A stretch of DNA of 64,000 bases, taken from NCBI RefSeq assembly GCF_001620365.2, contig NZ_LQMT02000014.1, positions 33,478 to 97,477 on the forward strand, written 5' to 3'. This document shows positions 1 to 64,000 of this stretch, piece by piece; the first letter of the stretch is position 1, and each line of letters starts with the position of its first letter. A program made the translations under genes and the position numbers. Origin of the DNA: Amycolatopsis keratiniphila subsp. keratiniphila (GTDB lineage: Bacteria; Actinomycetota; Actinomycetes; Mycobacteriales; Pseudonocardiaceae). A model generated the notes under the pieces. It saw only the letters and a list, made by a program, of their open reading frames with translations, did not search any database and was not told the origin of the DNA.

Positions 1-324
1 ACCGCAGCGGTGGCAGGAGCAACAGGCGGAACCTCCGTGCCATCCAAGGCCCGGGTGGGATTCAGCGCAAGAGCCCGCTTCACCACCGCACCCGCCTCAC
101 CCCGCGAGCTCCGCGAACCAACTCGCCGTGCTGCCATGCCCGTATAAGTCTTTGGCGCCCCGATTCTCGATCTCCGCCAGAAACTGCCCCAACCCGGCAG
201 TGGCCATGCGAATCACCTGCAAGAACTGCTGCACGCCATGGGCAAGCTCCAGCTTGCCGGCACGCCACAACTCCTGCGGCAACTCGGGGAGAAAGGTCTC
301 GGACACACCTCGATAATACCGCAA
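1..324 (-). pseudogene. DUF222/HNH endonuclease (13E12 family), partial and frameshifted
   Basis: This is the N-terminal part of a DUF222 protein of the 13E12 repeat type, cut by the window edge. It matches the intact gene at 35895-37166 base for base over most of its length, including the N-terminal VSETFLPELPQELWRAG segment. Around position 107 it lacks 11 bases that the intact copy has, so the frame shifts and hits a TGA at 97-99 after about 75 codons. Homology resumes in another frame to position 1. The likely start is TTG at 324, just downstream of an SOS box. The family normally carries a C-terminal HNH nuclease motif, which would lie outside the window. I call it a decaying second copy; an assembly error is the alternative. 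Confidence 0.8.
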
Positions 325-329
325 ATCCG

Positions 330-345
330 TCGAACACGTGTTCGT
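330..345 (-). promoter_or_regulatory. SOS box (LexA site) upstream of the broken DUF222 gene
   Basis: The sequence TCGAACACGTGTTCGT fits the actinobacterial LexA consensus TCGAAC-N4-GTTCGA at all but the last base, and its core is a perfect palindrome. It lies about 6 bases upstream of the presumed TTG start of the DUF222 pseudogene on the minus strand. The same site, with one centre base changed, precedes the intact paralogue at 37172-37187. LexA boxes in front of 13E12 family genes are known in mycobacteria. Confidence 0.8.
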
Positions 346-471
346 AATTTTAAGCGACAGTCAAAGCGCACATTTGCCACTGAAGGGTGATGCCGACAGG
401 AGTTGTCGTAACGCCGCGCGCGGATCGAACGAGTACGTCCGGCAAGCACCACCACAAAGCGGGAGAGCGCC

Positions 472-1065
472 ATGTACATCCCACCCGAACCGGCCGCGCG
501 TCCGGCCAAACCCCGACGCTGGCCGTGGATACTCGCTGCCGCCATCGTCGCCGCAGCGCTCACGGCGACCTTGACACTCGTACTGCTCGGCAACGAGCGC
601 GGCGAAAAGAAGGTCGCGTCGAAATCGACCGCATCACCCTGCCGGGACCAGACACTCAAGCCGCCGTGCCAAGGCATCAGCGGCTGGGTCCTGGCCGACG
701 GCTCCTACGAAAGCACCACACGCGCGACCGCGCCCGTTTACGTGGCACCGACGACGACCAGTCCCCCACCGCTCACTCCGGCGGATTTCACCCTCGATCT
801 GAAGACCTACTCCAAAAAATGCTTCGGCTCCGCCGGCTGCAGCGTGGTCGTCGAACCCGCCCTGACCTACAAGGGCTCCGCGGAAACCATGGCAAGCCAC
901 GGAATGTGCTCGTTGACCTATGACATCACAGGCGACGAATCGGGCACGGTGACCGATACCCTCACTTTCATCGGAACAAGCGTGACCGCGCGCCGCTCGG
1001 TCCTCTCGACGCCGTCCTCGAAGACCAAGGTGACCGTCAAGATCGTCAGTGTTTCGTGCACCTGA
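472..1065 (+). CDS. Hypothetical membrane-anchored extracellular protein
   Basis: A 197-residue protein of no recognised family. A short proline/arginine-rich cytoplasmic tail (residues 1-16) leads into one hydrophobic segment (about 17-40, WPWILAAAIVAA...), followed by a predicted extracellular region of about 150 residues. That region holds six cysteines (C57, C66, a pair in KKCFGSAGC, one in HGMCS and one at the C-terminus), consistent with disulfides in an exported domain, and a Pro/Thr linker near residues 85-100. The ATG at 472 has GGGAGAG just upstream, which fixes the start. It stands alone, convergent with the oxidoreductase at 1100. Function unknown. Confidence 0.75.
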   Translation: MYIPPEPAARPAKPRRWPWILAAAIVAAALTATLTLVLLGNERGEKKVASKSTASPCRDQTLKPPCQGISGWVLADGSYESTTRATAPVYVAPTTTSPPPLTPADFTLDLKTYSKKCFGSAGCSVVVEPALTYKGSAETMASHGMCSLTYDITGDESGTVTDTLTFIGTSVTARRSVLSTPSSKTKVTVKIVSVSCT

Positions 1066-1094
1066 CCGAGGGCGCCCCCACGCCCCCCGGTCAG
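1062..1094. terminator. Hairpin between convergent genes
   Basis: CTGACCG at 1062-1068 pairs with CGGTCAG at 1088-1094 around a C-rich loop. It fills the 34-base gap between the stop of the secreted protein and the stop of the oxidoreductase, so it can serve both as a terminator. No T-run is visible. Confidence 0.45.
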
Positions 1095-1099
1095 CCCGT

Positions 1100-2011
1100 T
1101 TAGGGGAAGGTCAGCACGATCTTCCCCCGCCCGTGCCCGGTCTCGATCTCCCGGTGCGCCGCCGCGGCCTCGCCGAACGGATACGTCCGCCGCACGAGGA
1201 AACGCAGCTCCCCCTTGACGTACAACGACGCGAGCATCCCCAGCCGCTCGGCCGACCTCGTCCCGGTGACCACTCGCGCCCCGGCCTCGGGCGCGCGGCC
1301 GTGCTCGACCAGCGTGAGCACGCGGTCCGGATTCCCGACCAGCCCCAGCGACAGATCGAAGGCGACCCCGCCCGCGCCGTCCAGCGCCGCGTCGATCCCG
1401 GCCGGAGCGAGCGCCCGCACCCGCTCGGCGAGGCCGTCGCCGTAGACCACCGGCTCGGCGCCGAGCGAACGGACGTACTCCTGGTTCGCCTCGCTCGCCG
1501 TCCCGATCACCTGCGCCCCGCGCAACACGGCGAGCTGGACGGCGGCCGTGCCCACCGCGCCCGCCGCCCCATGGATCAGGAGCGTCTCGCCACGGGCGAC
1601 CCGCAGCGCGTCCAGCGCCAGGTACGCCGTCTGCGTCCCCGCCGTGAACCCGCCCGCGACCTCCCACGGCATCTCCGCTGGCTTCGGCGTGACGTTCTCC
1701 GCGGGCACCACGATGTACTCGGCGTACGCCTGCACCGCGGTGAACCCGAGCACCTCGGCCCCCGCGACGAGGCCGGTAACCCCGGAACCGACCTCGTCGA
1801 CGACCCCGGCGAACTCGTTCCCCGGGACACGCGGCCAACGCAGCTCCATCCCCGCGGGTTCCCAGCCCGCCCGCACGGCCGCGTCGTACGGCTGCACCCC
1901 CGCCGCCTTCACCCGCACCCGGACCTCCCCCGCTCCGGCGTGCGGCTCCTCCAGCTCCAGCACCCGGAGCACCTCCGGGCCACCGGCTTCCGTGAACGCG
2001 GCCGCTTTCAT
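1100..2011 (-). CDS. NADP-dependent quinone-oxidoreductase-type alcohol dehydrogenase
   Basis: A 303-residue medium-chain dehydrogenase/reductase of the zinc-independent quinone reductase (Qor) type. It opens with MKAAAFTEAGGPEVLRV, has the GroES-like fold with GNEFAGVVDEVG near residue 65, and a Rossmann nucleotide-binding loop HGAAGAVGTAAVQLA near residue 147. Structural and catalytic zinc ligands are absent. It should reduce quinones or enones with NADPH in the cytoplasm; the substrate cannot be told. The length is normal. A 20-bp palindrome at 2057-2076 sits in its promoter and suggests control by a MerR-type activator not encoded here. Confidence 0.85.
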   Translation of the reverse strand: MKAAAFTEAGGPEVLRVLELEEPHAGAGEVRVRVKAAGVQPYDAAVRAGWEPAGMELRWPRVPGNEFAGVVDEVGSGVTGLVAGAEVLGFTAVQAYAEYIVVPAENVTPKPAEMPWEVAGGFTAGTQTAYLALDALRVARGETLLIHGAAGAVGTAAVQLAVLRGAQVIGTASEANQEYVRSLGAEPVVYGDGLAERVRALAPAGIDAALDGAGGVAFDLSLGLVGNPDRVLTLVEHGRAPEAGARVVTGTRSAERLGMLASLYVKGELRFLVRRTYPFGEAAAAHREIETGHGRGKIVLTFP

Positions 2012-2056
2012 CTCGTTCCTCCAGTTCGTTCCCCAGCTGTCGGAACCCAGCCTGAT

Positions 2057-2076
2057 ACCTCCAGATAGCTGGAGGT
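2057..2076 (-). promoter_or_regulatory. MerR-type operator/promoter of the oxidoreductase
   Basis: ACCTCCAG-ATAG-CTGGAGGT is a perfect 8-bp inverted repeat with a 4-base centre. On the minus strand TTGACC overlaps one arm as a -35 element, with a TATCAG-like -10 about 16 bases on. A palindrome inside the spacer is the hallmark of MerR-family promoters (SoxR, ZntR type). The assignment to MerR is inference from architecture. Confidence 0.55.
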
Positions 2077-2111
2077 CAAGAATTGTCGGTGTGACGTTCT
2101 AAGCTGCGCTC

Positions 2112-2573
2112 GTGACGAGCTACCGCATCTCCAGGGCAAGCGCTTCCGACGCCGGCAGGCTGACGGCGCTGATGCACGAATCGGCCGCCTACCAAGGGGA
2201 ATACGCCTCGATCCTCGACGGCTACCAGGTCACCGAGGACTACCTCGCCACCCATCCCGCGTACGTCGCGCACGCGCAGCGGGACGTGGTCGGTTTCTAC
2301 AGCCTGATCGAGTACCCGGCCGAGCTCGACCTGCTGTTCGTCGCCGATTCGGCCCAGGGCACGGGTATCGGCGCGTGGCTGGTCGAGCACATGCTCGGCC
2401 AGGCGGCGGAGCTCGGCATGACCGAGGTGCGCGTCGTCTCCCATCCACCGGCCGCCGGGTTCTACGAGCGGATGGGCGCCCGCCGCGTCGGCGTCGTACC
2501 GCCCAACCCGCCGAAGATCGCCTGGGAGCGCCCGGAGCTGGTCTTCGACGTCAAGCACCCACCGCGCGGCTGA
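2112..2573 (+). CDS. GNAT family N-acetyltransferase
   Basis: A 153-residue single-domain GNAT protein that would transfer acetyl from acetyl-CoA to an unknown amine. Strand beta-4 (ELDLLFVADSAQ) is followed by the acetyl-CoA pyrophosphate loop QGTGIG near residues 79-84, then a helix and the typical C-terminal YERMGARRVG segment. It starts at GTG 2112 and is divergent from the oxidoreductase at 1100-2011. Its 3' end overlaps the WYL regulator gene by 23 bases on the opposite strand. Confidence 0.85.
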   Translation: MTSYRISRASASDAGRLTALMHESAAYQGEYASILDGYQVTEDYLATHPAYVAHAQRDVVGFYSLIEYPAELDLLFVADSAQGTGIGAWLVEHMLGQAAELGMTEVRVVSHPPAAGFYERMGARRVGVVPPNPPKIAWERPELVFDVKHPPRG

Positions 2574-3504
2574 ACCGCCCGATCAGTTTGCGCAGGTGGC
2601 CGGCGAATTCCGGCGAGTCGACGACCTCGAAATCGGCGTCGAGCAGGCCCAGGTAGAGCGCCAGATACTCCAGTGTGTCCGCGCCGGCTTTGAGCAGGCA
2701 GGTCCGCTCGTCGACGGCTTCGACGACGACGGCGGGCGGCACCTTCGCCGCGGCTTCGGCGGCCGGGGCATGCAGCCGGATCGTCGCGTGGTGCCGCCAC
2801 AAGGCCGCGCCCACACCACGCTGGAGGTAGGCGACCACGCCGCCTTCGGGCGGTTCGCGCTCCTCGAAACGGCGCCCGTTCGGCGTACGCGGCCGCACCC
2901 GGTCCGCGCGGAACGTGCGCCAGTCCTGCCTGTCGACGTCCCAGCCGACGAGGTACCAGCGGCGGCTCATGTGCACGACGCGGTGCGGCTCGACCTGCCT
3001 TCGGGTCTCGGATCCGTTGTGTCCCACGTAATCGAAGCGCAGGGTCTCGCGGTCACGGCACGCACCGGCGATGGCGGAGAGCACTTCGGCGTCGACCGTG
3101 GGCCCGCCGCCCTGCACCGCGAGGGTCGCGGAATTCAGCGCCGCGACACGGTGCCGTAGCCGCGACGGCAGCACCTGCTCCAGCTTCGCCAGCGCGCGCA
3201 CCGACGTCTCCTCGATCCCCGCGATCGTCCCGCCCGCGGCCGTGCGCAGGCCCATCGCCACCGCGACGGCCTCCTCGTCGTCGAGCAGCAGCGGCGGCAT
3301 GGCCGCACCGGCGCCCAGGCTGTACCCGCCGGAGACGCCGGGCGTCGCGTCGACCGGATAGCCGAGCCCTCGCAACCGCTCGACGTCGTTCCGGATCGTC
3401 CTGGTCGTGACGTCGAGCCGCTCCGCCAGTTCCGGCCCGGTCCAGTTGCGTCTGGCCTGCAGCAACGACAGGAGCCGCAGCAGTCTCGCCGAAGTTTCCG
3501 CCAT
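2551..3504 (-). CDS. WYL-domain transcriptional regulator (YafY type)
   Basis: A 317-residue regulator with an N-terminal HTH_11 winged helix (residues about 5-60, TGPELAERLDVTTRTIRNDV) and a central-to-C-terminal WYL sensor domain (RRWYLVGWDVDRQDWRTFRAD near residue 185), the usual YafY arrangement. WYL domains are thought to sense nucleotides or other small ligands. I chose ATG 3504 over GTG 3513 because AAGGTGG lies 5 bases upstream of it. It is divergent from the epoxide hydrolase gene across a 62-base gap with direct and inverted repeats, so it probably controls that gene and itself. Confidence 0.9.
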   Translation of the reverse strand: MAETSARLLRLLSLLQARRNWTGPELAERLDVTTRTIRNDVERLRGLGYPVDATPGVSGGYSLGAGAAMPPLLLDDEEAVAVAMGLRTAAGGTIAGIEETSVRALAKLEQVLPSRLRHRVAALNSATLAVQGGGPTVDAEVLSAIAGACRDRETLRFDYVGHNGSETRRQVEPHRVVHMSRRWYLVGWDVDRQDWRTFRADRVRPRTPNGRRFEEREPPEGGVVAYLQRGVGAALWRHHATIRLHAPAAEAAAKVPPAVVVEAVDERTCLLKAGADTLEYLALYLGLLDADFEVVDSPEFAGHLRKLIGRFSRAVGA

Positions 3505-3517
3505 GAATTCCACCTTG

Positions 3518-3554
3518 TCCGCAATCGCGGAACGAACCTTTCCGCAATCGTTCC
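3518..3554. promoter_or_regulatory. Candidate operator for the WYL regulator / epoxide hydrolase pair
   Basis: The divergent gap holds TCCGCAATCG twice in direct orientation (3518-3527 and 3541-3550) and an inverted pair GGAACGA (3529-3535) / TCGTTCC (3548-3554). TCCGC-AATC-GCGGA within the first copy is itself palindromic. Repeats in the space between a regulator and its neighbour are the expected place for its binding site. Confidence 0.5.
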
Positions 3555-3566
3555 TAATCTAGCCCC

Positions 3567-4691
3567 ATGACCGAGATCAAGCCCTTCCGCATCGCCATCG
3601 ACCAGGCCGAACTCGACGACCTCAAGGAGCGCCTGACCCGCACCCGCTGGCCCCGCGAGGTCACCGGCGACTGGAGCCGAGGCGTTCCCGTCGCCTACCT
3701 CAAGGGACTTGCCGAGTACTGGGCCGACGGCTTCGACTGGCGCGCCCAGGAAGCGGAACTGAACGAGTTCCCGCAATTCACCACCGAGATCGACGGCCAG
3801 ACCATCCACTTCCTGCACATCCGGTCGACCGCCCCGGACGCGCTGCCGGTGGTCCTCACGCACGGCTGGCCGAGCTCGCCGTTCGAATTCCGGCGGGTCG
3901 TCGAGGAGCTCAGCGGCGAGTTCCACCTGGTCATCCCGTCGCTGCCCGGTTACGGGTTCTCGAACCCGGTGAGCGGCAACCTGTTCCGCGTCGCCCAGGC
4001 GTGGGTCACGCTGATGGACCGCCTCGGCTACGAGCGCTTCGGCGTCCACGGCACCGACGCGGGCGCCGGGGTCGCGAGCATTCTGTCGATGATCGCCGCG
4101 CACCGGGTGGTCGGCACGCACCTCACCGGGACCAGCGCGGGCACGCCGTTCGGCCCGGCGGTCGACCTCGACGGCCTCGACGAGAAGGACCGCGAGCGCG
4201 CCGAACGCTTCAACCGGTTCCAGTCCGACGGTCTCGGCTACCTGCACCTGCAGGCGACCCGGCCGCAGACGCTGGCCTATTCGCTGAACGACTCCCCCAC
4301 CGGCCAGCTCGCGTGGATCGTGGAGAAGTTCGCCGAATGGACCGATCCGGCCAAGGAACTGCCGGACGACGCCGTCGATCGCGACCACCTGCTGACCGCG
4401 GTGAGCCTGTACTGGTTCACCGGCGCCGGCGCGTCCTCCGCGCACGCCGTGTACGAAGGCATGGAGGTCTACCGGCAGATGGCGCAAGGCGGCTGGGACG
4501 ACGGCGGCGAGGCCCCCGCCGGCCCGCCGCTCGGGATCGCGGTCTTCGCCGGGGACACCACGATCCGGAGCCTTCAGGACGGTCCGGTGGCACACTGGTC
4601 CGAGTACGACACCGGCGGCCACTTCCCGGCGATGGAGGTCCCCGGTCTGTTCGCCGAAGACCTCCGTTCCTTCCTGCGAAAGTGCGTCTGA
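3567..4691 (+). CDS. Epoxide hydrolase (alpha/beta hydrolase with EHN domain)
   Basis: A 374-residue hydrolase of the microsomal-epoxide-hydrolase type. It has the N-terminal EHN lid region (residues 1-105), the oxyanion motif THGWPSSPFEF near residue 97, and the nucleophile elbow HGTDAGAGVA near 160, where the Asp is the expected nucleophile. A C-terminal GGHFPAMEVP segment provides the catalytic histidine. It converts epoxides to diols and is probably a detoxification or catabolic enzyme; the substrate is unknown. The stop is 3 bases before the next gene, so the two are likely cotranscribed. The divergent WYL gene is the likely regulator. Confidence 0.9.
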   Translation: MTEIKPFRIAIDQAELDDLKERLTRTRWPREVTGDWSRGVPVAYLKGLAEYWADGFDWRAQEAELNEFPQFTTEIDGQTIHFLHIRSTAPDALPVVLTHGWPSSPFEFRRVVEELSGEFHLVIPSLPGYGFSNPVSGNLFRVAQAWVTLMDRLGYERFGVHGTDAGAGVASILSMIAAHRVVGTHLTGTSAGTPFGPAVDLDGLDEKDRERAERFNRFQSDGLGYLHLQATRPQTLAYSLNDSPTGQLAWIVEKFAEWTDPAKELPDDAVDRDHLLTAVSLYWFTGAGASSAHAVYEGMEVYRQMAQGGWDDGGEAPAGPPLGIAVFAGDTTIRSLQDGPVAHWSEYDTGGHFPAMEVPGLFAEDLRSFLRKCV

Positions 4692-4694
4692 CGA

Positions 4695-5774
4695 ATGGAT
4701 CAGCTCAGCCCCCGGGCCCTCAACCGCGCGACCCTGGCCAGGCAGCTCCTGCTGGATCGCGCCGATCTTCCCGCCGTCACCGCGATCGAGCGGCTGGCGG
4801 GCCTCCAGGCGCAGGCCCCCGACTCGTCGTATGTCGGGCTGTGGTCGCGGCTTCGCGATTTCCGAGTGGACGAGCTGGCGAAACCGCTGGCCGCCCGCGA
4901 AGTCGTCCGGATGACCTTGATGCGCGGAACGGTGCACCTGGTCACAGCCGCCGACGGTCTCGCGCTGTGGCCCACCCTCGCACCGGTGGTCGAGCGCGGT
5001 TTCCTCGGCCACTATTCGCGGGAGGTCGCCGAGCTGGATCTCGCCGCGATCGCCGAAGCGGGGCGGGCCCTGCTGGCCGAGCGGCCACGCACCCGCGCCG
5101 AGATCCGGACCGCGCTGGCGCCCCGATGGCCCGACGCGGACCAGCCGACGCTCGGCTACGCGGTCAACAGCCTGCTCCCCCTCGCGCACGTGACCCCGCG
5201 CGGCCTGTGGGGCCAGACCGGTCCGGCCGCGTTCGCCCTGCTCGAAGACTGGGTCGGCGAGCCGATCACGGCCGGGATCTCCCTCGACGACCTGGTGCTG
5301 CGCTATCTCGGGGCGTTCGGCCCGGCGACCGTCCGCGACGCGCAGCTCTGGTCGGGGCTCACCCGGTTGAAGGAGGTCTTCGAACGGCTGCGGCCGCGGC
5401 TGATCACCTTCACCGACGTCGAGGGAAAGGAACTGTTCGACCTTCCCGACGCACCGCGCCCCGATCCGGAAACCCCGGCGCCACCACGGTTCCTTCCCGA
5501 GTACGACAACGTCCTGCTCTCCCACGCCGACCGCGCGCGGGTGATCCCCGACGGCCGCCGCGTGCCGCTGCCACCGGGTAACGGCGGCCGAAGGGGCACG
5601 CTGCTCGTCGATGGTGAATTCCTGGCCATTTGGGCGATCAAAGGGGCGACGCTGACGATCGAATCGCGGGAACCCTTGCGAGATCAGGATTCGATCGCCG
5701 AAGAGGGCGCGCGGCTGCTGGAATTCGTAGTGCCGGATGCGGAGCACGACATACGTTTCGGCATCGGCGGGTAA
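4695..5774 (+). CDS. Winged-helix DNA-binding domain-containing protein (HTH_42)
   Basis: A 359-residue member of the winged-helix DNA-binding (DUF1006/HTH_42) family, which includes DNA-glycosylase-like AlkX/YcaQ-type proteins. Visible family features are the N-terminal RLAGLQAQAPDSSYVGLWSR segment (about residues 33-52), VRMTLMRGTVHLV (near 75-90) and the central PxFLPEYDNVLLSH stretch near residue 270. The role is uncertain: repair of crosslinked DNA is proposed for some relatives. It follows the epoxide hydrolase by 3 bases, so a link to reactive epoxide or DNA damage is tempting but is inference. Confidence 0.8.
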   Translation: MDQLSPRALNRATLARQLLLDRADLPAVTAIERLAGLQAQAPDSSYVGLWSRLRDFRVDELAKPLAAREVVRMTLMRGTVHLVTAADGLALWPTLAPVVERGFLGHYSREVAELDLAAIAEAGRALLAERPRTRAEIRTALAPRWPDADQPTLGYAVNSLLPLAHVTPRGLWGQTGPAAFALLEDWVGEPITAGISLDDLVLRYLGAFGPATVRDAQLWSGLTRLKEVFERLRPRLITFTDVEGKELFDLPDAPRPDPETPAPPRFLPEYDNVLLSHADRARVIPDGRRVPLPPGNGGRRGTLLVDGEFLAIWAIKGATLTIESREPLRDQDSIAEEGARLLEFVVPDAEHDIRFGIGG

Positions 5775-5850
5775 CGGTCCGGCCTTTTGCCGTAACGACG
5801 GGCACCGTTCGGGCGAAGCATGGGCGCAAAGAGCCTGAAGGGAGCGGGCC

Positions 5851-6147
5851 ATGAGCAGGAACTACGGTTTCATGACGGTGCTGGCGGGCCTCAGCGCGCT
5901 CGCGGTGATCGCGGTCGCGGCGGTGTGGCGGTATCCGAACACGTCGGACGTGACGGCGGTGATCACCGCGGCGGGGACGGTGATCGGCACCGTGGTGGGC
6001 GCCTTCTTCGGCGTGAACGCGGCCTCGGCGGGACGCGTGAAAGCCGAAGAAAGCCGGGATCAGGCCACGGCGGCACTGGTCAAGGTGGCCACCAAGGCCG
6101 ACGAGGACAGCGACGTCGCGAAGGCGGCGATGGAGGGCGTGCGCTGA
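5851..6147 (+). CDS. Small membrane protein, unknown function
   Basis: A 98-residue protein with two hydrophobic segments (about residues 7-26 and 34-56), a Gly/Ala-rich second helix, and a charged C-terminal tail of about 40 residues that could form a coiled coil (SRDQATAALVKVATKADEDS). The ATG at 5851 follows AGGGAGCGGGCC, a good ribosome binding site, so it is preferred over an ATG at 5820. It stands alone and converges on the FHA gene. No family recognised. Confidence 0.65.
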   Translation: MSRNYGFMTVLAGLSALAVIAVAAVWRYPNTSDVTAVITAAGTVIGTVVGAFFGVNAASAGRVKAEESRDQATAALVKVATKADEDSDVAKAAMEGVR

Positions 6148-6164
6148 CCGTCCTCTATGGACAC

Positions 6165-6935
6165 TCAGTCGAGCGCTTCGAGGAGGGCGAGGTCCGGCGG
6201 GACGAGCGTCGTGGACAACACCAGTTCTCGCAACAGGTTGTCGTTCAACGCGTTGCCGACCGGCTCGCCGACCTCTTCGCGCCTCAGCCCGAAAACGCCG
6301 CCGGCGGACAACCGCCCCCGCACGTCGATGACGACGTGCTCGACCCGGCGGGCGGTCCACGTCTCGCCGGGCCTGAGCTCGGAGAGCACCTCGGCCGTCT
6401 GCTGGCGGGACAACGGCTGCGGATTGAGGTCGTGCAGCAGGTAGCGCTGCCCGAAGACGACCAGGACCAAGCGTTCTTCCGCGCTGAGACGCCAGCGGCG
6501 GGGCGGCACGGTGACGTCGTCGTGCCGGGTGACGGGATGCCCGCCCTCGGGACCCGCGACGTACAACTCGAGCAGGTGCTCCCGCCTGCCCGACCCTCGG
6601 ACGAACAGCGGCGTGTACCCGTCCGACAGGGGAATCGGCTCCTCGCCGCGGGAAAGCCAGCGGGAATTCGGCAGGCGGATGGGCAACTGGCCGGTGTTGC
6701 TGACCCACCATCGCCCGTCGGTGAAGTTCAGCAGCCCGTGCTTGCGGCTGACCTGCAGGTCGTTCTCCCCCACACAGACGTCGACCTGCGGCCGGTTACG
6801 CCCGAAGGAGATCTCGCCGCCCTCACCGGGATCGACGGACACGCCGCCCGCGAGCGTGAGCGCGAACACCGCGCCGGGCGCCGACCGGGGCACGCCGAGC
6901 GCCAGGCTCTCGTGCGTCGTCGTGAGCCGCTTCAT
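6165..6935 (-). CDS. FHA domain-containing protein
   Basis: A 256-residue cytoplasmic protein. The FHA phosphothreonine-binding core is clear at about residues 25-110: ISFGRNRPQVDVCV, then VSRKHGLL (the SxxH motif) and WWVSNTGQLPIRL. The C-terminal half (about 125-256) has no domain I can name but contains RRWRLSAEERLVLVV, which resembles the short helical segment found after FHA in other actinobacterial proteins. It probably binds a Ser/Thr kinase substrate. It is divergent from the PH-domain gene. Confidence 0.85.
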   Translation of the reverse strand: MKRLTTTHESLALGVPRSAPGAVFALTLAGGVSVDPGEGGEISFGRNRPQVDVCVGENDLQVSRKHGLLNFTDGRWWVSNTGQLPIRLPNSRWLSRGEEPIPLSDGYTPLFVRGSGRREHLLELYVAGPEGGHPVTRHDDVTVPPRRWRLSAEERLVLVVFGQRYLLHDLNPQPLSRQQTAEVLSELRPGETWTARRVEHVVIDVRGRLSAGGVFGLRREEVGEPVGNALNDNLLRELVLSTTLVPPDLALLEALD

Positions 6936-7033
6936 CGTCCCTCCTCCTGATCCCCGGCATTATGCGAGATCCCGCCGGGGACGGGTCCCGGTGTCGCGGT
7001 CGTCCGTTTGTTTTCGTCCGTATGTTGGAGTAC

Positions 7034-7405
7034 ATGATTGACTTCTCCAAGGACACCGTCTTCAAGCTCACGCCGTGCAAGCCGAAGGACATCGCGCCGA
7101 CGGTGCAGCCGATCATCATCCCCGGCGAGGAGATCATCTCGTCGTTCAAGGCGGTGCGCGACTTCGTGGTGTTCACGAACAAGCGGCTGATCGCGGTGAA
7201 CGTCCAGGGCATGACGGGCAAGAAGAAGGACTTCACCTCGCTGCCGTACAACAGGATCCAGGCCTTCTCGATCGAAACCGCGGGCACCTTCGACCTCGAC
7301 GCGGAGCTGGACCTGTGGTTCAGCGGGCTGGGGAACGTGCGGCTGGAGTTCCGGGGTTCGAACATCCGGGCCATCGGGCAACTGATCGCCATGCACACGC
7401 TCTAA
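7034..7405 (+). CDS. PH domain-containing protein (bPH_1 family)
   Basis: A 123-residue protein that is almost wholly one bacterial PH domain: EEIISSFKAVRDFVVFTNKRLIAVNVQGMTGKK runs through strands 1-4, then DFTSLPYNRIQAFSIET and the C-terminal helix IRAIGQLIAMHTL. The family is widespread and of unknown function; membrane or protein binding is inferred from the fold. ATG 7034 with TTGGAG four bases upstream is preferred over the 5' extension to 6962, which reads the promoter region. It is divergent from the FHA gene. Confidence 0.85.
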   Translation: MIDFSKDTVFKLTPCKPKDIAPTVQPIIIPGEEIISSFKAVRDFVVFTNKRLIAVNVQGMTGKKKDFTSLPYNRIQAFSIETAGTFDLDAELDLWFSGLGNVRLEFRGSNIRAIGQLIAMHTL

Positions 7406-7444
7406 CCCGCTCTGCGACTCGCGCGGGCGCCCGTGCCCGCCGGA

Positions 7445-7501
7445 AGTACATGAAGGCCCCCTTCCTGTACCTAGGCGCAAGGAAGGGGGCCTTCATGTAC
7501 T
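7445..7501. terminator. Long palindrome, convergent gap (family ATG...CAT)
   Basis: Two 22-bp arms (7445-7466 and 7480-7501) are perfectly complementary around a 13-base loop; the arm carries TACATGAAGGCCCCCTTCC. It lies just after the PH gene and before the stop of the convergent methyltransferase. It can act as a bidirectional terminator and belongs to the palindrome family described in the findings. Confidence 0.7.
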
Positions 7502-7508
7502 CGGCAAG

Positions 7509-7559
7509 GTATGAAGGTCGAGTTTCCTCGGCTCAGCCGAGGGAAGGGGGCCTTCACGC
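7509..7559. repeat. Second, imperfect palindrome of the same family
   Basis: A stem closed by CGGCT-C-AGCCG at its tip. The right arm GAAGGGGGCCTTCA matches the neighbouring palindrome at 7445-7501, while the left arm has diverged. It looks like a decayed duplicate. From 7560 to 7727 I see no gene, repeat or clear signal. Confidence 0.5.
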
Positions 7560-7727
7560 GCCACCGCTGTGACTTGTGGGGCTGCTGGTGTTGCAGGGCT
7601 ACGGGTGGCGATCGCGTTGTCCGTGAAGGCCTCCTGGCCTTGGTGCGGGATGAAGTTGTGAGGCTTCTCCCCCGTTCCCCGTAACGTGAGCGCCACCCTG
7701 ACATGGGGCGAGTTCAGCAAGGTTTCC

Positions 7728-8561
7728 TCAGCCTCTGACGTTCTGCACCCTGGACGCGGTGACCAGCCGATCGGTACGAAGGAGCCGCACCCCGCCGGAA
7801 GACTCGAACTGGCGGAATCCTGCCTGGACCTCCCTGCGAAGCTCGTCGATGACGTGCTGATCCACGTCGGCGAGGTTGTACCGAACAGGGCCAGTTGCGA
7901 ACAGGAAGTCAGCCGCGTCGGCAGCGTCCCGGCCGAGCACGATGGGCGCCTCGACCGAGACAGCGCTCACGTCGGCGAATCCTGCATCGTGGAGCAACGC
8001 GTGGATACGTGTCACCTCGTTGAGAGAGCCAACGCCGCGCTGTGCCGGCGACAGCCACCGCATGAAAGGACGCAGCGGGGCGGTCGCCCGTGAGTAGTCA
8101 CTGTCGGGGTCTGGTCCCTGCGGACAGGTGAAGGCCAGCCGTCCACCGAGGCGGAGACTTCGAGCGATGTTCCTGAAGCCTGCGTCGAGATCCACGAAGA
8201 GCATGAGCGCGGATCGACTGATCACCACGTCGAAACCGGCTGCGGGAAAAGGATGCACTTGGGCGTCGGCCCGCACGAACTCGATGTTGGCCAACTGCCG
8301 TTCGGACGCGTCCTCTCGCGCCTGGGCCAGCATCGAGTCCGACAGATCAACGCCGGTGACTCGACCGCGAACCGCTCGTTCGGCCGCGAGCAGGCTGGTC
8401 TGCCCGGTCCCACAGCCGACATCGAGCACCCGATCACGCTCCCCGATCACGGCCGCCGCGAACAACGCTTGGTTGAATCCTTCGGCTATTGCGTTGTACC
8501 GATCGGCATGCCGAGCCCAGATCTCGCCTTCCCAGCCGTTCCAGGACACCGTTCCCTCCAC
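7728..8561 (-). CDS. Class I SAM-dependent methyltransferase
   Basis: A 277-residue Methyltransf_11/25-type enzyme. Motif I is VLDVGCGTGQTSLLA at about residues 44-58, motif II GVDLSDSMLAQA, and motif III-IV FDVVISRSALMLFVD near residue 112. The C-terminal half is typical of small-molecule or ubiquinone-type methyltransferases, but the substrate cannot be read. It is monocistronic, converging on the PH gene with palindromes in between. Confidence 0.85.
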   Translation of the reverse strand: MEGTVSWNGWEGEIWARHADRYNAIAEGFNQALFAAAVIGERDRVLDVGCGTGQTSLLAAERAVRGRVTGVDLSDSMLAQAREDASERQLANIEFVRADAQVHPFPAAGFDVVISRSALMLFVDLDAGFRNIARSLRLGGRLAFTCPQGPDPDSDYSRATAPLRPFMRWLSPAQRGVGSLNEVTRIHALLHDAGFADVSAVSVEAPIVLGRDAADAADFLFATGPVRYNLADVDQHVIDELRREVQAGFRQFESSGGVRLLRTDRLVTASRVQNVRG

Positions 8562-8635
8562 CGAATCGAGCTAGCGCCAACCGGGTCCGGATACGGAGTC
8601 TGCCGCAGATCGGCGAATCCGTGGCAGGTTCACGC

Positions 8636-10020
<1,385 letters not shown>

Positions 10021-10067
10021 ACCTCGAAACCTACCCCTCACCGGGACGGTCCGAAGGGTGAGACTGC

Positions 10068-10838
10068 CTACTCGGGACGCGAGCCGCGGATCTCGATCAG
10101 CAGGTCGGTCACCGCGGTCATGATCCGCTTGGTCGCCTCCTCCAGCACCTCGCGGGACGGCGAGGGCGTCATGAGGTCCGAGAGGTCCACCGGCGGGCCG
10201 GCGATCAGGTTCACCGTCTTGCGCGGGAAGGCGCGCGGGAGCACGGCGTCCGACGGCAGCAGGTGGTGCGTGCCCCAGTTCGCCAGCGGGATCACCGGGA
10301 CACCGGTCTCCAGCGCGATCCGCGCGATTCCGGTCTTGCCGCGCATGGGCCACCCGTCCGGGTGATCGGTGAAGGTGGCTTCCGGGAAGATGACGACGCA
10401 TTCACCCTCACGGACGGCGCTGACGGCGTCGCGGTACGCGTCCGACGCCGTGGCGGCCCCGCGGTAGACCGGGATGTGCTTGCCGGAGCGCATCACCGAG
10501 CCGATGACGGGCGCGTCCCACAGGCTCGCCTTCGCCAGGTAGCGCGGCACGCGCCCATGGGCGAGGCAGTACGCCGTCACCGTCGTCGGGTCGGCGAACG
10601 AGAGGTGGTTCGACGCGACCAGGAAGCCGCCGGACGAGGGCAGGTGCTCCCCGCCGCGCACCCGGAACCGGGTGAACAGCACCAGGAACGGCCACACGAC
10701 GTTGATCGCGAAGGCGAACCAGGCGCCCCGGCCGGCGCGGGCGAAGCGCCGGCCGAAGGCGATCATCTGGCGGAACGTCAGCAGGTCCCCCGAAGCGGGG
10801 CTCAGCGCGGTCCAGCGTTCACGGGGTCTCAGCACCAT
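10068..10838 (-). CDS. 1-acyl-sn-glycerol-3-phosphate acyltransferase family (PlsC-like)
   Basis: A 256-residue acyltransferase. A hydrophobic segment (WFAFAINVVWPFLVLF) precedes the catalytic NHLSFAD (the NHx4D motif, about residue 76), then GxxFVxR-like VMRSGKHIPVYRG and the FPEATFT motif near residue 152. It should acylate lysophosphatidate or a related lipid at the membrane. Start: ATG 10838, with longer GTG/ATG options up to 10883. The gap to lpd is short (47 bases), so cotranscription is possible. Confidence 0.85.
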   Translation of the reverse strand: MVLRPRERWTALSPASGDLLTFRQMIAFGRRFARAGRGAWFAFAINVVWPFLVLFTRFRVRGGEHLPSSGGFLVASNHLSFADPTTVTAYCLAHGRVPRYLAKASLWDAPVIGSVMRSGKHIPVYRGAATASDAYRDAVSAVREGECVVIFPEATFTDHPDGWPMRGKTGIARIALETGVPVIPLANWGTHHLLPSDAVLPRAFPRKTVNLIAGPPVDLSDLMTPSPSREVLEEATKRIMTAVTDLLIEIRGSRPE

Positions 10839-10901
10839 GGACGTAATTCGTAGCCGAACCCGCCCTGGTTCGGCTGAAACCACGCGCGAACGCGGCGCGG
10901 A

Positions 10902-11309
10902 TCACACGCGCTCGAGCACCACCACGGGGATCTCGCGGTCGGTCTTCTTCGCGTACTCGTTGTAGTCCGGCCACACGGCGGCGAGCTTGTCCCACAGCTT
11001 CGCGCGCTCCTCGCCTTCGAGGGTCCGGGCGCGCGCGGTGAACTTGTCCGCCTTGACCTGGGCCTTGACCTCGGGGTTGGCCTGCAGGTTCTTGTACCAG
11101 CCCGGGTCCTCCGGTGCGCCGCCCTTCGAGGCCACGATCACCGGGTTGTCCTGCTCGTCGAACTGGTAGATCAGCGCGAACTTGCGGTCCTCGCCGGTCT
11201 TGCGGCCCTTGGTGGTGAGGATGAGGCAAGGCGCGCCCTTCTCCCAGTCGTGGCCCACCTCGCCGTCGGTCTCTTCGTAGCGACGGACGTGCTCGTCACC
11301 GAAAAGCAT
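10902..11309 (-). CDS. Deazaflavin (F420)-dependent nitroreductase family, downstream cistron of pip
   Basis: A 135-residue Ddn-type protein: TKGRKTGEDRKFALIYQ and the ASKGGAPEDPGWYKNLQANPEV signature bind the F420 phosphate and isoalloxazine. It is expected to use F420H2 to reduce quinones or nitroaromatics. ATG 11309 has AGAGGAA seven bases upstream, a strong ribosome binding site, so it can be translated by itself although the pip frame also runs into it. The family is normally free-standing at this length, which supports independent translation. Confidence 0.75.
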   Translation of the reverse strand: MLFGDEHVRRYEETDGEVGHDWEKGAPCLILTTKGRKTGEDRKFALIYQFDEQDNPVIVASKGGAPEDPGWYKNLQANPEVKAQVKADKFTARARTLEGEERAKLWDKLAAVWPDYNEYAKKTDREIPVVVLERV

Positions 11310-12311
11310 GTCTGTGTTCCTCTCGTCCTGGCGTGTACCGGCGCCCACCCAGTCTGACGCGAACCGGTCGGTCGCGCTGATCAACTCGTGCAGGGTGCCG
11401 GGTTCGTCGAACGCGTGACCCGAGTCGCCGACCATCACCAGTTCGGCGGAGGGCAGCACCTGGCTGAGCTCCCACGCGGTGATGGCCGGGGTGACCACGT
11501 CGTAGCGTCCCTGGACCAGAACGCACGGGATGTCCCGGAGCTTCCCGGCGTCGCGGAGCAGCTGATCTTCGGCCAGCCAGCCGCCGTGCCGGAAGTAGTG
11601 GTTCTCGATCCTCGCGATCGCGAGGGCGAACGCGGGATCGCTGAACGCGTCGATCACCTCGTCCTGGGGACGCAGTTTCACCGTCTCCCCCTCCCAGCGG
11701 CTCCACGCGATCGCGGCGGGACCGTGCACGGCGGGATCCGGATGGCTCAGCAGTTCGTGATAGACCTCGATCAGGTTCTCCTGGCGGCGCGAATACGGCA
11801 CCGGGGCCAGGAACCGCGACCACGCCTCGGGGAAGAGGAACGCCGCTCCCCCGCCGTAGAGCCATTGCAGTTCCTTCACCCGCAAGGTGGCCACCCCGCG
11901 GAGGACGAGTTCCGTGACTCGTCCTGGGTGGGTTTCCGCGTAGGTCAGCCCCAGCACGCTCCCCCACGAGCCGCCGAAGACCATCCAGTGTTCGATGTCC
12001 AGATGCTCGCGCAAGCGCTCGATGTCGGCGACCAGGTGCCACGTCGTGTTGACGGAGAGATCCGCCTCCGGGGTGGCGCAGTTCGGCGTGCTGCGCCCGC
12101 AGCCGCGCTGATCGAAAAGGACGATCCGGTACCGGTCCGGATCGAACAGTCTGCGATGTCTCGGACCCGAACCGCCCCCGGGACCGCCGTGCAGGAAAAT
12201 CACCGGCTTGCCCTCGGGATCGCCGCATTCCTCCCAATAGATCTCGTTGCCGTCACCGACGGGCAACATCCCTTGGACGTAAGGTTCGATTTCCGGATAA
12301 AGGCCGAGCAT
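10902..12311 (-). CDS. pip: Prolyl aminopeptidase reading in frame into a nitroreductase domain
   Basis: Residues 1 to about 320 are a proline iminopeptidase (S33 alpha/beta hydrolase): HGGPGGGSG oxyanion loop, FDQRGCGRS, nucleophile FGGSWGS, acid GRYDVV and histidine GDSGHAFDEPG. It removes N-terminal proline from peptides in the cytoplasm. The usual family length is about 320, yet the frame continues through GAGTRQDERNTD into a second, normally separate protein (residue 335 on) without a stop. ATG 12311 or GTG 12320 are possible starts. The extension probably arose by loss of the pip stop codon; whether the long product is made is unknown. Confidence 0.85.
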   Translation of the reverse strand: MLGLYPEIEPYVQGMLPVGDGNEIYWEECGDPEGKPVIFLHGGPGGGSGPRHRRLFDPDRYRIVLFDQRGCGRSTPNCATPEADLSVNTTWHLVADIERLREHLDIEHWMVFGGSWGSVLGLTYAETHPGRVTELVLRGVATLRVKELQWLYGGGAAFLFPEAWSRFLAPVPYSRRQENLIEVYHELLSHPDPAVHGPAAIAWSRWEGETVKLRPQDEVIDAFSDPAFALAIARIENHYFRHGGWLAEDQLLRDAGKLRDIPCVLVQGRYDVVTPAITAWELSQVLPSAELVMVGDSGHAFDEPGTLHELISATDRFASDWVGAGTRQDERNTDMLFGDEHVRRYEETDGEVGHDWEKGAPCLILTTKGRKTGEDRKFALIYQFDEQDNPVIVASKGGAPEDPGWYKNLQANPEVKAQVKADKFTARARTLEGEERAKLWDKLAAVWPDYNEYAKKTDREIPVVVLERV

Positions 12312-12349
12312 GTCCGCCACTATGCCCCAAACGCCAGCTTGGAGGATCG

Positions 12350-13390
12350 ATGAAGGCCCGCCCCCACGTGACGCTGGAAGATGTGGCGCGCACCGCGGAC
12401 GTGTCGCTCGCGACCGCGTCCCGCGTACTCAACGGCACCGCCACCGTCCGGGGAGATCTCCGCGAACGAGTGATCGCCGCGGCGGCCGAGCTCTCGTACA
12501 CCCCCAATGCTCACGCTCAGGCATTGGCCGGTGGCTCACAGCCGACCGTCGGAGTGATCTGCCACGACGTCGGCGACCCGTATTTCGCCGCGATCGCGGG
12601 CGGGATCATGCGCGCGGCGAGTGAGAACGATCTTCTGGTGATGCTCGCGAGCACGTTCCGCGATCCGGCCAAGGAGGTCGCCTACGTTTCGACGCTGCGT
12701 GCCCAGCGCGCGTCGGCGATTCTGCTGATCGGTTCGGCGTTCGAGGACAAGGCGTGGGAAAAGGCGATGGCCGCCGAACTCGAGCCGTACCGGCGCGGCG
12801 GCGGGCGTGTCGCCGCGGTCAGCAGGCACCGCGGGCTCAAAGTGGACACCGTCCAGCCCGACAACCGGGGTGGCGGCGCCGAACTGGCCAAGGCCCTGCT
12901 GGACTTGGGGCACCGCCGGTTCGCTGTGCTCGCCGGGCCGAAGAGCCTCACCACCGTCGTCGACCGGCTCGACGGGTTCGCCGCGGAACTGGTGGAGCAC
13001 GGCGTCGAACTGGCCGAGGACGACGTCTTCGAGGCGGCGTTCACCCGCGACGGCGGCTACGAGGCGATGGAGAAGGTCCTCGCCCGGCCGCGCAAGCAGT
13101 GGCCGACGTGCGTGTTCGCGGTGACCGACGTGATGGCGATCGGCGCGATGTCGGCCTTGCGCGACGCCGGTGTCTCCGTGCCCGGTGAGATGTCGATCGC
13201 CGGTTTCGACGACATCCCGGTAGTGCGCGATCTCACCCCCGCGCTGACCACGGTCGCGCTGCCGCTGGAGAAACTGGGCGAACGGGCCATGGACCTGGCA
13301 CTCAAGGCCTCCCCCGGCACCCGGCCGCGCGTGGTGAAGCTGTCCGGCGAGGTCGTCCTGCGCCGCAGCACCGCGGCCCCCGGTCGCTGA
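12350..13390 (+). CDS. LacI family transcriptional regulator
   Basis: A 346-residue LacI/GalR repressor: HTH VTLEDVARTADVSLATASRV (residues 7-26), hinge helix HAQALAGG, and a periplasmic-binding-like effector domain with ITS-type GFDDIPVVRDLTPALTTV near the C-terminus. ATG 12350 follows GGAGGATCG. It precedes the DUF993/isomerase genes on the same strand; a palindrome at 13431-13446 between them fits the LacI-family operator, so it is almost certainly their repressor, with a sugar or sugar-phosphate as inducer. Confidence 0.92.
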   Translation: MKARPHVTLEDVARTADVSLATASRVLNGTATVRGDLRERVIAAAAELSYTPNAHAQALAGGSQPTVGVICHDVGDPYFAAIAGGIMRAASENDLLVMLASTFRDPAKEVAYVSTLRAQRASAILLIGSAFEDKAWEKAMAAELEPYRRGGGRVAAVSRHRGLKVDTVQPDNRGGGAELAKALLDLGHRRFAVLAGPKSLTTVVDRLDGFAAELVEHGVELAEDDVFEAAFTRDGGYEAMEKVLARPRKQWPTCVFAVTDVMAIGAMSALRDAGVSVPGEMSIAGFDDIPVVRDLTPALTTVALPLEKLGERAMDLALKASPGTRPRVVKLSGEVVLRRSTAAPGR

Positions 13391-13430
13391 AACCCTTGTG
13401 TACGGCCTGAGGAGTGACTTAACGTGGTCC

Positions 13431-13446
13431 GAGAAAGCGCTTTCTC
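13431..13446 (+). promoter_or_regulatory. LacI-family operator
   Basis: GAGAAAGCGCTTTCTC is a perfect 16-bp palindrome with the central CG and the GAAA/TTTC half-sites typical of LacI/GalR family operators. It is 22 bases upstream of the ATG of the DUF993 gene and 41 bases after the LacI gene. Confidence 0.85.
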
Positions 13447-13468
13447 ACACCCGCGCCACGGAGACCCG

Positions 13469-14620
13469 ATGACCTTGATCGCCCTTCCCACCGCCGACGG
13501 CGGCCTGGCGGAGTGGACGCCGCGAGGGGCGGAAACGCCCGCGAAACCGGCGACGCCGCCGACCTCCCGGATCGCCTACGCGGCCGCGCACGTGGTCGCC
13601 GACCCGTTCTCCCCCGCCGACCCCGAAGAAGGCGCGGTGCTGGACTGGGACACCACGCTCGCCTTCCGCGAGCACCTGTGGTCCTGCGGTCTCGGCGTCG
13701 CCGAAGCCATGGACACCGCGCAGCGCGGGATGGGCCTGGACTGGGCCACCACCAAGGACCTGATCCGCCGCACCGGGGCGCTCGCCGCCGGACGGCCGTG
13801 GGTGGCGGGTGTCGGCACCGATCAGCTCCCCGACGGCGAAGCCACCGCCGGGTCCATTGTGGACGCCTGGCGCGAGCAGCTGGATCTGGTCGGCGAGGCG
13901 GGCGCGATCCCGGTCGTGATGGCCAGCCGCGCGCTCGCCGCCTCGGCGTCCGGACCCGCGGATTACCATGCCGCGTACGGGAAACTGCTCTCCGGGGCGG
14001 ACCGTCCGGTCCTGCTGCACTGGCTGGGCGAGCAGTTCGACCCGGCGCTGGCGGGCTACTGGGGCCACGGCGACGTCCGCAAGGCGGCCGAGGAACTGGG
14101 CAGGCTCTGCGCCGAGCACGCCGGCGTGATCGCCGGGGTCAAGGTTTCGGTGCTCGACGCGTCGATCGAGACCGAATTCCGCCGCGCGCTGCCCGAAGGC
14201 GTCAAGTGCTACACCGGCGACGACTTCAACTACCCGGAGCTCATCGCCGGAGACGACCAGGGCCACAGCGAAGCGCTTCTGGGCATCTTCGACGCCGTCG
14301 CGCAGGTCGCCGGTGCCGCGCTCGCCCGCCTCGACGAGGGTGACAAGGCCGGTTTCCACGGCCTGCTCGACCCGACGGTGGCGCTGAGCCGGGCCATTTT
14401 CCGCGCCCCCACGAGGAACTACAAGACCGGCGTCGTCTTCCTCGCCTACCTCAACGGGCACCAGGACCACTTCCGCATGGTCGCCGGCCGCGAGTCGGCC
14501 CGCTCCATCACGCATCTGGCCGAACTGCTGCGCCTGGCCGACGCCGCGGGCGCGCTCACCGACCCGGAGCTGGCCGTCGCGCGGATGCGGCCGCTGCTGG
14601 CCGCGGCGGGGGTGGCCTGA
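13469..14620 (+). CDS. DUF993 family protein (dihydrodipicolinate-synthase-like aldolase fold)
   Basis: A 383-residue DUF993 protein, a family with the TIM-barrel fold of DapA-like aldolases, found beside sugar catabolic genes. Recognisable parts are LDWDTTLAFREHLWSCGLGVAEAMDTAQRG's region (about 65-95), IPVVMASRALA and GVIAGVKVSVLDASIE, where the Lys in GVKVS is a candidate Schiff-base residue. The start ATG 13469 has GGAG five bases upstream; a GTG at 13424 would place the operator inside the gene. Its stop overlaps the next gene (TGATG), so the two form an operon under the LacI repressor. The reaction is unknown. Confidence 0.85.
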   Translation: MTLIALPTADGGLAEWTPRGAETPAKPATPPTSRIAYAAAHVVADPFSPADPEEGAVLDWDTTLAFREHLWSCGLGVAEAMDTAQRGMGLDWATTKDLIRRTGALAAGRPWVAGVGTDQLPDGEATAGSIVDAWREQLDLVGEAGAIPVVMASRALAASASGPADYHAAYGKLLSGADRPVLLHWLGEQFDPALAGYWGHGDVRKAAEELGRLCAEHAGVIAGVKVSVLDASIETEFRRALPEGVKCYTGDDFNYPELIAGDDQGHSEALLGIFDAVAQVAGAALARLDEGDKAGFHGLLDPTVALSRAIFRAPTRNYKTGVVFLAYLNGHQDHFRMVAGRESARSITHLAELLRLADAAGALTDPELAVARMRPLLAAAGVA

Positions 14621-15426
14621 TGGACCGGTTGAGCCTGAACCAGATCACCACCAAGGCCTGGTCGTTGCCGGAGGCCGTCGCGGGCTGCGCCGAGGCGGGT
14701 GTCCGCTGGATCGGCCTGTGGCGCGACAAGGTCGCCGAGACCGGCGTCGACGAAGCCGCCCGGCTGCTCAAGGAGTACGACGTCGGCGTGTCGTCGTTGT
14801 GCCGTGGCGGTTTCTTCACCGGGGTCACCCCGGAAGGCGCCGGAGTGGACGGTGTCGCGCAGACCAGGGAGGCGATCGACGAAGCCGCCGCGCTGGGCGC
14901 GGACGTCCTCGTCCTGGTCGTCGGCGGGGTGAACGGCAGCCTGAAGTCGTCTCGGCAGCGCGTCGCGGACGCGGTCGGCGAGCTGGCGCCGTACGCCGGT
15001 GAGCGCGGGGTCCGCCTCGGCCTGGAACCCTTGCACCCCATGCAGTGCGCCGAACGTTCCGTCCTGTCCACTGTGGACGAGGCGCTGGCGATCGCGCTGG
15101 AGCATCCGGCCGATCAGGTCGGCGTGATCGTCGACGAGTTCCACGTGTGGTGGGACCCGCGGATCGAGGAGTCGATCGCCGCCGCGGCGGGCCGGATCGC
15201 CGGATTCCACGTCTGCGACCAGAAAGTGCCCCTGACCGACACCCTGCTCGGCCGGGCGCTGCCCGGTGACGGCCCGATCGATCACCGGCACCTGAAGGCC
15301 TGTGTCGAGGCCGCCGGGTACACCGGCCCGATCGAGGTCGAGGTGTTCGACGCCGATCTCTGGCGCCGCCCCGGTGGCGAGGTGCTGGCGGAGACCGTCC
15401 AGGCCTACCGCGACCACGTTTCCTGA
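14620..15426 (+). CDS. Sugar phosphate isomerase/epimerase (AP endonuclease 2 fold)
   Basis: A 268-residue TIM-barrel protein of the xylose-isomerase-like superfamily. Metal-binding residues are visible in LGLEPLHP (Glu), VGVIVDEFHVWWDPRI (Asp, His), GFHVCDQKVP and the terminal IEVEVFDADLW (Glu). It should isomerise or epimerise a sugar or sugar acid. The ATG overlaps the DUF993 stop (TGATGG), which means translational coupling. The pair and the LacI gene form a small sugar-utilisation locus lacking a transporter. Confidence 0.85.
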   Translation: MDRLSLNQITTKAWSLPEAVAGCAEAGVRWIGLWRDKVAETGVDEAARLLKEYDVGVSSLCRGGFFTGVTPEGAGVDGVAQTREAIDEAAALGADVLVLVVGGVNGSLKSSRQRVADAVGELAPYAGERGVRLGLEPLHPMQCAERSVLSTVDEALAIALEHPADQVGVIVDEFHVWWDPRIEESIAAAAGRIAGFHVCDQKVPLTDTLLGRALPGDGPIDHRHLKACVEAAGYTGPIEVEVFDADLWRRPGGEVLAETVQAYRDHVS

Positions 15427-15495
15427 CGAAAGTAAGGGTCGCTCGCTGCCCAAGGTCCGCTGTCCGGGCGGCCGTGGTCTCCTACCGTTCGCGGC

Positions 15496-16968
15496 ATGAA
15501 ACCACGGCTGCTCTGGTGGCTGGGCACAGCGTTGCTCCTGCTCGCCGTCCACACCGACTGGAACGTTCCGCTCGCGGCCTGGGTGTTCCCGGTCTTCCTC
15601 CTCCGCTACGCCCGGCTGGCGCCCACGCGCCGCGCGATCCTCATGGTGGGCCTGTCCCTGCTGATCGGGCAGGTGTTCTGGCTCGGTGTCACCGGTCTGC
15701 TGTTCGTGCTCTCCGCTCTGCTCGCCTTCACCTTGCTCGCCGTGCTGCAGACGACGGCGTTCCTCGCCGACCGTCTGCTCGCCGACCGCGCCGGCCCGTT
15801 GAGAACGCTGGTGTTCCCGGTGACGCTCGTCGCGGGTGAATACCTCTTCACGGTGATCACCGGATTCGGGGACTTCGGCGCGCTCGGCAGCACCCAGTCC
15901 ACGAATCTGCCGCTGCTCCAAACGGCCTCCGTGACCGGCGTGTACGGCCTCACCTTCGTCATGGCGTGGTCCGCCTCGGTCGCGAACACCGTTTGGGCGG
16001 AAGGGTGGCGGCCGGTCCAGCGCACGGTCGTCGTGCACCTTTGCCTGCTCGGCGTGGTGTTCGCCGCCGGTGGCGCGCGGTTGCTGTTCGACGCTCCCAC
16101 GACGAAAACGGTGCGGGTCGCGGGGATCAGCCCGTCGGCCGAGGCGGACCGGACGAGTTCCGACGCGTTGAAGCGGATCGGAGTGAAGTATTGGCGTGCC
16201 GAAGAAGTCGTGGCCGCCGACCCGGCCGCGGTCGGCGCCGCGTTCGCGCCGGTCACCGAGGATCTCGTGACGAGGACCCGGCAGCAGGCGTCGGCGGGGG
16301 CGAAGATCGTGCTCTGGCCGGAAACCCACGCCAGTGTGCTGGAGCGCGACCAGGCGGCTTTGCTCGCCCGCGTCGGCACCGAAGCGAAGCAAGCAGGGAT
16401 CCACGTCGGACTCGCGTACTCGCTCTACACCGCGCAGGCTCCGTTCATCCGCAACGTGGCCGTGCTCGTCGGGCCGTCCGGCGAGGTGCTGTGGACCTAC
16501 GACAAGACGCATCCGACGCCGATGGAGCCGATGACCCCCGGCCCGGGCATCGTCCCCACCACCGATTCGGCGTACGGACGGATCGCGTCGGTCATCTGCT
16601 ATGACGCGGATTTCCCCGGCCTGATGCGCCAAGCCGCGGACAAGGGGACCTCGCTGATGCTCGTCCCCGCCAACGACTGGCCGGGATTCGGCTCGCTGCA
16701 CGCGGAAAAGGCCGTCTTCCGCGCGGTGGAGAACGGATATCCGCTCTTCCGGCACTCCACCCACGGGAATTCCACAGCCGTGGACGGTCAGGGCCGGGTG
16801 CTCGGGCACGCCGACTACTACCGCACGGATCAGCAGACGCTCGTCGCGGATCTGCCGGTGCAGCCGAGAACACAGACCGTGTACGCCCGTGTCGGCGACG
16901 TGTTCGCCTGGCTGTGCCTCGCGGCCGCCGCGATCTGTCCTTTATGGACATATCGAAGGAAACGTTAG
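15496..16968 (+). CDS. lnt: Apolipoprotein N-acyltransferase-like membrane nitrilase
   Basis: A 490-residue protein with about six N-terminal membrane segments (residues 5-195), a carbon-nitrogen hydrolase domain (about 205-455) and one C-terminal helix (VFAWLCLAAAAICPLW), the architecture of Lnt. Catalytic triad: Glu in LWPETHAS, Lys in TYDKTHP and Cys in SVICYDADFP. Lnt adds the third acyl chain to lipoproteins at the outer face of the membrane. The length is close to the family's. Alternative: a nitrilase-type enzyme with another amide substrate, as actinobacteria carry several Lnt-like paralogues. Confidence 0.85.
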   Translation: MKPRLLWWLGTALLLLAVHTDWNVPLAAWVFPVFLLRYARLAPTRRAILMVGLSLLIGQVFWLGVTGLLFVLSALLAFTLLAVLQTTAFLADRLLADRAGPLRTLVFPVTLVAGEYLFTVITGFGDFGALGSTQSTNLPLLQTASVTGVYGLTFVMAWSASVANTVWAEGWRPVQRTVVVHLCLLGVVFAAGGARLLFDAPTTKTVRVAGISPSAEADRTSSDALKRIGVKYWRAEEVVAADPAAVGAAFAPVTEDLVTRTRQQASAGAKIVLWPETHASVLERDQAALLARVGTEAKQAGIHVGLAYSLYTAQAPFIRNVAVLVGPSGEVLWTYDKTHPTPMEPMTPGPGIVPTTDSAYGRIASVICYDADFPGLMRQAADKGTSLMLVPANDWPGFGSLHAEKAVFRAVENGYPLFRHSTHGNSTAVDGQGRVLGHADYYRTDQQTLVADLPVQPRTQTVYARVGDVFAWLCLAAAAICPLWTYRRKR

Positions 16969-17044
16969 CGCCCCGTTACGGAAGGCGTGGTGTTCCTAAC
17001 GTCTCAGCCGAAAAGAACAGTGTTCAACGGTTAAGCTCCCCCGC

Positions 17045-17749
17045 ATGCCGAAACTGCTGGTGGTGGAAGACGACGACGCGATCGGCGGCGTCCTCGAATC
17101 GACCCTCCGTCTGCACGGCTACGAGGTCTCCTGGCAGCGCGACGGCCGCACCGCGCTCGCGGCCGCCGCGGACGGCGACATCGACTTCGTCCTGCTCGAC
17201 CTCGGGCTGCCGGATCTGGACGGGGTCGAGGTCTGCCGACGGCTGCGGGCGGAGCTGCCCGGCGCCGTCCTGGTCATCCTGACCGCGCGGCAGGAGGAGA
17301 TGGACGTCGTCGTGGGCCTGGAGGCAGGCGCCGACGACTACCTCACCAAACCCATCCGGCTCGGCGAACTGCTCGCCAGGGTGCGGGCGCATCTGCGGCG
17401 CGGGACGGCGCCGCCGGAGAGCAGGCCCGCGATCGCCATCGGCTATCTGCGGGTGGACACCGCCGGCCGCCGGGTCAGTGTCGGCGGCAAGGAGATCGCG
17501 TTGCGGGCCAAGGAGTTCGACCTGCTCGCCCGGCTGGCCGAACAGCCGGGCGTCGCGGTCAGCCGCGACACCCTGATGTCCGAGGTGTGGGACGCGCATT
17601 GGTACGGCTCCACGAAGACGCTCGACGTCCACATCGCGGCGCTGCGCCGGAAGCTGACCGAGTCGGCGCCCACGCCCGAGCAGGCGCCGAGGATCTCGAC
17701 CCTGCGCGGCCACGGCTACCGCCTCGAACAGCCCTTCGAGAGTCAGTAG
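17045..17749 (+). CDS. OmpR/PhoB family response regulator
   Basis: A 234-residue regulator: receiver domain (residues 1-118; acidic pocket VVEDDDA, phosphoacceptor in FVLLDLGLPDLDG, Thr in ILTARQEE, Lys in DDYLTKPI) and a C-terminal OmpR winged helix (about 140-232; LRAKEFDLLARLAEQ, LDVHIAALRRKL, TLRGHGYRLE). It should be phosphorylated by the histidine kinase at 20137-21468, which is on the same strand but separated from it by three genes on the other strand. It overlaps the permease gene by 7 bases at the 3' end. Confidence 0.92.
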   Translation: MPKLLVVEDDDAIGGVLESTLRLHGYEVSWQRDGRTALAAAADGDIDFVLLDLGLPDLDGVEVCRRLRAELPGAVLVILTARQEEMDVVVGLEAGADDYLTKPIRLGELLARVRAHLRRGTAPPESRPAIAIGYLRVDTAGRRVSVGGKEIALRAKEFDLLARLAEQPGVAVSRDTLMSEVWDAHWYGSTKTLDVHIAALRRKLTESAPTPEQAPRISTLRGHGYRLEQPFESQ

Positions 17750-18858
17750 TCCCGCAGGTCGGAGACCTCGTCGCGGGCGGCGAGCTGCGCGATCCGGGCC
17801 GACGCGGCCACGCACGACACGATCACCACGAGGGCCAACAGCCCGAGGTAGCCGTGCGGCGAAGGCACCCTTTCCACCTTCGAGACGAAGACGAACAGCA
17901 CGCCGAGCAGATGCCCGGCGATCAGGCCACCGCCGCCGACCACCAGCGCGTCGCCCGCGATGAACGCCGCCACCTGCCGCCGTTTCCCGCCGAGCGTGCT
18001 CACGATCAGCAGGTCGCGGCGGCGTTCGTTGAGGGCCGCCCCGAACGACGGCCCGGCCGCGGCGGCCGCGAGGATCAGGGACGCGATCAGGTCCACCTCG
18101 GCCTCGCCGCAGCCGTCCCTGGTGAGGGCGGTCGCGATGGCGAACGCCACCGCCAGCGCGACCAGCACCACCGACCGCGCCAATAGCGCGCTCCGCCACG
18201 AAATGGACAGCGCGATCACGCCCGCGAGTCCCGAGACGAGCGGCCGGAGTATCCCGCCGATCGCCCGCTTCCCCTTCCGCAGCCCCAGTTCCACCAGCCG
18301 CCACAGCAGCATCGTGCCGCCCGCCCAGCCGAACAGCGGCCAGACGAAGGCGAGCGCGAGCAGGATGAAGTCGAGGCCGTAGGGCGACCACCAGGGCGGC
18401 CCGCCGTCGGCCGGGACGAAATACCACTCGCGCAGCACCGGGGGCAGGATGGCGAGTGCCGCGACGAGCACCCCGGCGAGCAGCAAGAGAACGATTTCCC
18501 GGACGACGGCTACGCCCGTGCCGGTCGAGAAGCCACAGGCCAGGGACACGGCGCTCCCGGCGACGCCGCCGGCGAGCCCGGCCACCGCGGCTTCGGCGGC
18601 GGCCAGTCCGATCACCTGCCCGCCGGTGGCGCCGCGGGCGCGCAGCAGGTCCTGATCCGCCCGCAGCACCCTCGCCGAGGGGGTGGACAGCAGCACCACG
18701 AGCACCATCGCGGGGATCCAGCGCGGCGCCGGGACCCAGGTCCAGTCGTGCACCGCGAGCAGCGTGGTCACGATCGCGACCCCGGCCGCGGGCACGCCGA
18801 GCCTGGCGGGGCGCACACGCGCGATCCCGCCGACCCACAACGCCATCGCCGCGATCAC
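17743..18858 (-). CDS. FtsX-like ABC transporter permease
   Basis: A 371-residue integral membrane protein with about nine or ten hydrophobic segments. Two FtsX/MacB-like cytoplasmic signatures, VLRADQDLLRARGATGGQV and RRRDLLIVSTLGGKRRQV, mark a tandem FtsX permease. It starts at GTG 18858, overlapping the stop of the ATP-binding gene (GTGA). It is the third gene of an operon whose two ATPases are atypical. Genes of this kind beside a two-component system often sense or remove antimicrobial peptides; here that is inference. Confidence 0.75.
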   Translation of the reverse strand: MIAAMALWVGGIARVRPARLGVPAAGVAIVTTLLAVHDWTWVPAPRWIPAMVLVVLLSTPSARVLRADQDLLRARGATGGQVIGLAAAEAAVAGLAGGVAGSAVSLACGFSTGTGVAVVREIVLLLLAGVLVAALAILPPVLREWYFVPADGGPPWWSPYGLDFILLALAFVWPLFGWAGGTMLLWRLVELGLRKGKRAIGGILRPLVSGLAGVIALSISWRSALLARSVVLVALAVAFAIATALTRDGCGEAEVDLIASLILAAAAAGPSFGAALNERRRDLLIVSTLGGKRRQVAAFIAGDALVVGGGGLIAGHLLGVLFVFVSKVERVPSPHGYLGLLALVVIVSCVAASARIAQLAARDEVSDLRDY

Positions 18859-19514
18859 CGGTCCAGCACCAGCTTCCCGTCGACCATGGACCATTGTTCA
18901 CCGAAGAGCCCGGCCGGGGCAGGCTCGGCCGTGGCCACCAGCAGTCCGGCGGCCAGCTGGTCCGCGGCGCGCACGAGCCTGCCGAGGAGCCGCTCGCCCT
19001 CGCGCTGGTCGAGCCAGCCCGCCGGGTCGTCGGCGAGGATCAGTTTCGGGGCGGGCGCGAGGGCCCTGGCCAGGACGGCGAGCCGGATCTGCTCACCGGT
19101 CAGATCGCGGGGCGCCTTCTTCGCGAAACCGTCGAGGCCCACGAGTTCCAGCGCGCCGTCGACGGCGTCACGGACCGCCGTGCCGGTCCGCCCGGCGAGC
19201 ACGAGCGGCAGGGCGACGTTGAGCCGGACGTCGAGGTCGCGCAGCAGCCCGCCGTCCTGCAGCACCAGCCCGATCAGGTCGGGTCCGGGCGGCGACGGCT
19301 CGAAGGCGGGCCAGTCGACGGTGCCCGCCGTCGGCTTCTTCATCCCGGCGAGCAGATGCAGCAGCGTGGTCTTCCCGGCGCCCGCCCTGCCGGTCACCAC
19401 CGCGCGGGTCTCCGCGGCGATCACGCAGGTGACGCCGTGCACGGCGACCACGGCGGTCAGCCCGGAACCGTAGGTGTGTGCCAGCTCGTCGGCGCGGACG
19501 AGTGGCGGCGTCAC
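18855..19514 (-). CDS. ABC transporter ATP-binding protein
   Basis: A 219-residue ATPase of the LolD/MacB type. Walker A is GRAGAGKTT (about residue 42), Q-loop VLQDGGL, Walker B LILADDP near 158. The signature loop reads LTGEQ instead of LSGGQ and Walker B ends in DD rather than DE, so the catalytic glutamate is replaced. It starts at GTG 19514 within the preceding stop. With the degenerate partner encoded just upstream it probably forms a heterodimer for the FtsX-like permease. Confidence 0.85.
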   Translation of the reverse strand: MTPPLVRADELAHTYGSGLTAVVAVHGVTCVIAAETRAVVTGRAGAGKTTLLHLLAGMKKPTAGTVDWPAFEPSPPGPDLIGLVLQDGGLLRDLDVRLNVALPLVLAGRTGTAVRDAVDGALELVGLDGFAKKAPRDLTGEQIRLAVLARALAPAPKLILADDPAGWLDQREGERLLGRLVRAADQLAAGLLVATAEPAPAGLFGEQWSMVDGKLVLDR

Positions 19515-20026
19515 GCCACTCTCACGATCCGCTGCGCGGCCGCCGCGATCTCGGGGTCACGGGTCGCCACGACGACGGCCGTCCCGCGGGCCGCGACGGC
19601 GCACAGCAGATCCATGAGTTCGAGCGCGGCGAGCCCGTCGAGTTCGCCGGCGGGTTCGTCGGCGAGGAGCACGTCGGGCGCCCCGGCCAGCGCGACGGCG
19701 ACTCCGGCCCGCGCGCCTTCCAGCGCCGACAGCGTGTCCGGGTAGTCGTCGCCCCGCCCGGCCAGCCCGACCAGTTCCAGCAGGTCGTCGGCGGAGCGGA
19801 GGGAACGGCGGCCGGCGAGCCTGCCCGCCAGCACCACGTTCCGCCCGACGGTGAGGTGATCGAAGAGGTTCCCGCGCCGGAGCAGCACACCTGCCCCGGG
19901 AGCGCCGATGGGGACGTCGCCCCCGCCTGCGGGCAGCACGGCCACACACTCGCCCGGGACGGCGAACCGGACGAGGGGGACGGATCCGGGCCCCGGGCCT
20001 GCCATGACGGCGGCACGTCGGCGCAT
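19511..20026 (-). CDS. Degenerate ABC ATPase subunit lacking Walker A
   Basis: A 171-residue protein that aligns with ABC ATPases from the Q-loop region on: FDHLTVGRNVVLAGRL, the helical domain DDLLELVGLAGRGD, Walker B DVLLADEPAGELDG with the catalytic Glu, and ATRDPEIAAAAQ. The expected Walker A is replaced by CVAVLPAGGGDVPIG with no GKS/T, and the signature loop (TLSALEGARAG) is degenerate. It is shorter than usual (about 220). It may supply the catalytic Glu that the partner lacks. First gene of the operon, overlapping the next by 4 bases. Confidence 0.7.
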   Translation of the reverse strand: MRRRAAVMAGPGPGSVPLVRFAVPGECVAVLPAGGGDVPIGAPGAGVLLRRGNLFDHLTVGRNVVLAGRLAGRRSLRSADDLLELVGLAGRGDDYPDTLSALEGARAGVAVALAGAPDVLLADEPAGELDGLAALELMDLLCAVAARGTAVVVATRDPEIAAAAQRIVRVA

Positions 20027-20136
20027 GGCCCCAAGGTAAAGCGAAGGGGGTCAACATCGCCTTGATCTCAGGTCAACGGACGGCAAAATATCGCGTCGGG
20101 TGGGTGATCCTCTCGCTCTTCGGCCACACTCTGAGC

Positions 20137-21468
20137 GTGCGCCGCCGGATCGTCACCCTCACCGTGCTGGCCGCGGTGCTGGCGATCACCCTGTTCGGGG
20201 CGCCGCTGGCGGTCGCGGTCGCCAGGTTCCACGAGGGCAACTCCACCCACGACCTCGAACGGGTCGCCGACACGGTCGTTCTCGACGTCACCGGCGATCT
20301 GGCCAACGGCCGGATCCCGGAACTGAGACCGGTCAAAGCGGAGGAAGGCCGGATCCGGGGGATCAGGGTCGCGGTCTACACGCCGACCGGCAGGCTCCTG
20401 GCGGGCAACGGCCCGGCCAGCGAAGACCGCTTCGTCCGCGAAGCGCACTACACCGACATGGCGACCGGCATCCGTGAAGACGAGGTCGTCCTGGCCGTCC
20501 CGGTGCTCAGCGGACCGTCGCTGGTCGGGGTGGTCCGCGCCGCCCATCCCCGGTCGGAGCTGGACGCCAAGATCCGCCTGACCTGGCTGAAGATGATCGC
20601 GCTCGGCGGGATCGCGATCGGCGCGAGCTGGCTGATCGCGCGCCGGATCGCCACCCGGCTGGCGCGGCCGCTGGAGGATCTGGCCGCCACCGCCGAACGG
20701 CTCGGCGAGGGCGACTTCACCGTCCGCGCCCACCGGACCGGGGTCCGCGAGATCGATCAGGTCGCCGAAGCGCTCGACGTCACCTCCGAGCGGATCGGCG
20801 AGACGCTGGACCGCGAGCGGACCTTCTCCGCCGACGCCTCCCACCAGCTGCGAACGCCGTTGACCGGGCTGCGCCTGCAGCTGGAGGCGGCACTCGAAAG
20901 CCCTGATCGCGACCCCTACGCGACGATCCGGGACGGTATCGCCTCGGCCGACCGGCTCGAACGCACCATCGACGACCTGCTGGCGCTGGCCAAGCAGACG
21001 AGGGCCCCGCGCGCCCTGCTCGACCTGGGCAAACTCTTCGAAGAGATCCGGCAGACCTGGCACGGCCTGCTCGCCGGACGCGGCCGCGCGCTGCGGATCA
21101 GCGGCCGGGACGCCCTGCCGGCGCGGGCGGCGGACGCGGCCGTGCGGCAGGTGCTCGCCGTACTGCTGGACAACGCGGCCACCCACGGGCGCGGCACGGT
21201 GTCCGTCCTCGCGCGCGACGCCGGGGACGCGCTGGCCATCGACGTGAGCGACGAAGGCGCCATCGAGGACGGGCGCGATCCGTTCGCGAACGTCGACCGG
21301 ACCGAGGAACACGAAGGCAACGGGATCGGACTGCGGCTGGCGCGGAGCCTCGCCGAGGCCGAAGGCGGGCGGCTGCGCTTGACCAGCCCGGCGCCGACGA
21401 CGTTCACGCTGCTGCTGCCCGCCGAACGTCCCTCGCCGAAAGAAGAAGGCCCGGGCCTGGCGAGCTAG
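20137..21468 (+). CDS. Sensor histidine kinase (HAMP, HisKA, HATPase)
   Basis: A 443-residue kinase: first membrane helix (residues about 5-27), extracellular loop of about 130 residues, second helix near 160-175, HAMP (IARRIATRLARPLEDLAATAE), HisKA with phosphoacceptor FSADASHQLRTPLTG, and the ATPase with N-box LLDNAATHG and G2 box GNGIGLRLA. I chose GTG 20137, right before the first helix, over an upstream ATG at 20062. It is the probable partner of the response regulator at 17045. The ABC operon on the opposite strand lies between them. Confidence 0.9.
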   Translation: MRRRIVTLTVLAAVLAITLFGAPLAVAVARFHEGNSTHDLERVADTVVLDVTGDLANGRIPELRPVKAEEGRIRGIRVAVYTPTGRLLAGNGPASEDRFVREAHYTDMATGIREDEVVLAVPVLSGPSLVGVVRAAHPRSELDAKIRLTWLKMIALGGIAIGASWLIARRIATRLARPLEDLAATAERLGEGDFTVRAHRTGVREIDQVAEALDVTSERIGETLDRERTFSADASHQLRTPLTGLRLQLEAALESPDRDPYATIRDGIASADRLERTIDDLLALAKQTRAPRALLDLGKLFEEIRQTWHGLLAGRGRALRISGRDALPARAADAAVRQVLAVLLDNAATHGRGTVSVLARDAGDALAIDVSDEGAIEDGRDPFANVDRTEEHEGNGIGLRLARSLAEAEGGRLRLTSPAPTTFTLLLPAERPSPKEEGPGLAS

Positions 21469-21488
21469 GGGGGGTTACTCGCCAGGCC
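21454..21488 (+). terminator. Hairpin terminator of the kinase gene
   Basis: GGCCTGGCGAG (21454-21464) pairs with CTCGCCAGGCC (21478-21488); the stop codon of the kinase lies in the loop. Downstream to 21690 is a gap with no gene; it holds a small palindrome TTTCGA-TG-TCGAAA at 21622-21635 that may be a site for the TetR gene that follows. Confidence 0.6.
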
Positions 21489-21690
21489 GGGCCGGTAGGA
21501 GGCAAACGCGCCCCGACAGCGCGCACGGCATGCCACCTGACTGAAGACGGTAAAGACCAGCGGGCCAACAGACGGTACACGCCGGATTAACTGACACTTT
21601 GCTTTTGAATGTCACAGCGCTTTTCGATGTCGAAAGGGATCCAGAGCCGTTGTCCGGCCGGGCTGAATCGATCGTGGGAAGATTGACCGC

Positions 21691-22311
21691 ATGACCACCG
21701 AGCCGGCGCCGAGATGGCGGAGACTGGAACCGGACGAGCGCAAGGAGCAGATCTTCGCCTGCGCGGCCCGCCTTTTCTCCGACCGTCCCTACTCCGAAGT
21801 GTCCACTTCGGACATCGCGGCGGAGGCCGGGGTCGCCAGGGGCCTGATCAACCATTATTTCGGCACGAAACGCGAGCTCTACCTGGAGATCATCCGGCGG
21901 GCGCTGACCGTGCCGCGGCTCGCCGTCGAAATCCTGCCGGAAGGCCCGCTCGAACTGCGTGCCGACGTCGCCATCGACTGGTTCCTGGACATGGTCACCA
22001 GCCAGGAGAAGATGTGGCTGGCCGCGATCGCGCCGGAGGGCATCGGCCGCGACCTCGAGGTCGAACGGATCCTCGAAGAGGCCGATCGCGAATCGGCCGA
22101 CCGGGTGCTCGAAGCCGTCGGCCTCTCCCGCGAGAGCGAACACGGGCCGGAGCTGAACGCGCTCGTCCGCGCGTTCGGCGGGATGGTCAAGGCGGCGGGC
22201 CGCGAATGGCTCGTGCGTGGTGCGCTCGATCGCGCGCAGGTGCACACCCTGCTCAGCAAATCGCTGGTCACGCTGGTCGGCGAGGTCTTCCCCGAGATCC
22301 AGCGAGGCTGA
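21691..22311 (+). CDS. TetR family transcriptional regulator
   Basis: A 206-residue TetR repressor. HTH: residues about 30-60, STSDIAAEAGVARGLINHYFGTKRELYLEI, a very typical TetR recognition helix. The C-terminal ligand domain has no recognisable family beyond TetR_C. It stands alone after a 220-base gap; a palindrome TTTCGATGTCGAAA upstream may be autoregulatory. Target unknown. Confidence 0.9.
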   Translation: MTTEPAPRWRRLEPDERKEQIFACAARLFSDRPYSEVSTSDIAAEAGVARGLINHYFGTKRELYLEIIRRALTVPRLAVEILPEGPLELRADVAIDWFLDMVTSQEKMWLAAIAPEGIGRDLEVERILEEADRESADRVLEAVGLSRESEHGPELNALVRAFGGMVKAAGREWLVRGALDRAQVHTLLSKSLVTLVGEVFPEIQRG

Positions 22312-22318
22312 GAAGGGA

Positions 22319-22362
22319 GAAGCCCCCGGCACCTCGAGGGGGAGGTTGGTGCCAGGGGCTTC
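22319..22362. terminator. Bidirectional hairpin terminator between two TetR genes
   Basis: AAGCCCCCGGCACC pairs with GGTGCCAGGGGCTT around a 14-base loop, one mismatch. It sits in the convergent gap between the TetR genes ending at 22311 and 22412. Confidence 0.65.
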
Positions 22363-22411
22363 GGGACCGGTGACGAGCACCGGTATTCCTCCACACTACG
22401 CCGATTCCCTG

Positions 22412-23149
22412 TCATGGCTCTGTCAAACGTCCGATTGCGTTCAGCTGGGTGAGCCGGAGTTCGAGACCGTCGAGACAACGCTGCACGGCGTAATGGTAAA
22501 GCCGCTCGTAGTAACCGGCCGCGAGGTCCGGATCCGCGACCAGCTCGGCGACCGACTCGCCCAGTGCCGCCATCCCGGGCAGATCGTCGCGTGTGCGGTA
22601 CGCCGCGTAGCCCTCGCAGCGGTCGAGCTGGAGCGCCATCGCGCTCTCGCGGTCGTCCTCCATCGCGACGAACTGGCAGGCGGTGGCCAGCAGCAGGTTG
22701 TAGGCGAACGGCGCCTCGCCACCGAAACCCGCCGCGAGCAGACGGCCGATCCCGGCGTTCATGGTCGGCACGGCGGCGGCGACCGACGGGCCGAACAGGG
22801 CCAGCCGCCGCGCCGAACCGGGATAGCGGCGCAGCACGGTCCGCACGGTCGGCAGGAACTCGTCGAACCAGTCCCGCCACGGCAGGGTTTCGCCGGGCAG
22901 CTTCAGTTCGCCGACCACCCGGTCCAGCACCGCGACGACGACGGTGTCCCGGTCGCCGACGTGGTGGTAGACCACCGCCGGATAGGCGTCGACGGCGGCC
23001 GCGAGCTGCCGCAACGTCCAGTTCTCCAGGCCCGACTCGGCCGAAAGCTCCAGCGCGGCGCCGACGATCCGGTCCCTGGTGACGGCCGGCCGTCCGGAAG
23101 CCGCGCGGGACCTCGGCCGGGAGCTCGCGTCTTCGGAGAAAGTCGGCAT
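22412..23149 (-). CDS. TetR/AcrR family regulator, divergent from a hydrolase
   Basis: A 245-residue TetR protein. After a basic N-terminal tail (residues 1-22) comes TRDRIVGAALELSAESGLEN and the HTH WTLRQLAAAVDAYPAVVYHHV, then a TetR_C-like effector domain. The ATG at 23149 is the only start that avoids running into the neighbouring gene. The gap to the divergent hydrolase is 61 bases with a 20-bp palindrome overlapping this gene's start codon, so this regulator probably controls both genes. Confidence 0.88.
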   Translation of the reverse strand: MPTFSEDASSRPRSRAASGRPAVTRDRIVGAALELSAESGLENWTLRQLAAAVDAYPAVVYHHVGDRDTVVVAVLDRVVGELKLPGETLPWRDWFDEFLPTVRTVLRRYPGSARRLALFGPSVAAAVPTMNAGIGRLLAAGFGGEAPFAYNLLLATACQFVAMEDDRESAMALQLDRCEGYAAYRTRDDLPGMAALGESVAELVADPDLAAGYYERLYHYAVQRCLDGLELRLTQLNAIGRLTEP

Positions 23150-23168
23150 GCGGGTTACCGTATCCGCA
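23149..23168. promoter_or_regulatory. Candidate TetR operator
   Basis: TGCGGGTTACCGTATCCGCA has perfect 5-bp outer arms (TGCGG / CCGCA) and an internal partial inverted repeat. It begins at the TetR start codon and lies in the divergent gap, where binding would block both promoters. Confidence 0.5.
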
Positions 23169-23210
23169 TTCGGCTGGTCGGACGGCGGGGGCTTCCGGCA
23201 GGATCGGGCC

Positions 23211-24080
23211 ATGCCCCGCGCGCGTGTGAACGGTCTCGAACTCGAGTACGACACCTTCGGCTCCCCCGCGGATCCGCCACTGGTCCTGGTGATGGGACTC
23301 GGCGCCCAGATGGTGACGTGGGAGGTCGGCTTCTGCGAACTGCTCGCCGAGGGCGGATTCCACGTCGTCCGCTTCGACAACCGCGACATCGGCCTTTCGT
23401 CCTATCTGGACGATCTCCCCGCGCCGGATCTGGCCGCGCTCGCCGCGGGCGACCTGTCCTCCGCGCCGTACCTGCTGTCCGATCTCGCCGCCGACGTCAC
23501 CGGGCTGTTCGACGCGCTCGGATTCGCCCGCGCGCACGTCGTCGGCGCGTCGATGGGCGGGATGATCGTGCAGCAGCTCGCGATCGACTCGCCGGAGCGG
23601 CTGCTCAGTCTCACGTCGATCATGTCGACCACCGGGGATCCGTCGGTCGGGCATCCGGAGCCCGCCGCGCTCGCCGGGCTGACGCGCCCGCCCGCCGCCA
23701 CCCGGGAACAGGCGATCGAAGACGGCATCGAATGGTTCCGGCTCGTGGGTTCGCCCGGCCATCCGTCCGACGAAGAGTTCCTGCGCATGAAGGCCACTCG
23801 CAACTACGACCGCGCGAATCACCCCGCGGGCGCGCTGCGGCAGGCCGCCGCCGTCGTCGCTTCGGGTGACCGCACGGCGAAGCTGCGCGACGTCCATGTC
23901 CCCACGCTCGTCATCCACGGCGAGAGCGACCCGCTGATCGACGTCAGCGGCGGGAAGGCGACCGCGGAGGCGATCCCGGACGCGGAACTGCTGCTGTTCC
24001 CCGGTATGGGGCACGAACTGCCGCGGCAGCTGTGGCCCGCGATCGCCGGCGCGATCATCGCGCACGCGCGGAAAGCCTGA
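23211..24080 (+). CDS. Alpha/beta hydrolase
   Basis: A 289-residue alpha/beta hydrolase: oxyanion region MGLGAQMVTWE, RFDNRDIGLSS, nucleophile elbow VGASMGGMI (Ser near residue 115), acid HGESDPLID and histidine FPGMGHELP. This is the family of epoxide/ester/haloperoxidase-type hydrolases often used in detoxification or aromatic degradation. Start ATG 23211 preceded by GGATCGGGCC. Likely repressed by the divergent TetR protein. Confidence 0.88.
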   Translation: MPRARVNGLELEYDTFGSPADPPLVLVMGLGAQMVTWEVGFCELLAEGGFHVVRFDNRDIGLSSYLDDLPAPDLAALAAGDLSSAPYLLSDLAADVTGLFDALGFARAHVVGASMGGMIVQQLAIDSPERLLSLTSIMSTTGDPSVGHPEPAALAGLTRPPAATREQAIEDGIEWFRLVGSPGHPSDEEFLRMKATRNYDRANHPAGALRQAAAVVASGDRTAKLRDVHVPTLVIHGESDPLIDVSGGKATAEAIPDAELLLFPGMGHELPRQLWPAIAGAIIAHARKA

Positions 24081-24173
24081 GCGGGGTCAGGATTCCGTCA
24101 AAGTTCCGCGCGGAGCCGTAGGGAACGCGTTCTCGCCCGCGGCACGGCCGGTGACGCGGAGTTGACTGGGCGG

Positions 24174-24656
24174 ATGAGGAAAACCGAGTGTTTCGGCTTC
24201 CCGTTCGGTTGTGCCTCCGTCGTCGTCGCGGCGTCGGTGGCCGGACTCCTCGGTTCGGCCCGACATCACGTCTTTTCCTTGCTGGCTTTGGGTTTCGTCC
24301 TACTCGTCACCGGTGTCGCGACGAGACTGACCGCGACCGCCGGGACGGCGGTGATCGCCTGGGGTGTCCATTCGGGATTCACCGCCGGAACGCTCGGCGA
24401 GCTCCAGTTCACCGCCGAGACGGGGCTCGCCGCGGCCGTGTTCGCCGCCGCGACCGCGGTCGGCGCGCTCGCCGGAGCGGCCCGGCGTTTCGTGCGCGAT
24501 GCCGGGTCCGGGTCGCCCCACCCCCTGGAAGGGGCGACCCGGACGCGGCTTTCCGGCCCTGACACACCTGCCCACACCCCTCCGGTGGGCGAATGCGACG
24601 GGGATCATCGATCACGGGAAGGTTCCAGCTGGTCCGCTCGTACCCAGGTCGCGTGA
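24174..24656 (+). CDS. Hypothetical membrane protein
   Basis: About 160 residues with four hydrophobic segments in the first 105 residues (for example VVVAASVAGLLGS and HVFSLLALGFVLLVTGVA), then a hydrophilic Pro/Gly-rich tail of about 50 residues. The tail overlaps the 3' end of the carotenoid oxygenase gene on the other strand by 52 bases and may be non-conserved read-through. No family recognised. Start ATG 24174 after GGGCGG; ATG 24162 is possible. Confidence 0.6.
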   Translation: MRKTECFGFPFGCASVVVAASVAGLLGSARHHVFSLLALGFVLLVTGVATRLTATAGTAVIAWGVHSGFTAGTLGELQFTAETGLAAAVFAAATAVGALAGAARRFVRDAGSGSPHPLEGATRTRLSGPDTPAHTPPVGECDGDHRSREGSSWSARTQVA

Positions 24657-26080
24657 AAACCGAGCGGGACACGCTGGGGCAACAGGACCCTGGCCACGGG
24701 TCCGGCAGCGAGATCGGCGGCGTCGAAGACGTCCAGCTCCGAGCGCCCCTCACGCTCGTCCTGGACGAAGGTCACCAGATAGCCGTCGGCGGAACCGGCG
24801 GCCGCGCCGTCGCGAGGTGCGAACGGCGCCTCACTGCCCCACCGGCCAGGACCGAAACGGTATTCGGTCTTGACGCCGGCAAGATTGTCGTAGCACACCA
24901 GGCCGTCGAACTTGAGCGTCGACTCCGGCGAGATGTGCACCGCGTAGGAGAAGCGATTCCGGCCGCCGACCACCCTCGAATCGACGGACGGAAATTCGGT
25001 GTTGTCGTCGTCGAGCTGGTTCTCCAGACACTGCCCGGTCCGGAGGTTGAACCGGTAACGGTGCAGCGAGGCGTCCAGCCGCAGGTACGACAGCATCTTG
25101 GCGAGCGGGGTTCGGGCGTCGGCGCGCGGTTGCGGGCGCTGGACGCGGCAGACGTCGAGGACGATTTCCTCGCCCTGCTCCCAGGAATTGACGACGTGGT
25201 AGATGTAGCAGGGGCTGGCTTCGAACCAGCGGATCTGGCTACCGTTACCGTAGCGAGGAAGAACCCCGAACCGGCTCGGCAGCGACCGGTCGAACAACAG
25301 CCGGTGACGGCCGTTGCGCGCCGCCTCCCTGTCCTGGACCAGCGGTAGATCCATCAGGACGGCGTGGTTGTCGGTGATCGCCATGTCGTGCGGCAGGCGC
25401 GGGCCGGGGAGTTCGATGTCGGTCGTGCTCGCGACCTTGCCGTCCGCGCTGATCACGCCGTAACGCAGGTACGGCGGGCGCGGCCCGTAGTCGAACCAGA
25501 ACATCTCGCCGGTGCGCTCGTCGACCTTCGGATGGGCCATCATGTCGCCGACCAGCGTGCCCAGGAAGTCTTCGGCGCCAAGAGTTTCCAGCGAAAGCGG
25601 GTCGACCGAGTACGGCGTGCCGCACATGTACCAGGTGGAGAGCACCTTGCCGCGATGGAAGGTCAGGTCGGTGTTGGCGCTGTCCTTGACGTTCAGGCCG
25701 TGCGTGTTGCCGAACGGGTTGCCCTTTGGCGATTCCATGACGCCCTTCCAGAGCGCCTTGCCCGCTTCGGATTCGGCCTCGAACGCCTTGGTGCGGACCC
25801 AGCGGTTGCGGTAGCGGGCCTTGCCGTTCTCCAGATGGACCGCGTGGATCATGCCGTCGCCGTCGAACCAGTGGTAGCGCCCCTCCGGCTCGAACCGGGG
25901 GTTCGGCCCGTTGCGCAGGTACACGCCGTTGAGGTCGGCGGGGATCTTGCCGATGACTTCGAGATCGCTCGCGTCGATCTCCTCGCCGACCGGGGCGTAG
26001 ACGCCCATCAGGTACGGGTTGACCTCGGGTTCGCCGGTGGGGGCTGCCACCAGCACCGGCTGCTCGGAGGTGCTCGTCAT
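24605..26080 (-). CDS. Carotenoid oxygenase (RPE65/CCD family)
   Basis: A 491-residue non-haem iron dioxygenase of the carotenoid/stilbene cleavage family. The four iron-binding histidines are visible in GNTHGLNVK, MMAHPKVDE, RLPHDMAITDNH and the C-terminal PLGFHATWV. PADLNGVYLRNGPNPRFEP near residue 48 is the family's N-terminal signature. It would cleave a carotenoid, apocarotenoid or stilbene double bond with O2. ATG 26080 starts the protein; an upstream in-frame start at 26116 overlaps the operator region. It is divergent from a tandem-HxlR regulator. Confidence 0.92.
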   Translation of the reverse strand: MTSTSEQPVLVAAPTGEPEVNPYLMGVYAPVGEEIDASDLEVIGKIPADLNGVYLRNGPNPRFEPEGRYHWFDGDGMIHAVHLENGKARYRNRWVRTKAFEAESEAGKALWKGVMESPKGNPFGNTHGLNVKDSANTDLTFHRGKVLSTWYMCGTPYSVDPLSLETLGAEDFLGTLVGDMMAHPKVDERTGEMFWFDYGPRPPYLRYGVISADGKVASTTDIELPGPRLPHDMAITDNHAVLMDLPLVQDREAARNGRHRLLFDRSLPSRFGVLPRYGNGSQIRWFEASPCYIYHVVNSWEQGEEIVLDVCRVQRPQPRADARTPLAKMLSYLRLDASLHRYRFNLRTGQCLENQLDDDNTEFPSVDSRVVGGRNRFSYAVHISPESTLKFDGLVCYDNLAGVKTEYRFGPGRWGSEAPFAPRDGAAAGSADGYLVTFVQDEREGRSELDVFDAADLAAGPVARVLLPQRVPLGFHATWVRADQLEPSRDR

Positions 26081-26097
26081 GGCCGAGACACTACGAT

Positions 26098-26139
26098 TGC
26101 TGTAGTCAGGTGTCAATAGGCTCCTACTGCTGTAGTCAG
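26098..26139. promoter_or_regulatory. Direct-repeat operator between carotenoid oxygenase and HxlR genes
   Basis: TGCTGTAGTCAG occurs twice (26098-26109 and 26128-26139), exactly 30 bases apart, about three helical turns. The second copy extends to a palindrome-like TACTGCTGTAGTCAGTA. Same-face repeats suit a regulator with two DNA-binding domains, which the neighbouring protein has. Confidence 0.65.
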
Positions 26140-26177
26140 TAGTACGCTGACCGCGACTCCCCCTCGGAAGGAAGCAC

Positions 26178-27143
26178 GTGACAGAGGCGACGGCGCACCG
26201 CGTCAGACCGGCGGGCGATCCACTGCGCCGCGCGCTCGAACTGCTCGGGGATCAGTGGACCTTGCTGATCCTGCAGAGCCTTTTCCTGCGCTTCCGCCGT
26301 TATGAGGAACTGCGGCTGCGGCTCGGCATCTCCCCCACCGCGTTGTCCGGGCGACTGCGCGACATGGTCGACGCCGGCGTGCTCGTCCGCACGCCGTACC
26401 GGGACGCGCGCCGCACGCGGCACGAATACCGGCTCACCGAACGCGGCCTCGATCTGTGGCCGCTGCTGATCTCGATCTGGGCGTGGGAACGGGAATGGGT
26501 CGAGGGACGGCGCGCCGTACTGCCGACGCTGATCCATCTCGACTGCGAGCTGGCCACCTCGGCGCCGCTCGGCTGCGCCTCCTGCGAACGCCGGGTCGAC
26601 GCCCGCGACGTCCGCGCGCGACGGCTCGACGACACCGGCGTCGTCGAGGCGACGGCGTCGAAACGCTTCCGCCGCAAGGACGCCGAGTCCCTCGCGGGCG
26701 ATCCGCTGATGTTCTTCCCGGACACCATGGAACTCCTCGGCGACCGATGGTCGACCGGGGTCGTGGTGAGCGCGCTGCTCGGGGCACGGCATTTCTCGGA
26801 GTTCGAACGCGAACTGGGCATCGGGCCGAGCGTGCTCTCAGGCCGGCTTTCGAGACTCGTGGACGTCGGCGTGCTGCGGACCGGGATCGCGAAGACCCGC
26901 ACCGACGCGCACGACTACCGGCTGACGGCGAAAGGCCTCGCGTTCTTCCCCGCACTGGCCTTCATCGCCGAATGGTCGCGGGGTTTCGAGGTCCCCGGCC
27001 AGGAGCCGGACATCACGCTGGAACACGTGGACTGCGGCAACCGGCTGAAGCCGATCCTGCTGTGCGATCACTGCTGGCATCCGCTGCTGCGGGACCGGGT
27101 CCGGTTCGGCGGCCCGGTCCAGCTGCCCGCGCCGTCCAGGTGA
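26178..27143 (+). CDS. Tandem HxlR-family regulator (two winged-helix domains)
   Basis: A 321-residue protein made of two HxlR-type winged helices in one chain. Domain 1: LGDQWTLLILQSLFL ... LGISPTALSGRLRDMVDAGVL (residues about 22-75). Domain 2: LGDRWSTGVVVSALL ... LGIGPSVLSGRLSRLVDVGVL (about 182-235). Each is followed by a short cysteine cluster, GCASC and LLCDHC, that could bind metal or sense redox state. Normal HxlR proteins are about 110-150 residues and dimeric, so this is a fused pseudo-dimer. Starts at GTG 26178. The direct-repeat operator upstream and the divergent carotenoid oxygenase make it the probable regulator of that gene. Confidence 0.88.
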   Translation: MTEATAHRVRPAGDPLRRALELLGDQWTLLILQSLFLRFRRYEELRLRLGISPTALSGRLRDMVDAGVLVRTPYRDARRTRHEYRLTERGLDLWPLLISIWAWEREWVEGRRAVLPTLIHLDCELATSAPLGCASCERRVDARDVRARRLDDTGVVEATASKRFRRKDAESLAGDPLMFFPDTMELLGDRWSTGVVVSALLGARHFSEFERELGIGPSVLSGRLSRLVDVGVLRTGIAKTRTDAHDYRLTAKGLAFFPALAFIAEWSRGFEVPGQEPDITLEHVDCGNRLKPILLCDHCWHPLLRDRVRFGGPVQLPAPSR

Positions 27144-27217
27144 CGTAAATCGACTCGCCAAGCCGGTCGGTTCCTGACAGGCTGGCGTGGTCACACGTCG
27201 TCACCTCGGAGGTAAGA

Positions 27218-27406
27218 ATGACTGAACCCGCACCGTCCCCGGCGGATGGCGAAGAGGACGACACGAAGCGCAAGTTCCGCGAGGCCCTGGAGCGCAAGCA
27301 GGCTCAGGCCCGCTCCGGCTCGTCGCACGAGAACGGCGGCGGGAAGAACCTGCACGCGCACGGTCCGGCGGCGAACAAGCGCACCTTCCGTCGCAAGAGC
27401 GGCTGA
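27218..27406 (+). CDS. DUF5302 domain-containing small protein
   Basis: A 62-residue hydrophilic protein, DDTKRKFREALERKQAQA ... KRTFRRKSG, matching the short actinobacterial DUF5302 family. It has no membrane segment, is rich in charged residues and probably disordered. Function unknown. ATG 27218 follows GGAGG with good spacing. It is transcribed alone towards palindromic repeats and converges on the dehydrogenase gene. Confidence 0.85.
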   Translation: MTEPAPSPADGEEDDTKRKFREALERKQAQARSGSSHENGGGKNLHAHGPAANKRTFRRKSG

Positions 27407-27443
27407 GTCCCCGGTCGGTCCTCTCGCGTCCGGCTGGACGGAC

Positions 27444-27500
27444 ATGACGCGAAAGCCACTTTCGAGACATCTGGTGTCCCGAAAGTGGCTTTCGCGTCAT
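27444..27500. terminator. Long palindrome (ATG...CAT family)
   Basis: Two perfectly complementary 21-bp arms (27444-27464 and 27480-27500), beginning ATGACGCGAAAGCCAC and ending GCGTCAT, with an inner GACA/TGTC stem. First of three palindromes in the 352-base gap between the convergent DUF5302 and dehydrogenase genes; nothing else is seen in that gap. Confidence 0.7.
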
Positions 27501-27571
27501 CCAAGCCGGTTCCGACTCGCACCCGTCGGGGAACGTGCTTCCTCGCTGTCGCTGCGCGGATCCGGTGATGC

Positions 27572-27614
27572 GAAAGCCACTTTCGCAACGTTGAAGGTTG
27601 CGAAAGTGGCTTTC
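27572..27614. repeat. Second palindrome, near-copy of the first
   Basis: Perfect 18-bp arms GAAAGCCACTTTCGCAAC (27572-27589) and its complement (27597-27614), 7-base loop. The CGAAAGCCACTTTCG core is identical to the palindrome at 27444, so the two are related by duplication. Confidence 0.65.
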
Positions 27615-27692
27615 ACAACGCCGGCACCGTGGGGATGGGCCGCTCCGGGAGGCGGCACCGGGCGGCTGAGTCCCCGGGCGCGCCCAAGTGCC

Positions 27693-27730
27693 ATGAACGG
27701 TCCGTTCCTTGCAAGGAACGGACCGTTCAT
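27693..27730. terminator. 38-bp perfect palindrome with no loop
   Basis: The 38 bases from ATGAACGGTCC to GGACCGTTCAT are a perfect palindrome with no unpaired centre. It has ATG at one end and CAT at the other. It lies 29 bases downstream of the stop of the minus-strand dehydrogenase, consistent with a terminator. Confidence 0.7.
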
Positions 27731-27758
27731 AGCGTTCTGGGGGCCGCGTTCAGGGGAG

Positions 27759-28829
27759 CTACACCGTCAGGATCGACCGCAACCCGCCGACCTCGGCCAT
27801 CCGGCGTTCGGCCAGCCGGTCCGCCGCCGTCGCCGGCGGGACACCGTCGGCCTTCGCCAGCGCGAAGACCGCCTTGGTGGTGTCGAAGATGGCCGTCGTC
27901 TTGCGCTTGGCGCGCGCGAAGTCGAAGCCGTGCCGCTCGTCGTCGACCTGGATCACGCCACCGGCGTTGACCAGGTAGTCCGGCGCGAACAGGATGCCGC
28001 GGTCGTCGAGCTGCTTGCCGACGCCCGGATGCGCGAGCTGGTTGTTGGCCGCGCCGCAGACGATCTTGGAGCGGAGCAGGCCGACCGTCTCGTCGGTGAG
28101 CACCCCGCCCAGCGCGCACGGCGCGAAGACGTCGAGTTCGGTGCGGATCAGCGCGTCGAGGTCTTCGACGACCTCGACCCCGGGGTACGCCGCGCGGGTG
28201 CGTTCGATCGCCGCGGGCGAGACGTCGGTGATGACCACCTGCGCGCCCGCCTCGATCAGATGTCCGACCAGGATGTGCCCGACCTTGCCGACCCCGGCGA
28301 CGCCGACCTTGCGGCCCGCGAGTTCCGGGACACCCCAGACGGCGTCCGCGGAGGCGCGCATGCCCTGGTAGGTCCCGAAAGCGGTGAGCACCGAGGAGTC
28401 GCCGGCGCCGCCGTTCTCCGGCGAGCGGCCCGTGACGAACTCCGATTCACGGGCGACGATGTCCATGTCCTGCACGTAGGTGCCCACGTCGCAGGCGGTG
28501 ATGTAGCGGCCGCCCAACGTCTGGACGAACCGGCCGAAGGCGCGAAGCAGCGCTTCGGTCTTGTGCTTCTGGGGGTCGCCGATGATGACGGCCTTGCCGC
28601 CGCCGAGGTCCAGCCCGGCGAGCGCGTTCTTGTACGCCATCCCCTTCGACAGCGCGAGGACGTCCGCGAGCGCGGCGTCTTCGGATTCGTAGGGGTAGAA
28701 CCGGGTCCCGCCCAGCGACGGCCCGAGCGCCGTCGAGTAGATCCCGATGATGGCCTTCAGGCCGGTGGCCTGGTCTTGACAGAAGACGACCTGTTCATGG
28801 CCGGTACCTTGGCCGAACACTTCGGTCAC
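27759..28829 (-). CDS. vdh: Leu/Val-type amino-acid dehydrogenase
   Basis: A 356-residue Glu/Leu/Phe/Val dehydrogenase, the branched-chain type that deaminates valine or leucine to the oxo acid with NAD. Seen: [10 protein letters not shown], catalytic lysine region [27 protein letters not shown], Rossmann [16 protein letters not shown] near residue 180, and [13 protein letters not shown]. Start GTG 28829, with AAGGAG eight bases upstream. The 5' extension to 28943 is not conserved-looking. Assignment to valine rather than leucine or phenylalanine is by actinomycete precedent only. Confidence 0.85.
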
Positions 28830-28988
28830 TGTGGTGACTCCTTGTCCTGGAGTGCACGCTGCTTGTGGCTCACGTGCGAAGTTCCTGCAACAAGGCACAG
28901 TCCCCGACGAAGGTCGTCCGGCGGCGACGGTGCCACATCGCAAACCTAGATCGCCCCGGTCCGTTCGCCAAGCCGGGGCCGAGGTGTC

Positions 28989-30182
28989 TCAGCCGTTGAC
29001 GACCTCTCGAAGGACATGGAGCGCGGAATCGAGCTGCCGGTCGGACAGATATGGCGCCGGCCCGAACCTCAGGTACACGCCGCGGCTGTCGGTCCGGACA
29101 CCGCGTTCGGCGAGCGCGGCCTGCAGCGCACCGGCGTCGGCGCATTTCAGCGACAGGAAGCCGCCGATACGGTCCAGCGGCGTTTCCCGGTCGCGGGTGA
29201 CGACGTCCTCGGGCAGCCCGAGCCGGTCGAAGCCCTCGGCGAGGAAACCCACCTGGTGCCGCGACACCTCGCGCAGGAACTCGGGCGTGAGCCCGTGCTC
29301 GGCGAAGAACCGGAAGACGCGAGCGCCCCGGTAGTGGCTCGTCGGGTCGTAGGTCGCTCCGGCGAACCTGTCCGATCCGGCGGCGTAGGCGATCTGGCCG
29401 GGCCGGCGCTCGTCCGCGAGCGCGCCGAACTCGGCGTACCAGCCGGTGACGACCGGCCGCAGTTCCTGCGCGTGCGCGGGCATCCGCAGGAAGCAGTTGC
29501 CCTCGCCGAGCTGGAGGTACTTGTATCCGCCGCCGAGCACCCAGGCGTTGGTGAGCCCGAGGTCGTGCAGCGAGAACGGGACGACGCCGAGCGCGTGGTA
29601 GGCGTCGACGACGAGGTTCACCGACTTCGAAAGGCAGACGTCGGCGAGATGCGCGAGGCCCGGCACGAGCCGGGAGGTCTCGAACAGCACCGCCGAGACG
29701 AGCACGGCGGCGGTGTCTTCGGTGACCTCGGCCGCGACGCGTTCGGCCAGCGTGGCGACCGGCGCCGCGGGGACGCGGACCACCTCGACGCCTTCCTCCG
29801 CCAGCCTGCCCAGCTGACGACGCAGGGTGTGGAACTCGCCGTCGGTGGTGACCAGACGGGGACGGCGAGGCAGGTCCATCGCCGAGAGGAACCGGATCAC
29901 CAGGTCGTGGCTGCTGGCACCGAGCGCGATGGCGCCGTGCGGATCACCGAGCAGCGCCCGGAACCCGGCCCGCATCTCGTCGGCCTTCGCGAAGGCACGG
30001 TCCCATTTCGTGTCGACCTCTTCGGCCGCGTCGGCGAAGGCTTCCAGAAGACCTTCCCGCGCGACGTCCGGCCACGCCTGATGCGAGTGCCCGGTGAGCA
30101 GGATCCGGTCCGCCACACCGAAGGCCTGGTAGTGCTCCGCGAGCGCGTTGGGATCGCGGCGGAGTTCGTCGAGGTTCGTCAA
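28989..30182 (-). CDS. kynU: Kynureninase
   Basis: A PLP enzyme of 397 residues that splits kynurenine to anthranilate and alanine. Seen: TGHSHQAWPD, VTTDGEFHTLRRQL, the cofactor Asp region VNLVVDAYHALGVVP and the PLP-lysine motif GGGYKYLQLGEGNCF. I chose TTG 30182, which overlaps the stop of kynA (TTGA), because the extended frame upstream merely reads kynA in another frame. Coupling with kynA supports the start. No kynurenine formamidase of the usual KynB type is present in the window. Confidence 0.9.
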   Translation of the reverse strand: MTNLDELRRDPNALAEHYQAFGVADRILLTGHSHQAWPDVAREGLLEAFADAAEEVDTKWDRAFAKADEMRAGFRALLGDPHGAIALGASSHDLVIRFLSAMDLPRRPRLVTTDGEFHTLRRQLGRLAEEGVEVVRVPAAPVATLAERVAAEVTEDTAAVLVSAVLFETSRLVPGLAHLADVCLSKSVNLVVDAYHALGVVPFSLHDLGLTNAWVLGGGYKYLQLGEGNCFLRMPAHAQELRPVVTGWYAEFGALADERRPGQIAYAAGSDRFAGATYDPTSHYRGARVFRFFAEHGLTPEFLREVSRHQVGFLAEGFDRLGLPEDVVTRDRETPLDRIGGFLSLKCADAGALQAALAERGVRTDSRGVYLRFGPAPYLSDRQLDSALHVLREVVNG

Positions 30183-30961
30183 AGCCTGCTCCGCACCGCC
30201 CAGAGATCCGGGAACATCGGGGAGAAAAGCGTCGTACGCAGATAGTGCGCGCCCGACGAACCCCCCGTCCCGGTCTTGTCTCCGATGGTGCGCTCGACCA
30301 TCTTCACGTGCCGATACCGCCACTCCTGCATCCCTTCGTCCAGATCGACCAGGTGCTCCGCCACGACGGACGGCCCGGTGTCGTCGCGGTACACCCGCAA
30401 CAGAACCTCTTGGAGCGCCGGAGAGGGTTCGAGTGGCTTGGTGACATCGCGCCCGGTCGGGACGTCGTACTCCTTCACCGCGAGGTAGGTGACGAAGGAG
30501 TCGAAGAGCGACGGCCGTGACATCGCGTCCGCGATCTGGGCACGCTGTTCACCGCCTTCGGGGTAATGCGCGAACACCCGCTCGTCCCGGCGGCCGAGGA
30601 CGGCCTCCAGGACACGGAACTGAGCAGACTGGAACCCGCTCGACGCGTCGAGTCGCGCACGGAAACTGGTGAACTGGCTCGGAGTCATCGTCTCGAGCAC
30701 ATCGATCTGCGCGACCACCACCTTGAAGATAGTCAGGATTCGGCGCAAAGTGCGGACGGCGTGAGCGGTGTTACCCGCTTCGAGTTGCTCCTGCAGGTAA
30801 AGCGCCTCGTGGAGAACTTGTTTGAACCAAAGTTCATACACTTGGTGGATCACGATGAAGAGCAATTCGTCGTGCTCGTCGGACCGCGGATGCTGGGCGT
30901 CCAGCAATTCGTCCAGCGAAAGGTAGGACGTGTAACTCAATGCGGCCTGAGTGTCGTTCAT
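30179..30961 (-). CDS. kynA: Tryptophan 2,3-dioxygenase
   Basis: A 260-residue haem enzyme that opens tryptophan to N-formylkynurenine, the first step of the kynurenine pathway. Distal pocket: FIVIHQVYELWFKQVLHE (His near residue 39). Proximal haem ligand: YRHVKMVERTIG, followed by the substrate loop GTGGSSGAHYL. The length suits short bacterial KynA. The gene starts an operon with kynU (4-base overlap). A 169-base gap separates it from the PaaX-type regulator encoded upstream on the same strand. Confidence 0.93.
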   Translation of the reverse strand: MNDTQAALSYTSYLSLDELLDAQHPRSDEHDELLFIVIHQVYELWFKQVLHEALYLQEQLEAGNTAHAVRTLRRILTIFKVVVAQIDVLETMTPSQFTSFRARLDASSGFQSAQFRVLEAVLGRRDERVFAHYPEGGEQRAQIADAMSRPSLFDSFVTYLAVKEYDVPTGRDVTKPLEPSPALQEVLLRVYRDDTGPSVVAEHLVDLDEGMQEWRYRHVKMVERTIGDKTGTGGSSGAHYLRTTLFSPMFPDLWAVRSRL

Positions 30962-31130
30962 TTTTCTGTCACTCCATCGATATCGCGCCGACCGTGATCG
31001 CGCTGCCAGGGCGCACTCTTCCCGATCAGCGCACGTTGCCCACGACGGCGCCCTGCCATCGCGATCACGGGGCCTTCCGGCCGAAAACGGCGCGACCCCG
31101 AAAAGATCAAGAGCCCCTTCCGGTCACCTG

Positions 31131-31952
31131 TCACTTTTCTGTCACCTCGTCGAAATGGCGTTGCGCCGCCGGGGCCAGCGCCTGATAGAGATCATGGAAC
31201 AACTCGACCGCCGCCGCCCGGCTCGGCGGAGCGGGCACCAGCCCGACCGGAAGTTCCGGATCGAGCGACGGGAAGGCGCGGAACGTATGCGTCAGCCAGG
31301 TTCGGACCTGGAACGCCTCGGCGTCGGGCAGGTCGCCTGAATATCCGCCGAAATCCCGGACGAAAGCGTCGTACCGCGCGGCGAGGCCGTCGAGGTTCCA
31401 CGCCCGCGCGGCGAACCGCCGCACATCGAGACCCGCCGACGGCTTCCCGAGCATCAGCCCGGCGTGTTCGGCGACGTCCAGTTCGGCCAGCAGGGCGAGC
31501 ACCTCGGCCTCGCGATCGTGCGGGGCGATCCAGGTGCCGTCCTGGACCGGGCCGAAACCGAGGAAGCGCAGCCGCCGCACCAAGCGCTCCCTGGCCTGGC
31601 GGCGGCTTTCCGGGATGCTCTGCCACAGCACGGTCCACTGCCCGACCTCGCGCTCGCGCCTGCCGAGGGAGAAGATCCGGCGGTCGCCGTCCTCCAGCAG
31701 CGCGATCGTGCGGCGGGTCAGCGAGTAGTGGACGAGCCTGCCCGCCTTGTGTCGCGCGAGCAGGTCGCGCCGGGCGAGCCTGGCCAGCGCGATCCGCGCG
31801 GCGCCGTCGGAGAAGCCGAGCCCGGCGAGCACACCGACCAGGCCGCCGGACCAGACACGACGGCTCTCGCGCGGCGACACGTAGGTGCCGAGCAGCGTCA
31901 TCACCAGCTCCTGGGGGCCTGGGTCGCCGTGGGGCGGGGCCGAATCGGGCAT
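31131..31952 (-). CDS. PaaX family transcriptional regulator
   Basis: A 273-residue PaaX-type repressor. N-terminal winged helix (residues about 12-80; LVMTLLGTYVSPRESRRVWSGGLV, FSDGAARIALARLARRDLL), central PaaX domain and the C-terminal region TWLTHTFRAFPSLDPELP. PaaX responds to phenylacetyl-CoA; relatives use other aryl-CoA esters. It is divergent from the aryl-CoA ligase operon across a 48-base gap with a TACACC/GGTGTA palindrome and is followed by kynA-kynU on the same strand. I infer control of both by an aryl-CoA such as anthraniloyl-CoA. Confidence 0.88.
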   Translation of the reverse strand: MPDSAPPHGDPGPQELVMTLLGTYVSPRESRRVWSGGLVGVLAGLGFSDGAARIALARLARRDLLARHKAGRLVHYSLTRRTIALLEDGDRRIFSLGRREREVGQWTVLWQSIPESRRQARERLVRRLRFLGFGPVQDGTWIAPHDREAEVLALLAELDVAEHAGLMLGKPSAGLDVRRFAARAWNLDGLAARYDAFVRDFGGYSGDLPDAEAFQVRTWLTHTFRAFPSLDPELPVGLVPAPPSRAAAVELFHDLYQALAPAAQRHFDEVTEK

Positions 31953-31965
31953 GAGCGCAACTCTA

Positions 31966-31989
31966 TACACCTCAGGCCGCTGCGGTGTA
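31966..31989. promoter_or_regulatory. Candidate PaaX operator
   Basis: TACACC (31966-31971) and GGTGTA (31984-31989) form a perfect 6-bp inverted repeat with 12 bases between, 11 bases before the GTG of the creatininase-family gene and just upstream of paaX. The short leader suggests that the operon transcript starts near this site. Confidence 0.5.
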
Positions 31990-32000
31990 GCTTGATTCGA

Positions 32001-32726
32001 GTGACGTACTTCGCGGAGTTGAGCTCACCTCAGGTGGCCGCGCTCGCGTCCGACGCGCGCGTTCCCGTGCTGCTGCTCCCGGTGGGCGCCGTCGAGCCGC
32101 ACGGACCGCACGCGCCACTGGGCACCGATCCCCTGATCTCGCGCGGGATGTGCGAACGCGCCGCCGCGCGGCTGGCAGGCGATCCCGGCTTGCGCGTGCT
32201 GATCCTGCCCGAGGTGCCGTACGGGGTGACGCGGTTCGCCGCCGGGTTCGCGGGCGGCGTCTCGATCGGCGAAGAGACCCTGTACGCGCTGCTGACCGAG
32301 ATCTGCGAAGCACTCACCGAACAGGGACTCACCCGGATCCTGCTGGTCAACAATCATTTCGAACCGGCGCATCTTGCCGTGCTGCGGCGGGTGGCGGAGA
32401 CGGCGGGCGTCGGCTTCGTCGACCTCGTCCGCCGCCGGTACGCCGCGCGGCTCACCGAAGAGTTCCGCTCCGGCGAATGCCATGCCGGGCAGTACGAGAC
32501 GTCGCTGGTGCTCGCCGATCGGCCGGATCTCGTCGACGCCACCGTCCAGCGCGGACTGCCCGCGGTCCACGTCGACCTGGCGCGCGGCGGGGTCACGGAT
32601 TTCGCCTCGGCCGGGATGACCGAGGCCTACTGCGGAACCCCCGCCCAGGCGACCGCCGAGGAAGGCGAGAAGACCTTCTCGGTGCTCACCGACATCCTGG
32701 TCGAAGCGATCCGGGAGCTGGTATGA
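32001..32726 (+). CDS. Creatininase-family amidohydrolase
   Basis: A 241-residue metal-dependent amidohydrolase. Metal and catalytic residues of the family are visible: PVGAVEPHGPHAPLGTDPL (Glu, His, Asp), NNHFEPAH, and CHAGQYETS with its Glu. The family includes creatininase, MftE and the archaeal formamide hydrolase ArfB. It is the first gene of an operon with an aryl-CoA ligase, and near kynA/kynU, which lack a formamidase; a role in hydrolysing N-formylkynurenine or another amide of the pathway is a hypothesis. Start GTG 32001; the frame upstream is antisense to paaX. Confidence 0.85.
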   Translation: MTYFAELSSPQVAALASDARVPVLLLPVGAVEPHGPHAPLGTDPLISRGMCERAAARLAGDPGLRVLILPEVPYGVTRFAAGFAGGVSIGEETLYALLTEICEALTEQGLTRILLVNNHFEPAHLAVLRRVAETAGVGFVDLVRRRYAARLTEEFRSGECHAGQYETSLVLADRPDLVDATVQRGLPAVHVDLARGGVTDFASAGMTEAYCGTPAQATAEEGEKTFSVLTDILVEAIRELV

Positions 32727-34225
32727 CCTTCAATCTGGCGACCCATTTCGTGGACCGCCTTCCCGGGCATCGGACGGCGTTGCTGTGCGGCGACGAGGAA
32801 ATCACCTATGCGCGGCTTGGGACGCTGGTGAACCGGGCCGGGAACGTGCTGCGCGAACTCGGTGTCCGAAGTGGACAACGGGTCCTGCTGGCGCTGAACG
32901 ACGGCGTGGAGTTCGTGGCCGTCTGGTACGCGGCGCAGAAGATCGGCGCGGTCACCGCCGAGGTCTATTCCTTCCTGCAGCCCAAGGATTACGCGTACTA
33001 CCTCGGCTACACCGAGGCCGTCGTCGTCATCGCGGACGCCTCGACGTTGCCCGCGCTGCGCGAAGCCGGGGCACGGAACCTGCTGGTCGTCGGCGACGTG
33101 GAGCTGCTGCCCGGCGAGCACTCGTTCTCCACGCTGACCGCCTCGGCATCGGACGAGCTGGAAGCCGCTCCGACCACACTCGACGACGTCGCGATCTGGA
33201 AGTTCACCACCGGCAGCACCGGCGCGCCCAAGGCGTGCGTGCACCCGGCGCGCAGCGCGCTGGAAAGCTTCGACCGGTACGCGCTCGGCGTGCTCGGTCT
33301 CCGCGAGGACGACCGCGTGCTGGCCGTGCCGAAGCTGTTCTTCGGCTACGCGCGCGACTTGACGGCCTTGTTCCCGTTCGGCGTCGGCGCGTCCGGCATC
33401 GTCTTCCCGCAGCGCAGCACCGCCGACCTGCTGTTCTCGCTGATCGAGCGCTACCGGCCGACGATCCTGGTCAACGTGCCGACCATGATGAGTGCGATGA
33501 TCGCCCACCCCGCGGCGTCTACTGTGGACATGAGCTCGCTACGGCTGGCGACGTCGGCGGGTGAGGCCTTGCCGTCCGAGCTGCATCGCAAGTGGGACAA
33601 CCTGTTCGGTGTCCCGGTGATCGACGGGATCGGCTCGTCGGAGGCGTACCACATCTATCTGTCCAACGTGCCCGGCGCGCAGCGGGTCGGCAGCCTCGGC
33701 CGCGAGGTCCCCGGCTACACCGCCCGCGTACTGGACGAGAGCGGCGATCCGTTGCCGGACGGGGAGATCGGCACCCTGGAGGTGACCGGCCCGACCATCG
33801 CCCGCGAGTACCACGGCGACGCGGAGAAGACCGCGCGGACCTTCCACGGCGACACCCTGCGCACCGGCGACCTGTTCAGCCGCGACACCGACGGGTACTT
33901 CCACCACCACGGCCGCGCCGACGACCTGCTGAAGGTGTCCGGTGTGTTCGTCGCGCCGAGCGAGATCGAAGACTGTCTCATCGGTCATCCCGCCGTCGTC
34001 GACTGCGCGGTGCTGGGCGTGACCGTCGACGGCCTCGTCGTCCCGCGGGCGTGCGTCGTCCTGGCGGAGGGCGCTTCCGTCACGGCCGAGGAACTCAAGG
34101 ACCACGCGCGGGCCCACCTGGCGAAGCACAAATACCCGCGCGAGGTGGTGTTCGTGACCGAACTCCCCCGCACCGCCAACGGAAAACTCGATCGGCGCGC
34201 GCTGCGCCGGGTGGAGGCAGAGTGA
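32723..34225 (+). CDS. Aryl-CoA ligase (benzoate-CoA ligase family)
   Basis: A 500-residue ATP-dependent acyl-CoA synthetase of the benzoate/anthranilate-CoA ligase group. AMP-binding motifs: FTTGSTGAPKACVHPA (P-loop), DGIGSSEAYHIYLSN, GRADDLLKVSGVFVAPSE and the C-terminal RTANGKLDRRAL with the catalytic Lys. The N-terminal VEFVAVWYAAQKIGAVTAEVYSFLQPKDYAYYL is typical of benzoate-CoA ligases. It overlaps the preceding gene by ATGA. With kynureninase nearby, anthranilate is a reasonable substrate; benzoate or salicylate are alternatives. Confidence 0.88.
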   Translation: MTFNLATHFVDRLPGHRTALLCGDEEITYARLGTLVNRAGNVLRELGVRSGQRVLLALNDGVEFVAVWYAAQKIGAVTAEVYSFLQPKDYAYYLGYTEAVVVIADASTLPALREAGARNLLVVGDVELLPGEHSFSTLTASASDELEAAPTTLDDVAIWKFTTGSTGAPKACVHPARSALESFDRYALGVLGLREDDRVLAVPKLFFGYARDLTALFPFGVGASGIVFPQRSTADLLFSLIERYRPTILVNVPTMMSAMIAHPAASTVDMSSLRLATSAGEALPSELHRKWDNLFGVPVIDGIGSSEAYHIYLSNVPGAQRVGSLGREVPGYTARVLDESGDPLPDGEIGTLEVTGPTIAREYHGDAEKTARTFHGDTLRTGDLFSRDTDGYFHHHGRADDLLKVSGVFVAPSEIEDCLIGHPAVVDCAVLGVTVDGLVVPRACVVLAEGASVTAEELKDHARAHLAKHKYPREVVFVTELPRTANGKLDRRALRRVEAE

Positions 34226-34914
34226 GCAGGATCGTCGTCGTCACCGGCGGGACCCGCGGGATCGGCGCGGCCATCGCCGCCCGGTTCCGGGCCGCAGGCG
34301 ACAAGGTGCACGCCCCCGGCCGGGCCGACTGCAACGTCACCGACGAAGACGCCGTCGCGCGGTACTTCGACGGTCTCGGGCCGGTGGACGTGCTGGTGAA
34401 CAACGCCGGGATCTCGGCGAGCGCCCCGCTGGCGAAGACCTCGCTGGAGCAGTGGCGGACCCAGCTCGAAGTCAACGCGACCGGCGCTTTCCTGTGCACA
34501 CGGGCGGTTCTGCCCGGCATGCGGGCGCGCGACACCGGGCGGATCGTCACCGTCGCCTCGACGGCGTCGCATATCGGCTACCGCTACACGGCCGGCTACA
34601 CCGCGTCGAAGCACGCCGCCGTCGGCCTGATGCGGGCGACCGCCGCGGAAATGGCGGGCACCGGCGTCACCGCGAACGCCGTCTGCCCGGCCTTCGTACG
34701 CACGGATATGACGGCCGCCTCCGTCGCCCGGATCCAAGAACGGACCGGCCGCGGCGAAGCCGACGCGGAAGCCGCCCTCGCCGCCGCGTCGCCGCTCGGC
34801 CGCCTGCTCGAACCCGACGAGGTCGCCTACGCGGTGGCCTTCTTCGCGGCGCCCAAGGCGGCCGCGATCAACGGACAGACACTCGTCCTCGATGGAGGTG
34901 GGATCCAGTCATGA
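34222..34914 (+). CDS. Short-chain dehydrogenase/reductase
   Basis: A 230-residue classical SDR. Cofactor motif VTGGTRGIGAAIA (residues 6-18), NNAGISAS, catalytic Ser in VASTAS and YxxxK in YTASKHAAVG, then VCPAFVRTDM. It probably oxidises a 3-hydroxyacyl-CoA (FabG/HbdH type) in the same pathway as its operon partners. Start GTG 34222 overlaps the ligase stop (GTGA). The C-terminal GQTLVLDGG is canonical. Confidence 0.88.
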   Translation: MSRIVVVTGGTRGIGAAIAARFRAAGDKVHAPGRADCNVTDEDAVARYFDGLGPVDVLVNNAGISASAPLAKTSLEQWRTQLEVNATGAFLCTRAVLPGMRARDTGRIVTVASTASHIGYRYTAGYTASKHAAVGLMRATAAEMAGTGVTANAVCPAFVRTDMTAASVARIQERTGRGEADAEAALAAASPLGRLLEPDEVAYAVAFFAAPKAAAINGQTLVLDGGGIQS

Positions 34915-35738
34915 GCCCGTTCCGCGCCACGCCGCCGATCACGACGGACTGGGAGCATTTCGAGTTCGCCGTGGACGACGGCGTTGCCACGGTCACCTTG
35001 AACCGCCCCGACAAACTGAACGCGCTCACCTTCGACAGCTACGCCGACCTGCGTGACCTGCTGGCCGAACTGCCGCATCGGGGCGACGTCCGGGTGCTGA
35101 TCATCACCGGGCAGGGGCGGGGTTTCTGCTCCGGCGGCGACGTCGAAGAGATCATCGGCGAGCTGCAGAAGATGGAGTCCGCGGAACTGCTGGAGTTCAC
35201 GCGGATGACCGGCGCGGTGGTGAAGGCTCTGCGGGAATGCCCCATCCCGGTGATCGCCGCGGTGAACGGTGTCGCCGCGGGCGCGGGCTCGGTGATCGCG
35301 CTGGCGAGCGACTTCCGGCTGCTCGCGTCGTCGGCGAAGTTCGCCTTCCTGTTCACGAAGGTCGGCCTGGCCGGCGCGGACATGGGCTCGGCGTACCTGC
35401 TGCCACGCCTGGTCGGGCTGGGCCGGGCGACGGAACTGCTGATGCTGGGCGACAAGATCGACGCCACCCGGGCCGAGGCCATCGGACTGGCTTCTCAGGT
35501 CGTTCCCGACTCCGACTTGGCCACTGCCGCCTCTGCTTTGGCGCGGCGTTTGGCCGACGGGCCGGCTTTGGCGTACAGCACGACGAAGGTGCTGCTGACG
35601 CGTGAGCTCGACATGGATTTGGGGAGTTCCATCGAGCTGGAGGCGATCACGCAGGCTTTGCTTATGACGGCGAAGGATCACGGGGAGTTCTATGCGGCCT
35701 GGACGGCTGGGCGTTCGCCTCAGTGGACCGGTCGGTGA
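34911..35738 (+). CDS. Enoyl-CoA hydratase/isomerase family protein
   Basis: A 275-residue crotonase. Oxyanion hole residues lie in LNRPDKLNALT and GRGFCSGGDVEEI, and the second in VNGVAAGAGSVIALASDFRL (about residue 110). The active-site segment FTKVGLAGADMGSAYLLPRLVG has an Asp at the position of a catalytic Glu or Asp in many hydratases. It overlaps the SDR gene by 4 bases and ends the operon. The set of ligase, SDR and hydratase suggests ring cleavage followed by beta-oxidation. Confidence 0.9.
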   Translation: MSPFRATPPITTDWEHFEFAVDDGVATVTLNRPDKLNALTFDSYADLRDLLAELPHRGDVRVLIITGQGRGFCSGGDVEEIIGELQKMESAELLEFTRMTGAVVKALRECPIPVIAAVNGVAAGAGSVIALASDFRLLASSAKFAFLFTKVGLAGADMGSAYLLPRLVGLGRATELLMLGDKIDATRAEAIGLASQVVPDSDLATAASALARRLADGPALAYSTTKVLLTRELDMDLGSSIELEAITQALLMTAKDHGEFYAAWTAGRSPQWTGR

Positions 35739-35791
35739 GCTCTTTCGCTGACCGTCGCTCTGTCGGGCGTCGGCCTTTCGGGCGATGCACT

Positions 35792-35830
35792 GTGTGGATT
35801 TTGGGGCGTTGGATGACCAGAAATCCACAC
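35792..35830. terminator. Palindrome in a convergent gap
   Basis: GTGTGGATTT (35792-35801) and AAATCCACAC (35821-35830), perfect 10-bp arms, 19-base loop. It follows the hydratase gene and faces the convergent DUF222/HNH gene. It resembles other palindromes of the window in position, not in core sequence. Confidence 0.6.
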
Positions 35831-35850
35831 GGTCACCGGCGCTGGGCATG

Positions 35851-35891
35851 CCGAGGGGCCCGTCGCCTGGGCTGGCTGGCGGGCTCCTCGG
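35851..35891 (-). terminator. Hairpin after the DUF222/HNH gene
   Basis: CCGAGGGGCCCGTCGCC (35851-35867) pairs, with two mismatches, with GGCGGGCTCCTCGG (35878-35891). It is just 3 bases beyond the stop of the HNH gene on the minus strand. Confidence 0.5.
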
Positions 35892-35894
35892 GGT

Positions 35895-37166
35895 TCAGAC
35901 GTGATGAAGCGTGTTACGCCGGGGATGTCGGAGCGGATCCCGGTATTGAGGTGGGATGAACTCCGGTAACCCATCGGCCGCCATGCGTACTTCCCAGTCA
36001 CCGTGGTGGATCAACCGGTGATGAAAACCGCAGAGCAGCACCAAGTTCCGGAGATCGGTCGGTCCGCCGTCGGCCCAGTGCTCGATATGATGAGCGTGGC
36101 AGTTCTTGGGCTTCCGATGACATCCTGGGAAGGCACAGCCCCCGTCGCGGATGTTCAACGCTCGGCGTTGGCCGGGCGTGACGAATCTTCGCAGGCGCCC
36201 CATATCCAGCGGCTCACCCGAAGCACCCATCACGACCGGCAACATCAAGCAGTCGCAGGCCGCCAGCCGAGCTTCCCGCGCGGTCATCGTCCCGACAAAG
36301 TCCAGGCACGCGGTCCCGAGACCGGACTTCAACTCCTCCAGCCCGATCGTGACGTGCACCAAGGTCCGGTAGCCGCTGGTTCCCGGCTGATCCGGGCAGG
36401 CGATCGCCAGATCGAGGAGCTCGGCCCAGGCGTCGCCCATGCGTTCGCACTTCATCCGCAGATCCGCCTGACCGAACTCGTCGACCGGGCGTGGCTGGGC
36501 GTGTGCTTCCAGCGCGGCCGCTGTCCGGGCGCCGGTCTCGTCGTCGAGGAGGCCGGTGAGCTTCCAGAAGCCGTCCTTGCGGCGTTCCAGGGTGATCTCG
36601 CGACGTGGTTCTTTGGGCTCGGGATCCTTCGGCTCGTTGCCGTCGGGGTTGAGCCAACCCAGCAGTTTCGCTTCGGCTTCGGTGAGCTGGCGGGGTCCGG
36701 CGTGTGGGGCGAGGTTCGCGAGGATCTTCTCCGCAGTCTCCCGATCCTCAGCGGAGGTGTCGACCGGGAGCCGCTTCAAGATCTCCAGGATCTGATCGAT
36801 CCGCTCATCCCCGACCAACCCCTGAGCAGCGACAGCGGCAGTGCAGGGAGCGACAGGCGGAACCTCCGTGCCATCCAGAGCACGGGTGGGATTCAGCGCA
36901 AGAGCCCGCTTCACCACCGCGCCCGCCTCGCCGCGCGACAACCCGGCGATCTCCGCGAACCAGCTGGCCGTGCTGCCGTGCCCGTATAAGTCTTTCGCGC
37001 CCCGATTCTCGATCTCCGCCAGAAACTGCCCCAACCCGGTAGTGGCCATGCGAATCACCTGCAAGAACTGCTGCACGCCATGCGCGAGCTCCAGCTTGCC
37101 GGCGCGCCACAGCTCCTGCGGCAGTTCGGGGAGGAAGGTCTCGGACACTTCTCCATAATACCGCAA
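35895..37166 (-). CDS. DUF222 / HNH endonuclease (13E12 repeat family)
   Basis: A 423-residue protein: DUF222 helical region (about residues 20-300), then an HNH nuclease domain, ALNIRDGGCAFPGCHRK ... CHAHHIEHWADGGPT ... LLCGFHHRLIH, with both CxxC zinc ligands and the HH pair intact. Members are common, multicopy and LexA-controlled in mycobacteria. The function is unsettled; DNA cleavage during the SOS response is plausible. I chose TTG 37166 rather than ATG 37223 because the SOS box lies between them. The 5' third is repeated at 1-349, where the other copy is broken. Confidence 0.88.
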   Translation of the reverse strand: MRYYGEVSETFLPELPQELWRAGKLELAHGVQQFLQVIRMATTGLGQFLAEIENRGAKDLYGHGSTASWFAEIAGLSRGEAGAVVKRALALNPTRALDGTEVPPVAPCTAAVAAQGLVGDERIDQILEILKRLPVDTSAEDRETAEKILANLAPHAGPRQLTEAEAKLLGWLNPDGNEPKDPEPKEPRREITLERRKDGFWKLTGLLDDETGARTAAALEAHAQPRPVDEFGQADLRMKCERMGDAWAELLDLAIACPDQPGTSGYRTLVHVTIGLEELKSGLGTACLDFVGTMTAREARLAACDCLMLPVVMGASGEPLDMGRLRRFVTPGQRRALNIRDGGCAFPGCHRKPKNCHAHHIEHWADGGPTDLRNLVLLCGFHHRLIHHGDWEVRMAADGLPEFIPPQYRDPLRHPRRNTLHHV

Positions 37167-37192
37167 ATCCGTCGAACATGTGTTCGTAATTT
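36832..37192. repeat. Long direct repeat, copy 2 (partner at 1-349)
   Basis: Same orientation as the first copy, with 11 extra bases near the middle that keep the reading frame open. It covers the 5' end of the DUF222 gene, its start and SOS box. The matching sequence ends shortly upstream of the SOS box. Confidence 0.8.
37172..37187 (-). promoter_or_regulatory. SOS box (LexA site) of the DUF222/HNH gene
   Basis: TCGAACATGTGTTCGT matches TCGAAC-N4-GTTCGA except at the last base. It lies 5 bases before the TTG start on the minus strand, so a bound LexA would cover the promoter. The copy at 330-345 is identical but for one centre base. Confidence 0.85.
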
Positions 37193-37268
37193 TCAGCAAC
37201 AAGCCAACTCGCACCGACAACACTGACGGGTGAAACAGTCACCAACGTCGAATCACCCTGAGCGACTA

Positions 37269-37316
37269 GCATTTAGCCGACTAAATGCCCCACACCGCAA
37301 TTAGTCGACTGAATGC
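37269..37316. terminator. Two tandem small palindromes
   Basis: GCATTTAGCCGACTAAATGC (37269-37288) is a palindrome with 8-bp arms. It is followed by a related one, GCAATTAGTCGACTGAATGC (37297-37316). The second overlaps the last codons of the WYL gene. They lie after that minus-strand gene and upstream of the SOS box, so they probably terminate it. Confidence 0.55.
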
Positions 37317-38260
37317 GGAGCCAAAGAACCGGCCGCACTCAGCAACCGATCGGCCAGAACCCGGCACCGCTCCCCCAATTCCACCGGCTCGATCACCTCG
37401 AACGCATGCCCCAGCACCACCACGTGCATCAGCAGGAAATCGAGATCCCCGGCCCCGCTCAAAACCTCGCACCGCGACCGGCCCCGTTCCCGCACCACCG
37501 CGGCCGACGCCGGGATCTGTGAACGCACGACCGGAGCGGGCGCGTGCACCAAAAACCGGGCCTGGTGCCGGTAGACGCGGCTGGCGATGTTCTCCTGCAC
37601 GTACGCCGCCGCGTCCGGCGCCTCGCGCGGGCGGAAACGCCACGACCGCGCGGAAACCTCGGTCATCTTGTCGACGCGGAAGGTGCGCCAGTCGTCGCGG
37701 TCGAGGTCGTAGGCGAGCAGGTACCAGCGCCGTCCCGAGGCCACCAAACGATACGGCTCAACCCGCCGCGAAGCAGAGCCCGACGACGGATACCCGAAAG
37801 ACGCTTCGACCTCGTCGCGGCAAGCGCGGGCCAGGGTCATCAGCACGTCGGGATCGATCGGCGCGCGGCTTCCGTCGAAGGCCACCACCGAGCCGGACAG
37901 CGCGCTCACCTCGTGCCGCAGTCTGGTCGGGAGCACCCGGTCGAGTTTCGTCAGAGCCCGCAGCGCGGCTTCCCCGCTGCCCGCGCCGGCGAGCAGCGAG
38001 ACCGCGGTGGCGATCGCCTCCTCGTCGTCCAGCAGCAACGGCGGCATGTCGTGGCCGGGCCCGAGCTGATAGCCCCCGCCGACCCCGTTGCTCGCCTGCA
38101 CCGGGTAACCGAGCGCGCGCAGCCGCTCGACGTCACGGCGGATCGTGCGCGGCGTGACCCCGAGCCGCTCCCCCAGCTCCGGGCCGGTCCACACGGCACG
38201 CTGCTGCAACAGCCCGAGCAGGGTGAGCACCCGCTCGGTCGTCCCCCGCTCGTCCTCCAT
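37301..38260 (-). CDS. WYL-domain transcriptional regulator
   Basis: A 319-residue regulator of the same YafY type as the gene at 2551-3504: HTH TGPELGERLGVTPRTIRRDV (about residues 25-45), the GGGYQLGPG wing, PLLLDDEEAIA, and the WYL domain with RRWYLLAYDLDRDDWRTFRVD near residue 195. The ATG at 38260 is used; 38269 is an alternative. It is divergent from the VOC gene with an 8-bp inverted repeat between, so it likely regulates that gene. Confidence 0.9.
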   Translation of the reverse strand: MEDERGTTERVLTLLGLLQQRAVWTGPELGERLGVTPRTIRRDVERLRALGYPVQASNGVGGGYQLGPGHDMPPLLLDDEEAIATAVSLLAGAGSGEAALRALTKLDRVLPTRLRHEVSALSGSVVAFDGSRAPIDPDVLMTLARACRDEVEASFGYPSSGSASRRVEPYRLVASGRRWYLLAYDLDRDDWRTFRVDKMTEVSARSWRFRPREAPDAAAYVQENIASRVYRHQARFLVHAPAPVVRSQIPASAAVVRERGRSRCEVLSGAGDLDFLLMHVVVLGHAFEVIEPVELGERCRVLADRLLSAAGSLAPHSVD

Positions 38261-38280
38261 GTCACCCACTCTGCCAGAGA

Positions 38281-38303
38281 TAGCGGACCGATCCTGTCCG
38301 CTA
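38281..38303. promoter_or_regulatory. Operator of the WYL / VOC pair
   Basis: TAGCGGAC (38281-38288) and GTCCGCTA (38296-38303) are perfect 8-bp inverted arms with a 7-base spacer, in the 62-base divergent gap. This is the clearest candidate site for the WYL regulator. Confidence 0.65.
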
Positions 38304-38322
38304 GGCGTGTCACAGTGATCCC

Positions 38323-38793
38323 ATGAACCGCAAGAGCCGCGAATTCCAGGTCAGCTTCGACGCCCTCGACCCGAAAGCCCTGTCCACCTTCTGGCGCGAC
38401 GCGCTGGGCTACGTCCACCCCGGCCCGCCCGGGGTCGAAGTGCCCGAGGGCACCGACCCGCTGGACGCGTGGGACGAGTTCCTCGAGCGGGTCGGCGTGC
38501 CCGTGGATCAGCGCAACAGCCGCTCGGCCCTCGAAGACCCGGCGGGCGAAGGGCCGAGGATCTTCTTCCAGCAGGTCCCGGAGGACAAGATCGCGAAGAA
38601 CCGCGTCCACCTCGACATCCGCGCCGCTCCCGGGCTGCAGGGAGACGAGCGCATGGCGGCGCTCGAAGCCGAATGCGACCGTCTCGTCGCCCTGGGCGCG
38701 ACGCGAGTGAAGCGCTTCGAGCCCGAGCAGCCGTTGAGCCTCGGCTTCATCGTGATGAACGACCCGGAGGGCAACGAGTTCTGCCTAGACTGA
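38323..38793 (+). CDS. VOC (glyoxalase-like) family protein
   Basis: A 156-residue vicinal-oxygen-chelate fold protein (glyoxalase_6 type). FQVSFDALDPKALSTFWRDALGY at the N-terminus, NRVHLDIRA in the middle and MNDPEGNEFCLD at the end are hallmarks of the family. Metal ligands are probably the His of VHLDI and the Glu of NEFCL. No substrate can be named; relatives include resistance and detoxification proteins. It overlaps the lactonase gene by 9 bases on the opposite strand. Confidence 0.88.
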   Translation: MNRKSREFQVSFDALDPKALSTFWRDALGYVHPGPPGVEVPEGTDPLDAWDEFLERVGVPVDQRNSRSALEDPAGEGPRIFFQQVPEDKIAKNRVHLDIRAAPGLQGDERMAALEAECDRLVALGATRVKRFEPEQPLSLGFIVMNDPEGNEFCLD

Positions 38794-39702
38794 CGTCACC
38801 GCGATCGCGTTGTCCTCCAGGGAGCCGAAGTAGAGGGTCCCGGCCCGCTCGCGGACGCCGACGAGCACGTGGAACCCGTCGATCTCCCCGCGCAGTTCGT
38901 GGACGAGCTTCCCGTCCGGAGTCACGCCCCGCACCCCGCATTCCCGCGCGGGTGCGGGCTGCAGGGCCGTCGGCAGCGCCCGGACCCCGGCCCGCAGCGG
39001 CGCGGGGAGCTTCTGCACCAAGGAAAGCGCGGGGACCTTCGGGCTGGCCACGGTGATCCAGATCAGCCCGTCGCTGCCGGTCGAGATGTTGTCGGGATAA
39101 CCCCACAGATCGTCGACGAGGTAGTCCCGCGTGCCCGCCTTGTCGCCCGTGAGCCACACGCGCGCGACCCGGTAGGCGCCGGTCTCCGCGACGGCCACAT
39201 AGGACTCGTCGGGCGGCAGCGCGACGCCGTTGGCGAACTGGAAACCGTCCGCGAGCTGCTCGATCTTCCCGTCCGGAGTGCGGCGCAGGAGCCGGCCGCC
39301 GCCGGTCTGCTCGATCAGATCGTCGCGCCATTTCTCGATGCCGAAGCGGCGCGACGAGTCGGTGAAGTACACCGTGCCGTCGGAGGCGACGGCGGCGTTG
39401 TTGCAGAACACGAAGTCGAGCCCCACCGCCGAAGTCGCCAGCGTGGTGACCGGGCCGCCCGCGAGGGGCATGGTGAGCAGACCGGCCTTGGCGTCGCAGA
39501 TCAGGAGGTCTTCGCCGTAGAACTCCAGACCCAGCGGACGGCCGCCGGTGTCGCCGAGGACGTCGATCCGCTTGCCGTCCGGCGTGACGCGCAGGATCCG
39601 CCCGTCGTCCACGCCGGTGTAGATCCGCCCCTGGTCGTCGACCACGACGTCCTCGGGACCGTGCCCGTTGACCGGGATGACCGTGACCTCGCCGAACGCC
39701 AT
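38785..39702 (-). CDS. SMP-30/gluconolactonase/LRE family protein
   Basis: A 305-residue six-bladed beta-propeller of the SMP-30 / strictosidine-synthase-like group. Blade motifs: GPEDVVVDDQGRIYTGVDDG (residues 14-33), FCNNAAVASDGTVYFTDSS, FANGVALPPDESYVAVAET and GYPDNISTGSDGLIWIT; the Asn and Asp at these places bind calcium. It may hydrolyse a lactone or ester. ATG 39702 is preferred; the frame extends upstream to 40197 only because the palindromic element and the neighbouring gene lack stops in that frame. Confidence 0.88.
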   Translation of the reverse strand: MAFGEVTVIPVNGHGPEDVVVDDQGRIYTGVDDGRILRVTPDGKRIDVLGDTGGRPLGLEFYGEDLLICDAKAGLLTMPLAGGPVTTLATSAVGLDFVFCNNAAVASDGTVYFTDSSRRFGIEKWRDDLIEQTGGGRLLRRTPDGKIEQLADGFQFANGVALPPDESYVAVAETGAYRVARVWLTGDKAGTRDYLVDDLWGYPDNISTGSDGLIWITVASPKVPALSLVQKLPAPLRAGVRALPTALQPAPARECGVRGVTPDGKLVHELRGEIDGFHVLVGVRERAGTLYFGSLEDNAIAVTSV

Positions 39703-39712
39703 CGCGTGTCTC

Positions 39713-39879
39713 CTAGTGTCGCGCACCGGAATGCGGTGCATGAGTCGGTGGATCCAGGTTTCCGCTGGCGGTGTTGCCGGTTCGTCCTCGTACCGGGTTG
39801 TACTCGGGCGGACCGGCAATGCCGCCAGCGGGAAGCTGGGCCGCCGAATCGTGTGCCGCATTCCGGTGCGCGACACTAG
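39713..39879. mobile_element. MITE-like nested inverted repeat
   Basis: The 167-bp segment is bounded by perfect 24-bp inverted repeats (39713-39736 and 39856-39879) that start CTAGTGTCGCGCACCGGAAT. Inside is a second, imperfect inverted repeat of about 32 bp (39756-39787 / 39806-39837) with the core CCGCTGGCGG / CCGCCAGC. It has no coding capacity and can fold into one long hairpin. It fills the gap between two minus-strand genes and supplies the stop codon (TAG) of the phosphatase. A non-autonomous transposable element is the likeliest reading; a structured regulatory element is an alternative. Confidence 0.6.
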
Positions 39880-40532
39880 CGATAAGTGAGCAATTGGGCG
39901 GCTTCCGCCTCGAAATGCGGATGTTCGTTGAACGACAACAGGGTCACCCCGCCGCGGCCGGACACCAGTTTGGTGATGCCCGCGTTCACGGTGACCCGGT
40001 TCAGCTTCAGCAGCCCCGCCTCCGGCGTGCCCATGAGCGCGCCGCAGACCGTCGCGATCACCCCGCCGGAGCTGAAGACGACGGCGTGCTCGCCCTTGCC
40101 CAGCGAAGCCACGACATCGGCCAGCGCGCCCTTGACCCGCTCCAGGAACCGAGGCCAGGTCTCGGCACACGGACTCGAATCCCCCGCCGACACCCACGCG
40201 TTCAGGGCACCGTCCAATGCGGCCTGATACGCCCGCGAGTCGGTCTGCTGGACACCGGCGGCGTGGTACTTCGCGATGTCGACGTGGTCGTATTCGTTCC
40301 AGCGTTCGTCCTCGACGACGGCGATCCCGGAGCCGAGCACCTTCAGCGCCGTCGCGGCCGTGTCCCGTTGGCGGGCAAGGGAACCCGCTCGCGCCTGGGT
40401 GAACTCGACGCCGCGCCGGAGCAGTTCCTCACCGACCACAGTGGACTGTTCGAAGCCACGCGGCGAGAGCTGGTCGTAGTTCTCCGCGCCGAACGACGCC
40501 TGCCCGTGCCGGACCAGGTAGATCGCGCCCAT
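39876..40532 (-). CDS. Histidine phosphatase (phosphoglycerate-mutase-like)
   Basis: A 218-residue histidine phosphatase. The phosphohistidine motif is YLVRHGQAS (residues 6-14), with further active-site residues in ARAGSLARQRDTA and VVFSSGGVIA near residue 153, where GG replaces the usual GH. That second His is therefore not at the expected place. ATG 40532 overlaps the stop of the phosphotransferase gene (TGATG). The stop codon comes from the end of the inverted-repeat element. Third gene of an SDR / phosphotransferase / phosphatase operon. Confidence 0.85.
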   Translation of the reverse strand: MGAIYLVRHGQASFGAENYDQLSPRGFEQSTVVGEELLRRGVEFTQARAGSLARQRDTAATALKVLGSGIAVVEDERWNEYDHVDIAKYHAAGVQQTDSRAYQAALDGALNAWVSAGDSSPCAETWPRFLERVKGALADVVASLGKGEHAVVFSSGGVIATVCGALMGTPEAGLLKLNRVTVNAGITKLVSGRGGVTLLSFNEHPHFEAEAAQLLTYR

Positions 40533-41593
40533 CACGCGTGTCCTTTCGCGATGATCCGGCGGCAGCGGCCGTCGAGGTAGCCGACGAACTGCCAGAGATC
40601 CTTCAGCGCCGGATTGGTCGTCTGCCCCGCGTGGTAGCGGTAGTAGATCTGCTGGATCACCACCGCGAGCCGGAACAGGCCGTACACCTCGTAAAACGTC
40701 CAGTCGCCGATTTCGAGGCCGGACCGCTCCGCGTACCGTCGCACGAATTCCTCGCGCGTGTACATCCCCGGCAGGTGCGTCGGCTGGCGACGGCTGAGCT
40801 TCATGACGTCGTCATCGTCGTCCTGCACCCAGTACGCCAGGGTGCTGCCCAGTTCCATCAGCGGATCGCCGAGGGTGGCCATCTCCCAGTCGAGCACGCC
40901 GACGATGTCGAGATCGTCGTCGAGCACCAGGTTGTCGAGGCGGTAGTCGTTGTGGATCAGGCAGATCTTCACCTCGGACGGCTGATTGTCCTTCAGCCAC
41001 GCCATCACTTCGGCGCAGTCCGGGACGTTCTCCGTGCGTGCCTTGAGGAACCGCTCCGACCAGCCGCGCACCTGGCGCTCGACGTAACCGGCGCCCTTGC
41101 CGAGGTCGGCCAGCCCGGCTGCCTCGACGTCGACGGCGTGCAGCTCGACCAGCCGGTCGACGACCTTGCCGCACAGTTCGCGCGCACTCTCGGGCGACAG
41201 GTCGAAACCGGCGGGCAGATCTCCGCGCAGGATCAGGCCTTCGAGCCGCTCCATCACGTAGAAGTCGCCGCCGAGCACGGTTTCGTCGTCGCAGAAGGCG
41301 AGAACCTCCGGCACGTAAGGGAAGACAGGCCGCAACGCCTGCTGGACCCGGAACTCGCGACGCATGTCGTGCGCGGACGCGGCCTTGTGCCCCAGCGGCG
41401 GGCGCCGCAGGATCAGCTCGCGATCCGGATAGGTCAGCAGGTACGTGAGGTTCGAGGCGCCGCCGGGGAACTGGCGGACCCCGGGCGGCGCATCGCCGAG
41501 CCCGGGCACCCGCGCGACCAGCCAGGCGTGCACCGCGGCCGGGTCGAACGAGTCCTCTCCGCGTACCTCGACGGTCTTGTCCGTGACGGTCAT
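40532..41593 (-). CDS. Phosphotransferase family protein (APH-like, ACAD10/FadE36 type)
   Basis: A 353-residue aminoglycoside-phosphotransferase-fold kinase: GGASNLTYLLTYPDRELILRRPP (N-lobe), catalytic loop IHNDYRLDNLVLDDD and metal-binding GVLDWEMATLGDPL near residue 215. Such proteins resemble the kinase part of ACAD10 and mycobacterial FadE36, which phosphorylate 4-hydroxyacyl-CoA or related molecules. ATG 41593 overlaps the SDR stop (ATGA). The operon context (SDR, kinase, phosphatase) suggests lipid or hydroxy-acid catabolism. Confidence 0.87.
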   Translation of the reverse strand: MTVTDKTVEVRGEDSFDPAAVHAWLVARVPGLGDAPPGVRQFPGGASNLTYLLTYPDRELILRRPPLGHKAASAHDMRREFRVQQALRPVFPYVPEVLAFCDDETVLGGDFYVMERLEGLILRGDLPAGFDLSPESARELCGKVVDRLVELHAVDVEAAGLADLGKGAGYVERQVRGWSERFLKARTENVPDCAEVMAWLKDNQPSEVKICLIHNDYRLDNLVLDDDLDIVGVLDWEMATLGDPLMELGSTLAYWVQDDDDDVMKLSRRQPTHLPGMYTREEFVRRYAERSGLEIGDWTFYEVYGLFRLAVVIQQIYYRYHAGQTTNPALKDLWQFVGYLDGRCRRIIAKGHA

Positions 41594-42342
41594 CCGAACT
41601 TCTTCAGCAAGGGAGCCGGGACGAACGGGAAGAGCTTCGAGAGCACGCTCCACGGCCACGTCGGCACGAACGCCTTCGCCGTCTCGGATTCGATCGCCTT
41701 CACCAGCGCCTGCGCGCCCGGCTCCGCCCTGACCGCGCCCGGAAGCTTCGAGATGTCTTCGTTCATCTCCGATTCGATGAACCCGGGATGCAGCGTGGTG
41801 ACCTTGATCGGCGTCTTCAGCAGCTCGATCCGGGTGCCCTCGGAGAACGACGAGATTCCCGCCTTGGAGGCGGCGTACGCGGTGGCGTTGCCGGGTACGC
41901 CACGAAGAGCGAGGAAGGAGGACACGACCACCAGGTGGCCGTTCTTCTGCTTGCGGAAGATGCCGACCGCTGCCTCGATCTGGGCCGCCGCGGCGAGGAA
42001 GTTCGTCTGGAGGGTCTCGCGGTTCGCGTCGAAGCGGCCGGTGCCGATCCGCTGTCCCTTGCCGAGCCCCGCGTTCACGATCACGCGATCGAGGGAGCCG
42101 AGTTCCTCGCGGAACTCCTCGAAGACGGCGAAGACCTGGTCGTGGTCGTTCACGTCGAGCTTCCGGGTGACCACGGTGATGCCGGGGTACGCCTTCTTGA
42201 GCTCCGCGGCGAGGGTTTCGAGCCGGTCGACCCGGCGGGCGGCCAGTGCCAGATTGCGGCCTCTCGCGGCGTACTGCCTGGCCATTCCTTCGCCGAGTCC
42301 GGAGCTCGCCCCGGTGATCAGGATGTTCTTCCGCAGCACCAT
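41590..42342 (-). CDS. Short-chain dehydrogenase/reductase
   Basis: A 250-residue classical SDR: ITGASSGLGEGMA (residues 7-19), IVNAGLGKG, catalytic VVSSFLALRG and YAASKAGISS, then LHPGFIESEM. Near-identical arrangements, SDR then phosphotransferase then phosphatase, are familiar from mycobacteria. ATG 42342 starts the gene; the longer frame to 42390 reads through a terminator hairpin. First gene of the operon. Confidence 0.88.
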   Translation of the reverse strand: MVLRKNILITGASSGLGEGMARQYAARGRNLALAARRVDRLETLAAELKKAYPGITVVTRKLDVNDHDQVFAVFEEFREELGSLDRVIVNAGLGKGQRIGTGRFDANRETLQTNFLAAAAQIEAAVGIFRKQKNGHLVVVSSFLALRGVPGNATAYAASKAGISSFSEGTRIELLKTPIKVTTLHPGFIESEMNEDISKLPGAVRAEPGAQALVKAIESETAKAFVPTWPWSVLSKLFPFVPAPLLKKFG

Positions 42343-42392
42343 GGGCAGGAGCTTACCCGTTGGTAACAAGTCTGGGATCCCCTTGGACACGG

Positions 42393-42429
42393 GGCTGCCC
42401 CCGGCGCCTGGAGTTCGCCGGGGGCAGCC
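42393..42429 (-). terminator. Strong hairpin terminator of the protease gene
   Basis: GGCTGCCCCCGGCG (42393-42406) and CGCCGGGGGCAGCC (42416-42429): 14 perfect base pairs, 9-base loop, starting 15 bases after the stop of the protease gene on the minus strand. Confidence 0.8.
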
Positions 42430-42443
42430 TGTCCGCGAGGGCC

Positions 42444-43694
42444 TTACTTGACCTGGAGCAGCTTGTTGGCCGTTCCACCGGTCGGGTTGCTGATCTTGCC
42501 GTCCGCGGCCGCGCCGACGAGACCTTCGGCGACCTGGGCCGGGGTGGCGTCAGGGTGCGCCGAGAGGTACAGCGCGGCGGCACCGGCGACGTGCGGCGCG
42601 GCCATCGAGGTACCGCTGATGGTGTTGGTGGCGTCGTCACCGGTCGCCCACGACGAGGTGATGTCGACACCCGGCGCGTACAGGTCCACGACCGAACCGT
42701 AGTTCGAGAAGCTGGCCTGCTTGTCGGTCTTGTCGCTGGCGGCCACCGTGATGGCCTCCTTCACCCGGGCCGGGGAGGTGGTGCCGGCGTCGGAGGACTC
42801 GTTGCCCGCCGCGAGCGCGAAGGTCACGCCCTTGTCGATGGCGCCCTTGACCGCCGCGTCCAGGGCGTCGTCCGCGCCGCCGCCCAGGCTCATGTTGGCG
42901 ACCGACGGGCCCTTGGCGTTCGCCGCGACCCAGTCGACCCCGGCGACGACACCCTCGGTAGTGCCGCTGCCGTTGGCGTCCAGCACGCGGACGCCGACGA
43001 TCTTCACGCCCTTGGCCAGGCCGTGGTCCGTGCCACCGATGGTGCCGGCGACGTGCGTGCCGTGGCCGTGCTCGTCGTTGGGGGTGTCGTCGTTGTCGAC
43101 GAAGTCCTTGCCGCCGGTGGCGCGGTCACCGAAGTCCTTGTGCGAGCCGCGGACACCGGTGTCGATGACGTAAGCGGTGACGTTGTCGGCCTTCACCGGG
43201 TAGGTGTACTTGTTGTCGAGCGGAAGGTCCGCCTGGTCGACCCGGTCCAGGCCCCACGACGGCGGGTTGTCCTGGGTCTCGCTGATCTTGAACGTCTTGT
43301 TCTGGACGACGTACGCGACCTGCGGGTCGGCGGCGAGGCGCTTCGCGGCGGCCTCGTCGGCCTTGATCGAGAAGCCGTTCAGCGCCGAGCCGAAGGTGCG
43401 GGACAGCGTGGTGCCGTACTGACCGGTGAGGCCCTGCGCCTTCGCGGCCACGTTCGCGGTGATCTCGCTCGCCGCGGCCACGCCCTGGCCGACGGCGGTG
43501 GGCTTGAGGACGACGATGTAGCTGCCGCCGACCGCGTTGGCCGCACCCGCGCCGCGGATCTCGCCCTGCTGCTCGGCGTTGGCCGCGCCGGCGCCGAACG
43601 TGGCGACCGCCGCGGTCACACCGGCGAGGGCGACTCCCGCCACGAGGCCGCTACGGGTCTTTCGGGACTTCAGGTTCTTCCGGGACTTGCTCAC
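42444..43694 (-). CDS. Secreted subtilisin-like serine protease (S8, proteinase K type)
   Basis: A 416-residue preproprotease. Signal peptide: basic start, hydrophobic LVAGVALAGVTAAVATFGAG and AANA cleavage near residue 40. Inhibitor_I9 propeptide: about 57-140 (YIVVLKP ... VAYVVQN). Catalytic domain: Asp in AYVIDTGVRGSH, His in HGHGTHVAGT, Ser in SGTSMAAPHVAG. It is exported and probably autoprocessed. The family normally has this size. Transcribed alone; the 261-base gap upstream (43695-43955) has A/T-rich stretches near 43885-43915 but no feature I can name. Confidence 0.93.
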   Translation of the reverse strand: MSKSRKNLKSRKTRSGLVAGVALAGVTAAVATFGAGAANAEQQGEIRGAGAANAVGGSYIVVLKPTAVGQGVAAASEITANVAAKAQGLTGQYGTTLSRTFGSALNGFSIKADEAAAKRLAADPQVAYVVQNKTFKISETQDNPPSWGLDRVDQADLPLDNKYTYPVKADNVTAYVIDTGVRGSHKDFGDRATGGKDFVDNDDTPNDEHGHGTHVAGTIGGTDHGLAKGVKIVGVRVLDANGSGTTEGVVAGVDWVAANAKGPSVANMSLGGGADDALDAAVKGAIDKGVTFALAAGNESSDAGTTSPARVKEAITVAASDKTDKQASFSNYGSVVDLYAPGVDITSSWATGDDATNTISGTSMAAPHVAGAAALYLSAHPDATPAQVAEGLVGAAADGKISNPTGGTANKLLQVK

Positions 43695-43955
43695 TGGTTC
43701 CCTTCCTGCCGCACCGTGCGGATCACCCGGGAGGATGATCGTCGTTGAGAGCCATGCAAGCCGGTGCCCAGGTGGGCGGGCAATGATTCACAGTTACCAG
43801 TACTAGGCCATACAGAGTAATGACGCTCGTCCGGAAAGTCGTTTTCGCCTGGCAGAAGGCGCCCCTGAAGCGTTACCTCAGACTGTTAAAGTTATTCGTG
43901 TTGTTATCAACCGGGCGGTGTCAGGGAACGGCAGACGGGGGCGGTCGGGCAGCAT

Positions 43956-44906
43956 ATGGTGGCGGGGAGCGCGGCGGACCGAGTGACCACGGACGATGAG
44001 GATCAACCGCGTACCGCGTTCGCCACCGCGTTGCGCTCGGCCATCGCGACGAGCGGCCTGAGCCTCGACCGTATCCAAGCCCGGCTGCTCGCGCGCGGCG
44101 CGTCGGTGAGCGTGACCGCGCTGAGTTACTGGCAATCGGGCAAACGTCAACCGGAACGGCAGAGTTCGCTGTCCGCCGTCCGGGTTCTCGAAGAGGTTTT
44201 GGCGATCCCCGCCGGATCGCTGCTCAGCCTGCTGCCGCCACCGCGGCCGCGCGGGGCGTCGTCACGCCGCAGCCGGGCCACCACCGAGCAGCCGCTGACC
44301 TTCCCGCTCGAAGCGCTCCAGGCGTTGCTGGAGAAGGTCGGCGCGCCCAACGCGCTCGAACAACACCATCAGCTGAAACTCGTCGGCCTGCACGACCTGT
44401 GCGAGATCGCCGAGGACGGCGGGCAACGCGCGGTGACCGCGCGGGCGGTGTTCCAGGCGGGCGCGGACGGGCAGGACCGCTGGCTGCTGGTCTACGCCCA
44501 GGGCGACCCGGAAGCGGGGCCGCCGGCGCTGAACACGCTGCGCAACTGCCATGTCGGCCGCGCCGAGGTCGACGACGAGCACGGGCTCACAGTGGCCGAA
44601 CTGCTCTTCGACCGGCCCATCGATCGCGGCGAGACTCACCTGATCGAGTACTCGCTGACCAATCCCGGGCCGCCGTACCCGGAATGCCGGAACACGCATT
44701 ATCGCGAGTTCCGGCGTCCCGTGCGCGAGTACCTGCTGGAGGTCCGGTTCGATCCGGAGTCCAGCCCGGCGAAATGCTGGCAGTATTCGCGCCAAGGCAC
44801 GTCGCCGATGGACCGGAAAGAGCTCAAGCCGGACCAGGGCAACGGTGTCCACGCCGTCGCGCTCGACTTCGGCCCCGGCGTCTTCGGCATCGACTGGGAG
44901 TACTAG
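43956..44906 (+). CDS. XRE-type helix-turn-helix regulator
   Basis: A 316-residue protein with an N-terminal HTH_3-like domain (about residues 22-80; LSLDRIQARLLARGASVSV, YWQSGKRQPER) and a C-terminal domain of unknown function (about 95-316) containing GLHDLCEIAEDGG and ECRNTHYREFRRPVREYLLEVRF. It looks like a sensor-linked regulator without a named family. GTG 43983 is an alternative start to ATG 43956. It overlaps the ligase gene by 4 bases at its 3' end. Confidence 0.8.
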   Translation: MVAGSAADRVTTDDEDQPRTAFATALRSAIATSGLSLDRIQARLLARGASVSVTALSYWQSGKRQPERQSSLSAVRVLEEVLAIPAGSLLSLLPPPRPRGASSRRSRATTEQPLTFPLEALQALLEKVGAPNALEQHHQLKLVGLHDLCEIAEDGGQRAVTARAVFQAGADGQDRWLLVYAQGDPEAGPPALNTLRNCHVGRAEVDDEHGLTVAELLFDRPIDRGETHLIEYSLTNPGPPYPECRNTHYREFRRPVREYLLEVRFDPESSPAKCWQYSRQGTSPMDRKELKPDQGNGVHAVALDFGPGVFGIDWEY

Positions 44907-46537
44907 CGCAGCTTGTTGCGCAGCACCTTCCCGGTCGCGTTGCGCGGAAGCTCGTCGAGGAATTCGACGTCACGCGGCACCTTGTACCGGGCGAGGTTCG
45001 CCTTGACGTACTCGCGCACGCCGTCGACGTCCAGCTCCGACTTCTCGGCCCGCACCACGAACGCCTTCAGCCGCTGCCCGAACTCGGGATCCTCGACGCC
45101 GACGACCGCGGCTTCGATCACGTCCTCGCGTTCGACCAGGAGGTTCTCCACCTCGATCGGGAAGACGTTCTCTCCGCCGGAGACGATCATTTCGTCGTCG
45201 CGGCCGTCGATGAACAGCAGGCCGTCCTCGTCGAAGTGGCCGACGTCGCCACTGGAGAGCAACCCGTCGATGATCTCCTTGTTGCGCCCGTCGGTGTAGC
45301 CCTGGAAGCTCAGCCCGCTGCCGACGAACACCCGGCCGGTGACATGCGGCTCGGTGATCTTGCCGCCCTTTTCGTCGTACAGCGCCACCTTGCAGCCCAC
45401 CGGCGCGCGGCCGACGGTGCCCGGTGCCTTGCGCCAGTCCTCGGGTGTCGCGACCGTCGCCACGGCGACCTCGGTGGAGCCGTAGAGGTTGTGCACGACG
45501 TCCCCGAACGCGGCGGTCGCGCGGTTCCCGAGATCCGGGGAGAGCGCGGAGCCGGCGACGAAGATGATCCGCAGGCTCGAGGTGTCGTACTTGGCGCGGA
45601 TCTCCTCGGGCAGGTCGACGATGCGCTGCAGCATCGTCGGCACGAGGACCAGCGTGGTGCAGCGGTTCTCCGCCACCCCGCGCAACGTCTCCTCCGGCAC
45701 GAACTTGCGCCGCATGACGACCTTCGAACCGAGCGCGAAGGACAGGATGAACTGCGACAACCCGGTGCCGTGGAACAGCGGCGCGCCCATGTAGGTCGCC
45801 TCGCCGGTGCGCAGCGGGATGCGGTCGAGGAACTGCGCGGAGGCGAGCGCGGAGGTGTGCGGCCGCGGCGCGCCTTTCGGTGTCCCCGTGGTGCCGCTGG
45901 TCAGCAGGATGAACCCGCCGGGTTTGGCGGGCGCGGGCCACGGACGGTCATCGGTGCTGGCGACCAGTTCGGCGACGACCGGGATGCCGGCCGGGCGCGC
46001 GGTGTCCGAATCGACCCAGGCGAGGTAGTGCTCGACGTCGCCCTCGACGGCGTCCAGCAGGTCGGTGAACTCCTGGTCGTAGACGAGCGCGGTGACGCCT
46101 TCACGCTTCGCGACGTCCGCGAGCTGGGGTTTGGCGAACCCGGTGTTCATCAGCAGCAGCTTGGCGCCGAGTTTGCCCGAGGCGAGCATCGTCAGCACGA
46201 GACCGCGGTGGTCACGGCACAGCGCGGCGATCACCGAACCCGGGCCGAGACCGCGTTCGGACCACGCCCTGGCCAGCGCGTTCGACTGGGTGTCGAGCTG
46301 TTTGAAGGTCAGCGGGCCCAGTTCGTCGATGATGCCGGTCGCGGTCGGGTCGCGGCGGGCGGCGATCATGTTCGCCCCGGCGAACGGGCCCCACTTCCGC
46401 ACCATGACCAGCGAACGCAGGCCCTCGTCGACCCGAGGGATCGGGAGCAGGCCCGCTTGCCGCATCACGTCGATGCTGCGCACGGTCTCGGTCACCTTGC
46501 CCGCCACCAGGGTGGCGAGGCCGGTGGGGTTTCTCAT
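44903..46537 (-). CDS. Acyl-CoA ligase (FadD2-like)
   Basis: A 544-residue AMP-binding enzyme close to mycobacterial FadD2. P-loop LLTSGTTGTPKGAPRP near residue 200, HNLYGSTEVAVATVA, then DGRDDEMIVSGGENVFPIE and the C-terminal catalytic lysine motif RNATGKVLRNKL. It activates a fatty or aromatic acid to the CoA ester. ATG 46537 has GGAGG at a good distance upstream; GTG 46573 is an alternative. It is divergent from the DNA polymerase gene and convergent with the XRE gene. Confidence 0.9.
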   Translation of the reverse strand: MRNPTGLATLVAGKVTETVRSIDVMRQAGLLPIPRVDEGLRSLVMVRKWGPFAGANMIAARRDPTATGIIDELGPLTFKQLDTQSNALARAWSERGLGPGSVIAALCRDHRGLVLTMLASGKLGAKLLLMNTGFAKPQLADVAKREGVTALVYDQEFTDLLDAVEGDVEHYLAWVDSDTARPAGIPVVAELVASTDDRPWPAPAKPGGFILLTSGTTGTPKGAPRPHTSALASAQFLDRIPLRTGEATYMGAPLFHGTGLSQFILSFALGSKVVMRRKFVPEETLRGVAENRCTTLVLVPTMLQRIVDLPEEIRAKYDTSSLRIIFVAGSALSPDLGNRATAAFGDVVHNLYGSTEVAVATVATPEDWRKAPGTVGRAPVGCKVALYDEKGGKITEPHVTGRVFVGSGLSFQGYTDGRNKEIIDGLLSSGDVGHFDEDGLLFIDGRDDEMIVSGGENVFPIEVENLLVEREDVIEAAVVGVEDPEFGQRLKAFVVRAEKSELDVDGVREYVKANLARYKVPRDVEFLDELPRNATGKVLRNKLR

Positions 46538-46687
46538 CCGGGCACCTCCGTTGCTGCTGCGGCGAGACACCATGCCACCGGCGGTTCGCGTACCGGCGGT
46601 ATGGGGTTGCTACTCGACAGTAGCCGACCGATAGCGCAGGCGCACTAGCCGTCTGGTGACAGAAATGTCGGAGGGAACCACCACAAT

Positions 46688-48394
46688 GTGAGTGTGCAGG
46701 CGATCGCAGGTCAAGAGGAGGATGGCGACTTCGCGATCGCACTTTCCGGGCAGCCGCCGCGGCGCGGCCTGAAGCTCGCGGAGTTCGTCCGCGAAGTACG
46801 GAGTTTGGAGGCAGAGCATTCACCCCGTTGGGTGTTCCCGTCGGTCGAAGGGACGTACCCCGCGCTGATCAAGGCGGGCGTCCGGGTGCGGCGCTGCCAC
46901 GACCTGACCTTGATCGAGGGATTGCTCCTGGCCCACGAGGGGCGGCCGCAGGAGTCGCGAAGCCTGCGCGCGGCGTTGGCCAGGGCGAACGGGCAGGAGG
47001 CGCCCGCCGACGAGCCGCCGCTCTGGGCCGAGGACGACCAGCCGACGCTGTTCGAGACGCGCGGCCCGCGGCTGCCCGCCGGCGTCACGGTGATCGACGC
47101 GGCGCGCCGGGTGCTGGCCGAGCAGGAGAAACGGGTCGCGCTGACCGATCATCCGGAGCGGCTCCGGTTGCTCTTCGCGGCGGAGTCGGCGAGCGCGCTG
47201 GCGGCCGCGGAGATGTCGGCCGACGGGCTGCCGTGGCGGGCGGACCTGCATTTGGCGCTGCTCGCCGAGCAGCTCGGCCCCCGCGTCCCGGCCGGGCACC
47301 GGCCGAAGCGGCTGGTCGAGCTGGCGGCGAAGATCAGCGACGCGTTCGGCGGACGCCCGGTCAACCCGGATGCCCCGGCCAGCGTCGTCCGCGCGCTCGG
47401 CCGGGAGGGCATCGAGGTCTCGTCGGCGAGGAAGTACCTGCTGCGCGACATCGACCATCCCGCCGTCCCGCCGCTGCTGGAGTACAAGGAACTCGCGCGG
47501 CTGCATTCGGCCAACGGGTGGACCTGGCTCGACGAGTGGGTGCGCGACGGCCGGTTCCGGCCGCATTACGTCGTCGGCGGGGTCGTCTCCGGCCGCTGGG
47601 CGAGCCGGGGCGGGGGCGCGTTGCAGATCCCGAAGGTCCTGCGGACCTGCGTCCGGGCCGATCCGGGCTGGAAGCTGGTGGTCGCCGACGCCGCGCAGCT
47701 GGAGCCGCGGGTGCTCACGGCGTTGTCCGGGGACCGCAAGCTGGCCGACGTCGCCGCGGCCACTGATCTGTACGCGAGCCTCGCGGAGGCGATGTTCTCC
47801 GGCGTGCGCCGGGTGCCGGTGCCCGCGTGGGACGACAGGGACGACCGGGACCGCGCGAAGATCGCGATGCTGTCGGCGATGTACGGCGGCACGTCCGGGG
47901 AGGCCGGCCCGCTGCTGGCGTTGCTGCGGACCAGGTTTCCGGACGCGGTGTCCTATGTGGAGCGTGCCGCGCAGGCCGGGGAACGCGGGGAGCGCGTCCG
48001 CTCGCGGCTGGGCCGGACGTCGCCCGCGCCGTCGGAGGCATGGCGGGCGCTGACCGGCGGCGTCGCGGCGGACGAGGCCGGCGAGCTGAAGGCGCGCCAG
48101 GCGTCCCGTAACTGGGGCCGGTTCACCCGCAACTTCGTCGTGCAGGCGAGTGCGGCGGACATGACCGCGGTCCTGCTGGCGACCCTGCGCGGCAGGCTCC
48201 CCTCCCCCGCGCACCTGGTGTTCTTCCAGCACGACGAGGTCCTGGTGCACACCCCGGCCGAGTTCGCCGACGAGGTCTCGCAGTCCATTGTGGACAGCAT
48301 GGCCGAGGCGGCTCGGCTGCTCTTCGGTGACGCCTGCCCGGTCCGGTTCCCGCTGCACATCGCCGCCGTGGACACCTACGCCGACGCCAAGTGA
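46688..48394 (+). CDS. Bifunctional 3'-5' exonuclease/DNA polymerase, family A
   Basis: A 568-residue orphan family A polymerase. Motif A: VVADAAQLEPRVLTALSGD (about residue 325). Motif B: RAKIAMLSAMYGGTSGEAG. Motif C: FFQHDEVLVHTP. The N-terminal third should be the exonuclease-like domain, but I cannot point to a full DEDD set. The protein is much shorter than PolA (about 900), lacking the 5'-3' exonuclease. It is probably an accessory polymerase in repair. GTG 46688 starts it; the SD-like GGAGG is 14 bases away, so the next GTG (46694) is possible. Confidence 0.85.
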   Translation: MSVQAIAGQEEDGDFAIALSGQPPRRGLKLAEFVREVRSLEAEHSPRWVFPSVEGTYPALIKAGVRVRRCHDLTLIEGLLLAHEGRPQESRSLRAALARANGQEAPADEPPLWAEDDQPTLFETRGPRLPAGVTVIDAARRVLAEQEKRVALTDHPERLRLLFAAESASALAAAEMSADGLPWRADLHLALLAEQLGPRVPAGHRPKRLVELAAKISDAFGGRPVNPDAPASVVRALGREGIEVSSARKYLLRDIDHPAVPPLLEYKELARLHSANGWTWLDEWVRDGRFRPHYVVGGVVSGRWASRGGGALQIPKVLRTCVRADPGWKLVVADAAQLEPRVLTALSGDRKLADVAAATDLYASLAEAMFSGVRRVPVPAWDDRDDRDRAKIAMLSAMYGGTSGEAGPLLALLRTRFPDAVSYVERAAQAGERGERVRSRLGRTSPAPSEAWRALTGGVAADEAGELKARQASRNWGRFTRNFVVQASAADMTAVLLATLRGRLPSPAHLVFFQHDEVLVHTPAEFADEVSQSIVDSMAEAARLLFGDACPVRFPLHIAAVDTYADAK

Positions 48395-48405
48395 GTTCCG
48401 CCTCC

Positions 48406-48574
48406 AATCACGCGAGTTCGCCGTTCAATCACGCGAGTTCGCCGTCTGATCACGCGTGTCGTCCGTTCAATCACTTGAGTTCGCCATTCCCTGCCGCGGA
48501 GCGCGTGTGATCAGGCGGCGAACTCGCGTGATCAGATGGACGACACGCGTGATTGGGGGCGTAACTCGCGGGAT
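48406..48574. repeat. 21-bp tandem repeats followed by inverted copies
   Basis: Four direct units of exactly 21 bp start near 48406, 48427, 48448 and 48469 (AATCACGCGAGTTCGCCGTTC type; the third is TGATCACGCGTGTCGTCC). After a short centre the complementary strand copies follow at about 48517, 48538 and 48558 (GGCGAACTCGCGTGATC type). The halves can fold into a long hairpin in which unit three pairs perfectly over at least 16 bp. It fills the convergent gap between the polymerase and HrpA genes and touches the HrpA stop. Confidence 0.75.
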
Positions 48575-51500
48575 CAGGCGGAGGCGGCGTCGTCCAGGGC
48601 CTTGATGACGCGCTTCAGCGAGACGGGGTGGGCGGTGCCCAGGGTCTGGGCGAAGAAGCTCACCCGCAGTTCCTCGATCATCCACCGGATTTCCCGCAGG
48701 GCGGGCGACGAAGTGCCCGGCGGCAGCGCGTCGAGGGCGGCCTGGTACTCGTTGCGGAGCCAGGCGATGTCGCCGGTGCGCTGGATGTCCCGGGTCGGCT
48801 CGGTCGGGAGCTTCTCCAGCCGCCGCTCGATCCCCCGCAGGTACCGGACGACGTGCTTGAGCCTGTCCTGCCCGGTTTCGGTGACGAAACCCTTGTGCAC
48901 CAACCCGTCCAGCTGCGCGCGGATGTCCGCGAGCGAGTCCTTCGGGCCGCGCGTGTCGGCCAGCCGCGTTTCGACGTCGTTCGCGGCACGCAGGATCTTC
49001 TCGACGTTGGTCAGCACGTCGAGCACCCCGGCGTTCAGCCCGGCGCGCACCTTCTCCAGCAGGACGGCGAATCCGGCCTCGTCCCAGCGCGGTCCGCCGT
49101 TGTCGGCCACGAGCTTGTCGACAGCGCAATCCACGCAGTCTTCGAGCAACGCCGCCACCGAGCCGTGCGGATTCCGGTTCAGCACGAGTTTCGACGAGTT
49201 GCCGAGGCTGCGGGTGATGAACTTCATCGGCGACGGGATGTTCAGCCGCAGCATCCGCCGCGTGCCCGCCCACATCGACTGTTCCTGCTGGCCCGGCGTG
49301 TCCAGCAGCCGCACCGCCACGGAACCGCCTTCGTCCACCAGCGCCGGATACGCCTTGACGTCGTGCCCGCGCTGCTTGCTCGCGAACACCTTCGGCAACT
49401 CGCCGAAAGCCGGCGTCGTCAGGCCCTCGCGCTCGATGCTGTCGGCGGCCTTCGAGATCGTCGCGCGCACCTGGCCGCTCAGGTCCCGTTTGAGCGCCTC
49501 GATGTCCTTGCCCTCGGACACCTTCTTGCCGCGGACGTCGACGACGCGGAACGTCATCTTCAGATGCTCGGGAACCGTCGACAGCTGCCAGGCGTCGTCC
49601 GGGATCACCACCCCGCGCAACGCTTCCAGCTCGTCGGCGACGGCGTGCAGCAGCGGCCCGTCGGCCGGGCCGACCCGCGACAACACCAGCTTCGCGTGAT
49701 CGGGCGCCGGCACGAAGTTGCGCCGGATCGCCTTGGGCAGCGACTTGATCAGCTGCGTCACCAGTTCTTCACGCAGGCCGGGGACCTGCCAGTCGAAACC
49801 GTCCGGGGTCACCTGGTTCAGCACCGGCAGCGGGATGTGCACGGTGACACCGTCCGCGTCGGCACCCGGCTCGAACTGGTACGTGAGCTTGAAGGTCTGC
49901 GTGCCCTGCGTCCAGAAGTCGGGGTAGTCGGCCTCGCGCACGCCGCCCGCGGTCTCGTTGATGAGCATCGTCTTCTCGAAGCTCAGCAGATCCGGCTGGG
50001 TGTGCCGCGCCTTCTTCCACCAGCTGTCGAAATGCCGCGCGGAGACGACGTCGGCCGGGACGCGCTGGTCGTAGAACTCGAACAGCGTCTCGTCGTCGAC
50101 GAGGATGTCACGGCGGCGAGCCCGGTTCTCCAGGTCCTCGACCTCGTCGAGCAGCGCGCGGTTCTCGCGGAAGAAGTGGTGCCGCGTCTCCCAGTCACCC
50201 TCGACCAGCGCGTGCCGGATGAACAGCTCGCGGCTGACCTCGGGATCGATGCGGCCGTAGTTCACCCGGCGGTCGGCGACGAGCGGGACGCCGTACAGCG
50301 TCACCTTCTCCTTCGCCATCACCGCGCCCTGCTTGCGTTCCCAGTGCGGCTCGGAGTAGTTCCGCTTCACGACGTGCCCGGCGAGCGGCTCGACCCATTC
50401 CGGCTCGATCCGCGCGTTGACCCGGCCCCACAGGCGCGAGGTCTCGACGAGTTCGGCCGACATGACGAACCGCGGCTGCTTCTTGAACAACGCCGAACCC
50501 GGGAACACCGAGAACCGCGCCCCGCGCGCGCCGAGGTAGTCGCCCTTGGCCGGATCCTTGAGGCCGACATGCGACAACAGCCCGGCGATCAGCGACGTGT
50601 GCACACGTTGCGGATCGGCCGGGCCGGAGGTATTGAGCGTGATGCCGAGCGGTTTGGCCAGCTGGCGCAGCTGGCTGAAGATGTCCTGCCATTCGCGGAT
50701 GCGCAGGTAGTTCAGGTACTCGTTGCGGCACATCCGGCGGAACTGGTTGGTGGACAACGCCTTCTGCTGCTCGCTGACGTACTCCCACAGGTTGAGGTAC
50801 GCCAGGAAGTCCGACGTCTTGTCCGCGAACCGCGCGTGCTGCTCGTCCGCCGCCTGCTGCTTCTCCGCGGGCCGCTCGCGCGGGTCCTGAATGGACAGTG
50901 CGGCGGCGATGATCATCACTTCGCGGACGCAGCCGTTGCGCGAGGCCTCCAGCACCATCCGCGCCATCCGCGGGTCCACCGGGAGCTGCGCGAGTTTGCG
51001 ACCGGTTTCGGTGAGCTTCTTGCCGTCGGACATCTCGAACGCGCCGAGCTCCTGCAGGAGCTGGACACCGTCGGTGACCTGACGGCGATCCGGCGGCTCC
51101 ACGAAGGGGAACGCCGCGATGTCGCCGAGGCCGAGCGAAGTCATCTGCAGGATGACCGAAGCGAGGTTGGTCCGCAGGATCTCCGGATCGGTGAACTCGG
51201 GCCGCGCGTCGAAGTCGTCCTCGGAGTACAGGCGGATGCAGATACCGTCCGACGTCCGGCCACAGCGGCCCTTGCGCTGGTTCGCCGATGCCTGCGACAC
51301 CGGCTCGATCGGCAGCCGCTGCACCTTGGTGCGATGGCTGTAGCGCGAGATCCGCGCGGTGCCCGGGTCGACGACGTACTTGATACCCGGCACGGTCAGC
51401 GAGGTCTCGGCGACGTTCGTCGCGAGCACGACGCGGCGCCCGGTGTGGCGCTGGAACACCCGATGCTGGTCCGACGACGAAAGCCGCGCGTACAGCGGCA

Positions 51501-52458
51501 GGATCTCGGTGTTCCTGAGATCCTGTTTGGACAGCGCGTCGGCGGCGTCGCGGATCTCCCGCTCGCCGGAGAGGAACACCAGGATGTCTCCGGGGCCCTC
51601 GTGCTGGAGCTCGTCGACGGCGTCGCAGATGGCCTGTGTCTGGTCCCGGTCCTGATCGGCGTCCGGATCGTCCGGGTCGATGATCGGCCGGTAGCGGACC
51701 TCGACCGGATACGTCCGGCCCGAGACCTCCACGATCGGCGCGTCGTCGAAATGCTTGGAGAACCGTTCCGGGTCGATCGTCGCCGAGGTGATGATCACCT
51801 TGAGGTCGGGGCGCCGCGGCAGGAGCTGCTTGACGTAGCCGAGGATGAAGTCGATGTTGAGGCTGCGCTCGTGCGCCTCGTCGATGATCAGCGTGTCGTA
51901 CTGGCGCAGCATCCGGTCGGTCTGGATCTCGGCGAGCAGGATGCCGTCGGTCATCAGCTTGACCAGCGTGTCCTGGCCGGACTGGTCGGTGAACCGGACC
52001 TTGTAGCCGACGGTCTCGCCGAGCTCGGTGTCCAGCTCGGAGGCGATGCGATCGGCGACCGTGCGCGCGGCCAGCCGCCGCGGCTGCGTGTGCCCGATCT
52101 GGCCCCGGATGCCGCGGCCGAGCTCGAGGCAGATCTTGGGCAGCTGGGTCGTCTTCCCCGACCCGGTCTCGCCCGCGACGATCACCACCTGGTGGTCGCG
52201 GATGGCCTCGGCGATCTCGTCCTTCCGCTGGCTGACGGGCAGCTCTTCGGGGAACGAGATCTTCGGGACGCTGTCCCGCCTGCGGGTGATCCGGAGTTCG
52301 GCGGCCTCGATGTCGGCCTCGATCTGCGCGGCGATCGACTCCGCGTCGCGGGCTTTGCGGGCACCGTCGAGCCGGCGCCGGAGGCGGTGCTCGTCGCGCG
52401 ACATCAATTCGGGCAGGCGAGCGCGCAGGGCGCCGAGCGGGGAAGGTTGAGAAGCCAT
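48574..52458 (-). CDS. hrpA: ATP-dependent RNA helicase HrpA
   Basis: A 1294-residue DEAH-box helicase. Walker A: VAGETGSGKTTQLPK (about residue 98). Motif II: IDEAHERSLN. Motif III: ITSATID. Motif VI: QRKGRCGR. Then come HA2, the OB-fold and a C-terminal DUF3418 region (about 700-1290), the full HrpA layout. In bacteria HrpA helps to rescue stalled ribosomes and processes mRNA. The start ATG 52458 is used; an ATG at 52467 is possible. The stop overlaps the 21-bp repeat array. Confidence 0.95.
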   Translation of the reverse strand: MASQPSPLGALRARLPELMSRDEHRLRRRLDGARKARDAESIAAQIEADIEAAELRITRRRDSVPKISFPEELPVSQRKDEIAEAIRDHQVVIVAGETGSGKTTQLPKICLELGRGIRGQIGHTQPRRLAARTVADRIASELDTELGETVGYKVRFTDQSGQDTLVKLMTDGILLAEIQTDRMLRQYDTLIIDEAHERSLNIDFILGYVKQLLPRRPDLKVIITSATIDPERFSKHFDDAPIVEVSGRTYPVEVRYRPIIDPDDPDADQDRDQTQAICDAVDELQHEGPGDILVFLSGEREIRDAADALSKQDLRNTEILPLYARLSSSDQHRVFQRHTGRRVVLATNVAETSLTVPGIKYVVDPGTARISRYSHRTKVQRLPIEPVSQASANQRKGRCGRTSDGICIRLYSEDDFDARPEFTDPEILRTNLASVILQMTSLGLGDIAAFPFVEPPDRRQVTDGVQLLQELGAFEMSDGKKLTETGRKLAQLPVDPRMARMVLEASRNGCVREVMIIAAALSIQDPRERPAEKQQAADEQHARFADKTSDFLAYLNLWEYVSEQQKALSTNQFRRMCRNEYLNYLRIREWQDIFSQLRQLAKPLGITLNTSGPADPQRVHTSLIAGLLSHVGLKDPAKGDYLGARGARFSVFPGSALFKKQPRFVMSAELVETSRLWGRVNARIEPEWVEPLAGHVVKRNYSEPHWERKQGAVMAKEKVTLYGVPLVADRRVNYGRIDPEVSRELFIRHALVEGDWETRHHFFRENRALLDEVEDLENRARRRDILVDDETLFEFYDQRVPADVVSARHFDSWWKKARHTQPDLLSFEKTMLINETAGGVREADYPDFWTQGTQTFKLTYQFEPGADADGVTVHIPLPVLNQVTPDGFDWQVPGLREELVTQLIKSLPKAIRRNFVPAPDHAKLVLSRVGPADGPLLHAVADELEALRGVVIPDDAWQLSTVPEHLKMTFRVVDVRGKKVSEGKDIEALKRDLSGQVRATISKAADSIEREGLTTPAFGELPKVFASKQRGHDVKAYPALVDEGGSVAVRLLDTPGQQEQSMWAGTRRMLRLNIPSPMKFITRSLGNSSKLVLNRNPHGSVAALLEDCVDCAVDKLVADNGGPRWDEAGFAVLLEKVRAGLNAGVLDVLTNVEKILRAANDVETRLADTRGPKDSLADIRAQLDGLVHKGFVTETGQDRLKHVVRYLRGIERRLEKLPTEPTRDIQRTGDIAWLRNEYQAALDALPPGTSSPALREIRWMIEELRVSFFAQTLGTAHPVSLKRVIKALDDAASA

Positions 52459-52527
52459 GACCGGCACCAGGATAGCCGTGCGTGACGATCCGGGCCTCCG
52501 AATATGCCGGAGGCGACACCGCGCTGG

Positions 52528-53691
52528 TCAGGAGCGGGTGAGCGAGCCCGGCGTGAGGTCGGCGAGCCGCCGGTGCCCGGACAGGCCCATGGTCAGGTCG
52601 AGGTCGGCGAGCAGGCTCCGCAGCACGTGCCGGACGCCGTCCTCCCCCGCGAGCGCCAGACCGTACACCCACGGCCGCCCCACCAGCACGGCCTTGGCCC
52701 CGAGCGCGAGCGCCTTGGCGATGTCGGCGCCGGTGCGGATACCGGAGTCGAACAGGATCTCCAGCCGGTCGCCGACCGCGGCCACGATCTCCGGGAGCGC
52801 GTCGAGCGACGCGACCGCGCCGTCGACCTGGCGGCCGCCGTGGTTGGACACGACGATCCCGTCCATCCCGGCCTCGACGGCGCGGCGCGCGTCGTCGGGG
52901 TGCTGGATGCCCTTGAGCACGATCGGCCCGTCCCAGTGCTCGCGCAGGAACGGCAGCCGGTCCCACGTGCTGTCGGTGCCGGTGATCATCGAGATCCAGC
53001 GCAGGATCGCGGTGGGCGGGTCCTCCTCCGGCGTCTTCTCCAGCAGGCCGCGGAACACCGGGTCGCTCAGCGGGACACCCAGGCCCTCGCCCTTGATGAA
53101 CGGCAGGTACGCGTGGTCGAGGTCGTTCGGCCGCCACGCGAGGGTCCAGGTGTCGAGGGTGACGACGAGCGTGGTGAACCCGGCGGCCTTCGCCCGCGCC
53201 AGGATGCTCGCGCAGACGTCGTTGTCGGTCGGCCAGTACAGCTGGAACCAGCGCGGCCCCTCACCACTGGCCTCGGCGACGTCCTCGATGCTCGTGGACG
53301 ACGCCGTCGACATGACGTAGGGCAGGCCGACCGACGCCGCGGCACGCGCGGCCGCCGGCTCGGCGCCCTCGTGGACGATCGACTGCACGCCGACCGGCGC
53401 CAGCAGCACCGGCGCCGGAACGGGCGTGCCGAGGACAGTGGTGGACAGATCGCGTTCGGTGGCGCCGGTGAGCATCCGCGGCACCAGGCGCCAGCGGTCG
53501 AAGGCCTCGCGGTTGGCCCGGGCGGTGGCGCCGGAACCGGCCGAACCGGCGACGTACCAGAACGGCCCGGGCTCCAGGATCTCCCGCGCCGACTCCTCCA
53601 GTTTCGTGGCGTCGGTGGAGCACGGCGGGAAGGTCCCGCCAAGCCCCTGCAGGTAGATCTCGTTCTGGTAGCCGCCGAACCGCTCCGTCAC
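52528..53691 (-). CDS. Lactate 2-monooxygenase / alpha-hydroxy acid oxidase
   Basis: A 387-residue FMN enzyme of the lactate-oxidising family, ERFGGYQNEIYLQGLGG at the N-terminus being characteristic of lactate 2-monooxygenase. FMN-binding and active-site segments: VLLAPVGVQSIVHEGAE, ILRWISMITGTDSTWDRL, IVLKGIQHPDDARRAVE and the catalytic His in VSNHGGRQVDG (near residue 275), then RTGADIAKALALGAKAVLVGRP. It turns L-lactate into acetate and CO2. GTG 53691 is preferred to the extended start at 53751, which overlaps the antiporter gene. Confidence 0.88.
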   Translation of the reverse strand: MTERFGGYQNEIYLQGLGGTFPPCSTDATKLEESAREILEPGPFWYVAGSAGSGATARANREAFDRWRLVPRMLTGATERDLSTTVLGTPVPAPVLLAPVGVQSIVHEGAEPAAARAAASVGLPYVMSTASSTSIEDVAEASGEGPRWFQLYWPTDNDVCASILARAKAAGFTTLVVTLDTWTLAWRPNDLDHAYLPFIKGEGLGVPLSDPVFRGLLEKTPEEDPPTAILRWISMITGTDSTWDRLPFLREHWDGPIVLKGIQHPDDARRAVEAGMDGIVVSNHGGRQVDGAVASLDALPEIVAAVGDRLEILFDSGIRTGADIAKALALGAKAVLVGRPWVYGLALAGEDGVRHVLRSLLADLDLTMGLSGHRRLADLTPGSLTRS

Positions 53692-53704
53692 CAAGGCCTC
53701 CTCG

Positions 53705-54913
53705 TCACGTCGCCCTGGCCGGCTCGTCGCGGCGGGTCGCGCCTCGGACAATACTCGCCGGTAGCAACCAGGCGAGCTTCTCGGAACGGATGACCGCGAC
53801 TGGACCGATCACGGCCAGCAGCAGGACGTAGCCCGCGACGAACGGCGCGACCCGCGAGTCGAGCCCGGCCGCGGTCGCCATCGCCGCGAGCACCAGCGAG
53901 AACTCGCCCCTGGTGAGCACGGTCAGCCCGATGTTCACCCCGGCCTGGCGATCGAACCCGTTGACCCGCGCGGCCAGCGCGCCCGCGCCCAGGTTCAGCA
54001 CGATCGTCAGCGCCACCGCGATCAGCACCGGCACGACCACCGAGCCGACCGCGTTCGGATCGATGCTGAGCCCGAAGATGAAGAAGAACAGCGCGCCGAA
54101 CGCGTCCCGCAGCGGCAGCACCAGCTTGTGGATGCGCGGCGCGACCTTCGAACCGCCGAGCATCATGCCGACCATGAACGCGCCGATGGCGTCGGACACC
54201 CCGACCTCCTCCGCGACGGCGGCGCCCATGACCGCGACACCGACGAAGCAGACGGTGAGCAGTTCGTCGTCGGCCGAACCGAACAGCTTCGACACCACCC
54301 GGCCGCCCCAGCGGGCGAGCGCGGCCATGACGATCAGGAACGCGAAGGCCTTGCCGAAATCGGCGAGCGCCGAGCCGAAGCTCCCGGCGCCGGACAGCAC
54401 CGGCTGCAGCAACGCCAGGTACAGCGCGAGGAAGATGTCCTCGATCACGATGATGCCCATGATCAGCCGGGATTCGGGGTTGTTCATCCGGCGGGATTCG
54501 AGCAGGAGTTTGGTGACGATCGCCGACGACGAGATACCGATGGCACCGGCGATGACCAGCGCTTCCCTGGTCCCCCAGCCGAGCAGGAAGCCGAACGCGA
54601 GCCCGCCGCCGATGTTCAGGATCAGGTAGATCAGCCCGGACCAGACGAGTTTGCGCCCACCCTTGGCCAGGTCGTCGAGGGAGAACTCGAGGCCGAGGTA
54701 GAACAGGAGGAAGACGAGGCCGAGCCCGGCGAGCACACCGAGTTCGGCTGGATCGTCCACAAGGGACAGTCCGGGGGTGTTGGGGCCGAAGACGAAACCG
54801 GCCAGCATGAACAGGGGGATGGTGGGCAGCCCGATACGGGCGCCGGCTCTGGCGATGACACCGGCGGCGAGGAACGCACCGCCGACGGCCAGCAGGGCAT
54901 GACCGGAACTCAT
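53705..54913 (-). CDS. Cation:proton antiporter (CPA2 / Kef type)
   Basis: A 402-residue membrane protein with about twelve hydrophobic segments. GLPTIPLFMLAGFVFGPNTPGL and FLLFYLGLEFSLDDL are typical of the Na+/H+ exchanger domain, and SDAIGAFMVGMMLGGS carries the conserved ion-binding region. No TrkA-N or RCK domain is attached, unlike KefB/C. In related actinobacteria a small TrkA-C subunit often accompanies it; here the upstream gene is a different small protein. It ends 14 bases before the lactate monooxygenase start. Confidence 0.88.
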   Translation of the reverse strand: MSSGHALLAVGGAFLAAGVIARAGARIGLPTIPLFMLAGFVFGPNTPGLSLVDDPAELGVLAGLGLVFLLFYLGLEFSLDDLAKGGRKLVWSGLIYLILNIGGGLAFGFLLGWGTREALVIAGAIGISSSAIVTKLLLESRRMNNPESRLIMGIIVIEDIFLALYLALLQPVLSGAGSFGSALADFGKAFAFLIVMAALARWGGRVVSKLFGSADDELLTVCFVGVAVMGAAVAEEVGVSDAIGAFMVGMMLGGSKVAPRIHKLVLPLRDAFGALFFFIFGLSIDPNAVGSVVVPVLIAVALTIVLNLGAGALAARVNGFDRQAGVNIGLTVLTRGEFSLVLAAMATAAGLDSRVAPFVAGYVLLLAVIGPVAVIRSEKLAWLLPASIVRGATRRDEPARAT

Positions 54914-54955
54914 GGAGACCTCCGATGGATGGCTGATGCGGGAAGAAGACGCCGA

Positions 54956-55267
54956 TCAGCGCGGAGGTGCCCGCGCGGGCGCCTGGGGCACCGCACGGGT
55001 GATGACGACGGGTTCGCCCTGCTCAGGGACGTGGCCGGCGTCGGGAAGGTCGACGGTCTCCGCTTCGGCGGGAGCGTCGGCGAGGGGAACGGCCTGCCCG
55101 CCGTGGAAGGCGGGCAGCGGGTGGGTCGCGAAGACGGCGACGGGATCTTCCTTCGCGGCCCGGCCGTGCCCGTGGGGAACAGTCGGCGTGACGAAGGCGA
55201 AGACGAGCAAGATCAGCAGGAAGAAGACGGAACGGTGCCGTGCGGCGGGGGCACGGGTAGTCGTCAT
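54956..55267 (-). CDS. Small secreted or single-pass membrane protein
   Basis: A 103-residue protein: basic start, one hydrophobic segment (residues about 13-30, SVFFLLILLVFAFVTP) and a Pro/Ala/Glu-rich exported tail with a HGHG motif at 32-35. No family recognised. It lies 42 bases upstream of the antiporter gene on the same strand and may be cotranscribed as an accessory. The ATG at 55267 has AGGAATGGTAAAGTGG upstream; the promoter may be the TATAAAGGAAT stretch near 55290. Confidence 0.6.
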   Translation of the reverse strand: MTTTRAPAARHRSVFFLLILLVFAFVTPTVPHGHGRAAKEDPVAVFATHPLPAFHGGQAVPLADAPAEAETVDLPDAGHVPEQGEPVVITRAVPQAPARAPPR

Positions 55268-55330
55268 CTGCCCGCCACTTTACCATTCCTTTATAGACAA
55301 ATCGACGAGGGGGCCGTCACGTTCGTCTAT

Positions 55331-56797
55331 TTAGGACAGCTTGGTGGCGGCGAGCGCCTCTTCTTCGAGCGGCCCGCCGATGGCGGCGTACGTCTCGGGA
55401 TCCTTCGTCCGCAACACTTCCGCGCGCAGGAAACCCGCCAGCGCGGCGACGAGCACGAGACCGGGCAGCCCCCAGCGCAACAGGAACGTCCCGGCCGGGC
55501 CGAGCAGCAGATCGAAGTTGAGCAGGATCAGCGCGAGGACGGCCGACAGCGCGAGGATCGCCAGCGACGGCGCGATCCAGCGGCGCCAGGCGTTTTCGGC
55601 GTCGCGGCGCCGTTTGAAAAAGCCGATCACCGAAAGCGAGACGGCGATCATGATCACCACGACCCCGGTGGACGCCGTCGTGCCGAGCCAGGTGAACAGT
55701 TCGGTCACCGGGTCGCGGCCGGCGATCGCGAAGAGCGACACGACCGCCAACGCGAGCGCGGTCTGCGTGAGCGAACCGGCCACCGGCGCGCCGGTACGTT
55801 TACTGGTCTTGGCCAGCGAGCGCGGCAGCAACCCTTCCCTGCCCAGCGCGAAGAAATACCGCGCGACGGCGTTGTGGAAGCTCAGCAGCGCCGCGCATTG
55901 GCCGGTCACGAACAGCGTGTACGCGACGTCGGAGAACGTGCCGCCGAGATGTTCGCCCGCCAGGTTGAACAGCAGATCCGGGCCCTGGGCGGCCGCGGTC
56001 GTCACGATGACGTCCGGCCCGGTGCCCACGGCCAATGCGAGCGACGAGACGACGTAGAGCACCGCGGTGAGCGCGATCGCGGCGAACGTCGCCCGGCCGA
56101 CCGTGCGGCTGGGTTCCCTGGTCTCCTCGCCGTAGGTCGCCGCGCCTTCGAAGCCGATGAACGCGGCCGCCGAGAACGCGAACACCGCGCCCACGCCGGT
56201 GGTGAACAGGCTCGACGGCTCCAGCGGGACCCAGGAAACGCCGCCACCGGCCGGATTCGTGAACAACGCGATGTCGACGACCGCCACGACGGCCACCTCG
56301 AGGCACAGCGCCACCCCGAGCACCTTGGCGTTGAGATCGACCCGCAGGACACCGAGCGCGCCGACGACGAGCACCAGCACCAGCGCGCACAACCACCACG
56401 GCGGCGGGGATCCGGTGAGCGTGCCCAGCCACGTCGACACCGACCAGCCGAACAGGCCGTAGATGCTGATCTGGATGGCGTTGTAGGAGATCAGCGTGAC
56501 GAAGGCGATCCCGGCGCCGGTGGATTTGCCGACGCCGTTGGCGACGTAGGGATAGAACGCGCCGGCGTTGGTGATGTAGCGGCTCATCGCCGCGTACCCG
56601 ACGGCGAACAGTCCCAGGATCGGGGCGAGCAGAAGGAACGACAGCGGCACGCCGACATTGCCGGTGACCGCGTAGTTCGTCGGGACCCCGCCCGCGATGG
56701 CGAAGAGCGGACCCGCCGCGGCCACCACGAAGAACACGATCTGGGCGGCCCCGAGCCGCCGATGACCGAGACCGCGCCGCGGTCTTTGCCTACCCAT
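55331..56797 (-). CDS. APC family amino acid permease
   Basis: A 488-residue transporter with about 12 to 14 hydrophobic segments. The first helix starts LGAAQIVFFVVAAAGPL (family motif), with FIGFEGAATYGEETREPSRTVGRAT near residue 200 and YFFALGREGLLPRSLAKT near 310, both hallmarks of amino acid/polyamine/organocation permeases. Substrate unknown. ATG 56797 is chosen; the frame extends to 56845 without similarity. The terminal region is followed by the small protein gene on the same strand. Confidence 0.9.
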   Translation of the reverse strand: MGRQRPRRGLGHRRLGAAQIVFFVVAAAGPLFAIAGGVPTNYAVTGNVGVPLSFLLLAPILGLFAVGYAAMSRYITNAGAFYPYVANGVGKSTGAGIAFVTLISYNAIQISIYGLFGWSVSTWLGTLTGSPPPWWLCALVLVLVVGALGVLRVDLNAKVLGVALCLEVAVVAVVDIALFTNPAGGGVSWVPLEPSSLFTTGVGAVFAFSAAAFIGFEGAATYGEETREPSRTVGRATFAAIALTAVLYVVSSLALAVGTGPDVIVTTAAAQGPDLLFNLAGEHLGGTFSDVAYTLFVTGQCAALLSFHNAVARYFFALGREGLLPRSLAKTSKRTGAPVAGSLTQTALALAVVSLFAIAGRDPVTELFTWLGTTASTGVVVIMIAVSLSVIGFFKRRRDAENAWRRWIAPSLAILALSAVLALILLNFDLLLGPAGTFLLRWGLPGLVLVAALAGFLRAEVLRTKDPETYAAIGGPLEEEALAATKLS

Positions 56798-56975
56798 GGA
56801 CCCGTCCCCCCGGACGTCGGTCGTTCTTGATCTTGCGAGAGCCATCCCACCCTAGGGCCGGGCACCCCGGCGAGGTACGTCCGTTCAGGCTAAAAACGGA
56901 CCTCGGGTCGCAGTGGTACGCGCGCTACCGCTACTTTGGCCGTCCCGCACTTCAACGCCGGAGGGCGTGCCATTC

Positions 56976-57617
56976 ATGCGTCGGCTGACCTTGGTCGATT
57001 CCCTGTTCTTTCTCGCCCACGACGAGTTCACCGGAAAACCCGCGTTGCGCCGCACGGGACTCGGGATCGGAATGGCCGGCTCCGCACTCTGCGATCTCCT
57101 CCTCGCCGAGCGGATCACCGTGGAACGCAAGCGAATCCGCCCGCTGTCACGGCGCGGTCTCGCCCATCCGCCGCTCGACGGGGTGTTCTCGGAAATCCTG
57201 CGTGAACGCGAGCGGCACACCGTCCGGGAATGGGTCACGCATCTGCGGCACGACCTCGGGGAAACGGTCGCGGACAATCTGCTCGCCGCCGGGGTGATCG
57301 ACCGCGAGACCGACCGGGTGCTCATGCGGAAGAAGCATCGGTACCCGCCGCGGGATCTGCTGATGTCGACGGCCGCGCGCAGCAAGGTGCGGGCGGCCGT
57401 CCTCGGCACCGAACAGCCGGATCCGCATTCGGTCTGCCTGGCGCTACTGGCCTGGACCATCGGGCTCGACGACTTCTGCGAACCGGAACTCGACCGGGCG
57501 GGCCTGCGCGCCTGGGTGGAGTCCACTCACCGGGAACTGCCGAAGGCGCTCGCCGAACTGATCTCGGGGGTCGACGCGGTGTGCGCCGCCGTCGTCTACA
57601 CCGGCGACCGGCGGTAA
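56976..57617 (+). CDS. GPP34 (GOLPH3/VPS74-like) phosphoprotein
   Basis: A 213-residue GPP34 protein, the fold of yeast Vps74. LTLVDSLFFLAHDEFTGKP starts it, followed by LAGSALCDLLLAERI-type helices and the C-terminal ARSKVRAAVLGTEQPDPHS with LLAWTIGL, regular for the actinobacterial group. In eukaryotes the fold binds phosphoinositides; the bacterial role is unknown, though some act near antibiotic or lipid genes. ATG 56976 is preceded by GGAGG, better than ATG 56913. Confidence 0.88.
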   Translation: MRRLTLVDSLFFLAHDEFTGKPALRRTGLGIGMAGSALCDLLLAERITVERKRIRPLSRRGLAHPPLDGVFSEILRERERHTVREWVTHLRHDLGETVADNLLAAGVIDRETDRVLMRKKHRYPPRDLLMSTAARSKVRAAVLGTEQPDPHSVCLALLAWTIGLDDFCEPELDRAGLRAWVESTHRELPKALAELISGVDAVCAAVVYTGDRR

Positions 57618-57699
57618 CGAAAATCTTCGACCGGCTCTCCCTCTTGCCGGAAACTGTCACCCGTGGTTATCGTGTGCCCACGCCGCAGCAACACCTGAT

Positions 57700-57717
57700 G
57701 AGAAAATGACAATTCTC
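57700..57717 (+). promoter_or_regulatory. Candidate operator upstream of the chitosanase
   Basis: GAGAA-AATGACAA-TTCTC at 57700-57717 is an inverted repeat 20 bases before the chitosanase ATG. Chitosanase genes in Streptomyces have a repressor (CsnR) with a palindromic site here; whether this is the same site cannot be said from sequence alone. Confidence 0.4.
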
Positions 57718-57737
57718 TATGGAAAGGGACACCTTTC

Positions 57738-58589
57738 ATGAGTGACACCCTGCGGCCCGCGATGCGTCGTGCTCTCGGCGCGGTCTCCGTTCTCGCCCTC
57801 GCCGTTTCCGGCCCCGTCGCGATCTCTTCGCTCGCATCCGCGGCGCCCGTCCCGGCGTCGGCGTCGATCTTCGCTTCCGGTGGCGATCTCGCCTCGCCTG
57901 AGAAGAAGGAGATCGCGATGCAGATCGTCTCCAGCGCGGAAAACTCTTCCCTGGACTGGAAAGCGCAGTACTCCTACATCGAGGACATCGGCGACGGGCG
58001 CGGGTACACCGCCGGCATCATCGGGTTCTGTTCCGGCACCGGGGACATGCTGGAACTCGTCGAGCGCTACACGAACTCGGTCCCGGACAACCCGCTGGCG
58101 GAATACCTCCCGGCACTGCGCAAGGTCGACGGCACCGATTCGCACGAAGGACTCGGCAGCGGTTTCGAAAACGCATGGCGCGAGGCCGCCGGCCGCGAGG
58201 ACTTCCAAGCCGCGCAGAACAGCGAACGGGACCGAGTCTATTTCGACCCGGCGGTGAATCAGGCGAAATCGGACGGTCTGGGCGCACTGGGACAATTCAT
58301 CTATTACGACGCCATCGTGATGCACGGCCCGGGCACCAGCCAGGACAGCTTCGGCGGTATCCGCTCGGCCGCTCTTCAGCAGGCGAAGCCGCCCGCGCAG
58401 GGTGGTGACGAGACGGCGTACCTCAAGGCGTTCCTCGACGCGCGGCGCGTGGTCATGAAGCAGGAAGAGGCGCACGCGGACACCTCGCGGATCGACACCG
58501 CGCAGCTGATGTGGCTCAACGACGGCAACCTCGACCTGCACACCCCGCTGAAGTGGGCGGTCTACGGGGACCCGTACGAGATCGGCTAG
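57738..58589 (+). CDS. csn: Secreted chitosanase (glycoside hydrolase family 46)
   Basis: A 283-residue GH46 endo-chitosanase. A signal peptide covers residues 1 to about 36 (LGAVSVLALAVSGPVAISSLASA-like, cut after SAA). The catalytic Glu is in IVSSAENSSLDW and the Asp in IEDIGDGRGYTAG, with the aromatic GFCSGTGDM, all family signatures. It cleaves chitosan outside the cell, releasing glucosamine oligomers. The length matches Streptomyces enzymes. ATG 57738 follows GGAAAGGGACACC. Monocistronic. Confidence 0.93.
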   Translation: MSDTLRPAMRRALGAVSVLALAVSGPVAISSLASAAPVPASASIFASGGDLASPEKKEIAMQIVSSAENSSLDWKAQYSYIEDIGDGRGYTAGIIGFCSGTGDMLELVERYTNSVPDNPLAEYLPALRKVDGTDSHEGLGSGFENAWREAAGREDFQAAQNSERDRVYFDPAVNQAKSDGLGALGQFIYYDAIVMHGPGTSQDSFGGIRSAALQQAKPPAQGGDETAYLKAFLDARRVVMKQEEAHADTSRIDTAQLMWLNDGNLDLHTPLKWAVYGDPYEIG

Positions 58590-58603
58590 CGCACGGCGAC
58601 GCA

Positions 58604-58658
58604 TGTCATGAAAGGGTCGTTCAGGACATCTTTCGTCCTGAACGACCCTTTCATGACA
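58604..58658. terminator. Long perfect palindrome in a convergent gap
   Basis: 24-bp arms (58604-58627 and 58635-58658) pair without mismatch around a 7-base loop ATCTTTC; the arm includes ATGAAAGGGTCGTTCAGGA. It begins 15 bases after the chitosanase stop and ends 19 bases before the stop of the convergent PHP gene. Confidence 0.75.
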
Positions 58659-58676
58659 CACACGAGGGGGGGTGAA

Positions 58677-59669
58677 CTAACCCGCGAGCAGGTCCTCGGC
58701 GGTCCGCGTGTTGATCACCCGCTCCGGCTCGATCCCCAGTTCGTTGGCCCGCGCGCAGCCGAAGACCAGCCAGTCCAGCTGGCCGGGCGCGTGCGCGTCG
58801 CTGTCGATCGCGAAATCGCAGCCCAGGTCCACGGCCAGGTTCAGCAACCGCGTCGGCGGATCCCGGCGTTCGGGGCGCGAGTTGATCTCGACGGCGACGC
58901 CGTTGTCCCGGCACGCGGTGAACACCGCTTCGGCGTCGAACTCCGACTCGGGCCGTTTCCCGCGGCCGCCCATCACCAGCCGTCCGGTGCAATGCCCCAG
59001 CACGCGGACCCGCGGATGCTGCACCGCGGCGATCATCCGCGGCGTCATCTCCTTCGCGGGCATCCGCAGTTTCGAGTGGACACTCGCGACGACGAAGTCC
59101 AGCCGCTCCAGCAGTTCTTCCTCCTGGTCGAGCGTGCCGTCCAGGTGGATGTCGACCTCGATGCCGTGCAGGATCCGGAACGGCGCCATCGTCTCGTTCA
59201 GTTCCGCGACGACGTCCATCTGACGGCGCAGCCGCTCGGGCGAGAGCCCGTTCGCGACGGTCAGCCGCGGCGAGTGGTCGGTCAGCACCATCCATTCGTG
59301 GCCGAGCGCGCGGGCGGCCTCGGCCATCTCCTCGATCGGGCTGCCGCCGTCGGACCAGTCCGAATGGGTGTGGCAGTCGCCGCGCAGCGCCGCCCGCATC
59401 GCGCCGCCGTCGGGCAGTTTCGGCTCGCCGATCTTCTCGAAGTACGCGGGACGGCGCCCGGCGAGGACGTCTTCGACGACGGCCGCGGTCGCCTTGCCGA
59501 TGTTCGGCAACGCGGTCAAGGTGCCCGCCGCGGCGCGTTTGCGCAGGTCGTCCGGCTCGATCTTGGCGATCACCGAGGCCGCCTGCCGGAATGCCCGCAC
59601 CCGGTAGGTCGGCTCGCCCGCGCGCTCCAGCCGGAACGCGATCTCCCTCAACGCCTGCGCCGGTTCCAT
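58677..59669 (-). CDS. PHP domain-containing protein (PolX-like without polymerase)
   Basis: A 330-residue protein: N-terminal helix-hairpin-helix region as in DNA polymerase X (REIAFRLERAGEPTYRVRAF, LPNIGKATAAVVED; residues 1-75), then a PHP phosphoesterase domain. Metal ligands: GDCHTHSDWSDG (about 98-109), VLTDHSP, HGIEVDI, FVVASVHS, VLGHCTG and the C-terminal AIDSDAHAPGQ. The polymerase palm of PolX is missing. It may be a repair nuclease or a histidinol-phosphatase-like enzyme. It follows the phosphodiesterase gene on the same strand. Confidence 0.87.
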   Translation of the reverse strand: MEPAQALREIAFRLERAGEPTYRVRAFRQAASVIAKIEPDDLRKRAAAGTLTALPNIGKATAAVVEDVLAGRRPAYFEKIGEPKLPDGGAMRAALRGDCHTHSDWSDGGSPIEEMAEAARALGHEWMVLTDHSPRLTVANGLSPERLRRQMDVVAELNETMAPFRILHGIEVDIHLDGTLDQEEELLERLDFVVASVHSKLRMPAKEMTPRMIAAVQHPRVRVLGHCTGRLVMGGRGKRPESEFDAEAVFTACRDNGVAVEINSRPERRDPPTRLLNLAVDLGCDFAIDSDAHAPGQLDWLVFGCARANELGIEPERVINTRTAEDLLAG

Positions 59670-59687
59670 GCCTACCTGTCTACCCCG

Positions 59688-60191
59688 TCAGCGGCGAAGA
59701 GGCAGCTCATGCAGCGTGACGTCGCGCAATTCGCCGTCGCGGATCTCGGCGGTCTGATAGGTGCAGAACGGCTGCCGCCGCCGGTCGGTCGGCGAGCCGG
59801 GGTTCAGCAGCCGCAGCCCCTTCGGTGTGACGGTGTCCCAGGGGATGTGGCTGTGCCCGAACACGAGGACGTCGGTGTCCGGGAACTGGTCGTCACAGCG
59901 CCGTTCACGGCCCTGTTTGCCGCCGGTTTCGTGGATGACCGCCAACCGGACGCCGTCGAGGTCCGCCCGCGCGATCTCGGGAAGCCGCGCCCGCAGATCC
60001 GCGCCGTCGTTGTTGCCGTAGACTCCGACGAGCCGCTCACTCCGGGCTTCGAGTTCGTCCAGCAGGGTGACCTCGACCCAATCGCCGGCGTGGACGACGA
60101 CGTCCGCCGCGTCGACCTCGCGCCAGACCTGATCCGGCAGCGCCTTCGCGCGCAGCGGCAGATGGGTGTCGGCGATGAGCAGCAGCCGCAT
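59688..60191 (-). CDS. Metallophosphoesterase (YfcE family)
   Basis: A 167-residue calcineurin-like phosphodiesterase: LLIADTHLPLR (D-x-H), VVHAGDWVE (GD), VYGNNDGADLR (GNND), FGHSHIPWDT (GHxH) and LLNPGSPTDRRR, all the family's blocks. It hydrolyses phosphodiesters with Mn2+. ATG 60191 shares one base with the stop of the GntR gene, so the genes are coupled. Confidence 0.9.
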   Translation of the reverse strand: MRLLLIADTHLPLRAKALPDQVWREVDAADVVVHAGDWVEVTLLDELEARSERLVGVYGNNDGADLRARLPEIARADLDGVRLAVIHETGGKQGRERRCDDQFPDTDVLVFGHSHIPWDTVTPKGLRLLNPGSPTDRRRQPFCTYQTAEIRDGELRDVTLHELPLRR

Positions 60192-60850
60192 CAAGCGTCT
60201 CCGATGGTCTCGAGGGTCCGCTCCAGGAAATCGCCGATATGGGCGCGCAGCAACCGGGCCGCGCCTTCGGCGTCGCCCTTCTTCGCCGCCGCCAGCACCG
60301 CCTTGTGCTCGTTCCATTCCTTGCGCCAGCTGGGATTCGTCTCCCAGCCGACCACGCTGATCAGCGCGGCGCGGTCCCTGAGGTCGTCCAGCATCGAGAC
60401 CATCAGCGGATTGCCGCAGCCGCTGTACAGCGCCCGGTGGAACCGGCGGTTGAGCAGGCTGAGCGCGGCGTGATCCTTGTCCGAGAGCGCCGCCGACGCC
60501 TCTTTCAGCGCTTCCGCGGCGTCTTCGAGCAGGTCCGGGGAGCGGCGTTCGACCGACCGGCGCACGGCCTCGGGCTCCAGCACCATGCGGACGTCGTACA
60601 CGGACTTCGCCAGCTCCGCGTCCACCACGCACACCGAAGCGCCCTTGTACGGGCTGAACGTCACGAGACCCGTGTTCGACAGCACCTTGAGCGCCTCGCG
60701 GACCGGCGTCTTCGAGACGCCGAGCCTGGCCGCGAGCTCGGCTTCGACCAGCGGCTGGCCGGGCTTCAACTCCCGGGTGAGGATGCCGCGGCGGATCTCG
60801 TCGAGCACCACTTCGGTCCGTGAAGCGGGCAGGCTGAAGGTCGAAGACAT
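60191..60850 (-). CDS. GntR family regulator with FCD domain
   Basis: A 219-residue FadR-type regulator: winged helix (residues about 10-72; LVEAELAARLGVSKTPVREAL) and an all-helical FCD ligand domain (about 82-212; ELAKSVYDVRMVLEPEAVRRS, NRRFHRALYSGCGN, with metal-binding His). It is divergent from the dehydratase gene by only 35 bases, with a TATGA/TCATA palindrome between. It probably represses that gene in response to a sugar acid. Confidence 0.9.
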   Translation of the reverse strand: MSSTFSLPASRTEVVLDEIRRGILTRELKPGQPLVEAELAARLGVSKTPVREALKVLSNTGLVTFSPYKGASVCVVDAELAKSVYDVRMVLEPEAVRRSVERRSPDLLEDAAEALKEASAALSDKDHAALSLLNRRFHRALYSGCGNPLMVSMLDDLRDRAALISVVGWETNPSWRKEWNEHKAVLAAAKKGDAEGAARLLRAHIGDFLERTLETIGDA

Positions 60851-60862
60851 GGGCCGATCATA

Positions 60863-60876
60863 TATGAGATGTCATA
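60863..60876. promoter_or_regulatory. GntR operator
   Basis: TATGA-GATG-TCATA, a perfect 5-bp inverted repeat with a 4-base spacer, in the 35-base gap between the divergent GntR and dehydratase genes. A/T-rich against the rest of the window, it may also hold the promoters. Confidence 0.6.
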
Positions 60877-60885
60877 CTCGCGGAC

Positions 60886-62604
60886 ATGAGGAACCCCGAG
60901 GAACTCCGGAGCCATCGCTGGTTCGGCGGCGGCGAGCTGCGCGGCTTCAGCCATCGTGCCCGCAGCAGGCAACTCGGCTACAACCCGGAGGAACACCTCG
61001 GGAAACCCGTCATCGCGATCCTCAACACCTGGAGCGACATCAACCCCTGCCACATGCATCTGCGCGAGCGGGCCGAATAGGTCAAACGCGGGGTGTGGCA
61101 GGCGGGCGGATTCCCGCTGGAGTTCCCGGTCGCGACGCTGTCCGAGACGTTCCAGAAGCCGACGCCGATGCTCTACCGCAACCTGCTTTCCCTGGAGACC
61201 GAAGAGATCCTGCGGTCCTATCCGATCGACGGCGCGGTGCTCATGGGCGGCTGCGACAAGACGACGCCGGCGTTGCTGATGGGCGCGACGAGCGCGGGAC
61301 TGCCCGCGATCTTCGTACCCGCCGGGCCGATGCTGCGCGGGCACTGGCGGAACGAGGTGCTCGGCAGCGGCACCGACATGTGGAAGTACTGGGACGACAA
61401 GCGGGCCGGGTTGATCGGCGACGAGGAACTGTCCGAATTGGAGCGTGGGCTGGCCCGTTCCCCCGGAACCTGTATGACGATGGGGACCGCGTCCACGATG
61501 ATGTCGGTCGCCGAAGTACTCGGGCTGACCTTGCCCGGCGCCGCGTCGATCCCCGCCGTCGATTCGGCGCACCACCGGATGGCCGCGGCGAGCGGCGCGC
61601 GTGCCGTCGAGATGGTGTGGGAGGACCTCACCATCACGAAGATCCTCGACGAGCGCGCGTACGCCGACGCGATCACCACCGTGCTGGCGCTCGGCGGCTC
61701 CACCAACGCCGTCATCCATCTGATCGCGATGGCCGGACGCGGGCGGATCCCGTTGTCCGTCGACGATTTCGACGCGATCGCGCGCCGGGTCCCGGTGCTG
61801 GCGAACATCCGGCCCGGCGGCGACTGGCTGATGGAAGACTTCTACTACGCCGGCGGGCTTCCCGGCCTGCTTTCCCGGCTGACCGACCTGCTGCATACCG
61901 ATCGGGTGACGGTGACCGGCCGGACACTCGGCGAGAACCTGGCTTCGGCGCGGGTGCACGACGACGACGTCATCCGCACGCGCGACAACCCTGTCGCCAC
62001 CGAAGGAGGAGTCGCGGTGCTGCGCGGGAATCTCGCGCCGTCCGGGGCGGTGATCAAGCACATCGCCGCCGAGCCCCGGTTGCTCGTCCACACTGGACCC
62101 GCGGTGGTCTTCGACGACTACCGGGACTTGAAGAAGCGCATCAACGACCCCTCGCTCGGCATCACCGAGGACTCGGTGCTGGTGCTGCGCGGATCCGGCC
62201 CGCTCGGCGGCCCGGGAATGCCCGAGTACGGGATGCTGCCGCTGCCGGATCACCTGCTGGCCAAGGGCGTCCGTGACATGGTCCGCGTTTCCGACGCGCG
62301 GATGAGCGGCACCAGTTACGGCGCGTGCGTGCTGCACGTCGCGCCGGAATCCCATGTGGGCGGGCCGCTCGCGCTGGTCCGCGACGGCGATCCGATCACT
62401 TTGGACGTACCTTCGCGACGACTGAGCCTCGACGTCGATGATGCGGAATTGCAACGTCGCCGGGCGGAGTGGACCACGCCCGCCCCGCGGTACGAACGGG
62501 GTTACGGCGCGTTGTACGCCGAACACATCACGCAAGCCGACGAGGGCTGTGACTTCGACTTTCTCGCCAGAGTGGGCGAAAACCCGGAACCTGACGCCCA
62601 GTGA
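60886..62604 (+). pseudogene. IlvD/Edd family dehydratase with in-frame amber codon
   Basis: A 572-codon gene of the dihydroxy-acid / sugar-acid dehydratase family, most like the arabonate/xylonate group, which removes water from sugar acids with an Fe-S cluster. The three cluster cysteines are visible in INPCHMHL, MGGCDKTTPA and SPGTCMTMG. A TAG at 61078-61080 interrupts it after RERAE; the next codons VKRGVWQAGGFPLEF continue the conserved sequence in the same frame. A C-to-T change from CAG is the simplest origin. The first cysteine lies upstream of the stop, so neither part can form the active site. GTG 61093 would start the downstream part. Divergent GntR gene is the likely regulator. 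Confidence 0.85.
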
Positions 62605-62754
62605 CCACCCGACGGAGTGACCCGATCACCCAACCGGGCGAGTTGCAGGCTCACAAAACGCGCCCCGTATCTTGAACGTACGTCCGGAACGTGTGGAAGG
62701 CCCGGACGTTCGATCACGAAGCCCGGCGCTCGCCGGACCGTGGAGGGTGGAGAG

Positions 62755-64000
62755 TTGCCGCAGGAACCGCGCTGGCCCGAGTCCCACGCTGAGCAGACGG
62801 ACATTCTCCCGGTCGTCACGCCCGGGTTCGCGGAGTCTGCCACGCCGCAGGAGCCCACGCCACCGAAGCGCCGTCGCAGCTACCGCAAGGCCGCCTTCAT
62901 CGGCGGCGGCGTGTTCGGCCTGCTGGTCGTCGCGTACGCCCTCGACGTGCTGGTCTCCCAGGGCAGCGTCCCCCGCGGCGTCACCGTCGCCGGGGTCGAC
63001 GTCGGCGGGATGGACCGCACGGCGGCCGAGAAGGAGCTCCGTGGCGGTATCGAGCCGCGGCTGACCCGGCCGGTGAAGGTCGTCGCGGGCGACGCCGAGG
63101 AGTCGCTGGCGCCGAACAACGCCGGCCTGCGCCTCGACTGGCCCGCCACCCTGGACCAGGCGGGCGACCAGCCACTGAACCCGTTCACGCGGATCGCGTC
63201 GTTCTTCTCGACCACCGAGGTCGGTGTCGTCACGCAGACCGACGACGCCAAGCTCACCGGCGCGCTGGAGAACCTGCGCGACAAGGTCGACCGCGACCCC
63301 GTCGAGGGCACCGTGCGCTTCGAGGAGGCCAAGCCGATCGCGGTCGAGCCGAAGACCGGGCAGAAGCTCGACCTCGAAGCCGCCAAGAAGACCATCCTGG
63401 AGCGCTGGGCCAGTGGCGAACCGCTGACGCTCCCGGTCACCCAGACCCCGGTGAAGGTCTCGGCGGAGGCCGTCCACGCCGCCCTCGAGCAGATCGCGAA
63501 GCCCGCCGTGGCGGCGCCGATGGTCGTCAAGGGCGAGGGCAAGGACGCGGTCGTCAAACCCGAGCAGATCGCGGCCGCGCTGACCTTCGAGCCCGTCGAC
63601 GGCGGCGTGCTGAACCCGAAGGTGGACAACAACAAGATCATCGAGGCCGCGGGCCCGCAGCTGAAGTCCACCGAAAAGGAGGGCAAGGACGCGCAGATCG
63701 TCTTCGAAGGCGGCAAGCCGACCGTCCAGCCCTCCGAGGACGCCAACGTCGTCGACTGGGAGCCGAGCCTCAAGCCGGTGCTCGACGTGCTCAAGCGCGC
63801 CGCGCCGCGTGAGCTGCCGGTCACCTACAAGAAGACCCCGGCCAAGGTGACCACCGAGCAGGCGAACCAGCTCGGCATCAAGGAGGTCGTCAGCGAGTTC
63901 AAGACCGGCGGGTTCGCGCCGGACTCGGGGACGAACATCCGGGTCGTGGCGCAGAAGGTCAACGGCGCCATCGTGAAGCCGAACGAGACGTTCAGCCTCA
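62755..64000 (+). CDS. VanW family protein (partial, runs off the window)
   Basis: At least 415 residues with no stop before the window end. A cytoplasmic Pro/Glu-rich tail, one membrane helix (about residues 45-65, FIGGGVFGLLVVAYALDVL), then repeated extracellular domains of the PG_binding_4 type (RLDWPATLDQAG, PKTGQKLDLEAAKKT and similar), as in YoaR/VanW proteins. The VanW domain proper would lie beyond position 64000. TTG 62755 has GGAGGGTGGAGAG upstream; GTG 62740 is an alternative. It is predicted to be a membrane-anchored cell-wall protein. Confidence 0.85.
   Translation, partial: MPQEPRWPESHAEQTDILPVVTPGFAESATPQEPTPPKRRRSYRKAAFIGGGVFGLLVVAYALDVLVSQGSVPRGVTVAGVDVGGMDRTAAEKELRGGIEPRLTRPVKVVAGDAEESLAPNNAGLRLDWPATLDQAGDQPLNPFTRIASFFSTTEVGVVTQTDDAKLTGALENLRDKVDRDPVEGTVRFEEAKPIAVEPKTGQKLDLEAAKKTILERWASGEPLTLPVTQTPVKVSAEAVHAALEQIAKPAVAAPMVVKGEGKDAVVKPEQIAAALTFEPVDGGVLNPKVDNNKIIEAAGPQLKSTEKEGKDAQIVFEGGKPTVQPSEDANVVDWEPSLKPVLDVLKRAAPRELPVTYKKTPAKVTTEQANQLGIKEVVSEFKTGGFAPDSGTNIRVVAQKVNGAIVKPNETFSL

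Follow-up and report, generated by a model that had tools for sequence, protein, structure and literature searches.

The window that we analysed, a 64,000-nucleotide stretch of the genome of the soil actinomycete Amycolatopsis keratiniphila subsp. keratiniphila, contains seven genes that a sequence-only reading had linked to tryptophan breakdown, and coordinates, open reading frames and profile matches all place them where that reading did. On the reverse strand lie the genes for a KynU-like PLP enzyme (KynU*, 28989..30182), the tryptophan 2,3-dioxygenase KynA (30179..30961) and a PaaX-family regulator (31131..31952). The forward strand carries a creatininase-family metal hydrolase that is a candidate deformylase (32001..32726), a benzoate/anthranilate-type CoA ligase (32723..34225), a short-chain dehydrogenase (SDR, 34222..34914; PF13561, 151.7 bits) and an enoyl-CoA hydratase family protein (ECH, 34911..35738; NF006107, 408.5 bits against a cut-off of 330). 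The 4-base overlaps that join the latter four genes suggest a single transcription unit, in keeping with their earlier description as a four-gene set divergent from paaX. The reported overlap of kynA and kynU beside the PaaX gene likewise holds, as the likely TTG start of KynU*, which we infer to lie at 30182 (the searches used 28989-30191), overlaps the kynA stop. In all 64 loci retrieved from relatives among the Pseudonocardiaceae, the KynA gene is divergent from the hydrolase gene. Because of this constancy and the recurrence of the combination in other phyla, the arrangement is not one of chance; the Pseudonocardiaceae probably share a widespread tryptophan-to-anthraniloyl-CoA locus.

KynA belongs to the tryptophan 2,3-dioxygenase family according to PF03301 (207.4 bits against a gathering score of 34.9), with a best E value of 6.7e-52 against tryptophan 2,3-dioxygenases in the PDB; its TIGR03036 score of 268.4 bits lies under the equivalog cut-off of 390.7. 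KynU* does not qualify as a kynureninase by TIGR01814 (23.5 bits against an equivalog cut-off of 246.4) and also scores below the cut-off for KYNU_C (24 versus 27 bits). A profile alignment nevertheless relates it to canonical kynureninases with 99.4% probability, and the best match to its predicted fold (pLDDT 89.4) is the Pseudomonas fluorescens kynureninase 1qz9, with a TM score of 0.78. KynU* is thus related to kynureninases by remote homology, though strongly diverged, and, given that its modelled fold is nearest to 1qz9, it may still act as a kynureninase despite the missed cut-off. The earlier label of kynU expresses a distant kinship only, and the genome encodes a near-canonical kynureninase elsewhere (C13, 242.8 bits with the same cut-off of 246.4).

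The hydrolase is a member of the creatininase superfamily (PF02633, 177.6 bits against a gathering score of 31.3), and its predicted fold (pLDDT 96.2) matches creatininase with a Z score of 24.9. Residues E32, H34, D43, H119 and E166 are invariant among 48 homologues, while an acidic residue (E/D) at position 121 and H161 are kept in 47 of the 48. E32, H34, D43, H119 and the acidic residue at 121 correspond to the metal ligands of this family, and the catalytic residues are kept as well. The fold and these residues are common to creatininase and MftE, but the window protein falls under both curated cut-offs (TIGR04448 for creatininase proper, 75.5 bits versus 235; TIGR03964 for MftE, 108.7 bits versus 172), on which ground we reject a plain creatininase or MftE. 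In a tree with 27 other creatininase-family proteins, its clade forms a separate branch (support 99/97, subject to a long-branch warning), with members annotated as creatinine amidohydrolases and, going by record titles, from Actinomycetota, Myxococcota, Gemmatimonadota, Planctomycetota, Acidobacteriota and Pseudomonadota. Deformylation has a precedent in the superfamily: the riboflavin formamidase BrbF, a creatininase-family protein, is reported to deformylate a riboflavin precursor (PMC9478397), the chemistry that we propose here. BrbF serves a different pathway, and the likeness is one of superfamily and proposed activity.

That the stretch lacks a KynB-type formamidase was part of the original observation and extends, for the KynB type only, to the whole genome. 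TIGR03035 finds no match there at E≤1e-20, and the sole PF04199 protein is closest to isatin hydrolase; at the thresholds used, no KynB is found elsewhere. Nor is the window hydrolase of this type, as it matches only PF02633 in Pfam and has a creatininase rather than a cyclase-family fold. As a test of the hydrolase's role the absence is weak, since only 15 of 297 Pseudonocardiaceae genomes have a KynB match, though 237 have KynA. Of 17 canonical control loci, 5 have the other known type, an HGGYW alpha/beta hydrolase, next to kynA, against none of 87 loci of the window kynA type. As far as openly licensed papers show, no creatininase-type kynurenine formamidase has been described.

The sequence-only reading had noted that the 2-aminobenzoyl-CoA monooxygenase/reductase (ACMR) needed downstream is missing from the window. 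The genome does encode a protein of this family (1240.8 bits; cut-off 1078), on another contig, with RidA, an acyl-CoA dehydrogenase and a second PaaX as neighbours. In relatives it lies within the locus itself in 34 of the 87 retrieved loci of the window kynA type, so that the suggested route from tryptophan through anthranilate to anthraniloyl-CoA gains support on both counts. The abm genes of Azoarcus evansii reportedly encode the aerobic 2-aminobenzoyl-CoA pathway. The CoA ligase, ACMR, RidA, beta-oxidation genes and PaaX regulators of our genome all have counterparts in the A. evansii and Arthrobacter Rue61a systems, and for Rue61a assays of anthranilate-CoA ligases and the finding of anthraniloyl-CoA are described (PMC3534580). 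The ACMR is 67.6% identical to its homologue on the Rue61a plasmid pAL1, whereas the window ligase shares just 33.5% identity with that of Rue61a, pAL1 carries no creatininase-family gene, and the pathway here is split over two contigs and fed by KynA and KynU*.

The ligase itself scores above the TIGR02262 cut-off (441.2 versus 375.25 bits), and its closest PDB entries are the near-tied anthranilate-CoA ligase 4wv3 (344.5 bits) and benzoate-CoA ligase 2v7b (344.1 bits); sequence does not decide between the two substrates. Amycolatopsis species make many natural products, and this, along with the anthranilate enzyme coming out just ahead of the benzoate enzyme, would suit a locus that supplies anthraniloyl-CoA to a natural product instead of to catabolism. 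We judge such a role highly improbable: the SDR, ECH, RidA, acyl-CoA dehydrogenase and ACMR indicate degradation, and the gene set has been retained across a wide range of genera and phyla.

The regulator contains the N-terminal, middle and C-terminal PaaX domains (PF07848, PF20803 and PF08223, each above cut-off) and lies below the phenylacetate PaaX equivalog (TIGR02277, 151.5 bits versus 264.55). Between paaX and the hydrolase gene, at 31966..31989, we find the inverted repeat TACACC-N12-GGTGTA, with 10-nt arms that are 90% complementary. The motif has a single match in the whole window and recurs at the corresponding position in 22 of the 63 loci from relatives; it is a candidate PaaX operator, and the locus is probably under PaaX control. 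A search for an operator common to the window and the ACMR locus of the same genome found none.

On this reading of the genes, which we consider marginally probable, the locus would be the upper part of a catabolic tryptophan route via anthraniloyl-CoA, with the hydrolase as its deformylase and PaaX as its putative regulator. KynA would open the indole ring of tryptophan to give N-formylkynurenine, and the hydrolase would remove the formyl group either from this compound or from N-formylanthranilate after KynU* has released alanine. The ligase would then form anthraniloyl-CoA, which ACMR would dearomatise to 2-amino-5-oxocyclohexenecarboxyl-CoA. RidA may aid loss of the amino group, and SDR, ECH and acyl-CoA dehydrogenase would open the ring and degrade the product by beta-oxidation.

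The company that the hydrolase gene keeps bears on its role. It is present in 32 of the 34 retrieved ACMR loci that adjoin the window kynA type but in 0 of 20 other retrieved ACMR loci (a count that takes in L272 and L273, neither of which has the gene) and 0 of 7 plasmid clusters. Fisher tests on these counts take related genomes to be independent, and their values should not be read as probabilities. ACMR loci without it still have the other core genes, namely ligase, ECH, RidA, acyl-CoA dehydrogenase and often SDR. The plasmid clusters of Ruegeria pomeroyi DSS-3 and Rhodococcus NJ-530 resemble the window locus in placing a tryptophan 2,3-dioxygenase beside ACMR, ligase and RidA, but their dioxygenase is of the canonical type and they have an HGGYW alpha/beta hydrolase and no creatininase-family gene; no kynureninase is listed in the Ruegeria stretch. 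The contrast between 32 of 34 and 0 of 20 loci, together with the HGGYW hydrolase in these two clusters, supports a deformylase role, and the absences show that the hydrolase is not a fixed core part of the ACMR set.

Other counts point toward the CoA genes. In 59 of 61 loci the hydrolase tracks the ligase and not kynA, all 59 intact copies occurring with a ligase; five loci (L101-L105) hold degenerate copies, all without the ligase and with the CoA genes gone. These five had appeared to place the hydrolase on the kynurenine side, since they combine it with KynA in the absence of CoA genes, an idea that we rejected because the copies are degenerate. KynA and a KynU-like gene occur without any hydrolase copy in 12 retrieved loci and with a degenerate copy in two more; the genomes concerned all fall outside the group of 15 that match KynB. 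L106 and L107 have KynA, KynU*, ACMR and ligase but lack the hydrolase. Outside the 87-locus sample, the window kynA type occurs at 14 further places, 12 in genomes without the hydrolase and two as second copies. Genome-wide presence of KynA does not discriminate (36 of 41 hydrolase genomes, 37 of 41 ACMR genomes).

The close tie of the hydrolase gene to ligase and ACMR, and its decay where these are absent, would also be expected if the enzyme acted at a step after the ligase, with a ring or amide intermediate of the anthraniloyl-CoA pathway as substrate, for example by opening the ring of a cyclic ketone CoA ester, with the kyn genes merely feeding the pathway. ACMR occurs at E≤1e-150 in 27 of the 41 hydrolase genomes outside the Pseudonocardiaceae, compared with 42 of 396 genomes in an Actinomycetota sample at the stricter E≤1e-200, and the distant creatininase relative IolN (42.2 bits) is listed as a 3-dehydro-scyllo-inosose hydrolase. 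The ACMR loci and plasmid clusters that do without the hydrolase, alike in their other core genes, argue against such a step, and ECH, present in most of them, could presumably open the ring; we regard this role of the hydrolase as unlikely.

A deformylase of some kind is thus plausible from the locus pattern and conserved residues, and the proposal of a replacement formamidase survives in that general form. Its specific assignment to N-formylkynurenine is less certain, given the association with ligase and ACMR rather than with kynA and kynU and the 12 loci without a copy. N-formylkynurenine is our first choice of substrate, though a tentative one, and the tie to the ligase and decay without CoA genes make N-formylanthranilate or a later intermediate nearly as good a candidate. 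In the N-formylanthranilate variant, an unlikely reading in which the route as such is conserved over several phyla, KynU* would directly split N-formylkynurenine into alanine and N-formylanthranilate, from which a dedicated creatininase-superfamily deformylase would free anthranilate to supply the CoA ligase that it partners. It would explain both the bond to the ligase rather than kynA and the unlikeness of KynU* to known kynureninases. If the hydrolase acts on either formyl compound, KynB and the alpha/beta type would be joined by a tryptophan-pathway formamidase of a further fold, and a multi-phylum clade would gain a function.

Of 79 hydrolase loci, 41 were analysed further; the other 38 are from Pseudonocardiaceae by match or by label, of which only L212 and L238 were used. 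In the other phyla, the ligase accompanies the hydrolase more constantly than any other gene does (35 of 41 loci), KynA is present in 6 of 41, and linked KynA and KynU* are often absent. One genome (G291) has hydrolase and ligase without an ACMR match. The constancy of the ligase would fit a hydrolase that releases anthranilate for it from another amide, such as an N-acylanthranilate. Plasmid pRLCBG43 carries an ACMR cluster adjoined by a quinolone dioxygenase and its neighbour, an alpha/beta hydrolase that we take to be an N-octanoylanthranilate hydrolase. We think this improbable for the window, where no gene for making such an amide is recognised and where KynA adjoins the hydrolase throughout the family loci retrieved. 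Five genomes of the phylum sample have KynA and ACMR no more than about 8 kb apart; four (G414, G466, G488 and G575) have no close hydrolase homologue there, and one (G342) does. Six loci of other phyla combine KynA, KynU*, ligase and hydrolase.

All seven genes lie in the window where the sequence-only reading had placed them, and family scans back every name but one, identifying a tryptophan 2,3-dioxygenase (KynA, 30179–30961, minus strand), a PaaX-family regulator (31131–31952, minus strand), a creatininase-family protein (the hydrolase, 32001–32726, plus strand), a benzoate-type CoA ligase, an SDR and an enoyl-CoA hydratase (ECH), with 4-base overlaps between the four successive plus-strand genes. 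The exception is kynU (28989..30182, minus strand), whose PLP-enzyme product scores 23.5 bits against the kynureninase model (cut-off 246.4) and finds mostly cysteine desulfurases among its PDB sequence matches. Aligned as a profile with canonical kynureninases (eight, taken from control loci), it reaches 99.4%; this and its predicted fold, which best matches Pseudomonas fluorescens kynureninase with cysteine desulfurases narrowly behind, make it a remote relative of kynureninase. Downstream, 27759–28943 encodes what by eye is a probable amino-acid dehydrogenase of the Leu/Val type; such a gene also adjoins the kyn genes in several relatives.

The 2-aminobenzoyl-CoA monooxygenase/reductase (ACMR), noted earlier as absent from the window, is encoded elsewhere in the genome (G000:C10), well above the cut-off, together with RidA, an acyl-CoA dehydrogenase (ACAD) and a second PaaX. 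The protein is 67.6% identical to its homologue on pAL1 of Arthrobacter Rue61a, a strain for which two anthranilate-CoA ligases are reported from assays, and anthraniloyl-CoA and related CoA esters from anthranilate-grown cells (PMC3534580). Together with the ligase, SDR and ECH of the window, these genes complete, in outline, the gene set of the 2-aminobenzoyl-CoA pathway.

We fetched 87 loci with this KynA type and called hydrolase intactness from its motif. The hydrolase is intact in 59, all of which carry the ligase; it is degenerate in five, none with the ligase, and absent from 23, two of which keep the ligase. The degenerate copies have lost metal or catalytic positions, and their five genomes gave no ACMR match. 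ACMR occurs in 50 of the 51 genomes searched among the 59 with an intact hydrolase (32 linked, 18 elsewhere), G291 giving no match, and in 6 of the 20 searched among the 28 genomes without one. Four loci of the same genus have lost both hydrolase and ligase while keeping kynU, kynA, paaX, SDR and ECH. By the ligase and ACMR counts, the hydrolase tracks the CoA half of the pathway more than kynA and the KynU-like enzyme. A hydrolase acting below the ligase would fit this pattern, yet we consider that placement less likely, and the proposed replacement of a KynB formamidase survives in part: deformylation is still the favoured reading, by elimination.

The core genes of ACMR clusters are mostly alike with or without the hydrolase. 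The gene is absent from all 20 fetched ACMR loci of a phylum sample (four of which end at contig edges) and from seven plasmid ACMR clusters (Arthrobacter, two Rhodococcus, Ruegeria, Paracoccus, Phyllobacterium and Gemmatirosa); a close homologue occurs in one of the 41 ACMR genomes of that sample, G342, adjoining ACMR with KynA about 3 kb away. Tryptophan dioxygenase is linked to ACMR in two of the plasmid clusters, both with an HGGYW alpha/beta hydrolase, a type that lies next to kynA in five of the 17 canonical control loci and in none of our 87. Other ACMR clusters are fed by a different module; in one kind, a relative of isatin hydrolase is paired with a thiamine-diphosphate enzyme. An amide hydrolase is the part otherwise wanting in a cluster fed by this KynA; because of this, and because BrbF is reported to show the creatininase superfamily capable of deformylation (PMC9478397), we favour the hydrolase as a candidate deformylase. 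Exceptions to the argument are loci L106 and L107, and genomes G414, G466, G488 and G575, where KynA lies close to ACMR and the hydrolase gene is absent. As substrate of a deformylase, N-formylkynurenine is a tentative first candidate because it suits the known reaction order; N-formylanthranilate, which suits the bond between hydrolase and ligase and the oddness of the KynU-like enzyme, is somewhat less likely, and a role below the ligase ranks between the two.

An isatin-hydrolase relative (match to 5nmp, E 7e-82) also adjoins a thiamine-diphosphate enzyme at L041:5591–7204 and L001:1306–2085 (contig C62 of the same genome). The latter enzyme is 52% identical to one in L254, and the pair adjoins ACMR in L254, L256, L257 and L267; it is possibly a second way of reaching anthranilate. 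In L121, from another genus, ACMR adjoins canonical kynA and kynureninase genes, with an isochorismatase-family gene nearby.

Within the family, 65 of 297 genomes encode the hydrolase (E ≤ 1e-30), among them Amycolatopsis, Prauserella, Kibdelosporangium, Actinophytocola and others by record label. KynA adjoins it in all 64 loci fetched (all but the window), the KynU-like enzyme is absent from three, and ACMR shares the locus in 32, most commonly in the order paaX, then LLM-ACMR-hydrolase-ligase-SDR-ECH-RidA-ACAD. The luciferase-like (LLM) flavin enzyme (PF00296; e.g. L107:3447–4265) is the first gene of the ACMR operon in relatives. A species-collection scan gave 79 hydrolase loci; the 41 outside Pseudonocardiaceae, many on short contigs, hold ligase in 35, SDR in 14, ECH in 14, ACAD in 13, RidA in 12, and ACMR, KynA and the KynU-like enzyme in six each. 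ACMR occurs in 27 of these 41 genomes (E ≤ 1e-150) versus 42 of 396 in an Actinomycetota sample (stricter E ≤ 1e-200). In a tree with 27 further members of the creatininase family, the hydrolase proteins form a single, separate branch (99/97); the tree carries a long-branch warning. The label Rhodococcus rhodnii of one locus, L208 (JOAA01000012.1), is doubtful.

Between paaX and the hydrolase gene lies a palindrome with 10-nt arms, TACACC-N12-GGTGTA, with one exact match in the 64 kb (chance mean 0.5 with mismatches allowed, so not rare alone). Among 63 loci of relatives it recurs at the same position in 22, and a second palindrome, GTTGAC-N11-GTCAAC, stands there in 27; the first was not found at the genome's own ACMR locus. 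We infer that PaaX controls the locus. Between paaX and kynA, 30992–31070 holds a 23-nt inverted repeat that is 91% complementary.
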